From: Clostridium sp.
GTDB lineage: Bacteria; Bacillota_I; Bacilli_A; RF39; UBA660
Length of the DNA stretch: 43,038 bases
Assembly: GCA_023665725.1 (NCBI GenBank)
Contig: JAMPDH010000011.1
Location: forward strand, 1-43,038
Direction of reading: 5' to 3'
Made by a program: the position numbers and the translations under genes
Shown here: piece by piece, positions 1 to 43,038 of the stretch
Position numbering within the stretch: position 1 is the first letter of the stretch
Layout: the number at the start of each line of letters is the position of its first letter
The notes under the pieces: model-generated
Databases searched by the model: none
Seen by the model: only the letters and a program-made list of their open reading frames with translations
What the model was told of the DNA's origin: nothing

Positions 1-125
1 TATTGTACCCCCCCCCCCCTATAATTTGTCAATAGAAAATTTCAACATAGAAAAAAGTGTAAAATTTTTATTTAACTTCCCGTTTTTTTATGTTTGGGAG
101 TTTAACTTTGGAAACTTTTAGGGGA

Positions 126-170
126 AAGTCAAGGACGAGCATTCGCTCGTTCATCGAAGATCCTTGACTT
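126..170. other. GC-rich stem-loop with an internal hairpin
   Basis: The outer stem AAGTCAAGGA (126-135) pairs perfectly with TCCTTGACTT (161-170). Inside is a hairpin CGAGC/GCTCG (136-140 with 145-149), then 11 unpaired or weakly paired bases. It is much richer in GC than its surroundings. There is no convincing U-run on either side, so a plain terminator is not obvious; a structured RNA element or protein-binding palindrome is possible. Confidence 0.55.
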
Positions 171-194
171 CCTCTTCTCTTATTATAATTGGTT

Positions 195-224
195 AAGGTT
201 AAGTCCAGATTTGTACTTAACCTT
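195..224 (+). terminator. Possible forward terminator hairpin
   Basis: Perfect 10-bp stem AAGGTTAAGT (195-204) with ACTTAACCTT (215-224), a 10-nt loop, then ATTTTCTTTT. It could end transcription from a gene left of the window, or belong to the structured region around it. Confidence 0.45.
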
Positions 225-248
225 ATTTTCTTTTATAATAACTCTCTG

Positions 249-387
249 TATTTTGGCTTTTTTTGAATTGATGAAACTAATATGATAAAATTCAATATAA
301 AAAAGATCAATAATGACGACATCGATCTTTCTATTAGATTATTAAAAAAATAATCTAACTAAAATATATTTAATTCAAGCCAAAATA
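249..387. repeat. Branched inverted repeat with two internal hairpins
   Basis: The outer arms TATTTTGGC (249-257) and GCCAAAATA (379-387), extended by TGAATT/AATTCA (264-269 with 372-377), enclose two hairpins: AAAGATC/GATCTTT (302-308 with 324-330) and TAGATTATT/AATAATCTA (335-343 with 349-357). The TTGAATT arm (263-269) could instead pair with AATTCAA at 289-295, so two alternative folds are possible. Such a multi-helix layout suggests a folded RNA or single-stranded DNA hairpin. Confidence 0.5.
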
Positions 388-603
388 CATATTATTTATA
401 CATTATTTCACGGGACGTTACCTGTATTCAAAAAAAATTTTTTTAACTTCCCGTCTTTTTGTATGCAATATTTAAACCTAAATCTTCTATAGAATACCAC
501 TTTTTTTTAAATAAATCTACTTTTTATATTTATTTTATGGGATGTTTCGAAAAAAAACAAATAATTTCTTTTAACGGGATGTTATCTCTAAATCTAACGC
601 AAC

Positions 604-647
604 ATAGAAAAAAGTAGACTAGAGCTTTTTTTGTCTTTGTCTACTTT
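604..647 (-). terminator. htpG terminator
   Basis: Ten-bp perfect stem (610-619 with 638-647), 18-nt loop, followed on the minus strand by a T-run and CTATG. It lies 34 bp past the htpG stop. Confidence 0.75.
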
Positions 648-680
648 TAACATACAAATTCATTTAGAAAACTTTTTTTA

Positions 681-2561
681 TTACTCTGATATAACTTCAC
701 AAATTAAATTGCTAATTTCTGTTGGATTATCTACTGGTAATCCTTCAATAATTCTTGCTTGTGAATATAATATTTTAGTATATTTTTCTAATTTTTTAGG
801 ATCATTTTTTTGTAAATCTTTTAATTTTTTAGCTATTTTATGTTTACTATTTATTTCTAAAATAGTATTTGCCTTAACTTTTTGTTCAGTTGGCATTGCA
901 TTTAATACTTTTTCCATTTCTACTGATATATCGCCTTCAGTTGTTAAGCATACTGGATGTTTTTTTAATCTATTTGTAAATCTTATGTCTTTTACATTAT
1001 CTTTTAAACTTTTCTTCATAATTTTAAATAGATCTTCGCTTTTTTTGTTTAAAGTTTCTAAAGCCTTATTTTCTTCTTCTGAATTTAAATTTAAATCATT
1101 AGAACTTACATTTACAAACTTTTTACCCTCATATTCTGTCAAACTCTGTATAGTAAATTCATCTACATATTCAGTTAGATATAATATATCAAATCCTTTA
1201 TCCTTTATTAATTCAACCTGAGGAAGTAAATCTATTTTATCAATAGTTTCTCCACATGCATAATAAATACTTTCTTGATCTTTATTCATATTATCTATAT
1301 ATTCTTTTAAAGTTATATAATCTTTTTTTGAATATGAATAAAATAACACTAAATCTTTTAATTTATCTTTATCCATACCATAATTATTATAAATTCCAAA
1401 CTTTAATTGAAGCCCAAAAACTTTAAAGAATTTTTTATATTCTTCTCTGTTATTTTTTAACATATTAGTAAGTTCATTTTTTATTTTTGATTCAATACTT
1501 TTAGCAATTATTCCTAAGTTTTTATCCTGTTGCAATAATTCACGTGAAATATTTAATGAAATATCCTGAGTATCTACAATTCCTCTTACGAAGTTAAAAT
1601 AATCAGGTAATAACTCACCACATTTTTCTTGTATTAATACCCCATTTGAATAAAGTTGTAATCCTTTTTCATATTCTTTTGAATAAAAATCATATGGTGC
1701 ATGACTTGGTATAAATAGAAGTGCATTATAACTGCATTGTCCCTCTACCTTAGAATTTATTACTTTTAAAGGTTTTTCATAATCATAAAATTTATCACTA
1801 TAAAAATTATTATAATCTTCGTCTGTAATATCTTTTTTATCCTTTTTCCAAAGAGGAACCATACTATTTAATGTTGTATCTTCTAATACATCTTCATATT
1901 CATCTTCTGTTCCTTCTTTTAATACTCTATTATTTACTTGCATTACAATAGGATATCTAATATAATCAGAATATTTTTTTATTATACTTCTAATTTTATA
2001 TTCTTCTAAATACTCACTATATTTAAAATCGTCATCATCTTCTTTTAATTCTAAAGTTATAGTTGTACCAATGTTATCCTTTTTTGATTTTTCTATTATA
2101 TATCCATCTTCACCATCAGATTCCCATATATAGGCATCACTTTCTCCATATGCTTTAGACAAAACTTTTATATTTTTACTAACCATAAATGCAGAATAAA
2201 AACCTACACCAAATTGACCTATAATATTAACATCACTTTGATTTTCGTTTTCTTGTTTAAATGATAAAGATCCACTTCGTGCAATTGTTCCTAAGTTATT
2301 TTCTAATTCTTCTTTTGTCATTCCAATGCCATTATCTGATATTGTTAAAGTTTTATTTTCTTTATTTAAATCAATTCTAATTTCAAATTTATCACGTGGC
2401 ATTTCTACTTTTGAATCTGTTAAAGATAAATAGTATAATTTATCTATAGCGTCACTTGCATTAGAAATAATTTCACGTAAAAATATTTCTTTGTTAGTAT
2501 ATATAGAATTAATCATTATATCTAACAATCTTTTTGACTCTGCTTTAAATTCTTTTTTCAT
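681..2561 (-). CDS. htpG: Chaperone HtpG (Hsp90 family)
   Basis: ATP-dependent cytosolic chaperone that helps mature or rescue client proteins. The 626-residue length matches bacterial HtpG. The N-terminal GHKL/Bergerat ATPase motifs are visible: NASDA at residues 34-38, DNGIGM near 77 and GQFGVGFYSAF near 115. The middle domain contains the conserved NISRELLQQ segment, and a dimerisation domain follows. It is monocistronic, with its own terminator downstream. The Shine-Dalgarno is weak (AGTGAT region), unlike most genes here. An 11-bp perfect palindromic arm pair lies just upstream (2583-2621) and may be regulatory. No CIRCE element is seen. Identification is firm. Confidence 0.97.
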   Translation of the reverse strand: MKKEFKAESKRLLDIMINSIYTNKEIFLREIISNASDAIDKLYYLSLTDSKVEMPRDKFEIRIDLNKENKTLTISDNGIGMTKEELENNLGTIARSGSLSFKQENENQSDVNIIGQFGVGFYSAFMVSKNIKVLSKAYGESDAYIWESDGEDGYIIEKSKKDNIGTTITLELKEDDDDFKYSEYLEEYKIRSIIKKYSDYIRYPIVMQVNNRVLKEGTEDEYEDVLEDTTLNSMVPLWKKDKKDITDEDYNNFYSDKFYDYEKPLKVINSKVEGQCSYNALLFIPSHAPYDFYSKEYEKGLQLYSNGVLIQEKCGELLPDYFNFVRGIVDTQDISLNISRELLQQDKNLGIIAKSIESKIKNELTNMLKNNREEYKKFFKVFGLQLKFGIYNNYGMDKDKLKDLVLFYSYSKKDYITLKEYIDNMNKDQESIYYACGETIDKIDLLPQVELIKDKGFDILYLTEYVDEFTIQSLTEYEGKKFVNVSSNDLNLNSEEENKALETLNKKSEDLFKIMKKSLKDNVKDIRFTNRLKKHPVCLTTEGDISVEMEKVLNAMPTEQKVKANTILEINSKHKIAKKLKDLQKNDPKKLEKYTKILYSQARIIEGLPVDNPTEISNLICEVISE

Positions 2562-2582
2562 TTTATCACTTTATCAATCCTA

Positions 2583-2621
2583 AAATATTAATAAGGGATT
2601 GATTCCTTTCTATTAATATTT
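2583..2621. repeat. Inverted repeat in the htpG leader
   Basis: Arms AAATATTAATA (2583-2593) and TATTAATATTT (2611-2621) are perfect complements, with AGG/CCT pairing inside. It lies 22 bp upstream of the htpG ATG, so it could be an operator or a 5'-UTR hairpin acting on htpG. It does not match CIRCE or any heat-shock operator I know. Confidence 0.45.
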
Positions 2622-2707
2622 GTTAGCAAATCTATTCACCAACAAATAATATTTTAACACATTTTTAATATTATGAAGCAATTAAATACTATTTTCATCA
2701 AAAATTC

Positions 2708-2757
2708 ACAAAAAATTCTAAGAATTAAGTTAATAATATAACTTTATTTCTTAGAAT
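2708..2757 (-). terminator. Terminator of the 2772-4710 operon
   Basis: Outer stem ATTCTAAGAA/TTCTTAGAAT (2715-2724 with 2748-2757) plus inner AAGTTA/TAACTT (2727-2732 with 2739-2744), then TTTTTGTG on the minus strand. Confidence 0.75.
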
Positions 2758-2771
2758 ATTTGTTAATAAAT

Positions 2772-3284
2772 CTATTTAATATATTTTTTAGTTTTATCTA
2801 TTTCTTCATGTTTTTTTAAAGTAATATTTAATAAATCATATACAGTATCATTTGGAATAGATATGTTATCAACAGAGTTTTTTTCACCATTTTTAAATGT
2901 TTCAACAATAAAATTTCTACTAACTTCGTTTACTCTTTCCTCGGGAGGTAAAAAGTAAACATACCCTATTGTTACATCTTTTTGATTATTATATGATATC
3001 TTTGAAGCCATTATTTCCATTCTATATAATTCTTCAATTTCCTGTAAAGAAGCAGCATCTACTATGATTAAATCATAATTATAGTTTTTTTCTAAATTAA
3101 AATCTTTATTTCGACTAGTAAAATAATGCATACTGCTACCATAAACATCTATTTTACAGTTTGGATAATGTTTATTTATTTTTTCTAAATAGCACCAATA
3201 GGCATTATGTACCATAAAACATACTTTTAAATTTTTACCATTTTCCAACTGTTTGATAAAATAATTTTCTTTTAATGCACTCAA
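2772..3284 (-). CDS. Unknown protein, third gene of an unknown cassette
   Basis: I do not recognise this family. The start is set at a TTG (3282-3284) because AAAGGTGG ends 8 nt before it; a GTG four codons further upstream would sit inside that ribosome binding site. The product (about 170 residues) is soluble. It has a hydrophobic strand LKVCFMVHNAYW near residue 20 and YDLIIVDAAS near 75, an alternating pattern reminiscent of a Rossmann-like fold, though no nucleotide-binding glycine motif is present. It follows two other unknown genes with short gaps and precedes a strong terminator, so the three are likely co-transcribed. Confidence 0.7.
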   Translation of the reverse strand: MSALKENYFIKQLENGKNLKVCFMVHNAYWCYLEKINKHYPNCKIDVYGSSMHYFTSRNKDFNLEKNYNYDLIIVDAASLQEIEELYRMEIMASKISYNNQKDVTIGYVYFLPPEERVNEVSRNFIVETFKNGEKNSVDNISIPNDTVYDLLNITLKKHEEIDKTKKYIK

Positions 3285-3317
3285 CAGAATTACCACCTTT
3301 CACAATCTTATGTATTC

Positions 3318-3599
3318 TCATTCATTGTACATTATTTCTATTAATGATGAATCTTCCCCTAATTTTTCTATATAATTTTCTCCTAATTCATTTTTTAGTT
3401 TCTCAAATTTTTTTACAAATAATTCATATGGAAGTAAAAATAAATCTAATGATGATATTATTAAATCATTTACATAATATACTCCATTTCTTATTAAATA
3501 GTTATATATTAATGTCAAATTATTTATATCAATTTTATTTATTGTGTCATCGTCAAAGTTTTCTTTTAATAAAGCCTTATCTATATCGTCTAAAATCAC
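3318..3599 (-). CDS. Small unknown protein, second gene of the cassette
   Basis: A 93-residue acidic, helix-rich protein with no family I recognise. It starts at GTG (3597-3599), one base after the upstream stop; AAAGGAAAG lies about 8 nt before the GTG and supports it. Its middle resembles a helical-repeat fragment (YVNDLIISSLDLFLLPYELF), loosely like the helical repeats of the upstream gene, so it may share a partner or fold with it. There is no signal peptide or membrane segment. One-base spacing indicates translational coupling to the upstream gene. Confidence 0.65.
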   Translation of the reverse strand: MILDDIDKALLKENFDDDTINKIDINNLTLIYNYLIRNGVYYVNDLIISSLDLFLLPYELFVKKFEKLKNELGENYIEKLGEDSSLIEIMYNE

Positions 3600-3600
3600 T

Positions 3601-4710
3601 TTATTTCTTTCCTTTCGCAGTAGTTATTATAAACTCTTCCTCATTATATGGATATTGTAACATTATGGTTTTTAAATCTATTCCATAATTTTTCTTTAAG
3701 TATCCAGGACGATAAGAAAAAATAGGGTTTAGTTTACTATTAATAATTAGATCTATATTATTATTAAGTAAGTATTTAATAATAGCATAATTTTGACTAG
3801 GAGACATTATTAAGAAACTTATATTTATAAATCTATCTATATTATAATATTCAGCCATAACAATTAATTTTGGTAATTTATCTATCATTTTTTTACTATT
3901 AGCAACAATCGATGGCGTTAATAAATTTTTATATTTATCTTCTCTCCAATATGAAAGTGATAATAATTTTTGTATATCTTCTAATTTTGCATGAGCTAAT
4001 ACCTGTGATGTAAATAAATCTGGATATTCTTTAAATTCTTTGCTTTGGATTATCTTTTGTATATCTTCTAATTTTGCTTGAGCCAATACCTGTGATGTGA
4101 ATAATTCGGGATGTTTTTTAAACTCTTCGCTTTGAATTATTTTTTGTATATCTTCTAATTTTGCTTGAGCTAATGTTGTAGATGTGAACAATTCGGGATG
4201 GTCTTTAAATTCTTTGCTTTCAGTTATTTTTTGTATATCTTCTATACTATTTATCCCAACTGCAACAGATAAGTTATCCCCTTTATTTATAAACGGTATA
4301 TTTAATTGCTCTATTGATTTTATCCTATCAACTGGTATTGCTAATATTGAAGTTATTTTTGATATAATACTTGTACCATAGTTTTCCTTAATATAATCAT
4401 AAGTTGCCTTTAACTGTAATGGTTCAGTACTAAGTACATGTAAACATACTTCTATACTATTAAAAGATATATTTTCATTTTTTATAAAATTAACATTTCT
4501 TTTAATAGCATTTACATTTAAATATAATATACTTGGACATTTTTCAATATTTTTTTGATTTATTTTCAATTCATTTATTAAATAGTCTAATACTTTATTA
4601 ATTTCAGTATATTCTCCATAATTCAAAATGTTACCATTATTATTAACAACAATATTTGCATTAATATTATACCTCTTTAATAAATCCGTTAATAAATAAA
4701 CACCAATCAT
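3601..4710 (-). CDS. Helical tandem-repeat protein of unknown function
   Basis: About 369 residues. The chosen ATG (4708-4710) follows GAGGGAGA by 10 nt; a TTG 12 codons earlier lies just after a TATAAT (4749-4754) and would be at or before the transcript start. Residues about 155-250 hold just over three 29-residue repeats with core LFTSQVLAQAKLEDIQKII and EFKKHPE, encoded by 87-bp DNA repeats. A divergent further unit (YKNLLTPSIVANSKK) and more helices follow. The pattern suggests an alpha-helical solenoid, perhaps for protein or nucleic-acid binding (mTERF- or pentatricopeptide-like in appearance only). It is the first gene of a three-gene unit. Confidence 0.7.
   Translation of the reverse strand: MIGVYLLTDLLKRYNINANIVVNNNGNILNYGEYTEINKVLDYLINELKINQKNIEKCPSILYLNVNAIKRNVNFIKNENISFNSIEVCLHVLSTEPLQLKATYDYIKENYGTSIISKITSILAIPVDRIKSIEQLNIPFINKGDNLSVAVGINSIEDIQKITESKEFKDHPELFTSTTLAQAKLEDIQKIIQSEEFKKHPELFTSQVLAQAKLEDIQKIIQSKEFKEYPDLFTSQVLAHAKLEDIQKLLSLSYWREDKYKNLLTPSIVANSKKMIDKLPKLIVMAEYYNIDRFINISFLIMSPSQNYAIIKYLLNNNIDLIINSKLNPIFSYRPGYLKKNYGIDLKTIMLQYPYNEEEFIITTAKGKK
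3968..4245 (-). repeat. 87-bp tandem coding repeats
   Basis: The string TTGTATATCTTCTA recurs at an exact 87-bp period (near 3970, 4057, 4144 and 4231). Each unit encodes 29 residues of the helical protein. The two central copies are the most alike, indicating recent duplication. Copy number could vary between strains by slippage or recombination. Confidence 0.8.
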
Positions 4711-4803
4711 ATTACCAATATCTCCCTCAAAAAACTTATTTAACAAGTATTATATCAAAGTTTAAAATAATTTTATTTTAAAGTTTTCAACATAATTTTT
4801 AAC

Positions 4804-4865
4804 AAAAAAATGCCTGGAGAGCAGCGTACTTACAATACGCTTAGCTTTTAGCTGCTTACTCCAGG
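4804..4865 (-). terminator. Long terminator hairpin after the DUF3800 gene
   Basis: Outer stem CCTGGAG/CTCCAGG (4813-4819 with 4859-4865), middle AGCAGC/GCTGCT (4820-4825 with 4851-4856) with a 2-nt bulge, and an inner GCGTA/TACGC hairpin sharing bases with the middle stem. On the minus strand it is followed by CATTTTTTTG. It is unusually long and GC-rich for this DNA, so it may also be a stable 3' RNA. Confidence 0.7.
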
Positions 4866-4902
4866 TCTTGTAAGAATATATTAACACAACTGTTAATTAA
4901 TG

Positions 4903-5610
4903 TCAACTATTCCCAACTATATTATATGCAATTTTTGCTTTTCTACCCTTTATTTTATGACCTGGAAATAAACTAATTCTGAAATTTTTTGATTTCAAAG
5001 TTGGGATAACTTTTTTTACTATTTCTATATCCTTATAAGAATTATAAAAAGTATTAACTGTTAAATCTGCTAACTGAATTCCAAAATTAGTTGATGAATC
5101 ATAATATGTTATTTTAAAATCAAAAGATTCTAAACAAAATTCAGTTTTTAAATATGTTTCAAGATTATTTAAATCTCCAATTCTAATATTTCTATTATCA
5201 ATACTTACAATGAATTCTATATTATCATTTAATTCATTTAAATTTAATAGTGGTACAATACAATCTTTAAATAATATCTTAACAGCATAATTAAAAAATA
5301 TATTAGATTCTATAATTTCCTTTTTCATCGATTTTTTTTCAAATATTTTTACACAGCCATAAAATGTATCAATATCTTGTATAATTTCAAATACTCTAAT
5401 TTTTTCATCATCAGTCATATCATAAGATTTAAGTTCCTTATTTAAATCTATAGTTCTATTTTCTTTTATTTCTTTGTTAATTTTTTTATACAACGATGTT
5501 ATTTTATTTTTATCATTTTGAAAAGCAAAATACCCTCCAACTGCAAAATATTTAGTTCTACTGTTTTTATGAATAGAGCCACTTTCATCTAAATATACAT
5601 ATATTTTCAT
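4903..5610 (-). CDS. DUF3800 domain protein
   Basis: A 235-residue protein with both DUF3800 hallmarks: the N-terminal YLDESG (residues 6-11) and the C-terminal FGIQLADLTVN. The family is thought to have an RNase H-like fold with conserved acidic residues and is often found in defence or mobile-element contexts; its biochemical role is not settled. The start has AAGGGTGA as ribosome binding site. It begins 29 bp after the cyclophilin stop and is probably co-transcribed with it, ending at the long hairpin 4804-4865. Any functional link to the cyclophilin is unclear. Confidence 0.85.
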   Translation of the reverse strand: MKIYVYLDESGSIHKNSRTKYFAVGGYFAFQNDKNKITSLYKKINKEIKENRTIDLNKELKSYDMTDDEKIRVFEIIQDIDTFYGCVKIFEKKSMKKEIIESNIFFNYAVKILFKDCIVPLLNLNELNDNIEFIVSIDNRNIRIGDLNNLETYLKTEFCLESFDFKITYYDSSTNFGIQLADLTVNTFYNSYKDIEIVKKVIPTLKSKNFRISLFPGHKIKGRKAKIAYNIVGNS

Positions 5611-5639
5611 TTTATCACCCTTATATTTTTAACACCATT

Positions 5640-6452
5640 CTAATCGATCATAGTTATTTTTTCTATAATAGGTTGATTTTTTCTTAATACAGTGCCATTG
5701 TCATCTACAACCTCTGTATCTTCACATATTTTATCTACTATTTCCATTCCCTTTGTAACGCGTCCAAATGCTGCATACTGTCCATCTAAATATGTGCTAT
5801 CTTCATGAACTATAAAAAATTGTGATGACGCACTATCAAAGGAACTCGACCTTGCCATTGATATGACACCTCTTACATGGCTTATATTATTACTAACACC
5901 ATTTATAGAAAACTCTCCCTTTATAGTTTCACTACTACCACCTGTTCCATTACCATTAGGATCTCCTCCCTGAATCATAAAACCATCTATAATTCTATGG
6001 AAGGTTAATCCATCATAAAATCCATTATTAACTAATTTTGCAAAATTAGAAACTGTTATTGGTGCAGTATCTGAATCTAATTCTAATTCTATAATCCCAT
6101 AGTTTTTAATCTTTATTTGTGCATGATGAAGTCCAGTTCCATATTCTCCAAGATCAACTATAGTATCTTGTTTACCTTGCTTAAATTCTATGTTTTTTGA
6201 ATCTAATATTAAATTTTTAAATTCGTTTTGTTTTTCAATACTATTATCAACTAATTCAACAACTACAACATTAGATGTACTATCAACATAACAATTAGAA
6301 AAGTTATTATAATTTTTATTATTGGATACAATATCAGTTATTTTATCACGTAAAGAATTTAATTCTTCATTTGATATTTCTTCAGCTTTCTGACCACATC
6401 CAGTAAATATAATAGTTAAACATAATAACATAGCAAATATCTTCTTTTTCAT
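5640..6452 (-). CDS. Lipoprotein peptidyl-prolyl isomerase (cyclophilin type)
   Basis: Extracytoplasmic cis-trans prolyl isomerase for folding secreted or surface proteins. Residues 1-19 form a lipoprotein signal peptide with lipobox FTGC (Cys19 lipidated). Residues 20-100 are a linker or small domain. The cyclophilin domain follows, with FHRIIDGFMIQGGDPNGNG, SQFFIVHEDS and YAAFGRVTKGMEIVDKI, all standard active-site segments; the Arg, Phe and Gln core is present. A strong AGGAGG site precedes the ATG. The gene is divergent from the Rpn-like gene and is followed by the DUF3800 gene. Confidence 0.92.
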   Translation of the reverse strand: MKKKIFAMLLCLTIIFTGCGQKAEEISNEELNSLRDKITDIVSNNKNYNNFSNCYVDSTSNVVVVELVDNSIEKQNEFKNLILDSKNIEFKQGKQDTIVDLGEYGTGLHHAQIKIKNYGIIELELDSDTAPITVSNFAKLVNNGFYDGLTFHRIIDGFMIQGGDPNGNGTGGSSETIKGEFSINGVSNNISHVRGVISMARSSSFDSASSQFFIVHEDSTYLDGQYAAFGRVTKGMEIVDKICEDTEVVDDNGTVLRKNQPIIEKITMID

Positions 6453-6578
6453 AAATTTCCTCCTAATAAATATAATTATACACTAAAAAATGATAAAAAT
6501 ATTATAAAATTAATTTTTAAATAAATAAAAAAGGAAATAAAGAAGTTATTCTGTATGTAATAAGTAGGAGGAAAAAGT

Positions 6579-7466
6579 ATGAAGAAAAACACAAAATATA
6601 TAGATAAAGGAAAAGTATTAAAATTATCAAGAGATATAGTATTTAAAAATATAATGAAAGATAATAAAAATAAAAAGTTCTTGGCTTTATTCATAAGTAC
6701 TTTTACAAAATTAGACTATAATTATGCTTTAGATAATCTAGTAATAAAAGATACAGATACACTAGAAAGTAATAAGCATGAACATCATAATACAGGAGAT
6801 TTAGTAGCAGATATTATTAATAATAGAATAAATATAGAAGTATCAATAGGAAATAGAAAAATTAATAAAAGGAAAAATGAAGTAATGGCATTTAAATATA
6901 CATCAAATCAATATAAAATAGGAGATAGATATGAAAATGGATATAAATTTATACAAATATGTATAGAAGATTATAAAGTATTTAATAATAATTTAGTAAT
7001 AAATGAAGGAAGCTTAATAGAAACAAGTAGTGGTAGATATGAAAAAGAAACAGATGAGTTTAAAATAATACATATATGCTTGAAAAATATACCCGAAAAA
7101 TGTTATACTATGAGTGAACAAGAACTAACAAAAGAAGAAAAAATACTAATGATGTTTACAGTAGATGATATTAAAAAGTTAGAAAGAATTGTAAAGGGTG
7201 ATGAGATAATGGAGGAAGCATTTGAGTCATTAAAAAATATAAGTCAAGATGAAAGTTTAATAAGTGAATATGAGAAAAATCAAATGTTTGATTATTGTTA
7301 TAAGAAAGCATTACATGAAGAAAAACAAAATGGTATTACTGAAGGGAGTTCTAATAAAGCAATAGAAATAGCTAGAAATATGTTAAATAAAGGATTTGAT
7401 ATTAAAATCATATCTGAAATAACAGAATTATCTGTAGAAAAAATAGAAAAATTAATACAACCATAA
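6579..7466 (+). CDS. PD-(D/E)XK nuclease family (Rpn/putative transposase) protein
   Basis: A 295-residue protein of the large Rpn/PD-(D/E)XK putative-transposase group, inferred from the N-terminal F-K-x-I-M/F layout, the GDLVADIINNRINIEV core and the C-terminal tail. Members are proposed recombination-promoting or DNA-cleaving enzymes. The core acids appear to be Asp74 and Glu87, but the residue two after Glu87 is Ser89 where Gln or Lys is usual, so activity is uncertain. The tail (IEIARNMLNKGFDIKIISEI) closely matches the partial gene at the right edge of the window. AGGAGG precedes the ATG. Single gene ending at a bidirectional terminator. Confidence 0.8.
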   Translation: MKKNTKYIDKGKVLKLSRDIVFKNIMKDNKNKKFLALFISTFTKLDYNYALDNLVIKDTDTLESNKHEHHNTGDLVADIINNRINIEVSIGNRKINKRKNEVMAFKYTSNQYKIGDRYENGYKFIQICIEDYKVFNNNLVINEGSLIETSSGRYEKETDEFKIIHICLKNIPEKCYTMSEQELTKEEKILMMFTVDDIKKLERIVKGDEIMEEAFESLKNISQDESLISEYEKNQMFDYCYKKALHEEKQNGITEGSSNKAIEIARNMLNKGFDIKIISEITELSVEKIEKLIQP

Positions 7467-7493
7467 AATAGCACCAAATTGGCGCTATTTTAT
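7464..7493. terminator. Bidirectional terminator between the Rpn-like gene and aspS
   Basis: Stem AAAATAGC/GCTATTTT (7465-7472 with 7484-7491) with inner CC/GG and an AAATT loop. A- and T-rich flanks serve both convergent genes. Confidence 0.8.
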
Positions 7494-7497
7494 TAAA

Positions 7498-9240
7498 TTA
7501 TCTGACTTTTATATGAACTTCTCTTAACTGATTTTCTGTAACATCACTAGGAGAGCCCATCATAACATCTTGACCAGATGCATTCATAGGGAATGCAATA
7601 ACTTCTCTTATAGAGTCTTCATCCTTTAACATCATTATCATTCTATCTATTCCAATAGCCATTCCCCCATGTGGTGGAGCTCCATATTGAAATGCAGTAT
7701 AAAGTGCTTTAAACCTTTCTTTTAATTCATTTTCAGTATATCCTGCTATTTCAAATGCTTTTTTCATAATTTCTATGTCATGGTTTCTAATTGCGCCACT
7801 TACAAGTTCTACTCCATTACAAACAAAATCAAATTGATAAGCAAGTATATCTAAAGGATTTTTATTATTTAAACTTTCTAATCCACCTTGTGGCATACTA
7901 AATGGATTATGAGTAAATATTAATTTACCTTCTTCCTCACTATACTCATACATTGGAAAATCATTAACTATGCAAAATTCATATTTATTTTTATCAAGCA
8001 AATCTAATTTTCTACCTAACTCATTTCTAATATGACCTGCTAAAGTTGCAGCGTTATATTTATCAGCTATAAAAAATAATACACTTCCCTCTTTTAATGA
8101 AGCTATATCTATTAAATTTTTTCTTTCACCATCACTTAAAAATTTATCAATTGGTCCTTTAAATGACATATCTGAATTAACTGTTATATATCCAATTCCT
8201 GGCATACCAATAGAAGATGCATAATCTGCTACCTCATTAAACCAAGAATTAGATTTATCCGCTATTCCATCTACTTTTATTCCTCTAACAATCGTATTAG
8301 AAAAGGGTTTAAAAGTAGTATTCTTAAATTCATTAGTTAAATCAATTATAACAAGTGGATTTCTTAAATCTGGTTTATCAGTTCCATACTTAAGCATTGC
8401 CTCTTTATAAGGAATTCTTACAAATGGTTTATTAGAAATTTTTTTATTACTAAAATTAGTAAAAACATCAATAAATATTTCCTCTCCAAGTTGATAAATA
8501 TCCTCTTCTGTTACAAAAGACATTTCCATATCTAATTGATAAAATTCACCATATATTCTATCCGCTCTTGCATCTTCATCTCTAAAACATGGAGCGATTT
8601 GAAAATATTTATCAAATCCACCTACCATTAATAATTGTTTAAATATTTGAGGAGCTTGTGGAAGAGCATAAAATTTACCATGAAATTTTCTAGAAGGAAC
8701 AATAAAATCCCTGGCACCTTCGGGGGATGATGCAGTTAAAATAGGCGTTTGAATTTCTGTAAATTCTAACCCTTGCATTTTATTCCTTAGATATGAAATA
8801 ACTTTTGATCTAAATATAATATTATCATGCACCTTTTTATTCCTTAAATCTAAATATCTATATTTAAGTCTAATCTCCTCATTTACATCAGTCGATGTCA
8901 TTACTTCAAATGGTAAAATATTCTTTGATTTACCAAGAACTTCTAACTTATGTACTAAAACTTCTATAGTTCCTGTTTCCAACCTATTGTTATAATCATT
9001 TTCTTCTCTTTTTCTAATGGTTCCTTCTAAACATATAACAGTCTCACGTGTAAGTCCATTAAATAATGCTTCATCATTTGTAACGGTTTGGATTACTCCT
9101 TTTTCATCTCTAACATCTACAAATATAACTCCACCATGGTCTCTTATATTTTCTATCCAACCAGATAATTTTACAGTATCACCTATATTTTCTTCTCTTA
9201 AAAGTCCACAATAATGTGTACGATACTTATTCTCTTTCAT
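7498..9240 (-). CDS. aspS: Aspartyl-tRNA synthetase
   Basis: Charges tRNA-Asp with aspartate in the cytosol. It has 580 residues, the size of bacterial-type AspRS with the GAD insertion. The N-terminal OB-fold anticodon domain includes LSGWIENIRDHGGVIFVDVRD. The class II core shows LPQAPQIFKQLLM, FRDEDARADR and the motif 3 region YGAPPHGGMAIGIDRMIMML. AAGGAGG precedes the ATG. It is the last gene of the T-box-led gatCAB-asnS-aspS operon, 13 bp after asnS. Because asnS is also present, strict Asp discrimination is expected but not provable here. Confidence 0.96.
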   Translation of the reverse strand: MKENKYRTHYCGLLREENIGDTVKLSGWIENIRDHGGVIFVDVRDEKGVIQTVTNDEALFNGLTRETVICLEGTIRKREENDYNNRLETGTIEVLVHKLEVLGKSKNILPFEVMTSTDVNEEIRLKYRYLDLRNKKVHDNIIFRSKVISYLRNKMQGLEFTEIQTPILTASSPEGARDFIVPSRKFHGKFYALPQAPQIFKQLLMVGGFDKYFQIAPCFRDEDARADRIYGEFYQLDMEMSFVTEEDIYQLGEEIFIDVFTNFSNKKISNKPFVRIPYKEAMLKYGTDKPDLRNPLVIIDLTNEFKNTTFKPFSNTIVRGIKVDGIADKSNSWFNEVADYASSIGMPGIGYITVNSDMSFKGPIDKFLSDGERKNLIDIASLKEGSVLFFIADKYNAATLAGHIRNELGRKLDLLDKNKYEFCIVNDFPMYEYSEEEGKLIFTHNPFSMPQGGLESLNNKNPLDILAYQFDFVCNGVELVSGAIRNHDIEIMKKAFEIAGYTENELKERFKALYTAFQYGAPPHGGMAIGIDRMIMMLKDEDSIREVIAFPMNASGQDVMMGSPSDVTENQLREVHIKVR

Positions 9241-9253
9241 ATTTTACCTCCTT

Positions 9254-10639
9254 TTAAAAGTCACATGAATAAGGAGTTCTAGGGAAAGGTATAACATCTC
9301 TTATATTTTCAACACCTGTTAGATATATAAGAAGTCTTTCAAAGCCCATACCAAATCCACTATGAATACACCCACCAAATTTCCTTAAATTAATATACCA
9401 ATCAAGTCCTTCAGAGGACATCCCTAACTCATTCATTCTATTTACCAATTTTTCATAATTTTCTTCTCTTTGACTACCTCCCATAAGTTCTCCACTTCCT
9501 GGTACAAGTAAATCAACAGCTGCAACAGTTTTATTATCACTATTAAGTTTCATATAGAAAGCCTTAATATCTTTAGGCCAGTTATATACAAATACTGGGG
9601 CTTTAAAATAAACTTCTGTTAAATATTTTTCATGTTCTTTAGCCAAATCTTCACCTTGAACAGGTTTATTTTCAAAATTAATACCACTATCTATTAAAAT
9701 ATTAATAGCTTCTTCATGTGTGACTTTAACAGCTTTATTATTAAGAAGAATATTTAATTTTTCTATCAAACCATTTTCAACAAATTTATCAAAAAATTCT
9801 ATTTCATTTTTAGCATGCTCAATTACATATGATACTACATATTTAAGCATATCTTCCTCTATTTCCATAAGATGATTTAAATCACAAAAAGCAATTTCGG
9901 GTTCGATCATCCAAAATTCAGCTGCATGTGTCTTAGTATTAGAATTTTCCGCTCTAAAAGTTGGCCCAAATGTATAAATTTTCTTATAAGCCATGGCATA
10001 TGCTTCACCTTCAAGTTGTCCAGTAACAGTAAGTCCTACCTTTTTACCAAAGAAATCTTTACTATAATCAATTTTTCCATCAATATTTGGTATATCATTA
10101 AGTGGAAGAGTTGTTACATGAAACATTTCTCCAGCTCCCTCTCCATCATTAGCTGTTAAAAGTGGTGTATGCACATATACATAACCATTATTTTGAAAAT
10201 AATTATGTATTGCATATGACGCTATGCTTCTTACTCTAAATACAGCTTGAAATAAATTTGTTCTTGGTCTTAAATATCCGACTTCTCTTAAAAATTCACG
10301 TGTATGTCTTTTAGGTTGTATTGGATAATCTTCTGGACAATCCCCCTCCAATTTGAGCGTTTCTACTTGAAGTTCAACTATTTGACCTTCCTTTGGTGAA
10401 GATTTTAGTTTACCACTTACTCTTATAGCACTTCCAATATGTAACTTTTGTATATCTAAAAAATTTTCTAAGTTTTCATCATAAACAAGTTGTAAATTTT
10501 TAAAATATGTTCCATCAGAAAAGTCAATAAAACCAAATTCTTTTTGTTTACGATGATTTCTAATCCAGCCTTCTATTACCACATCTTTATCTATAAAATT
10601 ATCTATATCATTATATATATCCTTTAAATCAACAAGCAC
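9254..10639 (-). CDS. asnS: Asparaginyl-tRNA synthetase
   Basis: Charges tRNA-Asn directly. Class II, about 461 residues: OB-fold domain (VVIEGWIRNHRKQKEFGFI), then the catalytic core with FRAENSNTKTHAAEFWMIEPE and the C-terminal HSGFGMGFERLLIYLTG motif 3. I place the start at GTG 10637-10639 because AGGTG lies 6 nt before it; a GTG abutting the gatB stop has no site at a proper distance. Its presence means the linked GatCAB is needed mainly for Gln-tRNA, although redundancy for Asn is possible. Fourth gene of the operon. Confidence 0.95.
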   Translation of the reverse strand: MLVDLKDIYNDIDNFIDKDVVIEGWIRNHRKQKEFGFIDFSDGTYFKNLQLVYDENLENFLDIQKLHIGSAIRVSGKLKSSPKEGQIVELQVETLKLEGDCPEDYPIQPKRHTREFLREVGYLRPRTNLFQAVFRVRSIASYAIHNYFQNNGYVYVHTPLLTANDGEGAGEMFHVTTLPLNDIPNIDGKIDYSKDFFGKKVGLTVTGQLEGEAYAMAYKKIYTFGPTFRAENSNTKTHAAEFWMIEPEIAFCDLNHLMEIEEDMLKYVVSYVIEHAKNEIEFFDKFVENGLIEKLNILLNNKAVKVTHEEAINILIDSGINFENKPVQGEDLAKEHEKYLTEVYFKAPVFVYNWPKDIKAFYMKLNSDNKTVAAVDLLVPGSGELMGGSQREENYEKLVNRMNELGMSSEGLDWYINLRKFGGCIHSGFGMGFERLLIYLTGVENIRDVIPFPRTPYSCDF

Positions 10640-10648
10640 ATTTATCAC

Positions 10649-12073
10649 CTATCTTTTACTAATTTCTTCCTTCATTAAATTAGAAGCAAGACTAGGATTA
10701 GCCTTTCCTTTAGTTTTTTTCATTACTTGACCAACTAAAAAATCTAGTATTCTATCTCGTCCGTTTTTTACATCTTCTACAGCTTTCGGTTGTTCCTCAA
10801 TTACTTCTATTACAATTTTTCTTATCTCAGCATCATCTGCTATTTGGCTAATTCCTAAACTCTCTATAATTTCTTTAGGATGTTTTTCTTCTAACAATGA
10901 TTTATATAAAACCTCTTTACCTTGTTTACTAGAAATATTACCATCACTTACCATTTTTATTAAATAAGATAACATTTCAGGTGTTACAAATATATCATTA
11001 ATACTAATTTCTAGTTTATTCAAATGACCAAGTATTATACTTGTAATCCAGTTAGATGCTAATTTTGGATCAACATTACTAGATACACACTTATCAAAAT
11101 AATCAGATATTTCTTTTTCCTTTACAAGAATAGTCGCATCATATCTTGAAAGTGAATATTTTTCCATATATAAATTTAATCTATCATATTGTAACATTGG
11201 TATTTCTTCCTTAATGGAATTAAGAAAATCATCTGTTACTTTAATTGGAGCAATATTTGGCTCAACAAAGTATTTATAATCTACAGCATCAACTTTACTT
11301 CTCATTGAATAAGTACAATCATCTTCATCACTATATCTTCTTGTCTCTTGGATTACTTTACCCCCACTTTGCAATACTTCTGTTTGTCTTTTAATTTCAT
11401 ATTCAATTGCTTTTTCAACATTATTGAATGAGTTTATATTCTTCATTTCTACTTTTGTTCCAAGTTCTGTAGCATTTTCTTCCATTAAAGAAATATTAAC
11501 ATCACATCTCATTTGACCTTTATCACTTCTTGCTTCACTTGTATTACAATATAAAAACATACTTCTTAAGGCCTCTAAGAAGGCAATTGCTTCTTTAGCG
11601 CTATTTAAACATGGTTCAGTTACTGTTTCAAGAAGTGGTATCCCAGATCTATTATAGTCTATTAAGGAATAACTTCCAAAATGATCTAAAGATGCAGTAT
11701 CTTCTTCTAAATGAGTATCATGTATTAATACCTTTTTATCTATCCCATCTACATTTATCATTACATACCCATTTATACCAACTGGTTTATTCATTTGAGT
11801 AATTTGATATCCCTTAGGTAAATCTGGATAGAAATAATTTTTTCTATCAAATATTATTTCATCGGGTGTTGTACAATTAAGCGCGATTGCCATTTTTAAA
11901 GCTTTTTTAACAGCTTCTTTATTTACAACAGGTAACACTCCTGGAAAACCTAAATCTACAGGTGCTATATTAGAATTTGGTATACTTGAATAATCATTTT
12001 TAGCACCACTAAAGTTTTTTGAATTAGTTTTAAGTTCGCAATGTACTTCTAATCCAATTACTACTTTGTACAT
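10649..12073 (-). CDS. gatB: Asp/Glu-tRNA amidotransferase subunit B
   Basis: tRNA-binding and kinase/transamidase subunit of GatCAB, which converts misacylated Glu-tRNA(Gln) (and possibly Asp-tRNA(Asn)) to the amide form. The 474-residue length is typical. The N-terminus VIGLEVHCELKTNSKNFS is a family signature, and the YDRSGIPL-type segment appears as DYNRSGIPLLE. The C-terminal YqeY-like domain ends in GKANPSLASNLMKEE. The start overlaps the gatA 3' end by 13 bp with AGGAGG before it, indicating coupling. Confidence 0.97.
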   Translation of the reverse strand: MYKVVIGLEVHCELKTNSKNFSGAKNDYSSIPNSNIAPVDLGFPGVLPVVNKEAVKKALKMAIALNCTTPDEIIFDRKNYFYPDLPKGYQITQMNKPVGINGYVMINVDGIDKKVLIHDTHLEEDTASLDHFGSYSLIDYNRSGIPLLETVTEPCLNSAKEAIAFLEALRSMFLYCNTSEARSDKGQMRCDVNISLMEENATELGTKVEMKNINSFNNVEKAIEYEIKRQTEVLQSGGKVIQETRRYSDEDDCTYSMRSKVDAVDYKYFVEPNIAPIKVTDDFLNSIKEEIPMLQYDRLNLYMEKYSLSRYDATILVKEKEISDYFDKCVSSNVDPKLASNWITSIILGHLNKLEISINDIFVTPEMLSYLIKMVSDGNISSKQGKEVLYKSLLEEKHPKEIIESLGISQIADDAEIRKIVIEVIEEQPKAVEDVKNGRDRILDFLVGQVMKKTKGKANPSLASNLMKEEISKR

Positions 12074-13509
12074 TTAAATTCCTCCTTTAATAGACCTTTT
12101 AATCCTAGTTTTTCTTCTATTTTATACGCCATATTTAATACTAAATCATCTTCTTCTATTCTTCCTGTCAAATTAATGCTTATTGGCATATTATTTATAA
12201 ATCCGCTTGGAAGTGATATACTTGGAAATCCACCAAAATTACCTATTACTAAGTGATTTTCCAATATTAAGTATCTATCTGATAATTGATCTGTTTTCTC
12301 TCCAAATTTAGGTGCAATCCCACCACTAGTAGGCATAATTAAACCATCATATTCCTTAAATAACTCGTTCATTCTATCTACCACTAATCTTCTTACTCTA
12401 CAAGCATTCAAAAATAATTTTTCTTGATTTTCTTTTTGTAATATATAACTTCCTAGTATAAATCTTCTTTTAATAAGTTCAGAAAAACCTTTAGTACGGG
12501 AATCAAACATGATTTCTTCAATACTATTTCCATCTCCTCTTGGTCCAAATTGAATTCCTGTTAAATTTGCATTATTACTTGTTGCTTCTGCACAGGAAAT
12601 ACTCATGTATGTAGGATATAGTGCATCTAATAGTTGTTTCCCAAACTCTACTTCTTCTATAATAAATCCGATTTCCTTTAATTTTTCTAACGTTTCGTAG
12701 AAATTATTCAAAGTCTGTATCAATTCTTGATCATTAGAATTTTTATATAAATCCATATTACATGCTTCTTTTATATAGAAAAGTTTTTTACCTTTTATAT
12801 CATTATCTAATGTTTCTACATATTTTTTATTATCATCTTCTAGTGTTGTCATATCAAACTCATCATGACCTTTAATTACATCTGTTACATAAGCAATATC
12901 CTTAACACTACGGGATAAGCAACCTACATGATCAAGTGAAGATGCAAATGCAAATAAACCATATCTACTTACCCTTCCATAGGTTGGTTTAAACCCTACA
13001 ACTCCACCAAAGGCGGCTGGTTTTCTAATAGAATCACCCGTATCAGAGCCAATTGAAAAAGGTACAATATTAAGTGCTACACTAGAGGCACTTCCAGCAC
13101 TAGAACCTCCTATCATACGTGTTTTATCCCATGGATTTCTTACAATACCGGTATGCCCGGTTGTTCCAGTTCCGCCCATGGCAAGCTCATCTAAAACGGT
13201 TTTCCCAACCATAACCGCACCACTTTGTTTTAATTTTTTATAAACGGTTGCATCATAAACTGGTACATAATCTTTTAATATATTGGAAGACCCTGTAGTT
13301 AAAATTCCCTTTGTTGATATATTATCTTTTAAAGCGTATGGAATTCCATCAAGTGGAGAAGAACTATTTTCATGATAATATTCTTCCATTATAGTTACAA
13401 ATGAATTATAATCATTTTGATATTTATAAGCTTTTGAAACAGCTTCTTTAAATAAATCTTCACTTGTAATTTCTTTATTATCTAATTTTTTTCTTAATTC
13501 ATCTATCAT
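12061..13509 (-). CDS. gatA: Asp/Glu-tRNA amidotransferase subunit A
   Basis: Glutaminase subunit of GatCAB, amidase-signature family, 482 residues. The Ser-cisSer-Lys triad is visible: Lys61 in YALKDNIS, the GGSSAGSASS segment near residue 134 and GSDTGDSIRKPA near 155. Ammonia from glutamine is passed to GatB. The start ATG overlaps the gatC stop by one base (TAATG) with AAAGGTGGTGG upstream, a tight translational coupling. Second gene of the operon. Confidence 0.97.
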   Translation of the reverse strand: MIDELRKKLDNKEITSEDLFKEAVSKAYKYQNDYNSFVTIMEEYYHENSSSPLDGIPYALKDNISTKGILTTGSSNILKDYVPVYDATVYKKLKQSGAVMVGKTVLDELAMGGTGTTGHTGIVRNPWDKTRMIGGSSAGSASSVALNIVPFSIGSDTGDSIRKPAAFGGVVGFKPTYGRVSRYGLFAFASSLDHVGCLSRSVKDIAYVTDVIKGHDEFDMTTLEDDNKKYVETLDNDIKGKKLFYIKEACNMDLYKNSNDQELIQTLNNFYETLEKLKEIGFIIEEVEFGKQLLDALYPTYMSISCAEATSNNANLTGIQFGPRGDGNSIEEIMFDSRTKGFSELIKRRFILGSYILQKENQEKLFLNACRVRRLVVDRMNELFKEYDGLIMPTSGGIAPKFGEKTDQLSDRYLILENHLVIGNFGGFPSISLPSGFINNMPISINLTGRIEEDDLVLNMAYKIEEKLGLKGLLKEEFKCTK

Positions 13510-13799
13510 TATTCCACCACCTTTGGTACTCTTATTTGACTTCTATCATGCATTTTTGCATTTACAAGTAAATCTTCTGTTTCTAAGGTATCTTTAACTT
13601 CATCTTCTCTAAATTTTGCTTTATAGTTTACAAATGGAAAAGTCATGGGTTTAACATCTTTTATTCCATCTATTTTACCAATTAAATCCATTTGTTTTAA
13701 TATAACATCAAACTCTTTTTGTAATGTTTCATATTCATCATCGTTCATTTTAAATAATAATTTTTCTGCGTAAAGCTCTAATTTTTCTTTTTCTATCAT
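13509..13799 (-). CDS. gatC: Asp/Glu-tRNA amidotransferase subunit C
   Basis: Small scaffold subunit that wraps around GatA and GatB. It has 96 residues, typical of GatC; the helical N-terminus (LELYAEKLLFKMNDDEYETL) and the DVKPMTFPF linker with a lone C-terminal peptide ending RVPKVVE are characteristic. GGAAAG precedes the ATG. It is the first gene of the operon, directly downstream of a T-box leader, so the whole operon should respond to a tRNA charging level. Confidence 0.95.
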   Translation of the reverse strand: MIEKEKLELYAEKLLFKMNDDEYETLQKEFDVILKQMDLIGKIDGIKDVKPMTFPFVNYKAKFREDEVKDTLETEDLLVNAKMHDRSQIRVPKVVE

Positions 13800-13819
13800 A
13801 TTAACTTTCCTTTCTAACT

Positions 13820-14052
13820 AAAAAAGCACAATTATTATTCCTAAAAATATCAGGACGAATAATTGTGTATCCGCGGTACCACCCGTATTACCATAAAAGG
13901 TCTCTTTTGTACATGGTAACGGGTACTATTCCGGCTTATCCTACTATTATTTCAAATAAGCTACTCTATGGTGTTATTCACAATTATATTACTATTAGTT
14001 TGCACCAACCACTAACTCTCTTTAAGTAATTAATAATGTTACTTCTCCATTT
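13820..14052 (-). promoter_or_regulatory. T-box riboswitch, probable Asn specifier
   Basis: On the minus strand the T-box GGGTGGTACCGCGG is intact (complement of 13871-13884). It is followed by a terminator with stem CACAATTATT/AATAATTGTG (13827-13836 with 13858-13867) and a T5 run (13821-13825). Stem I contains AGAGAG, a GGTTGGTGC-type distal loop and an AGTA/GAA specifier bulge. The specifier reads AAC (complement of 13973-13975) followed by A, indicating tRNA-Asn. Uncharged tRNA-Asn would allow read-through into gatCAB-asnS-aspS. The T-box call is firm; the codon is a manual fold. Confidence 0.93.
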
Positions 14053-14070
14053 CAAAGTAGTTATGAGATG

Positions 14071-14076
14071 ATTATA
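14071..14076 (-). promoter_or_regulatory. Probable -10 box for the T-box operon
   Basis: TATAAT on the minus strand, about 20 bp upstream of stem I. No good -35 is visible in the very AT-rich upstream DNA, which is also the 3' end of the neighbouring gene. Confidence 0.45.
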
Positions 14077-14084
14077 TCATATTT

Positions 14085-14741
14085 TTATATATTTTTATAT
14101 ATTTTTTTATATTTTTTTTGATTTAAATTATTATAAGTATCTTCATCTATTTGGTTAAAACACATGTAACTTTCTTCTGATTTTATATTGTGTGAAGCAA
14201 ATATTCCATCTTTAAAATTATCAGTATACATATATTGTAAACAATTTTTTGTAGGATTAAAACTAGATAGAATTTCATGCTTTCTTAATATCATATTTTC
14301 ATCTATCCTTATATATGAATCTTTTTCAATATCAAATTTTATTGGCATATTAGTTACTCTAGCTATAAAGATTTCAGTTTCCATACCGCTTGTGAAATCC
14401 TTTTCAATGTTATAACACATTTTTTTAATAACTTCCTTTTCGGAATAAATATTTTTCTCATTTTGTACTACAATGGTCTTTGTAAATTCAATCATATATC
14501 CATCACCTGATTTACACGAGCAGGCTCGTTCATCCATATTATCATAATATATATGACATTTCATAATATCATTAGAAACACTTAATTCCAGATTTCTAGC
14601 ATTATCATTTATAAAATATTTGCCAAAAAAAACATTATTATTTTCTTCAAACTTTCCACTACTTTTACAAATATTAATTATATTATCCAAGTCGATAAAT
14701 TGATTTATTAATAGGTATAAGAACGAATTATCTATATTCAT
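14085..14741 (-). CDS. Unknown cytosolic protein
   Basis: A 218-residue protein I do not recognise. AGGTGGTG precedes the ATG. There is no signal peptide or membrane segment. A CSCKSGDGYMIEF stretch near residue 74 with a preceding Cys, and alternating polar/hydrophobic strands, suggest a beta-rich fold. It ends in a Lys/Tyr-rich tail. It lies just upstream of the T-box promoter and is divergent from sigK, so it may share the intergenic control region with sigK. No terminator is evident before the -10 of the next operon. Confidence 0.65.
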   Translation of the reverse strand: MNIDNSFLYLLINQFIDLDNIINICKSSGKFEENNNVFFGKYFINDNARNLELSVSNDIMKCHIYYDNMDERACSCKSGDGYMIEFTKTIVVQNEKNIYSEKEVIKKMCYNIEKDFTSGMETEIFIARVTNMPIKFDIEKDSYIRIDENMILRKHEILSSFNPTKNCLQYMYTDNFKDGIFASHNIKSEESYMCFNQIDEDTYNNLNQKKYKKIYKNI

Positions 14742-14766
14742 AAAAACACCACCTATTTTATTTAAT

Positions 14767-14795
14767 GAATCTAAACATTTTTATTTACATATAAT
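14767..14795 (+). promoter_or_regulatory. Possible sigma-E-type promoter for sigK
   Basis: CATATAAT (14788-14795) is one base from the sigma-E -10 consensus, with GAATCT (14767-14772) 15 bp upstream as a partial -35. In Bacillus, sigK is transcribed by sigma-E with SpoIIID. This is a motif match only. Confidence 0.4.
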
Positions 14796-14814
14796 TATTA
14801 AAATATTCCAACAT

Positions 14815-14846
14815 GTGATAATTGCTAAAGCAATGCTTATTATCAC
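14815..14846 (+). repeat. Palindrome in the sigK leader
   Basis: Outer arms GTGATAAT (14815-14822) and ATTATCAC (14839-14846) are perfect complements; inner ATTGC/GCAAT (14821-14825 with 14830-14834). It lies 35 bp before the sigK GTG, downstream of the putative promoter, so it could be a 5'-UTR hairpin or an operator. No U-run follows. Confidence 0.45.
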
Positions 14847-14880
14847 AAACTTTGAATATAATTATTTAGAGGTGTGTTTT

Positions 14881-15594
14881 GTGTTAAAAAAATTATTAAA
14901 CTTTTTATTTAAAGATTTTTATATTTTTACGGCAGCATATTCAAACAATGTATTCCCAGATCCACTATCTAAAGAGGAAGAAGAAGAGTATATAAAGAAA
15001 GCTAAACTTGGCGATAAAGATGCTAGGGATAAATTAATAGAACATAATCTTAGATTGGTTGCGCACATAGTAAAAAAATACGAACATAATAAAGAAGATT
15101 CCGATGACTTAATAAGTATAGGCACTATTGGTTTAATTAAGGGTGTTGATTCCTACTCATATAAACATGGTACAAGAATAACTACTTATTGTGCCAGGTG
15201 TATTGAAAATGAAATACTAATGTATTATAGAAGCAATAAAAAAAATAGTAAAAACATAAGTATAAATGAATCAATTGGATTTGATAAAGAAGGAAATGAA
15301 ATAAGTATATTAGATATTCTTAAAACGCCAACGCCTGATTTTGCTATGGATGTACAGTTAAAGGATAATATTAAGTCATTAAAAAAATACTTTAATGTTT
15401 TAACACCAAGAGAAAAAGAAATAATTATTAAAAGATATGGTTTAAATAATGAGGACGAAGTAACTCAAAAGGAGATTGCAAAAGTTATGGGTATTTCCAG
15501 AAGCTATGTTTCACGTATCGAAAAAAGAGCCTTAACTAAAATACTTAGAGAATTTATCAAAAATGAAAATAATAAAAATACAAAGAAAAATTAA
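14881..15594 (+). CDS. sigK: Sporulation sigma factor, pro-sigma-K
   Basis: Late mother-cell sigma factor. The start is GTG (14881) because GAGGTG lies 6 nt before it; this gives 237 residues. Residues 1-19 are the hydrophobic pro-sequence (LLNFLFKDFYIFTAA), with the mature form expected to begin near Tyr20 in YSNNVFP, matching the SpoIVFB cleavage region of known pro-sigma-K. Region 2 shows NLRLVAHIVKKYE, DLISIGTIGLIKGVDSY and ARCIENEILMYYRS; region 4 has ISRSYVSRIEKRAL. The gene is intact, with no skin element. It ends at a bidirectional terminator shared with the convergent unknown gene. Confidence 0.95.
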   Translation: MLKKLLNFLFKDFYIFTAAYSNNVFPDPLSKEEEEEYIKKAKLGDKDARDKLIEHNLRLVAHIVKKYEHNKEDSDDLISIGTIGLIKGVDSYSYKHGTRITTYCARCIENEILMYYRSNKKNSKNISINESIGFDKEGNEISILDILKTPTPDFAMDVQLKDNIKSLKKYFNVLTPREKEIIIKRYGLNNEDEVTQKEIAKVMGISRSYVSRIEKRALTKILREFIKNENNKNTKKN

Positions 15595-15616
15595 TTATAA
15601 AACTATTTTTTAAAAG

Positions 15617-15642
15617 AAAAAAGCACTCAATGTGCTTTTTTT
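15617..15642. terminator. Bidirectional terminator between sigK and the convergent gene
   Basis: Stem AAAAAAGCAC/GTGCTTTTTT (15617-15626 with 15632-15641) around a TCAAT loop. The stop codon of the minus-strand gene lies in the loop. Confidence 0.85.
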
Positions 15643-16433
15643 GAACTTAAATCAAATGTTTTATATTCTTCCTTATATGTATGTTTTTTATCATTTCTAA
15701 TTTCATTCAATAAATAAATTACTAAATTGTTTTTACTATTTAATTCTTTAACTATGGATAAATATTTATCCCCCTTATAATAGTTTTTTCGACAATAATA
15801 TTCCTTAGCAAGCATTATATAAAATATACATTTTTCTGACTTAGTAAACTTTAAAGAATCTAAAATACTTAATATATTAGAATTATAACCTAGTAAATAT
15901 GAAATATCTTCTATAAAAACACCTTCATAATTATATAACATATAATCTATATCTTTATAACTTTTTTGCTTATCAAAGGATATATCATCTTCATTATCAA
16001 TACATGCAAGGCTTTCAATACCATCAAATAAAAATGAAGTGCCAAATAAATTTAATTTGGCTATGATATCTAAATATACTTTTGCTTTTTTTGATTGTTT
16101 ATTTTGAATAGCCTTATTGAATCCTACAATATATCTTTTAGTATTAACATCTAAATATGTTATACCTGGTATACTTATGAACTTTAAAAATTGTATTGGT
16201 TTAATAAACTTTTGATCATTTTCTAATAAACTTATTTTTATTAAATCAACCACTAAAAATTCTAGATTTTTATTTCCAATATCTTCAAGATAGCTATCAA
16301 GAGCAGTTAAAAAATCACTTATATTTTCATTTAATAATAAACTTATAATATCCTCTAAACTATATTTGGATGTTAACTTTTTATTATTATATATATCACT
16401 TTTATAATTATCTAAAATTTTTGTTTTTATCAT
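15627..16433 (-). CDS. Unknown helical protein
   Basis: A 268-residue protein of no recognised family. CAGGTGGTG precedes the ATG by 6 nt. It is predicted almost entirely helical, with no signal peptide or membrane segment; the C-terminal third (IFYIMLAKEYYCRKNYYKGDKYL region) looks TPR-like. It follows ileS by 54 bp with no clear terminator between, so it may be read with ileS, and it converges on sigK through a shared terminator. Confidence 0.65.
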   Translation of the reverse strand: MIKTKILDNYKSDIYNNKKLTSKYSLEDIISLLLNENISDFLTALDSYLEDIGNKNLEFLVVDLIKISLLENDQKFIKPIQFLKFISIPGITYLDVNTKRYIVGFNKAIQNKQSKKAKVYLDIIAKLNLFGTSFLFDGIESLACIDNEDDISFDKQKSYKDIDYMLYNYEGVFIEDISYLLGYNSNILSILDSLKFTKSEKCIFYIMLAKEYYCRKNYYKGDKYLSIVKELNSKNNLVIYLLNEIRNDKKHTYKEEYKTFDLSSKKAH

Positions 16434-16487
16434 TTAATCACCACCTGAATTTATTTATAATAACACCTTTTATCATGTTTTAAGAAC

Positions 16488-19400
16488 TTATACTTTTTCT
16501 ACTTTTAAATAAATTTCATTGTCATTTAATGTATATTTTGATGTAACGCTAGTATCCTTTATAAATGAAATAGTCAAAGTCTCATTTTTAATAAAATCCA
16601 AATGTTTTTCTAATGTTTTTTCTACCATTTCATCTCCATTGTAGTAAACCTTTATTCTATCAGTTATTACTAAATCCAAGTCTTTCCTAATACTTTGAAT
16701 ATTTCTAACCATTTCACGAGCAAGACCTTCTATAATTAAATCTTCTGTAAGTGAAGTATTAAGTATTACAAAAGTTTTACCATTATTAGAGGAACAATAT
16801 CCTTCTTTTACCTTTATACTAATATCTACCATACTAGGTGTAATAGTTAAATCTTTACCATCAAATTTAATATTAATATTTCCTTCTTTTAATTTAGAGA
16901 TTTCTTCATTTGATAAACTATTTAGACTTTCAGCAAACATATTTACCTTATTGCCAAATACACGACCAACTTCTCTAAAGTTTGGTTTAATTATATAGTC
17001 CATATATTCTAAAGTATTATCTATAAATACTATATTTTTTACATTAAGTTCTTCCTTAATAATTCCAAGCAATGAGGAGATAATACTTTCATTTTTACTT
17101 TCAAGAATTAATTCACTAATTGGTTGTCTAACTTTTATTTTAGCTTCCTCTCTTGCAAATCTTCCAAGTGAACATATATCTCTAATTAAATCCATTTTAG
17201 TTTCTACTTCTTCATTTATTAATTCATTAGAATATTTAGGAAAATTTTCTAAATGAACAGATTCATTTCCCGTTAAACATCTATATATTTCTTCTGATAT
17301 ATATGGTGTAATTGGTGCGGTAAGTTTAGTTAATGTAAGTATTGTTTCATAAGTTGTTAAATACACTGATTTTTTAGAATCTGTTAATTCACTTTCCCAA
17401 AATCTTCTTCTATTACTTCTAATATACCAATTTGATAAATCATCATTTAAAAATTCTATTATGTATTTAGTAACTTTAGTTAAATCATATTCATTATATG
17501 CATCTGTTACATTTTTAATGACTTTATTTAATTTTGATATTAACCATTTATCAGTTATATCTCTATCAATAACTGGTATTTCATAATTTCTTGGATCTAT
17601 ATTATCAGCATTGGCATACATCTCAAAGAATGAATATGTATTTTTAAATGTACTTATATATTTAGAGTATATTTCCTTTAAACCTTCCTCATCAAATTTA
17701 ATTGGCGTCCAAACAGGTGAAGCATATGGTAAGTAAAATCTAATTGTATCCGCTCCATAATGCTTAATAGTGTCAAATGGGGATACTATATTACCCTTTG
17801 ATTTACTCATTTTTTTACCAAACTTATCTAAAAGCAAATCATTTACCAATACATTTTTATATGGACTTTTCCCCATTATAAATGTTCCTAAAATCATTAA
17901 TGTATAAAACCAACCTCTTGTTTGATCTACGCCTTCTGATATAAAATCAGCTGGAAATTGGCTTTCAAATAATTCCTTATTTTCAAAAGGATAATGATAT
18001 TGAGCATAAGGCATAGATCCTGAATCAAACCAACAGTCAATTACATCAGTTACTCTTGACATATCATTTCCACATTTTTTACATTTTATTTTTATTTCAT
18101 CTACGTATGGTCTATGTAAATCTAGTTTCTCTACATCAATATTTCCTATTGCTTTTTGTTTTAATTCTTCCCTTGAGCCTATCATTTCTTCATGTCCACA
18201 ACTACATCTCCATAAAGGAAGTGGTGTCCCCCAATATCTATTTCTGGATATAGCCCAATCATTTAAATTTTCAAGCCAATTCGCAAATCTTTTTTCACCT
18301 ACATAAGAGGGATACCAATTTACTGATTTATTATTTTCAATAATTTTTTCTTTTAATTTAGTAACCTCTAAATAAAATGATGGCTTAGAATAATATAAAA
18401 GCGGTGTATCACATCTCCAGCAATGTGGATAATTATGAACCATTTTTATCTTTTTAAATAGCTTATCATTTTGTTTTAGATACTTTATAATCTCTATATC
18501 TGCATCAAAAACAAGCATACCCTTCCATGGCCCAAGTAAATATTTTCCATCTTCTCCTACTGGATTTACATAAGGTAAATTATATTTTTTACCAACATTA
18601 GCATCATCTTCACCAAATGCAGGTGCAATATGCACTATTCCAGTTCCATCCTCCATTGTTACATATGTATCATTTGTAACAATAAAAGCTTTCCCTTTTA
18701 CATCAATTTCTGGAATTAATTGTTCATATTCCATGTATTCTAAATCTTTTCCCGTAAAAGTTTCCAAAATTTCATAATCTTCTCCTAATACTTTATTAGC
18801 TAAAGATGCAGCCAAGATGAATTTATATCCCTGGCTTAAAACTTTTACATACTTTTCATCTGGATTAACGCAAAGTGCTACATTAGAAATTAAAGTCCAT
18901 GGTGTTGTTGTCCAAACTAAAAAGTAAACATCCTCATCCTTTTTTTTCATTGGGACTATTACTGTATTTACACTATCTTCTTTATAACCCTGTGCAACTT
19001 CATGAGAGGCTAAACCTGTTCCACATCTTGGACAATATGGTAATATTTTATGTCCCTCATAAAATAATCCTTCATCAAAAAATTTTTTTAGAATCCACCA
19101 TTCTGTTTCTATATAATTATTATCATAAGTTACATACGGATTTTCTAAATCTATAAATTGCCCCATTTTATCAGTCAAATCAGAAAAAGCCTTTTCATTT
19201 TTCCATACACTCTCTCTACATTTCTGGTTAAATTCTTTTATACCATATTTTTCAATATCCTTTTTACCAGTAAATCCTAACTCTTTTTCAACTTGAAGTT
19301 CAACTGGTAATCCATGAGTATCCCATCCTACTTTTCTAAGTACTTTATATCCTTGCATAGTTTTATATTTGCAAAAAGTATCTTTTAAAAACTTTGGCAT

Positions 19401-19580
19401 CATATGATGAAGTCCTGGCATCCCATTTGCAGTTGCTGGTCCATCATAAAATACAAAGTTAGGGCAATTATTTCTAATTTCTATAGTTTTTCCTAATATA
19501 TCTATATCTTTCCAATTCTTTAAGATATCTTCTTCTATCTCATTTATTTCCTTTTTACTTAAACTTTTAAATTTTTCCAT
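16488..19580 (-). CDS. ileS: Isoleucyl-tRNA synthetase, type 2 (GxHH variant)
   Basis: Class I synthetase that charges and edits tRNA-Ile. The start is ATG 19578-19580, 7 nt after AGGAGG; an ATG seven codons earlier lies at the T-box terminator U-run. About 1030 residues with the IleRS2-type C-terminal domain (VITDRIKVYYNGDEMVEKTL). The HIGH-equivalent motif reads GLHH (residues 56-59, within ANGMPGLHHMMPKF) and the KMSKS loop is intact (KKMSKSKGNI). Catalytic, CP1 editing (WTTTPWTLISN, HIAPAFGEDD) and anticodon domains are in order. Type 2 enzymes are known for low mupirocin sensitivity. Controlled by the upstream T-box. Confidence 0.96.
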   Translation of the reverse strand: MEKFKSLSKKEINEIEEDILKNWKDIDILGKTIEIRNNCPNFVFYDGPATANGMPGLHHMMPKFLKDTFCKYKTMQGYKVLRKVGWDTHGLPVELQVEKELGFTGKKDIEKYGIKEFNQKCRESVWKNEKAFSDLTDKMGQFIDLENPYVTYDNNYIETEWWILKKFFDEGLFYEGHKILPYCPRCGTGLASHEVAQGYKEDSVNTVIVPMKKKDEDVYFLVWTTTPWTLISNVALCVNPDEKYVKVLSQGYKFILAASLANKVLGEDYEILETFTGKDLEYMEYEQLIPEIDVKGKAFIVTNDTYVTMEDGTGIVHIAPAFGEDDANVGKKYNLPYVNPVGEDGKYLLGPWKGMLVFDADIEIIKYLKQNDKLFKKIKMVHNYPHCWRCDTPLLYYSKPSFYLEVTKLKEKIIENNKSVNWYPSYVGEKRFANWLENLNDWAISRNRYWGTPLPLWRCSCGHEEMIGSREELKQKAIGNIDVEKLDLHRPYVDEIKIKCKKCGNDMSRVTDVIDCWFDSGSMPYAQYHYPFENKELFESQFPADFISEGVDQTRGWFYTLMILGTFIMGKSPYKNVLVNDLLLDKFGKKMSKSKGNIVSPFDTIKHYGADTIRFYLPYASPVWTPIKFDEEGLKEIYSKYISTFKNTYSFFEMYANADNIDPRNYEIPVIDRDITDKWLISKLNKVIKNVTDAYNEYDLTKVTKYIIEFLNDDLSNWYIRSNRRRFWESELTDSKKSVYLTTYETILTLTKLTAPITPYISEEIYRCLTGNESVHLENFPKYSNELINEEVETKMDLIRDICSLGRFAREEAKIKVRQPISELILESKNESIISSLLGIIKEELNVKNIVFIDNTLEYMDYIIKPNFREVGRVFGNKVNMFAESLNSLSNEEISKLKEGNINIKFDGKDLTITPSMVDISIKVKEGYCSSNNGKTFVILNTSLTEDLIIEGLAREMVRNIQSIRKDLDLVITDRIKVYYNGDEMVEKTLEKHLDFIKNETLTISFIKDTSVTSKYTLNDNEIYLKVEKV

Positions 19581-19601
19581 ACCTTTTCCTCCTAAATACA
19601 T

Positions 19602-19802
19602 AAAAAATCCCCTCCTAATAAGGACGAGATTTCCCGCGGTACCACCTTAGTTTATAATTATTATACACCTTGAAACTATAACGCGTTGCCGTTTTTATCT
19701 TATCCATAAAAAACATCAAGAGTGATTTATATATTACTCTGTTACTAACTTTCACCAAATGTTAGCTCTCTTTAAACATCTATAATATACCGTCTCTATC
19801 AT
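19602..19802 (-). promoter_or_regulatory. T-box riboswitch, Ile specifier, for ileS
   Basis: The T-box AAGGTGGTACCGCGGG is intact (complement of 19633-19648). The terminator stem pairs AAATCTCGTCCT with AGGAGGGGATTT around a TTATT-like loop and ends in six T (complement of 19602-19607). Stem I has AGAG at its base pairing with CTCT, an AGAGAG motif and a TTTGGTG distal loop. The specifier position reads ATC (complement of 19724-19726) followed by A, which is isoleucine and fits the gene it controls. Confidence 0.95.
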
Positions 19803-19807
19803 TTGTT

Positions 19808-20266
19808 TTAGAAATCAACTTTTTCTATATTGTCTATTATTTCCATCTGTGTCTCAACAATAGACTTTAATTTATGTTTAAATACATTTATATTCTTTTT
19901 AAGCATATTTGCTTCCATTTCAGTTTTTTCAGCCCTAAGGAGTGCTTCATTAACTATCCTGTTAGCATTATTTTTAGCATTTTCTACTAATGCTTCACTT
20001 TCTTTCATAGCAGACATTTTTATTTGGTCACTTGTTCTTTGAGCCATGATTATAGTTTTATTTAAAGTAGCTTCTAATCTTTCATGTTGCTCTAATTTTT
20101 CCTTTAACCTAATATTTTCTTGTTCTAAATTTTCAAGTTCTGCAAGTTTTAGTTCCTTTTGCTTATTATCTGCTATCATTTTTTCAACTTGATTTATTAC
20201 CTGGTCCAAAAAAGCATTAACCTCATCTGGGTCGTAGCCACGAAGTGTGCGATTAAATTTTTCCAT
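19808..20266 (-). CDS. divIVA: DivIVA domain protein
   Basis: Curvature-sensing coiled-coil scaffold at septa and poles; it positions division and, in sporulation, chromosome-anchoring factors. The start is ATG 20264-20266, 5 nt after GAGGTG, giving 152 residues. The N-terminal membrane-binding domain is recognisable from FNRTLRGYDPDEVNAFLDQV. Residues about 30-150 form two coiled-coil blocks rich in Glu, Lys and Leu. The usual proteins are slightly longer, so the C-terminal region is compact. It follows sepF in the same direction, as in many Bacillota division clusters, and precedes the ileS T-box. Confidence 0.93.
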   Translation of the reverse strand: MEKFNRTLRGYDPDEVNAFLDQVINQVEKMIADNKQKELKLAELENLEQENIRLKEKLEQHERLEATLNKTIIMAQRTSDQIKMSAMKESEALVENAKNNANRIVNEALLRAEKTEMEANMLKKNINVFKHKLKSIVETQMEIIDNIEKVDF

Positions 20267-20316
20267 ATCTTCACCTCTAGAATCATATAACATATAGCAT
20301 ATGATTTGTTATACTT

Positions 20317-20730
20317 TTACCATTCAATATTTATATCATCGTTATCGTGTATATCTTTTCCCTCTTTTTCATCAGAGATGCTACCTTGGATATTAACATT
20401 ATTTGGTGTACATAAAAAAATGCCACCACCAATTTTTTGAATTTCTCCACCTATTGCATATATAGTACCACTCAAAAAATCAACTATTCTCTTTGCCTGA
20501 TCTGAAGTAACTCTTTTTAAGTTTACTACAACTGTATTTCTTGATTTTAAATGGTCTACTATTTGTTGTGATTCTGAATAAGCTCTTGGTTCTAGTAAAA
20601 TCATTTTACTGCCACCATCATTTTCTTTTAAAGCTTCTTCAGGCTTTAATGTATAATATGTATCTTCAATCCCATCTGTCCCAAATACATCACTATCTTC
20701 TTCTTTAAAAAATTTCTTTAATAATCCCAT
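20317..20730 (-). CDS. sepF: Cell division protein SepF
   Basis: FtsZ-binding protein that aligns and tethers Z-ring filaments to the membrane. It has 137 residues. An acidic linker (residues 9-40) leads to the SepF core: [61 protein letters not shown] and FLCTPNNV, all typical. A basic amphipathic N-terminus ([10 protein letters not shown]) fits membrane binding. AGGAGG precedes the ATG. Upstream of divIVA with a 50-bp gap, probably one unit. Confidence 0.95.
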
Positions 20731-20787
20731 TTTAATTCCTCCTTGTAAAATACAAAATCTATTCTAGTTAATTTTATCATAATTTAT

Positions 20788-20850
20788 TAAAAAAAAAAAC
20801 CAATTTTATAAAAAAAGCATTAAAAAGTTACAATTTTTATAAAATGGTTT
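20788..20850 (-). terminator. Terminator after the 621-residue membrane protein
   Basis: Long stem AACCAATTTTATAAA (20798-20812) with a near-perfect complement at 20836-20850, followed on the minus strand by a run of at least ten T. Confidence 0.75.
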
Positions 20851-20865
20851 TAAAGTATATAAGTT

Positions 20866-20887
20866 AAAGGAACAAAGTTGTTCCTTT
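20866..20887. repeat. Second hairpin just upstream of that terminator
   Basis: Perfect 10-bp stem AAAGGAACAA/TTGTTCCTTT (20866-20875 with 20878-20887) and a 2-nt gap. There is no T-run on the minus strand, so it is probably a 3'-UTR stabilising hairpin or part of a tandem terminator. Confidence 0.5.
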
Positions 20888-20893
20888 ATAAAA

Positions 20894-22759
20894 TTATACT
20901 TCAATATTATATTCTATTAAATCTAGTTTATTTCCACGATATCTATATAAATCAGCTGTATCTGAACTATAGGAATAATTTTTAAGTACATACATATAGT
21001 TATCATTTACATAATATATTGAGTTAATATCTTCTAATATTTTATTAGCCTTTCCATTGTAAACGTTATAGTCTCCACTTCTATTACTATAATTAGTATA
21101 ATAATATATTCTATTAGTCTCAGTTACATTTATTCCACTAGAATATACATCTTGTGCGATTTTTTCTGATTTACCAGATTTAGCTATCATTAAATCTCCA
21201 TATGATTTATCATTCACATCTTTAACAAATATTAATGAGTCTTGATAATCCCCTGTTGAATCAATAATTTCTACATTTTCTGCTAAAGAAATAACCTCGC
21301 CTAATTTATTTCCCTCTATTTTAGCATAGAATAATTCCTCATCAATTACGTAATATAAATCATTTTTAATAATATATGAGTCAATAGTTTTATCTATATT
21401 ATTTTTAATTTGTACGGCGTCATTTTCTCCTATTTTAAACATAAGACTTTTTACTTCACATTCTTTTAAGAAATCAGTTATCTCATAGAAATAATTTATT
21501 TCTGACATCTTAAGTTTTTTATCGGTATTATAAGAAAGTGTTGTATAAACTATAGCACCACTATCTATATTTGTTTCTATTACACTATCTACATCTTTAG
21601 CAAGTTCTGTTTTATTATCCCCTACTTGGTAATAAACCTTTACTGAAGAAGTACTATATTCTTCATTTAGTCTTTCTCTAATTCTATTTCTAGAATTTAC
21701 ATTAATTTGTTCATTATAACTATTTCTATATGTTTCATAATCAACAACAGCATCTAAATAATCACGATAAGTATATGCTTTAAAATTTTTATCTTCTTCT
21801 AGTTTATCATCTTCTATTATCTTTGAAATATCAAATGTATCATTTTCAGATTTTGAACTATAAATAAATTTTTTGAAATCATCAGAGTAGTCATATAAAT
21901 TATTTACATTGCTTATCGCAAGATCATTTTTACCACTTTTTATATCATAAACATAATAGTCACGTAAATAGCTATCGTCATCTACTTTTTTACTATATAA
22001 TACTTTTGTTAAATCTTCATTAAATGTTGCACTTGCATAATCAGATGTAATTTTTACTTTTTCATCTTTTGAAGTATCTAAACTATTCATATATAAATTA
22101 CCATCTTTTTTATAGAAAATTTTATCATTAGAAACTCCAACAATATATGAAATTTCAGCATCTAATTTTGTTTTATTAGCACCATAGTATACATATAAAT
22201 CGTCATCATCATTTGTAAATATTATATATTTGTCATTCTTACTAAATCCAAAATCATCTACATCTGTAGTTATTCTTTCACTTTCTTTTTTTAACTGTGT
22301 ATCAAATAAATATAAATTATCATCTTTAGTATAAAGTATATATCTGTCACTCATATTTGAATATTTAATATCAGGGTTTTCATCTATACTTGTTATAGTT
22401 ATAGGTTTTTTTTCTTTTGAAGTAATATATTTAAGTTCACCATCTGAGTTTACATATACAAGTGGTTTTTCTATATTTTTACTTCCATTTGATGAAATAA
22501 TACTAAATATAATTAAGAATAAAATGATCGCTATTAAAACTGCTCCTACTATCAAAACAAGCATTTTATTTTTATTATAAAAATCTTTTATATTAAATTT
22601 TGCTTTTTTATTGGATTTATTAATACCTTCATCATTTTTTTCTTTTACATTTTCTTGAATATTATCTTCTACATTATCTTTACTAATTTCTTCTTCAGTA
22701 ATTTCAGTAGAATCAACATTCTGATTTTTTTGAACGTTTGAATCTTTTTTATTAGCCAT
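20894..22759 (-). CDS. Membrane-anchored protein with a repeat (propeller-like) outer domain
   Basis: A 621-residue protein of no named family. Residues 1-65 are charged and cytoplasmic (poly Asp/Asn/Glu/Lys), a single transmembrane segment spans about 67-90 (LVLIVGAVLIAIILFLIIF), and the rest is outside. The outer part repeats strand pairs such as YILYTKDDNLYLFD, KIFYKKDGNLYMNS and KVLYSKKVDD, resembling TolB/DPP-IV-type beta-propeller blades. A possible role is envelope sensing or scaffolding; this is inference. AAGGAG precedes the ATG. Single gene between sepF and glyS with its own terminator. Confidence 0.75.
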   Translation of the reverse strand: MANKKDSNVQKNQNVDSTEITEEEISKDNVEDNIQENVKEKNDEGINKSNKKAKFNIKDFYNKNKMLVLIVGAVLIAIILFLIIFSIISSNGSKNIEKPLVYVNSDGELKYITSKEKKPITITSIDENPDIKYSNMSDRYILYTKDDNLYLFDTQLKKESERITTDVDDFGFSKNDKYIIFTNDDDDLYVYYGANKTKLDAEISYIVGVSNDKIFYKKDGNLYMNSLDTSKDEKVKITSDYASATFNEDLTKVLYSKKVDDDSYLRDYYVYDIKSGKNDLAISNVNNLYDYSDDFKKFIYSSKSENDTFDISKIIEDDKLEEDKNFKAYTYRDYLDAVVDYETYRNSYNEQINVNSRNRIRERLNEEYSTSSVKVYYQVGDNKTELAKDVDSVIETNIDSGAIVYTTLSYNTDKKLKMSEINYFYEITDFLKECEVKSLMFKIGENDAVQIKNNIDKTIDSYIIKNDLYYVIDEELFYAKIEGNKLGEVISLAENVEIIDSTGDYQDSLIFVKDVNDKSYGDLMIAKSGKSEKIAQDVYSSGINVTETNRIYYYTNYSNRSGDYNVYNGKANKILEDINSIYYVNDNYMYVLKNYSYSSDTADLYRYRGNKLDLIEYNIEV

Positions 22760-22906
22760 TAAATCTCACTCCTTATTAAATCTTACTAATGTTATTAAAA
22801 TAAATTCATAAAATATAACATTAATTTAAATAACTATATCATAAAATATAAAGTTTTACAACAATAGTACAATAATAAATATAATATTTTTTTTCAAAAA
22901 ATTGAA

Positions 22907-24277
22907 TTAAAACTTTATTTTTTTATTTATATAAGGAATAACATCCTCAATTGGTAAAACTATTTGTTCCATGGTATCCCTATCTCTAATTGTTACAGTA
23001 TTTTTATTTAATGTGTCATCATCTATTGTTATACAAAATGGTGTCCCTATAACATCTTGTCTTCTATATCTTTTTCCAATATTAGAACTATCATCATAAG
23101 TTGTCATAAAATAATTACTTAAATTATCATATATTTCTATTGCTTTTTCAGAATGGAATTTTTTTACAAGTGGCAAAATTGCTACTTTATATGGTGCAAG
23201 ATATGGATGTAAACTTAATACTTCCCTAGTTGTTCCATCTTCTAATGTATCTTCATGGTATGCCTCAAATAAAAATGCAAGTATACTTCTATCTAGCCCA
23301 TATGTCGATTCTATAATGTATGGAATAAATTTCTCATTTGTTTCTGAATCTAAATATTCTTGTTTTACTCCACTATATTCTTGATGTCTAGTCAAATCAA
23401 AATCAGTTCTATTATGTGTACCATTAATTTCACCATATCCAAATGGAAATAAATATTCTATATCACACGCAGCTTTAGCGTAATGTGCTAACTTTTCATG
23501 GTCATGAAATCTTAAATGTTCCTCTTTTAAGCCTAAATCCATATAAAATTTTTTGCCATACTCTTTAAAGTATTCATATAATTCCACATCTGTTCCTTTT
23601 TTGCAAAATGTTTGGAATTCCATTTGTTCAAACTCAATGGTCCTGAACGTAAAATTACCAGGTGTTATTTCATTTCTAAATGCTTTACCAATTTGTCCTA
23701 TAGAAAAAGGTAGCTTAGTACGCATAGATCTCTGTACATTTAAAAAATTTACGTATTCTCCTTGCGCATTTTCAGGTCTTAAATATATTGCACTTTTGCT
23801 GTCATTAGTCACACCTCTATATGTTTCAAACATTAAATTAAACTCTCTTATATCGGTAAAGTTAGATTTACCGCATTTAGGGCATGGAACCTTATGCTCT
23901 TTTATATAAGAGACCATTTCTTCATCAGTCATCTTATCTGCACATACATTAGAATCAAAGTTGTCTATTAAATTATCAGCTCTATGTCTTGTCTTACATT
24001 CACGGCAATCAATAAGTGGATCTGAAAAACCACCAACATGACCACTTGCCTCCCAAACCTTAGGATGCATTAATATATCAGCATCTATTTCGTAGCTATT
24101 TTTTCTTTCTTGGATAAATCTCTTTCTCCAAGCATCTTTTAAATTATTTTTAAGTCTAGCCCCTAATGGACCATAATCCCATGTATTAGCAAGCCCACCA
24201 TATATCTCACTACCCTGAAAAATAAATCCATATTGTTTGCACACATTAACCATTTTATCCATATCTATTTTTGACAT
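22907..24277 (-). CDS. glyS: Glycyl-tRNA synthetase, alpha2 type
   Basis: Charges tRNA-Gly. Homodimeric class II GlyRS, about 456 residues, distinct from the bacterial alpha2beta2 form. Visible signatures: ICKQYGFIFQGSEIYGGLANTWDYGPLG, FRNEITPGNFTFRTIEFEQME, STYGLDRSILAFL and the C-terminal anticodon domain APYKVAILPLVKK. A zinc-knuckle-like CRECKTRHRADN...CPKCG pair sits in the insertion. The start is ATG 24275-24277, 8 nt after AAGGAGG; the TTG two codons upstream is too close to that site. No T-box is seen upstream, unlike ileS and gatC. Confidence 0.96.
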   Translation of the reverse strand: MSKIDMDKMVNVCKQYGFIFQGSEIYGGLANTWDYGPLGARLKNNLKDAWRKRFIQERKNSYEIDADILMHPKVWEASGHVGGFSDPLIDCRECKTRHRADNLIDNFDSNVCADKMTDEEMVSYIKEHKVPCPKCGKSNFTDIREFNLMFETYRGVTNDSKSAIYLRPENAQGEYVNFLNVQRSMRTKLPFSIGQIGKAFRNEITPGNFTFRTIEFEQMEFQTFCKKGTDVELYEYFKEYGKKFYMDLGLKEEHLRFHDHEKLAHYAKAACDIEYLFPFGYGEINGTHNRTDFDLTRHQEYSGVKQEYLDSETNEKFIPYIIESTYGLDRSILAFLFEAYHEDTLEDGTTREVLSLHPYLAPYKVAILPLVKKFHSEKAIEIYDNLSNYFMTTYDDSSNIGKRYRRQDVIGTPFCITIDDDTLNKNTVTIRDRDTMEQIVLPIEDVIPYINKKIKF

Positions 24278-24394
24278 TGGCAATTCCTCCTTAATTCTTA
24301 ATAATTTTTTATTGTTAAATTATAAGGTGTTCTCATTAAATTCTTCATTTTTTCATCTAAATTTTCATAATAAAATTAACTTAAAATAATTTTA

Positions 24395-24832
24395 TCACTT
24401 TGATATATTATTGTCAAAGTATTTACTTTTCACTTTACTACTTTGTTGTTGTAAATCATACATATCAATGAGTAATTTATAAAAAGAAATTTCTGATTCT
24501 TTATTTACTTTTAGTAATTTAAGAATGGTTACTAACTGTTCATTTGTTACTTCTCTATGATTTATATCAAAATATGGTAATTCAATATCAAGATTTCCAC
24601 ATCTATAGCTATATAAAACATACCCCAATATATCAACTATCAAATCTCTATATGTTAAATCTAAATTTTTATACTTAGGTTGTAAAATTATTATTTTTTT
24701 ATATATTGTTTCTAGATCAATACTAAGTATTTTAAGGTGTTCTATTACAAATTCATCTATTGATAAATTTTTATCTATTTTAATTAATTTACCATTACAA
24801 TCTATAAAAAAATCCTGTCCTGAAATATCCAA
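24395..24832 (-). CDS. Unknown protein with a Spo0A-type promoter
   Basis: A 145-residue helical, acidic, soluble protein I do not recognise. The start is a TTG (24830-24832) preceded by GAGG at 8 nt. A good promoter with an adjacent Spo0A box lies about 80-120 bp upstream, suggesting activation at the onset of sporulation. Sequence features are limited: an N-terminal FFIDCNGKLIKIDKNLSIDEFV strand-rich part, then helices; no catalytic motif. It sits between glyS and the spoVA cluster. A regulator or a forespore/mother-cell factor is possible, but no function can be read from the sequence. Confidence 0.65.
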   Translation of the reverse strand: MDISGQDFFIDCNGKLIKIDKNLSIDEFVIEHLKILSIDLETIYKKIIILQPKYKNLDLTYRDLIVDILGYVLYSYRCGNLDIELPYFDINHREVTNEQLVTILKLLKVNKESEISFYKLLIDMYDLQQQSSKVKSKYFDNNISK

Positions 24833-24908
24833 AAAAATCGCCTCTACTATTTTAATTAATTCTTCGTTTAAATAATTATTACTACAACCTAAAAAAACAC
24901 ACTTTAAC

Positions 24909-24954
24909 AGTATATCAATTACTAAAGTTTAAATCAAGAATAAATTTTGTCGAA
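24909..24954 (-). promoter_or_regulatory. Promoter with Spo0A box for the 24395-24832 gene
   Basis: On the minus strand: -10 TATACT (24909-24914), 17-bp spacer, -35 TTGATT (24932-24937). A perfect TTTTGTCGAA Spo0A box (24945-24954, forward orientation) lies 7 bp upstream of the -35, the usual position for Spo0A~P activation. Confidence 0.65.
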
Positions 24955-24981
24955 AAAAGGTATTACTTATAATATTAAAAT

Positions 24982-25019
24982 AAAAAAGCCATTAACTTTT
25001 TGGTTTAAAAATTAATGAC
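24982..25019 (-). terminator. spoVA operon terminator
   Basis: Stem GCCATTAA/TTAATGAC (24988-24995 with 25012-25019), overlapping the spoVAE stop, followed by TTTTTTA on the minus strand. Confidence 0.7.
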
Positions 25020-25342
25020 AAGAAAAACGAAAATATTATTGCTGCTGATATACCAGAAGCTGTTAGATCAAACATGCCCATAATTAATCCCATCGGGCCT
25101 ATATCAAGTGCTGTTACCATTGCACCATGGGTAAGTAAATGCCCAAAACTTGTAATCGGTACTAGTGCTCCTCCACCTACTATTAATACTATTTTATCAT
25201 ATATTCCAAATATATCTAAAAATGCGCCTAATACAACAAATATAGTAGTTATATGGCCAGGAGTCAGTTTAGTATTATCAAGTATAAGTTGCCCTATTAA
25301 GCAAATTAAACCACAAAATAGAAATGAATATATATATTGCAT
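24992..25342 (-). CDS. spoVAE: Stage V sporulation protein AE
   Basis: Integral membrane part of the SpoVA channel that moves dipicolinic acid into the forespore and out during germination. It has 116 residues with three to four hydrophobic helices; the PGHITTIFVVLGAFLDIFGIYDK and GALVPITSFGHLLTHGA segments are the family signature. AGGAGG-like GGAGGTAA precedes the ATG, which overlaps the spoVAD stop. Last gene of spoVAC-AD-AE, the minimal set common in Clostridia. Confidence 0.95.
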   Translation of the reverse strand: MQYIYSFLFCGLICLIGQLILDNTKLTPGHITTIFVVLGAFLDIFGIYDKIVLIVGGGALVPITSFGHLLTHGAMVTALDIGPMGLIMGMFDLTASGISAAIIFSFFLSLIFKPKS

Positions 25343-26328
25343 TATATTACCTCCAAACTAACTGCATGTGCAATACTAGGAATACTTTGTTTAAGATTAA
25401 CAAGTGTTGGTGACATTAATGCTCCGGTTGCAACTAATAAAACCTTTTTTAGTTCATTATTTTTCATCCTATTAAGTATATATGTATATGCAACAAGAGG
25501 TAAACAAGCTGGTCCACTACCTCCTGAATAAACAGGTTGTTTATTTATATCAAATATCATACATGCACTATCATCATAATTTTTTAAAATGATATTATAT
25601 TCTTCCTTCATATATTCTTTTAATATATCTTTACCATGTATTCCTAAATCGCCTGTTAAAATTAAATCATAATAATCAGGTGTCCTACCTGTTTCTTTTA
25701 AATGTGTATATATAGTATCTGCTGCCGCAATTGCCATAACTCCACCCATATTGAATACATCTTTTACACCCATATCCATTACTCTTCCAATTGTTCCACT
25801 TTCTATTTTAATATTACCAACATCACTGGATATATAACAACTAGCACCACCTGTAGTTGTGAAGGTAGTATAATTTTTCTTAGGAGCTCCATACTCAACT
25901 GGATATCTAAATTGTTTTTCTGCCGAATTATTATGTGAAGATACTGAAACAATAACATTTGATACTTGTTTTTTATCTACCATATTAGAAGCTATTATTA
26001 TTCCTTCTGTAGAACTTGCACATGCATTATATATTCCCAAAAATGGAATGCCAAGTTTACTTGCTGCATAATTTGATGAAGTAATTTGATTAAGTAAATC
26101 ACCCGATATATGTAAATCTATATTTGTTTCTGATTTATTAATCTTTTTTAATAAAAGTTTAACACTTTCATATATTAATTTACTTTCTGCAAGTTCAAAA
26201 CTTTTTTCTCCAAAATAGAAATCCTTGTAAGTTTTATCATATAGTTTTCCAAATGGCCCATTTGATTCATATGGCCCTGCTATAGTGGAAGTACCATTTA
26301 AATAAACATTATCATATTTTATAGTCAT
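25342..26328 (-). CDS. spoVAD: Stage V sporulation protein AD
   Basis: Peripheral SpoVA protein that binds dipicolinic acid; thiolase-like fold, 328 residues. Typical segments: GPFGKLYDKTYKDFYFGEKSFELAE, LGIYNACASSTEGIIIAS, VSSHNNSAEKQFRYPVEYG and the C-terminal GSGPACLPLVAY. The Cys in NACASS corresponds to the thiolase position but is not used for catalysis in this family. GGAGGATA precedes the ATG. Between spoVAC and spoVAE with almost no spacing. Confidence 0.96.
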   Translation of the reverse strand: MTIKYDNVYLNGTSTIAGPYESNGPFGKLYDKTYKDFYFGEKSFELAESKLIYESVKLLLKKINKSETNIDLHISGDLLNQITSSNYAASKLGIPFLGIYNACASSTEGIIIASNMVDKKQVSNVIVSVSSHNNSAEKQFRYPVEYGAPKKNYTTFTTTGGASCYISSDVGNIKIESGTIGRVMDMGVKDVFNMGGVMAIAAADTIYTHLKETGRTPDYYDLILTGDLGIHGKDILKEYMKEEYNIILKNYDDSACMIFDINKQPVYSGGSGPACLPLVAYTYILNRMKNNELKKVLLVATGALMSPTLVNLKQSIPSIAHAVSLEVI

Positions 26329-26333
26329 ATTTT

Positions 26334-26774
26334 TTATCCTCCAAATATTAAAAGTCTAATAAGTCCAAATATATATGCACTTACAACTCCAAATACTATT
26401 ACACTTCCAGCTAATTTAAACATATTAGCACCTATTCCTGTTATCATGCCTTCTTTTCTATATTCTAAAGTTGCACTCATCATAGCATGAGCAAAGCCTG
26501 TTATAGGAACTATTAGACCACATTTAGCAAAATTTACAAATTTGTCAAAAAAACCAAAGCATGTAAATAAGCATCCTATAAATATAAGTGTTGTTATCAT
26601 AAATACTGATGCATTAGATGTTGATATTGAAAAAATGTATGAATAAATCCCTACTAAAGCATGTCCTATTACTCCCATAAGTCCACCTATTAAAAATGAA
26701 ATAATTCCGTTTAATAAAATTTTTTCTTTAGGAGTATTTTTATTTACTATTTGTTGATATTTTTTCTTTTCCAT
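26334..26774 (-). CDS. spoVAC: Stage V sporulation protein AC
   Basis: Mechanosensitive-like membrane subunit of the SpoVA channel. The start is ATG 26772-26774, 6 nt after AGGAGG, giving 146 residues. Family signatures: FLIGGLMGVIGHALVGIY, LTRIGCLFT-like region LIFIGCLFTCFGFFDKFVNFAKCGLIVPITGFAHAM is recognisable in parts, and a conserved MISAT-like stretch appears as MMSATLEYRKEG. Four or five membrane helices. It begins a transcription unit separate from sigF because a terminator lies between them; probably a forespore (sigma-G) unit, which is inference. Confidence 0.94.
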   Translation of the reverse strand: MEKKKYQQIVNKNTPKEKILLNGIISFLIGGLMGVIGHALVGIYSYIFSISTSNASVFMITTLIFIGCLFTCFGFFDKFVNFAKCGLIVPITGFAHAMMSATLEYRKEGMITGIGANMFKLAGSVIVFGVVSAYIFGLIRLLIFGG

Positions 26775-26820
26775 TCTTTTCCTCCTAATTTTATTATGTT
26801 TACTATTTAATTTGTTATAC

Positions 26821-26854
26821 AAAAAAACTTACATTTTTAAATCCTGTAAGTTTT
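26821..26854 (-). terminator. Terminator between sigF and spoVAC
   Basis: Stem AAAACTTAC/GTAAGTTTT (26824-26832 with 26846-26854) then TTTTTTTG on the minus strand. It separates spoIIAA-sigF from spoVAC-AD-AE. Confidence 0.75.
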
Positions 26855-26864
26855 ATAATTCATA

Positions 26865-27524
26865 TTATTTTGTAAGGTTATGATTTAATTTTTGTAAAAT
26901 CTTATTTTCATACCTAGAAACTTTAACTTGACTCATTCCTAATATTTTAGCAGTTTCCATTTGGGTTAAATCATTACTATACCTTTTTTCTATTATTCTT
27001 TTTTCATCATCACTAAGCTTATTTAGTTCATCTCTTAACATTATTAATTCATCTATGTCTTTACATGGTGATGCTATAGTATCTTCTAGTGTTATATCCT
27101 TCCCATCATTACTTATAACTCTATCAATACTTTCTATTGGCATACATGCCTTCAATGAATCTGCTATAATATATTCAGGGATTTCTAAATAAGAACTAAG
27201 TTCTTCTATACTTGGTTCCCTCATTAATCTTTGGGATAAAATAGTTGTAGCTTTCTCTATTCTAGTATTTAATTTAATCATATCTCTACTAACATTTACA
27301 CCTTTATCTTCTCTGGTATACTTTAATACTTCACCAAGTATATATTTATAAGCATAGGTACTAAATTTATTATCATAACTATTATTATAGTTCCTATGTG
27401 CTTTCATAAGACCTACACAACCTGCTTGAAATAAATCTTCTATATCGCTATATTTTCCATAAAGATTAGCAATTTTATAAATCATATTTTTATTTTGTTC
27501 TATTAATTGAGTTTCTGTATCCAT
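26865..27524 (-). CDS. sigF: Forespore sigma factor, SigF-like (SigF/SigG subfamily)
   Basis: Sigma-70 family factor, 219 residues from ATG 27522-27524 (AAAGGAGG 5 nt upstream). Region 2: DIEDLFQAGCVGLMKAHRNY, NKFSTYAYKYILGEVLKYTRED; region 3: EPSIEELSSYLEIPEYII; region 4: LGMSQVKVSRYENKIL. The subfamily is SigF/SigG/SigB. I favour SigF because it follows a SpoIIAA-like gene by 11 bp and the unit has a Spo0A box upstream, as in the classical spoIIA operon. The expected spoIIAB gene is missing between them. SigG cannot be fully excluded by sequence alone. Confidence 0.85.
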   Translation of the reverse strand: MDTETQLIEQNKNMIYKIANLYGKYSDIEDLFQAGCVGLMKAHRNYNNSYDNKFSTYAYKYILGEVLKYTREDKGVNVSRDMIKLNTRIEKATTILSQRLMREPSIEELSSYLEIPEYIIADSLKACMPIESIDRVISNDGKDITLEDTIASPCKDIDELIMLRDELNKLSDDEKRIIEKRYSNDLTQMETAKILGMSQVKVSRYENKILQKLNHNLTK

Positions 27525-27535
27525 AAACTCCTCCT

Positions 27536-27880
27536 TTATATTCCTATACACTCAAGCGCTGATAACTCATCTTGTATTTCTCCCATATATTTTAATAACC
27601 TACTATTAATTATCTTTTCTCTAACTAAACTATTAATTCCGCATAATAATATTTTACCTTTATTTTGATTACATAATTCATAGTTAAAAAATAACGCATT
27701 GATTCCTTTTATATCTATATTTGTAACTTCCGACATATTAAAAACCACATTTCTGATTCCATTATCTTTTATCATATCTGTTACTTCTTCGTTAAGTTTT
27801 GGTACTGTTGTTTTATTTAAAATTCCACTAAGTCTAATAAACAAAATTCCTTTTCTAAACTCAACTTGGATATCAAGCAT
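27536..27880 (-). CDS. spoIIAA: SpoIIAA-like STAS anti-anti-sigma protein without the phosphoserine
   Basis: STAS-domain protein of 114 residues, colinear with SpoIIAA (ILFIRLSGILN, IRNVVFNMSEV, GKILLCGINSLVREKI). The start is ATG 27878-27880 with GAGGTG 5 nt upstream. In SpoIIAA the loop DSSG carries the phosphorylated Ser; here the same position reads Asp56-Ile57-Lys58-Gly59, so the phospho-acceptor is absent. It precedes the sigma factor by 11 bp with no anti-sigma gene between. It may be a constitutive, non-phosphorylatable form or may bind a different partner. Family call firm; function uncertain. Confidence 0.85.
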   Translation of the reverse strand: MLDIQVEFRKGILFIRLSGILNKTTVPKLNEEVTDMIKDNGIRNVVFNMSEVTNIDIKGINALFFNYELCNQNKGKILLCGINSLVREKIINSRLLKYMGEIQDELSALECIGI

Positions 27881-27930
27881 ATATTCACCTCTTTTATAAT
27901 TTAGCACACTTTCTTTTATGTTTATACAAT

Positions 27931-27940
27931 TTCGACAAAA
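27931..27940 (-). promoter_or_regulatory. Spo0A box upstream of spoIIAA-sigF
   Basis: Perfect TTTTGTCGAA on the minus strand (complement of 27931-27940), 51 bp upstream of the spoIIAA start and followed by ATTGTATAAA, a possible -10. This fits control of a spoIIA-type operon by Spo0A~P. Confidence 0.65.
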
Positions 27941-27947
27941 CTAGAAT

Positions 27948-28166
27948 TTATTTTTTTGATAACCTTAATACAAATAAAGACATAATTGATATTATGAAAA
28001 ATAAAAATGGAAATGAAAAAACATTATAATTTGATTCGCTTTTTAATAATTTTTCCTCTAAACTTTCCGCATACTGTGTACTTAATTTTAATTTGCTTTC
28101 AGTATTAGATAAATCACTTTTTAGTATTTCTATTTTTTCATTTAAAGTATTTATATCATTATTCAT
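27948..28166 (-). CDS. Small tail-anchored coiled-coil protein
   Basis: A 72-residue protein from ATG 28164-28166 (GAGAGGAGG 5 nt upstream). Residues 1-45 form a coiled coil (heptads with Leu/Ile and many Glu, Lys, Ser), and residues about 50-68 a hydrophobic segment (VFSFPFLFFIISIMSLFVLR) ending in RLSKK, so a C-terminal membrane anchor. No family recognised. It is upstream of the SpoIIAA-like gene in the same direction, with the Spo0A box between, so it is likely a separate unit. A role in the same process is only a guess. Confidence 0.65.
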   Translation of the reverse strand: MNNDINTLNEKIEILKSDLSNTESKLKLSTQYAESLEEKLLKSESNYNVFSFPFLFFIISIMSLFVLRLSKK

Positions 28167-28245
28167 AAATCCTCCTCTCACTACTTATATACTACAAAAG
28201 TATTAGAAATCCTTTTTTTATACAATAATTTTTTATATTTTGACA

Positions 28246-28299
28246 TAAAAAAACTCTCTAAATAATGAAATAGGCCTAAAGGGTCATTTCATAAGAGAG
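28246..28299 (-). terminator. Terminator of the YfcC/DcuC-like gene
   Basis: Stem CTCTCT/AGAGAG (28254-28259 with 28294-28299) plus TGAAAT/ATTTCA within, then TTTTTTT on the minus strand. Confidence 0.75.
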
Positions 28300-28313
28300 C
28301 CTAATTTATAAAT

Positions 28314-29792
28314 TTAAATAATCATTGTTAATATTAATCCAAATAATATTATTATAACAAATAATTCTAGAAGTAGTATCCATATATATCTTATCCATTC
28401 AGTATAAGAAACTTTTAAGTAACTTAATCCTGCTACTAAAATAGTTGAAACAGGTAATATTAACATTGCAAAACTAAATGATGCTTGTAAAATAATATTA
28501 ATTATTGGATAAGCAGCTGAATATATATTTACTGCTCCATATATACCATTTGTTAAATAGACATAATCATTAAAGAAGAATCCACTTATTATACCAGATA
28601 AACTTAATAATAAAACATTAAATGACTTAGATAATCCCATAATGAAATTTGAAATTGTGCTACTGATATTTCCAGTTTCACTATTTATCATAATTGCGAA
28701 TATCATGCAAGATAGTGCCACATATATAGCAGGTCTTAACATTTTTTTTGCACCTTCTAAACATGTATCAACGAATTCACTAGGTTTTACTCCATAAACC
28801 CATCCAATTATTATTGTTATAAATAGAATAAATGCTGCAAATTCATAATTTCCCCATTCACCTATTACTGTAAAATTACCAAGTATTTTGGAAAATATTG
28901 CTGTTCCTCCTATTTTAAATTCAGCAATTGTTGAACTTATATTACTAAATAAATCTATATTTAAAGCATATTTCCAATTAAACATACAAAGTAATGCAAT
29001 AACTAAAAATAATATAAATATTACAATAAGTGGTGTACTACTTTTATCATTTGATTCTGCATTTGTATAAAAAGGTATTTCTAGTGCATTTTGTACTTTT
29101 CCTTCATCTTTAGAATTTTTTCTTTTTTTCTTTGGATTTTCTTCTATTTTAATACTTTCTAATGATTTTTTTGCTTTTTGTTTCACAAACATAATAAGTA
29201 AAAATGTTAGAATAATTAATAGCAAAAATTTAGCTATAATTAAATTATTTGAATCTAACCCAAAATATTGTGTCCCAATTAAAGTATTTCCATAAGTTGA
29301 TCCCATAGTACCTATCAAAATTGCTCCTACTGTTGATACTAAAGCTGTAACCTTATCAAATCCTAGCAACATGATTATTGATGCAAAAAATGGAACAAGA
29401 ACAAATAAAACAACTGGAAGCCCTGATAGTGATGCTAAAAGAGCGAATGTGATAATGCTTATAATTAAAAATAATAATTTATGAGTATTAAATTTTTTTA
29501 CTACATTATCTACAAATTTTTTATAAGCACCTGTTTTATTCATAACGGCATACAAAGCGCCTATTAGTAAAAATACAACTACATATTGCACAAATATTGC
29601 CACTCCGTATATCGGAGTTTTAAAAAGTCCTACAATTCCTACTGGATTAGTATCTCCTACTGCATAACTTAAATTATAACTTTCATCATAACCATAGTAT
29701 CCTATTGGAATTATATAACTTAATATAATAAATAATCCAAATACTATTCCTATAGCTATAAGTAAGTCATATTTTTTTAACTTTTCCTTCAT
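28314..29792 (-). CDS. YfcC/DcuC-type membrane carrier
   Basis: A 492-residue polytopic membrane protein with about 12-13 helices in two halves, separated by a basic cytoplasmic loop (KKKRKNSKDEGK near residue 225). The N-terminal YDLLIAIGIVFGLFIILSYIIP, the GLFKTPIYG segment and GSTYGNTLIGTQ fit the DcuC/YfcC carrier group (C4-dicarboxylates, fatty acids or amino acids). Substrate cannot be read from sequence; an arginine/ornithine exchanger relative is possible. AAAGGAGG precedes the ATG. Single gene with its own terminator. Confidence 0.75.
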   Translation of the reverse strand: MKEKLKKYDLLIAIGIVFGLFIILSYIIPIGYYGYDESYNLSYAVGDTNPVGIVGLFKTPIYGVAIFVQYVVVFLLIGALYAVMNKTGAYKKFVDNVVKKFNTHKLLFLIISIITFALLASLSGLPVVLFVLVPFFASIIMLLGFDKVTALVSTVGAILIGTMGSTYGNTLIGTQYFGLDSNNLIIAKFLLLIILTFLLIMFVKQKAKKSLESIKIEENPKKKRKNSKDEGKVQNALEIPFYTNAESNDKSSTPLIVIFILFLVIALLCMFNWKYALNIDLFSNISSTIAEFKIGGTAIFSKILGNFTVIGEWGNYEFAAFILFITIIIGWVYGVKPSEFVDTCLEGAKKMLRPAIYVALSCMIFAIMINSETGNISSTISNFIMGLSKSFNVLLLSLSGIISGFFFNDYVYLTNGIYGAVNIYSAAYPIINIILQASFSFAMLILPVSTILVAGLSYLKVSYTEWIRYIWILLLELFVIIILFGLILTMII

Positions 29793-29854
29793 AATATACC
29801 TCCTTTGTAATTATAACACGAAATAAATAAAAGTAAAATATTTTAATATATTTA

Positions 29855-29883
29855 TTTCCACATATTACCTATAATGTTATAAT
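29855..29883 (+). promoter_or_regulatory. Promoter for mnmL
   Basis: -10 TATAAT (29878-29883), 17-bp spacer, weak -35 TTTCCA (29855-29860). Confidence 0.5.
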
Positions 29884-29902
29884 ATTTAAAGGTGATTTTA
29901 GT

Positions 29903-30841
29903 ATGTTTATTTATTCAGACAATAATAAAAGATATCATACATTAGATTATTTTTATAAAAATAAATTTAATTCTAAAGTTTTTAAAATAAGTTTAGATGC
30001 AGGATTTACTTGCCCGAATATAGATGGGCGCGTTGGTACAAAGGGTTGTATCTATTGTTCTAAAAAAGGAAGTGGCGATTTTGCTGGAAATAAAAATGAA
30101 AGTCTAACTATGCAGTTTGAAAAAATAAAGAATATGATGCTTAAAAAATGGCCTAATGGTAAATATATAGGTTACTTTCAAGCACATACTAATACATATG
30201 CAAGTGTAGATGTTTTAAAAGAAAAATATGAAGAAATACTTAAAATAGATAATGTTATTGGACTTAATATTGCAACACGAGCTGATGCAATTGATAGTGA
30301 ATGTTTACAATATTTAAATGAATTAAATAAAAAAACTTTCCTAACTATTGAACTAGGTCTCCAAACAATCCATGACAAAACTAGTAATTTAATTAATAGA
30401 TGTCATAGTTTAAAAACATTTACTGATATGGTAAATCTTTTAAGAAAAAATAATATTAATGTTGTTGTACATATAATAAATGGTTTACCATACGAAACAA
30501 AAGAAATGATGATAGAAACAGTTAAATATATAAACAATTTAGACATACAAGGGGTTAAAATACATATGTTACATATTTTAAAAAATACTGAATTAGAAAA
30601 ACTATATAGTAATGAAAAGTTTCATATATTAACTAAGGAAGAGTATGTAGATATTGTTGCAACTCAACTATTATATTTAAGGCCTGAAATCGTTATACAT
30701 AGAATTACAGGGGATCCTGATAAAAATGAACTTATAGAACCTATTTGGTTACTTAAAAAATTCTGTGTACTTAATGACATAGATAAAAAAATGAAAGAAC
30801 TTGATATATATCAAGGAGAAAAAGCCATTAGCTTGAATTAG
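29903..30841 (+). CDS. mnmL: Radical SAM protein, YtqA/MnmL family
   Basis: A 312-residue radical SAM enzyme of the TIGR01212/YtqA group. Cluster cysteines are Cys37, Cys49 and Cys52 in CPNIDGRVGTKGCIYC, the Elp3-like spacing rather than CxxxCxxC. Other family marks: YFQAHTNTYA, IATRADAI, ELGLQTIHDKT and INGLPYET. YtqA has been linked to wobble-uridine modification (cmnm5 to nm5) in Gram-positives and renamed MnmL; the partner methyltransferase gene is not in this window. AAAGGTGA precedes the ATG. Convergent with herA through a shared terminator. Confidence 0.88.
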   Translation: MFIYSDNNKRYHTLDYFYKNKFNSKVFKISLDAGFTCPNIDGRVGTKGCIYCSKKGSGDFAGNKNESLTMQFEKIKNMMLKKWPNGKYIGYFQAHTNTYASVDVLKEKYEEILKIDNVIGLNIATRADAIDSECLQYLNELNKKTFLTIELGLQTIHDKTSNLINRCHSLKTFTDMVNLLRKNNINVVVHIINGLPYETKEMMIETVKYINNLDIQGVKIHMLHILKNTELEKLYSNEKFHILTKEEYVDIVATQLLYLRPEIVIHRITGDPDKNELIEPIWLLKKFCVLNDIDKKMKELDIYQGEKAISLN

Positions 30842-30857
30842 AGCTAATGACTTTTTA
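30819..30857. terminator. Bidirectional terminator between mnmL and herA
   Basis: Stem GCCATTAGCT/AGCTAATGAC (30824-30833 with 30842-30851) with A- and T-rich flanks on both sides; the mnmL stop is in the loop. Confidence 0.8.
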
Positions 30858-32621
30858 TTATTTTTTTTCTAAAAACCAGGATGATATCAAATCACAACTT
30901 TCACTAGAAGGAGCTGGATTTGGCATTTCAAATTTTATTAATCCAGGTAGCTTAAAAGCACTTCCAAACGCTATACAAACACCAGGTTGCAATATTCTTA
31001 TTTTTTCTATTATATCTAGTGTTATATCTGGAACCATACTTTCTATATATTCTATATCAACTGGATGTAACATCTTAAATATTAAGAAATTACTACATTG
31101 AGATAAACATGTTTCAGAAAGTTCTGATGGTCTTTGAGAAATAAGACCTAATAAAACACCATATTTTCTTCCCTCTTTTGTTATTCTATCAAATATATTA
31201 TATCCAATAATATTTATATCATTATCATTTTGAACATATCTGTGTGCTTCTTCTAATACAATATGAAATGGTAGTGTACCTTTATTTCCAGACTCTTTTG
31301 AATAGTTAAACAACATTTTTGAATATATTTTAGTTAATACTTTTGCAAATCTATCATCAACAGAATTTATATTAAAATTTACTATTTGGGCCTTTTTACT
31401 GTCAGATGTTCTAAGTAATTCTTTTATATAATCTTCGGTTGTAATAAATTTATCATACTCAAAAAATTTTCCATTTTCACTATTAATAAGTGAATGTAAT
31501 CGTACTTTTAGGATGTTAACTTCATCAAATATTTTGTCGCTTTTAAGAACTCCTTCTGATATTAAAGCAAAATCTAAAGCTTCTCTTAGATCGCTTAAAT
31601 CATATTTAAATGTTTTATCTGGAAGTTTTAGTTCTAGGGTATCATCTAAAAATTGTTCCATAAAATTAACTAATAATTCCATTTCCCTTATTTTACCTGT
31701 TGAATCTATTATAAAACATTGTTTTAATGATCTAACATACCCAGGTTGTACTATTTTTGTTTCTAAATTTAATTCAGATGTATTATATCTAGATAAAACT
31801 GAAATAACTTGATCTCTTATTTGAGTAGATGATCTCCCACTAGATAATATATCGAGTATTGCTCTTGCAATTATGTCATTTTTATGTTTAAGTACAATAC
31901 TTTCTTCTCTACTAAATATAGTAACCAATTTTAAAGTTTTCTCTATTATTACTAATTGACTCGCTTTTTCTACACCTAGCATTATAGCAATGTCATCTGT
32001 ATCTAATAACCACATAGGTATTCTGATTATTTCTCCTTCATTTGAATTGAAATCAGTTGTATAGGATTTAAAAGTTATTTCTGGAATATTATTATGTAAT
32101 TCTTTAAAGGCATTATGGTATTCCCCATATGCATCAAATAAAAACACACTTGCTCTATAGGGTATATGTTTTTCCTTAGAAAATAGGTTTTGAAATATAC
32201 GCGCAATTGAACATGATTTTCCACTTCCCGTAGAACCAAATATTGCAAAATGCCTGCTAAAAAAATCATTAATATTTACTCCTATTTTTATTCCAGGATA
32301 TACTGTGCTTTCTCCTAAATATAAATGTTCATTTTCCTTATAATCGTCAATTCCTATTATAATTGGCATTTTATTTCTAGATATAAGCTTTACTTCAGAC
32401 TTAAATGATGGTTTTGATATTACACCTGGTATAAATTTATTATTTATAATTTCCCCAAGTAATGAAATTACAGCATTATTTTCCTTTATATCTATTATTT
32501 CCCCAATAATTTCCTTATCCTTATCAGTCATTATTACATATAAATTTATTAGTTTTTCAGGTTCCACATTCAATTTTACAATAACTTTATTTCCTTCTAT
32601 CGCTATAATATTTCCTAACAT
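30858..32621 (-). CDS. herA: HerA-family ATPase (no NurA partner)
   Basis: A 587-residue FtsK/HerA-type P-loop ATPase. An N-terminal HAS beta-barrel-like domain (residues 1-80) is followed by the RecA core with Walker A GSTGSGKS (129-136), Walker B FHIVLEEAHRYV, and an arginine-rich FDRITKEGRKYG with SQRPSELSE motif further on. HerA normally works as a hexameric DNA translocase with the NurA nuclease, or with other effectors in phage defence; none is seen here. It is third after yqeG-yqeH with a 22-bp gap and GAGAGGGA site. Confidence 0.88.
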   Translation of the reverse strand: MLGNIIAIEGNKVIVKLNVEPEKLINLYVIMTDKDKEIIGEIIDIKENNAVISLLGEIINNKFIPGVISKPSFKSEVKLISRNKMPIIIGIDDYKENEHLYLGESTVYPGIKIGVNINDFFSRHFAIFGSTGSGKSCSIARIFQNLFSKEKHIPYRASVFLFDAYGEYHNAFKELHNNIPEITFKSYTTDFNSNEGEIIRIPMWLLDTDDIAIMLGVEKASQLVIIEKTLKLVTIFSREESIVLKHKNDIIARAILDILSSGRSSTQIRDQVISVLSRYNTSELNLETKIVQPGYVRSLKQCFIIDSTGKIREMELLVNFMEQFLDDTLELKLPDKTFKYDLSDLREALDFALISEGVLKSDKIFDEVNILKVRLHSLINSENGKFFEYDKFITTEDYIKELLRTSDSKKAQIVNFNINSVDDRFAKVLTKIYSKMLFNYSKESGNKGTLPFHIVLEEAHRYVQNDNDINIIGYNIFDRITKEGRKYGVLLGLISQRPSELSETCLSQCSNFLIFKMLHPVDIEYIESMVPDITLDIIEKIRILQPGVCIAFGSAFKLPGLIKFEMPNPAPSSESCDLISSWFLEKK

Positions 32622-32643
32622 ATTTTAATCCCTCTCTATACTT

Positions 32644-33627
32644 TTAAATTAAACTTTTTCTTGTATATAATGAAACATCCTTTAATAAATATATTTTAAA
32701 GACTGAATCTTTAGTAACTTTTATAAAACCAAGACCTGTTATAACTATGTCTTCCCCATTTTTAACATTTAAATTAATACTTTGTAAATTTTTTAGTCTT
32801 TCAGTATTATAAAATCTTTTTATATCAAATTGATTTGATATAAAAAATGTTATATTTGACTTTGTAATACTATCTAACCTAAAAAAATCATTTATTATTA
32901 AAATATCATTTTGTTTTAGTTGATAAGTAATAGGCCTTATTTCCTTTTTAGGAAAAAGTTTTTTTATATCATTTTTATTTAAATAATTAATTATATTGCC
33001 ACTATCTATTATACCGGGTGTATCTATTAATACCATATTATCGTCTAAATTTATTTTTATTAAATCTATTGTTGTATTTGGAAGCAAACTTGTTGTTATA
33101 TTTGAATTATTAGAAGAATAATTGTATATAAGTTTATTTATCATAGTAGATTTACCTGAGTTTGTATATCCAACTACATATACATCTTTATTTGTCTGGT
33201 ATGATTTTATTTTTTCTAACAAGGTATCAAAATTATAATTTTTTTTACTACTTATAATTATATATTCTTTAGCAGTAGGAATCAATTTTTTAACATAATC
33301 TATTAATTTTTCATCATTAACTGATTTTGGAAGTAAATCTCTTTTTGAAAGTATTACTATAAAATCATTCGAAATATATTTTAATATTTTTTCTATATTA
33401 TTAATGTTTAATAAATCTACAACAAGTAAAACTAATGATTTAGTTTTGTAAATGTTGTGTAAAATATTTACAATTTCATCATTATTTTTAATTACTGTTT
33501 TATACTCATTATAATTTACTATTCTAAAGCATCTCTCACACAGAGAACTCTCTATGTTATTTGAATAGCCAATATCGTTTGGAAATTCATTTTGTAATTT
33601 TGCACCGCAACCTGTGCACTTACTCAT
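32644..33627 (-). CDS. yqeH: Ribosome-assembly GTPase YqeH
   Basis: Circularly permuted GTPase needed for 30S assembly. It has 327 residues. N-terminal zinc finger with Cys4, Cys7, Cys30 and Cys33. The permuted order is clear: G4 (LSKRDLLP) comes before G1 (GYTNSGKST) and G3 (DTPGI), then the C-terminal domain. The start overlaps the yqeG 3' end by 8 bp, indicating coupling, and the YqeG-YqeH neighbourhood is conserved in Bacillota. Confidence 0.95.
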   Translation of the reverse strand: MSKCTGCGAKLQNEFPNDIGYSNNIESSLCERCFRIVNYNEYKTVIKNNDEIVNILHNIYKTKSLVLLVVDLLNINNIEKILKYISNDFIVILSKRDLLPKSVNDEKLIDYVKKLIPTAKEYIIISSKKNYNFDTLLEKIKSYQTNKDVYVVGYTNSGKSTMINKLIYNYSSNNSNITTSLLPNTTIDLIKINLDDNMVLIDTPGIIDSGNIINYLNKNDIKKLFPKKEIRPITYQLKQNDILIINDFFRLDSITKSNITFFISNQFDIKRFYNTERLKNLQSINLNVKNGEDIVITGLGFIKVTKDSVFKIYLLKDVSLYTRKSLI

Positions 33628-34141
33628 AATATCTTCCTCTTACAAATAAGTTTCTTTGTTCTAATTTTTTAATTATTTTTCTTTCTCTTATTCTATTTAT
33701 TTTTGTGAAGAAAAGTTCAACTGGACTTATGGGATTAACAAGTATAGTTGTTATTCCAACATTGTTTCCCCCAACTACATCTGTAAGTATTTGATCCCCT
33801 ATAATTGCTATCTCACTAACTGATAAATCATATTCTTTCATCACTTGTAAAAATTTCTTAGGGTTTGGTTTATGTGCATTTGCGGCACAGTCGACTTCTA
33901 ATATCTCTTTAAATGGTTTGAGTCTAGATTTTGGACTATTAGAAAATATTATAACTTTTAATCCCATATTTTTTAAATCGTTAAAAAATTTTTTTATTTT
34001 CTTAGTCGGGCTTTTCATTTTTACTGGAGCGACAGTATTATCTAAATCAAATAAAATACACTTTATACCTCTTCTTAATAATTTATCATAGTCAATAGCA
34101 TATATACTTTTTTGATACATATCTGGGACATATTTTTCCAT
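33620..34141 (-). CDS. yqeG: YqeG-family HAD phosphatase
   Basis: A 173-residue HAD-superfamily IIIA-type phosphatase. The catalytic Asp32-Leu-Asp34 is in FDLDNTVAP, followed by IFSNSPKSR (motif II), KPNPKKF (motif III Lys) and IGDQILTDVVGGN (motif IV). Substrate unknown; the family is consistently next to yqeH. GAGGTG precedes the ATG. First gene of yqeG-yqeH-herA. Confidence 0.95.
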   Translation of the reverse strand: MEKYVPDMYQKSIYAIDYDKLLRRGIKCILFDLDNTVAPVKMKSPTKKIKKFFNDLKNMGLKVIIFSNSPKSRLKPFKEILEVDCAANAHKPNPKKFLQVMKEYDLSVSEIAIIGDQILTDVVGGNNVGITTILVNPISPVELFFTKINRIRERKIIKKLEQRNLFVRGRYYE

Positions 34142-34200
34142 GCTTACACCTCATAACTATAATAATTTTAACATATTAAGTAACTTATTACAATCTTTAG

Positions 34201-34234
34201 CAATAAAAATATCAGTTAATTTACTAACTGATAT
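34201..34234 (-). terminator. dacF terminator
   Basis: Stem ATATCAGTTA/TAACTGATAT (34209-34218 with 34225-34234), then TTTTTATTG on the minus strand; the dacF stop codon is within it. Confidence 0.85.
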
Positions 34235-35372
34235 CTCCTGTAAGTATTTCTTTTACATTCCTAAAATACATTTTAAATATTCCTGCTTTTTCTACGTCAT
34301 TTTTAACAGTTACATCTATATATCTTGTTTCACCATCCTCTGTTATTTTTAAAGTTCCTATTTTTTCTCCTACTTTTATTGGAGCGGTAACCGTATTTAA
34401 TTGTAAGTCAAATGTAGCACTTTTTTTAGGATCTATTTTTTTATTTAAAAATGTTACCTCATCCATTGGGACAACTTCTACATATTCTTCCTTTCCTTTT
34501 GAAACCTTAACTTTATCTAAAATACTATCTTTAGATAAAACTTGTTCTACTTCGTATTGAGCAAAAACATAATCTAGCATCTCACTAACTTCTTTGTTTC
34601 TTGTTCCACTATCAGGCTCTCCCATTACTACTGCAATAACTCTCATTCCATTTTTTTTTGCTGTTGCTGTTAAACAATAACCGGCCTCTTGTGTATAGCC
34701 TGTTTTAAGTCCATCTACTCCATCATAAAATCTAACAAGTTTATTTGTATTTACAAGCCATATTTTTCTATCTGTATTTTCTCTTAAATAATCTTCATAT
34801 ATTGATGAATATTTGAATACAACTTCATGTTTTGCAAGTTCGCGTGCAATTATAGACATGTCATAGGCACTTGAATAATGATTTGCTTCGTGAAGACCAT
34901 GACAGTTTTTAAAATTTGTATCTGTAAGCCCAAGTTCTTGTGCTCTTTTATTCATCATATCTACAAATATTTCCTCTGTTCCAGCTATTTTTTCTGCAAG
35001 TGCTACTACTGCATCATTACCACTTGCTACTGCAATCCCTTTAAATAGATCAGAAACACTCATTTGTTCATTTGTTTCAAGTAAAATTTGACTTCCTCCC
35101 ATAGATGATGCATTTTCTGATACTGTTACTATTTCGTCCCAACTTATTATTCCTTTTTCTATACTTTCTAGTATTAATAACATACTCATCATTTTAGTCA
35201 TAGAAGCTGGTTCTCTTTTTTCATGTGAGTTTTTTTCAAATATTATTTCTCCTGTACTTGCTTCTATTAAAATAGCAGATTTTGCACTTTCTGCAAGTTT
35301 TAACTGTTCTGCCTTTACTGTAAATGGCATAACAAAGTATAGAATAGATAAAATTAGAAAAACTTTTTTCAT
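34224..35372 (-). CDS. dacF: D-alanyl-D-alanine carboxypeptidase (DacF/DacB type PBP)
   Basis: Penicillin-binding protein that trims the terminal D-Ala from peptidoglycan stem peptides, on the outer membrane face or cell wall. The start is ATG 35370-35372 with AGAGGTGA upstream, giving about 383 residues. Signal peptide 1-21 (VFLILSILYFVMPFTVKA). Catalytic SMTK (Ser57-Lys60), SGN in AVASGNDA, and KTG in GLKTGYT. The C-terminal beta domain (residues about 280-370) is typical of PBP5-type enzymes. Sporulation-linked DacF versus vegetative DacA cannot be separated with certainty. Confidence 0.9.
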   Translation of the reverse strand: MKKVFLILSILYFVMPFTVKAEQLKLAESAKSAILIEASTGEIIFEKNSHEKREPASMTKMMSMLLILESIEKGIISWDEIVTVSENASSMGGSQILLETNEQMSVSDLFKGIAVASGNDAVVALAEKIAGTEEIFVDMMNKRAQELGLTDTNFKNCHGLHEANHYSSAYDMSIIARELAKHEVVFKYSSIYEDYLRENTDRKIWLVNTNKLVRFYDGVDGLKTGYTQEAGYCLTATAKKNGMRVIAVVMGEPDSGTRNKEVSEMLDYVFAQYEVEQVLSKDSILDKVKVSKGKEEYVEVVPMDEVTFLNKKIDPKKSATFDLQLNTVTAPIKVGEKIGTLKITEDGETRYIDVTVKNDVEKAGIFKMYFRNVKEILTGDIS

Positions 35373-35436
35373 ATTTTTCACCTCTAATAAAAAATATGTC
35401 AGTTTCTGTATTTTATTCAAATATTAGCTTTTGCTA

Positions 35437-35465
35437 TTTACAAAAATAAAATTCTTATGTATAAT
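35437..35465 (+). promoter_or_regulatory. Promoter for tRNA-Gly
   Basis: -35 TTTACA (35437-35442), 17-bp spacer, -10 TATAAT (35460-35465), 9 bp before the tRNA 5' end; near consensus. Confidence 0.75.
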
Positions 35466-35474
35466 TTAATACAT

Positions 35475-35548
35475 GCAGGTGTGGTTCAATGGTAGAATGC
35501 GACCTTGCCAAGGTTGAGACGCGAGTCCGATTCTCGTCACTTGCTCCA
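35475..35548 (+). tRNA. tRNA-Gly (anticodon GCC), unusual T-loop
   Basis: All four arms fold: acceptor GCAGGTG/CACTTGC (with one G-U), D-stem GTTC/GAAT, anticodon stem CGACC/GGTTG around TTGCCAA (anticodon GCC), and T-stem GCGAG/CTCGT. Discriminator T35545 and CCA (35546-35548) are encoded. The T-loop (35526-35532) reads TCCGATT, so position 55 is C where U (pseudouridine) is nearly universal. The D-loop still contains GG. Own promoter and terminator. Probably a working tRNA, but the C55 is odd. Confidence 0.93.
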
Positions 35549-35561
35549 TTAAGAAATTTCT

Positions 35562-35586
35562 ACGAACTTTTTGGTTCGTTTTTTTG
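35562..35586 (+). terminator. tRNA-Gly terminator
   Basis: Stem ACGAAC/GTTCGT (35562-35567 with 35574-35579) and T-run to 35585. Confidence 0.8.
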
Positions 35587-35658
35587 TAAAATAATAATTT
35601 CAGCTTTTTTTAAATTTGTAGAAAACAAAAACATTGATAATAAAAGTTAAAATAATTC

Positions 35659-36420
35659 TTAATATATTATATCATAATAAGTCTGTTTATCATTAATATT
35701 ACTATCTAGTGATATAGTATTACATTTATAGGTTTCATGTATTATATCTATAATTTTCCATCTTGTACTTATATTTAAATATTTTATATTTTGTTCAATA
35801 TTATTTGCTATCAATTTAAAATATAGTTGATGCTCATATATATAAATATCATTAATTATATCTTCTATCAAGTTTCTATCTATTCTATATATTGTTACAT
35901 ACCTTGTAATTAATATTTTTAAATACTTAATTCTATAATTAAAAAGTTTTTCATCACTAATATACCCCAATTTGAATAATGTAAGAAGCACCATAAAATC
36001 ATCTATACTATCATAATCATTATTATCTATTATATTTTTTATATAATTTAGTTTTCCTATGCTAATAGATAGTCCATTTTCTTCCTTATCATGCAAAAAC
36101 CAAATTATATACATAATTTCTTTTTTACTATATCCCATTTTTAACAAACGATAAAATGCAGAATAGTTAATGTTTAATTCTTTTGTAATTCTATACACAT
36201 TAAAATTTTCATATTCATTAATTTGTTCAAAATTATTTTTATATTTATTAAATTCTTTCTTTCTTAAATAAAATTTTATAACCCTGCTTATTATTGTATC
36301 TAATGGTAGATTTTTAACTTTTTGATGATACAAAATAGATTTCCTTAATAATTTATAATTAAGAAAATTTTCTTCACAGTATTCATAAAGTTTCACACCA
36401 TTATATAAAAATTGATCCAT
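35659..36420 (-). CDS. Unknown protein with a possible helix-turn-helix
   Basis: A 253-residue, Lys/Ile/Asn-rich protein of no family I recognise. GGAGTAG precedes the ATG. A central stretch (ELNINYSAFYRLLKMGYSKKEIMYII, about residues 80-105) has the rhythm of a helix-turn-helix, so DNA binding is possible but unproven. No signal peptide or membrane segment. It is divergent from the coat-like gene and sits downstream of the tRNA-Gly terminator on the opposite strand. Confidence 0.6.
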   Translation of the reverse strand: MDQFLYNGVKLYEYCEENFLNYKLLRKSILYHQKVKNLPLDTIISRVIKFYLRKKEFNKYKNNFEQINEYENFNVYRITKELNINYSAFYRLLKMGYSKKEIMYIIWFLHDKEENGLSISIGKLNYIKNIIDNNDYDSIDDFMVLLTLFKLGYISDEKLFNYRIKYLKILITRYVTIYRIDRNLIEDIINDIYIYEHQLYFKLIANNIEQNIKYLNISTRWKIIDIIHETYKCNTISLDSNINDKQTYYDIIY

Positions 36421-36576
36421 ACACTACTCCAGTTAAACAACACTTATTTAAAAATTTTTTTTATTAGTATTATAACAAATATTCCATACTTTGTATAATA
36501 ATTTAAAAAAAGATGTATCATAAACAGATTTATTGAAAATTTTTTATATCTACAATAATTTTAAATATAGAATATG

Positions 36577-36603
36577 AACCTATTTTTTATATAATCATAT
36601 AAT
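36577..36603 (+). promoter_or_regulatory. Possible mother-cell (sigma-E/K-type) promoter for the coat-like gene
   Basis: AACC (36577-36580), 15 bp, then CATATAAT (36596-36603). CATA resembles the -10 of sigma-E and sigma-K promoters. The region is so AT-rich that chance is possible. Confidence 0.4.
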
Positions 36604-36629
36604 TAATTAGAACTAAAGGAGTGTGTAAT

Positions 36630-36920
36630 ATGAAAAAAGATAGAAATTGCGATAGCGCTTATCCAATATATCCGAATTATCAAACAATGGGAATGGGAAT
36701 GCCTAATATGATACCTGGCCCTATACCTATCGGTGTAAATCCACCTATGGGATATAATTCACCAGTAATGATGAATTCTAATCCTTATCAAACAGGAGGA
36801 ACAATAGAACAACAATTATCATCATTAAATAGCCAAGTTAATAGTCTTGAAAAAAGAATTAATTCCCTTGAATCATTAGTAGGAAATAAATACAATTCTT
36901 CTAATTTTCAAGTAATGTAG
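36630..36920 (+). CDS. Small Met/Pro/Gly-rich coat-like protein
   Basis: A 96-residue protein from ATG 36630, 8 nt after AAAGGAG. Residues 1-60 are low complexity and rich in Met, Pro, Gly, Asn and Tyr (GMGMPNMIPGPIPIG region), like spore-coat and coat-associated proteins; residues 62-88 form a coiled coil (LSSLNSQVNSLEKRINSLES). It is immediately followed by sspI. A coat or coat-assembly role is inferred from composition and context; no named family is claimed. Confidence 0.65.
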   Translation: MKKDRNCDSAYPIYPNYQTMGMGMPNMIPGPIPIGVNPPMGYNSPVMMNSNPYQTGGTIEQQLSSLNSQVNSLEKRINSLESLVGNKYNSSNFQVM

Positions 36921-36951
36921 TGAATAAAATAATGTGTTTATAATCACTATA
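36921..36951 (+). promoter_or_regulatory. Possible sigma-G-like promoter for sspI
   Basis: TGAATA (36921-36926) just after the coat-like stop, 18 bp, then CACTATA (36945-36951). The -35 fits the forespore consensus; the -10 match is poor. Confidence 0.35.
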
Positions 36952-36972
36952 TAATTGGAAAGGAATATAAAT

Positions 36973-37188
36973 ATGAATATTAATATAAGAAAAAGTGTAA
37001 TTGATAACTTTAAGGATTCTAACGAAAGTGAAATAAAAGAATCCATTAATTCTTCCATAAATGAAAAAGATGAAATAACACTACCTGGTCTTGGTGTATT
37101 CTTTGAAATTCTATGGAGTTCTAGTGATGATGAACACAAAAATTATATAATTAATACAATAATGAATAGTATAAAAGGAAATTCCTAA
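36973..37188 (+). CDS. sspI: Small acid-soluble spore protein I
   Basis: Minor SASP made in the forespore. It has 71 residues from ATG 36973, with GGAAAGGA 9 nt upstream. The match to SspI is good along the length: NIRKSVIDNFKDSNESEI, then EITLPGLGVFFEILWSSS and a C-terminal NTIMNSIKGNS; the LPGLGVxFEhhW segment is diagnostic. The C-terminus overlaps the bidirectional terminator shared with dnaE. It supports real spore formation in this organism. Confidence 0.92.
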   Translation: MNINIRKSVIDNFKDSNESEIKESINSSINEKDEITLPGLGVFFEILWSSSDDEHKNYIINTIMNSIKGNS

Positions 37189-37201
37189 GGAGTTTCCTTT
37201 T
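37173..37201. terminator. Bidirectional terminator between sspI and dnaE
   Basis: Stem AAAAGGAAA/TTTCCTTTT (37173-37181 with 37193-37201) around an 11-nt loop. It includes the stop codons of both convergent genes. Confidence 0.75.
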
Positions 37202-40103
37202 CATTTAAAACTTCAATATTTATACAAATTATTTGAATTTTATCATATCTTTTTTCTACTTTTCCACTTACTAAAATAATATCAAATGGTTTAATTCCTG
37301 GTAGATTTTTATAAACTTTCGGAAATACAACTATTTCTATTTTTGATACCTCATCTTCAGCAGTAATAAAACACATTTTTTCATTATTCTTTGTATCTAT
37401 TTCTTTTATATGTTTAATCATTAATACTAGTTGAACATCAGTATTTAATAATTTATCAACCTCACTTATAGAGCATGTATTAAATTTAGATTTATAATTT
37501 ACAGTTGGATGATTCATAACATAAAACCCAAACATTTCTAACTCATATTTCATTAATTCTTGATTAGAATACTCCATTTCTTCATCTATAATAGGCTTTA
37601 ATTCATTTTCTAAAAGAGAGCCTATTTCTCCATAATTTATTATAACATCTATATTATTTATTAGTGTTTTTTTATTATATCCAAGACAATCAAAACAACC
37701 AGAGTAGATAAGAGAAATTATTGCTTGCTTATTTACATTTTTGCCATAACACCTATTTATAAAGTCAAATATATCTATAAATTTTGCCTTATTTCTTTCC
37801 TCTATTATAGCTTCAACTGTATTTATTCCCACTTGTTTTATAGAGTTAAGGGGCAAAACAAGAGAATTATTATCTACTATATATTCCTTAGAACTTATAT
37901 TTATATCAGGTTTTTTTATATTTAAATTTAAAGTTTTACATTCATATATGTATTCATTTGTTTTACTAGGATTTCCAATGACCATATTAAGTAATTCTCT
38001 CATAAAAAATAATCCGTAATGTGCCTTTAAATAAGCCATTTTAATAGATATTATTGCATATGATACAGAATGGGCTTTATTAAATCCATATGATGCGAAT
38101 TTTAATATTAAATCATAAACCTTGGTTGCCGTTATACTATCATATCCATTTTCTATACTCCTAGATATAAATTTATCCTTTTCTTTTAATATTACTTCTT
38201 CTTTCTTTTTGCTCATAGCCCTTCTTAATACATCTGCTTCTCCTAATGTATATGAAGCCATAACTTTAACTATTAACATTATTTGCTCTTGATATACAAT
38301 TATTCCATAAGTATCCTTTAAAATATTATATAAGTCCTTATGTATATAATCTATTTTTTCTTGTCCTCTTTTTCTTTTTATATAAGAATCTATATTATTC
38401 ATAGGTCCTGGTCTATAAAGTGCGATTGATGAAATTATATCCTCAACACAATCTGGTTTAAATTTTTTTATAAAGTCAATCATACCCTTTGATTCAAATT
38501 GAAATATTCCAATAGTATTAGCAGTTGTAAATATATTTATTGCTTCACGATCATTTATAGGTATACTATCAAAATCTATATTTACTTTATCTATAACATC
38601 CTTTATGAGAGTTAAATTTTTAAGCGCTAAAAAATCCATCTTTAAAAGACCAAGACTTTCTAAATATTCCATTGAATACCCTGTAACATAAAAATCATTA
38701 TGTGATTTATCTAAAGGTATTACTTCATCGAGTTCTTTACTACATAAAACTACTCCTGCTGCATGAATACTAGTATGCCTTTTTAAACCTTCTATTTTAC
38801 TTGATATTTTATATAAAATTTTTAATTCATCATTAACTAATATATAATCTTTTAATTTACTATTTTTATTGTAATTTTCAAGAAGTGATATCTTAGAATC
38901 AATAAAACTACATAGTTTATCAATTTTTTTTAATTCTATTCCCATAGTACGAGCTACATCACGTATTGCTTGTTTCGCACCTAATGTTCCAAATGTAATT
39001 ATAGGTGCTACATTTTTAATTCCATATTTTTGTATTACATATTTAACCATATTATCTCGATATCTATATTCAAAGTCTATATCTATATCTGGCATTGTAA
39101 TTCTTTCTGGATTTAAAAATCTTTCAAATAACAGGTTATATTTTATTGGATCAACTGTTGTTATATTAAGTACATAAGATACTAATGAGCCTGCTGCACT
39201 ACCCCTACCAGGTCCAACTAAAATATTGTTTTCTTTGGCATATTTTACATAGTCCCAAACTATTAAAAAGTAATTACAAAATCCCATTTGATTTATTACA
39301 TCTAATTCATATTTTAATCTATCTATGTAAACCTTATTTACAGTTTCACCAAATATTCTTTTTAATCCTATTTTACATAATTTTTTAAGATAAGAAAAAC
39401 TATCTAAATTATCAGGACATTCAAATTGTGGTAACAAATATTTATCATATTCTAGTACAAAGTTACAATCATTGGTTAATTTATAATTATTAGTTAAATC
39501 ATACCCTATACTTTTTAAATATTCTTCTGTTAATATATTATTACTTTGATACACACTATCTACATTTTCTATGATTTTATTTTCTTTTATAGCCGTTAAA
39601 TACTTAATATAAATACTATCTGATTCATTTAAGTAACAAGTTAAATTTAAATATATTGAAGTTTTTTTATCTATATTTTCATATTCATATTTATTTTTAT
39701 ATCCTTTATATATTACACTATATATTTTATATAAATCTTCAAAAATGTCTAAGCTATTAAACGGAACAATACATATTAAATCTTCATTAAATTTTTCTAA
39801 ATCACTAAATTCAAGTTGTTTTTCGGTTTGCAATGTTGAAAGTTTAAGTAAATTTTTATATCCTTTCATATGCATGCAATATAAAATTATCTGTTTACTA
39901 TCTATATTAAGTTCTAAACCAATGATTGGTTTAATATTATTTGATATACATTTATTATAAAATTCTATTACTCCATACATATTAGAATCTGTAATAGAAA
40001 GAGATTTTAAATTGTTTTTCAAAGCATATTCAATTAAGCCATCTATTGTTATTAAACTTTGAAGTAAAGAGTTATCGGTTTTTATATATAATGGTGTATA
40101 CAT
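37185..40103 (-). CDS. dnaE: DNA polymerase III alpha subunit, DnaE (short form)
   Basis: Replicative or auxiliary C-family polymerase, 972 residues from ATG 40101-40103 (GAGGTG 7 nt upstream; the GTG two codons earlier is too close). The polymerase acids are present in PDIDIDF, with the PGRGSAAGSLVSYVL and NKAHSVSYAIISIKMAY motifs. The N-terminal PHP domain lacks the HxH metal ligands at its start (YTPLYIKTDNS), so it is probably inactive. The C-terminus ends in an OB-fold (VQLVLMIKHIKEID, IVVFPKVY) with no tau-binding extension, making it shorter than DnaE1 and closer to the DnaE3-like forms that work beside PolC. Confidence 0.93.
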   Translation of the reverse strand: MYTPLYIKTDNSLLQSLITIDGLIEYALKNNLKSLSITDSNMYGVIEFYNKCISNNIKPIIGLELNIDSKQIILYCMHMKGYKNLLKLSTLQTEKQLEFSDLEKFNEDLICIVPFNSLDIFEDLYKIYSVIYKGYKNKYEYENIDKKTSIYLNLTCYLNESDSIYIKYLTAIKENKIIENVDSVYQSNNILTEEYLKSIGYDLTNNYKLTNDCNFVLEYDKYLLPQFECPDNLDSFSYLKKLCKIGLKRIFGETVNKVYIDRLKYELDVINQMGFCNYFLIVWDYVKYAKENNILVGPGRGSAAGSLVSYVLNITTVDPIKYNLLFERFLNPERITMPDIDIDFEYRYRDNMVKYVIQKYGIKNVAPIITFGTLGAKQAIRDVARTMGIELKKIDKLCSFIDSKISLLENYNKNSKLKDYILVNDELKILYKISSKIEGLKRHTSIHAAGVVLCSKELDEVIPLDKSHNDFYVTGYSMEYLESLGLLKMDFLALKNLTLIKDVIDKVNIDFDSIPINDREAINIFTTANTIGIFQFESKGMIDFIKKFKPDCVEDIISSIALYRPGPMNNIDSYIKRKRGQEKIDYIHKDLYNILKDTYGIIVYQEQIMLIVKVMASYTLGEADVLRRAMSKKKEEVILKEKDKFISRSIENGYDSITATKVYDLILKFASYGFNKAHSVSYAIISIKMAYLKAHYGLFFMRELLNMVIGNPSKTNEYIYECKTLNLNIKKPDINISSKEYIVDNNSLVLPLNSIKQVGINTVEAIIEERNKAKFIDIFDFINRCYGKNVNKQAIISLIYSGCFDCLGYNKKTLINNIDVIINYGEIGSLLENELKPIIDEEMEYSNQELMKYELEMFGFYVMNHPTVNYKSKFNTCSISEVDKLLNTDVQLVLMIKHIKEIDTKNNEKMCFITAEDEVSKIEIVVFPKVYKNLPGIKPFDIILVSGKVEKRYDKIQIICINIEVLNEKETP

Positions 40104-40170
40104 TTGCACTCACCTCTTATTTAATTTTACTATAATTTGTTAGATTTTCAAATATTAATGTATCAATTAT

Positions 40171-40199
40171 TTGACTTATTACTAATTATGTGGTAAAGT
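40171..40199 (+). promoter_or_regulatory. Promoter for rpmB
   Basis: -35 TTGACT (40171-40176), 17-bp spacer, -10 TAAAGT (40194-40199). Confidence 0.55.
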
Positions 40200-40236
40200 T
40201 ATAAGGCGAAGAAGTTATATTAAGGAGGGCATATTT

Positions 40237-40419
40237 ATGGCAAAAAAGGTAACATCCAGAAAGCCTTTAAAGGGAAATAAAAGAAGTCATGCTTGTAATG
40301 CTACAAAGCATACTCAAAATTTAAATTTACAAAAGGTTAAATTAACTAATGGTAAATCAGTAAGAATTTCAACTCGTGAATTAAAAACTGCTAAAAAAAC
40401 AAGTAATGTTGAAGCTTAA
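40237..40419 (+). CDS. rpmB: 50S ribosomal protein L28
   Basis: Large-subunit ribosomal protein, 60 residues, full length for low-GC bacteria. Basic sequence beginning AKKVTSRKPLKGNKRSHA and KVKLTNGKSVRISTREL matches L28. AAGGAGG with 8-nt spacing and a good promoter precede it. It has no CxxC zinc pairs, so it is the zinc-independent type. Single gene facing rnfD, ending in a shared terminator. Confidence 0.96.
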   Translation: MAKKVTSRKPLKGNKRSHACNATKHTQNLNLQKVKLTNGKSVRISTRELKTAKKTSNVEA

Positions 40420-40435
40420 TTACTTGTTTTTATTT
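40399..40435. terminator. Terminator between rpmB and rnfD
   Basis: Perfect stem ACAAGTAAT/ATTACTTGT (40399-40407 with 40419-40427), T-run after it for rpmB and A-run on the other side for rnfD. Confidence 0.85.
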
Positions 40436-41422
40436 TGTATTTATAATAACTATATTATCTATAACAGGTACCATTACGTTAGCAATTATAATACTTAAGA
40501 ATATTCCACCAAATGGAATAAAAAATCTAAATAAAGTTGTGAGTATTCCTATTATTATCCCGTAAATTATTTGTCCTGTATTCGTTAGTGGGCTTGTCAT
40601 ACTTTCACTTGCAGAAAATATAGATGCAAATACTATTCCGCCTGTAAATAAGTTATATATAACAAACCATATCCCCTGATTATTTAATATTGCAACCATC
40701 GAAAATAATAAGGTGGTTGTTATTAATATTGATATTGGTATTAAATATTTTATAGATTTTTTAACAATTAAATAAATAAACGCTAATACGCAAAATACTA
40801 TACTTACTTCACCAATACCACCAGGTACGTTTCCAACAAAGAATTGTTTTAAACCGCCATAAGGTTCTACCGCTTCTTTATAAGTAATGTTGACAGTATT
40901 AGATTCTACTATATTAATTGGGCTCATATCATATTTAGTTTTTTCAATAGTGTTTAAATAGCTATACCCTCCATTTAATAAAGAAAATATTAATATTATC
41001 ATAACTGTTAATGAAACCGTATTTATTAGACCTTGACTATATCCACCAAAAATCATTCTCCCTAAAATAGTCCCAATAAAGCAAGATAATACAATTATAA
41101 TGATTGGTGTATTTATAGGTATTATTAAACCTAATATAATACCCGGTAAAAATGCATATGAATTTTTTATATATTTTTTTATATCAGTTTTATTTCTATA
41201 AAATATAAGTGCATAAAGGATTTCAAATATAAATGTAGATAAAGAACATATTATTAATAAAAATATAGGATACAATGCAGTTTTAGTTGAAATATCTTTA
41301 TTAAATAGTAATACAATACTATTTTTATATATTGCGAATAGTATTAAAGGTATTAATGAAATTAATATATTTTTCATCATTTTTTTATTAGTATTTTTTG
41401 TATGTATATAAACATCTTCCAT
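40430..41422 (-). CDS. rnfD: RnfD/NqrB-family membrane protein (divergent)
   Basis: Integral membrane subunit of the Rnf ferredoxin:NAD+ oxidoreductase family, 330 residues, about nine to ten helices. Family marks remain: SYAFLPGIILGLIIP, FGGYSQG, GNVPGGIGEVS and the last-third ESMTSPLTNTGQIIYG. But the usual FGG...FNPA loop reads FGGYSQGLINTVSL, and the covalent-FMN motif (D-x-x-S/T-G-A-T) reads NIVESNT, keeping the Thr but losing the Asp, Ser and Ala. The start overlaps the rnfC stop (TAATG). Only rnfC precedes it; no G, E, A or B follows. Confidence 0.88.
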   Translation of the reverse strand: MEDVYIHTKNTNKKMMKNILISLIPLILFAIYKNSIVLLFNKDISTKTALYPIFLLIICSLSTFIFEILYALIFYRNKTDIKKYIKNSYAFLPGIILGLIIPINTPIIIIVLSCFIGTILGRMIFGGYSQGLINTVSLTVMIILIFSLLNGGYSYLNTIEKTKYDMSPINIVESNTVNITYKEAVEPYGGLKQFFVGNVPGGIGEVSIVFCVLAFIYLIVKKSIKYLIPISILITTTLLFSMVAILNNQGIWFVIYNLFTGGIVFASIFSASESMTSPLTNTGQIIYGIIIGILTTLFRFFIPFGGIFLSIIIANVMVPVIDNIVIINTK

Positions 41423-42678
41423 TATTTTCCCCTCGCATTCACTATAGAATTTTTAAGATCTATTCCAACTGGACATACATATGAGCATAGTCCACATTCT
41501 ATACATTTATTTATCTTAAGCTTCTCTTGTTTTTCTTTATTGCCCATATTGTTTCTTATAATTATTGGTGCGATTTTTACAGGACAATATTTTATACATT
41601 TGCCACATTTTATACATTCACTTTGTTCTATAGTTTTTATATTTTGTAAAACTATTACCAAGCATAGATTAGATGTAGCCACTAAATCATCATCTTCTAT
41701 ATATTTCCCTGTTAAAGGATTTCCGGCTATTATTTTAACATCATTTGCTGTTGTACCTATTTTTTTTATTATTTCTTTTATTGGTGTTCCAACTTTCACA
41801 TAGACATTTTGTGGTTTTTTTATTCCATTTCCAGTAAATGTTATTATTCTTTCACACAAAGGTTTATTATATTTTAATGCTTCATATATTGCATATATTG
41901 TAGAAACGTTGTTTACGACTATTCCTTTTTCTGATGGAACATCTTTATAATCTATATTACATACATACTTTATTAAGTTTCTTTCCCATCCCATAGGGTA
42001 TATATCTGGAACTGTTACTACTTTTATTTTTAAATAAGTTCCTATAAACTGATTTAATACTTCCATTAATCCTGTATCTTTTTTATTTATCGCAATTATG
42101 GCATTATCTATTTGATTGATTTCACATATTGTATCTATTGTCTCTAATATCTCTTCACATCTATCAGAAAGCAATACATAATCACATGTAGAATATGGTG
42201 CACATTCTACACAATTTATTATTAATGTATTTATTTTTTCGTTTGTATCATATTTTAAATAAGTTGGAAATGCGCTTCCCCCCATACCTACTACTCCACA
42301 GTTTTTTATTATATCTATAAATTCATCGTGTGTGTAATTATTTATTTTTTTATTAACAACTGGTTTTATTTCTTCTTTTTCCTTAAAATCATTTTCAATT
42401 ACAACACATTGTACTTTTTCGCCATTTAAATAAGTTTTATGTTGGTAATCTATTACTGTTCCACTAACACTTGAATTAATAGGTATTTTAAAATCTCCTT
42501 TTCTTCTACCTACTACACTTCCTTTATAAACATAATCACCTTTTTTTACTGCTATAGTAACATCGGTATCTTCCCCACTTATTAATGGTATATAACAAAT
42601 ATTAGGTTTATTATAAAATCCAATTCTTCCATTTTTGGATGCTGATTTATATCTAGGCAATTTTAGTCCTGTTATCAT
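41422..42678 (-). CDS. rnfC: RnfC-type electron transport subunit
   Basis: Peripheral NADH/ferredoxin-side subunit, 418 residues. The N-terminal barrel region (YKGSVVGRRKGDFKIPINSSVSGTV) is followed by the NADH/FMN fold (GVVGMGGSAFPTYLK, INCVECAPYSTCDY), an SLBB-like region, and two 4Fe-4S motifs near the C-terminus (CIKCGKCIKYCPVK and CIECGLCSYVCPVG). AAGGAGG precedes the ATG. Upstream lies the Rpn-like gene, downstream rnfD; the usual rnfGEAB set is missing here, so the complex is either split or reduced. Confidence 0.93.
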   Translation of the reverse strand: MITGLKLPRYKSASKNGRIGFYNKPNICYIPLISGEDTDVTIAVKKGDYVYKGSVVGRRKGDFKIPINSSVSGTVIDYQHKTYLNGEKVQCVVIENDFKEKEEIKPVVNKKINNYTHDEFIDIIKNCGVVGMGGSAFPTYLKYDTNEKINTLIINCVECAPYSTCDYVLLSDRCEEILETIDTICEINQIDNAIIAINKKDTGLMEVLNQFIGTYLKIKVVTVPDIYPMGWERNLIKYVCNIDYKDVPSEKGIVVNNVSTIYAIYEALKYNKPLCERIITFTGNGIKKPQNVYVKVGTPIKEIIKKIGTTANDVKIIAGNPLTGKYIEDDDLVATSNLCLVIVLQNIKTIEQSECIKCGKCIKYCPVKIAPIIIRNNMGNKEKQEKLKINKCIECGLCSYVCPVGIDLKNSIVNARGK

Positions 42679-42772
42679 GTTTTTACCTCCTTATATATTA
42701 TACATTTTTTTTGTAAAAAAAAAAAGACATACATATTTTTGCATAAGAAATTAAAAATATATATTTAGATTA

Positions 42773-43038
42773 TTACTTTAAACTTTCTATTTCTGAAACT
42801 GATAATTTAGTTATTTCAGATATAGTCTGTGTATTAAAACTTTTATTTAACATGTTTTTAGCTATCTCAATTTTACTCATGGAACTTCCTTTTTCAATTC
42901 CTTGCTGAATTCCTTGTTTCATTCCCTCTTTCATTCCTTGTTCCATTCCTTGTTCTAAACCTTTTCTTGTTGCTTCACTCATTCTACTATTAAATATCTT
43001 TCTTTCATCTTCTTCTTTACTCATATACTCTTGAAAGT
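42773..43038 (-). CDS. Rpn/PD-(D/E)XK family protein, C-terminal part only (cut by window edge)
   Basis: The reading frame is open to the right edge: codons before the internal Met encode FQEYM, so the gene begins beyond the window. The visible part has a charged helix with a repeated GMEQGMKEGMKQGIQQGIEK pattern, then the tail IEIAKNMLNKSFNTQTISEI, which matches the tail of the Rpn-like protein ending at 7466. This G-x-x-x-G repeat and tail are typical of the Rpn/putative-transposase group. Catalytic residues are outside the window. Confidence 0.75.
   Translation of the reverse strand, partial: FQEYMSKEEDERKIFNSRMSEATRKGLEQGMEQGMKEGMKQGIQQGIEKGSSMSKIEIAKNMLNKSFNTQTISEITKLSVSEIESLK

What the first reader, a model, noticed from the sequence alone, without database searches (positions are those of the whole stretch)
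26865..27880. spoIIA-type operon lacking spoIIAB
In the classical operon SpoIIAA, SpoIIAB and sigma-F are adjacent, and SpoIIAB is the anti-sigma kinase. Here the SpoIIAA-like gene is followed after 11 bp by the sigma factor; there is no room for spoIIAB. Either the anti-sigma gene has moved, or sigma-F is held in check in another way.
Basis: partly seen in the sequence, partly recalled or inferred. Interest (0 to 1): 0.75.

Follow-up and report, generated by a model that had tools for sequence, protein, structure and literature searches.

The report
Sporulation sigma operon without its kinase
In a huge lineage of tiny-genome gut bacteria, the kinase and the phosphatase that control the first spore-specific transcription factor in textbook spore-formers are gone, and the protein they act on survives without the serine they would modify, so these bacteria must restrain that factor in another way.

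Summary
A SpoIIAA-type STAS gene (27536-27880, -) is followed after 11 bp, which hold a Shine-Dalgarno, by sigma-F (26865-27524, -) and spoVAC/AD/AE; there is no spoIIAB. It is neither an assembly error nor local. In 98 genomes of the same family (97 genera) no SpoIIAB, no SpoIIE and no SpoIIE-type phosphatase domain reaches its cut-off; same-class outgroups keep a normal STAS(DSSG)-SpoIIAB-sigF order. The STAS is not a normal SpoIIAA: the phospho-serine is S/T in only 9 of 143 relatives (S in 28 of 28 outgroups), neighbouring switch residues are lost, and different positions are now nearly invariant. It is under purifying selection. A Spo0A box lies about 58 bp upstream in most relatives. In about a dozen genomes the STAS is gone too and sigF stands alone, mostly behind the Spo0A box. 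The lineage is very probably RF39 (Bacilli); a 2024 survey already noted spoIIAB and spoIIE as reduced or absent there. New here: the retained, phospho-dead, co-translated SpoIIAA, its changed conserved positions, and the stepwise dismantling. Best reading: sigma-F is restrained mainly at transcription by Spo0A, with the STAS a dispensable, kinase-independent modulator. Direct STAS-sigma binding is possible but unsupported.

The parts
27931..27938 (-). Spo0A box TTGTCGAA, 58 bp upstream of the STAS start codon
   Evidence: Read. Same box in 114 of 142 relatives' upstreams against 0.7 expected, mostly 55-64 bp upstream
27536..27880 (-). SpoIIAA-type STAS protein (114 aa), phospho-serine replaced (D-I-K-G instead of D-S-S-G)
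   Evidence: AlphaFold pLDDT 95.3; Foldseek best match SpoIIAA 1thn_B, TM 0.93
27525..27535 (-). 11-bp gap with Shine-Dalgarno AGGAGG; the place where spoIIAB lies in outgroups
   Evidence: outgroups L085-L114 carry SpoIIAB here
26865..27524 (-). Sigma-F (SpoIIAC), 219 aa, diverged
   Evidence: best PDB match 1l0o_C, sigma-F of the SpoIIAB-sigma-F complex; tree
26334..26774 (-). SpoVAC
   Evidence: TIGR02838, 159 bits, cut-off 164
25342..26328 (-). SpoVAD
   Evidence: NF006160, 403 bits, over its cut-off of 402
24992..25342 (-). SpoVAE
   Evidence: TIGR02839, 130.9 bits, cut-off 131.1
14815..15594 (+). Sigma-K; with sigma-E/SpoIIGA and sigma-G elsewhere in the genome it completes the sporulation sigma set
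   Evidence: TIGR02846, 302.9 bits, cut-off 298.65; sigma-G L197, sigma-E and SpoIIGA L198

Best explanation
This is the spoIIA-spoVA locus of a lineage (very probably GTDB order RF39, class Bacilli) whose ancestor lost the whole SpoIIAB/SpoIIE partner switch: the anti-sigma kinase, the phosphatase and the phosphorylatable serine of SpoIIAA (shown by sequence). The SpoIIAA orthologue survives as a STAS protein that cannot be phosphorylated at that site, encoded just ahead of sigma-F behind a Spo0A box. Inferred mechanism: sigma-F is kept off mainly by not being made until Spo0A~P turns the operon on. The STAS, made together with sigma-F, is a dispensable modulator that no longer answers to a kinase; its partner is unknown. 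Compartment specificity, which SpoIIAB/SpoIIE give in Bacillus, must come from something not yet identified.
For: No SpoIIAB over cut-off in 98 family and 146 order genomes; 40 of 198 class genomes are positive. No SpoIIE at E<=1e-5 in 98 genomes and no SpoIIE-type phosphatase domain over cut-off, with working controls. Phosphosite S/T in 9 of 143 family STAS against S in 28 of 28 outgroups. STAS-sigma adjacency in 144 loci. Spo0A box in 114 of 142 upstreams against 0.7 expected. Spo0A at E<=1e-20 in 86 of 98 genomes. STAS pN/pS 0.03-0.30, mostly below 0.12, in close pairs. In STAS-less genomes that keep sigF, a Spo0A box lies directly before sigF in most. The family's sigma-F is one clade apart from the SpoIIAB-bearing outgroups (100/99).
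Against: Spo0A acts before septation, so transcription alone does not explain forespore-only activity. An unrelated or unrecognisable anti-sigma could exist; the search for CsfB/Gin was uninformative because its control did not ring. Nearly all genomes are draft MAGs. Spore formation has not been observed here.
Confidence: 0.6

Rival explanations
1. The STAS protein has become a direct, kinase-free regulator (anti-sigma or chaperone) of sigma-F, made in step with it by translational coupling.
For: Gap of -20 to +30 bp in 141 of 143 loci; strong purifying selection; loss of the switch residues with gain of different near-invariant ones: E7, G11, F14, R16, N48, C80, E105 in window numbering; the roughly nine genomes without sigma-F also lack the STAS.
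Against: AlphaFold of the read-through STAS-sigma chain places the two without confidence (pTM 0.38, 36 rows). The STAS is lost many times (14 changes on the tree, at least 6 forced by well-supported branches) while sigF stays. Sigma-F positions newly conserved in the family stay conserved in STAS-less genomes. No natural fusion found.
Confidence: 0.25
2. SpoIIAB is replaced by another anti-sigma elsewhere in the genome: a histidine-kinase ATPase domain, CsfB/Gin, or an unknown small protein.
For: The own genome is 95% complete; histidine kinases give weak SpoIIAB-model hits; the Gin search could not exclude CsfB.
Against: A replacement kinase acting through SpoIIAA would need the serine, which is gone. 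The two short SpoIIAB-like frames inspected in relatives are pieces of histidine kinases. No SpoIIE-type phosphatase.
Confidence: 0.12
3. The STAS is a decaying remnant and sporulation itself is being lost.
For: Some genomes have lost the STAS, one locus shows a broken STAS frame (L134), and nine or so genomes lack sigma-F.
Against: pN/pS of the STAS is as low as that of sigma-F in close pairs. New near-invariant residues. Spo0A, sigma-E/SpoIIGA, sigma-G, sigma-K and SpoVA are all present in the window's genome.
Confidence: 0.1
4. Assembly or annotation error removed spoIIAB.
For: The genome is a 29-contig draft.
Against: Same junction in 144 loci from many assemblies.
Confidence: 0.01

Closest known systems
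spoIIA operon of Bacillus (spoIIAA-spoIIAB-sigF) followed by spoVA
   Same: Order of the outer genes, STAS fold (TM 0.93 to Geobacillus SpoIIAA), sigma-F as best equivalog, Spo0A box upstream, spoVA genes downstream
   Different: No spoIIAB, no SpoIIE in the genome, phospho-serine of SpoIIAA lost, switch region not conserved
RF39 sporulation gene set as surveyed in PMC10868615 (Microb Genom 2024;10:001176)
   Different: Its main text does not name spoIIAA or sigF (no occurrence), nor the lost phospho-serine, the shortened operon, the Spo0A box, or sigF standing alone
CsfB/Gin, the kinase-free anti-sigma of sigma-G in Bacillus (PMC3174212)
   Same: Shows that a sporulation sigma factor can be inhibited without a GHKL kinase
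   Different: Not a STAS protein; according to that paper it does not bind wild-type sigma-F; not found here, but the search had no working control

Membership tests
SpoIIAA (anti-sigma-F antagonist) | NCBIfam equivalog TIGR02886 over its cut-off | tested here: not met
   53.7 bits against 114.75; the superfamily TIGR00377 is met (55.0 against 53.45)
SpoIIAA (anti-sigma-F antagonist) | STAS fold | tested here: met
   Model pLDDT 95.3; best PDB match 1thn_B, TM 0.93, 30% identity
SpoIIAA (anti-sigma-F antagonist) | Phosphorylatable serine in D-S-S-G | tested here: not met
   D-I-K-G in the window; S/T in 9 of 143 relatives
SpoIIAA (anti-sigma-F antagonist) | First gene of the sigF operon, under Spo0A | tested here: met
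   Position and Spo0A box by sequence; regulation itself not tested
SpoIIAA (anti-sigma-F antagonist) | Binds SpoIIAB and is dephosphorylated by SpoIIE | tested here: not met
   Neither partner is found in the genome
Sigma-F (SpoIIAC) | NCBIfam equivalog TIGR02885 over its cut-off | tested here: not met
   171.6 bits against 321.45; still the best curated sigma equivalog
Sigma-F (SpoIIAC) | Distinct from a sigma-G in the same genome, upstream of spoVA | tested here: met
   Separate sigma-G at L197 (354.8 bits to SigG); spoVAC/AD/AE downstream
Sigma-F (SpoIIAC) | Groups with sigma-F of SpoIIAB-bearing relatives | tested here: inconclusive
   Two clean sides, family and outgroup; sigma-G was not in the tree, so the tree alone does not separate sigma-F from sigma-G
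Partner-switching module (RsbW/SpoIIAB type) | GHKL anti-sigma kinase, STAS antagonist, PP2C phosphatase | tested here: not met
   Only the STAS is found
Order RF39 | GTDB placement | tested here: inconclusive

The most novel reading that the evidence does not exclude
Forespore-specific sigma-F activity is achieved without any partner switch, with a former SpoIIAA turned into a direct sigma-F-binding protein through newly conserved residues: a STAS protein acting on a sigma factor itself.
Probability: 0.2. Interest if true: 0.85.

Novelty: new variant of a known kind. Interest (0 to 1): 0.62.

Why it matters
SpoIIAB/SpoIIE control of sigma-F is the textbook first checkpoint of endospore formation and is treated as part of the core. 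A lineage of about a hundred genera that mostly keeps Spo0A and sigma-F (and, in the window's genome, also sigma-E/SpoIIGA, sigma-G, sigma-K and SpoVA) but lacks this checkpoint is a natural experiment. It asks what the switch is really needed for, and how cell-type specificity can be had without it. The graded series (AA-AB-F, phospho-dead AA-F, F alone) makes the order of loss readable.

Tried and rejected
Moved spoIIAB: rejected by family-, order- and class-wide searches. Two short SpoIIAB-like frames in relatives turned out to be histidine-kinase pieces (L246, L247). Natural STAS-sigma fusion: none. AlphaFold of the in-frame read-through STAS-sigma chain (stop codon read as Gly, as a linker): pTM 0.38, no confident placement. 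Sigma-F columns conserved only where SpoIIAB exists: just four, and unremarkable; the linker region 157-180 of sigma-F, looked at for SpoIIAB contacts, aligned too poorly to judge. CsfB/Gin: search uninformative, its control did not ring.

Full report
What is there. On the minus strand a 114-residue STAS protein (27536-27880) is followed after 11 bp by a 219-residue sigma factor (26865-27524) and by SpoVAC, SpoVAD and SpoVAE. The 11 bp are a Shine-Dalgarno and spacer, so there is no room for spoIIAB. The sigma factor is closest to sigma-F among curated equivalogs (171.6 bits; SigG 129.7 at best), and its best PDB match is the sigma-F of the SpoIIAB-sigma-F complex 1l0o. It is well below the family cut-off (321), whereas the sigma-G of the same genome is much nearer its own (354.8 of 372). 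Sigma-E with SpoIIGA, sigma-K and Spo0A are also present.

Is spoIIAB elsewhere? No. In the own genome the listed hits of the SpoIIAB and HATPase_c_2 models all lie in frames of 349-756 residues. In 98 genomes of the family (97 genera) and 146 of the order no match reaches the SpoIIAB cut-off. In the class 40 of 198 genomes do, at 141-186 bits, so the model works at this distance. In those outgroups the order is STAS, SpoIIAB, sigma-F, and all 28 aligned STAS proteins have the phospho-serine. SpoIIE is absent from all 98 family genomes at E<=1e-5, and no SpoIIE-type phosphatase domain passes its cut-off in any; both searches ring in B. subtilis.

How general is the pair? A STAS match is found in 75 of 98 family genomes. 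In 144 loci, including named MAGs from public records, the STAS is directly followed by sigma-F; the median gap is 8 bp and 141 of 143 lie between -20 and +30 bp. Some of the 144 are the same or near-identical genomes reached by two searches. This excludes an assembly error.

What happened to the STAS? It folds as SpoIIAA (pLDDT 95.3; TM 0.93 to Geobacillus SpoIIAA). The serine that SpoIIAB phosphorylates and SpoIIE dephosphorylates is serine in 28 of 28 outgroups but S or T in only 9 of 143 family members, where the site varies freely. Other outgroup-conserved residues of the same region (the Phe before the motif, the Gly after it, the Arg of helix 2, a late Gly) are lost as well. Different positions, variable in outgroups, are now nearly invariant: in window numbering E7, G11, F14, R16, N48, C80 and E105. 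Close pairs show strong purifying selection on the STAS (pN/pS 0.03-0.30, mostly below 0.12), comparable to sigma-F. So the protein is kept for a purpose other than the phospho-switch.

How is the operon controlled? TTGTCGAA, the Spo0A box, lies 58 bp upstream of the STAS start (27931-27938). It occurs in 114 of 142 relatives' upstreams against 0.7 expected by a first-order shuffle, mostly 55-64 bp upstream.

What comes after? Of the family genomes without a STAS match, 13 keep a sigma-F-like gene (two of these, L220 and L221, score weakly). Upstream of sigF no STAS is recognisable, and in nine of the 13 a TGTCGA box sits 55-71 bp before sigF itself. About nine STAS-less genomes lack sigma-F altogether and look like non-sporulators. 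On the sigma-F tree the family is one side of a fully supported branch (100/99), consistent with one ancestral loss of SpoIIAB; loss of the STAS needs about 14 changes, at least six of them forced by well-supported branches. One of the STAS-less loci, L134, carries a broken STAS frame, which could be decay or a sequencing error.

Mechanism. Shown by sequence: loss of kinase, phosphatase and phospho-serine; retention of the STAS next to sigma-F; a Spo0A box. Inferred: sigma-F is restrained chiefly by Spo0A-dependent transcription, and the STAS tunes it or another partner without phosphorylation. Direct STAS-sigma-F binding is possible; the one computational probe gave no support (pTM 0.38 on 36 in-frame read-through rows; a shallow alignment, so a weak negative), and sigma-F positions newly conserved in the family are nearly as conserved where the STAS is missing. 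How forespore specificity arises remains open.

What is known. [quoted passage not shown] Its main text does not name spoIIAA or sigF. The absence is therefore known at survey level. The retained phospho-dead SpoIIAA, its changed conservation and the stepwise dismantling were not found in the papers searched; subscription papers were not searchable.

Noticed in passing
L239:1721-1975, L240:1760-2008 (also L242, L244): A second, truncated STAS-like protein of about 80 residues, weakly similar to SpoIIAA (E 9e-5), encoded in L239 just upstream of yqfC-yqfD (a YqfC-like frame also follows it in L240). It also lacks D-S-S-G.
   Followed up: partly
27948-28181 (-): A 77-residue protein with a coiled-coil-like N-terminal part and a C-terminal membrane segment directly upstream of the Spo0A box; similar proteins stand there in L016, L115 and L116, and a similar-looking one upstream of the broken STAS of L134.
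   Followed up: partly
L209-L219: sigF without any recognisable STAS or SpoIIAB, with a Spo0A box directly upstream in most.
   Followed up: yes
L134:3450-3878: STAS reading frame broken in the middle upstream of an intact sigF; decay or sequencing error not told apart.
   Followed up: partly
own genome, loci L203-L205: Further sigma-70 region-2 proteins beyond the sporulation set, two of them with long extra C-terminal parts (396 and over 600 residues); 11 region-2 hits in a 1.1-Mb genome.
   Followed up: no
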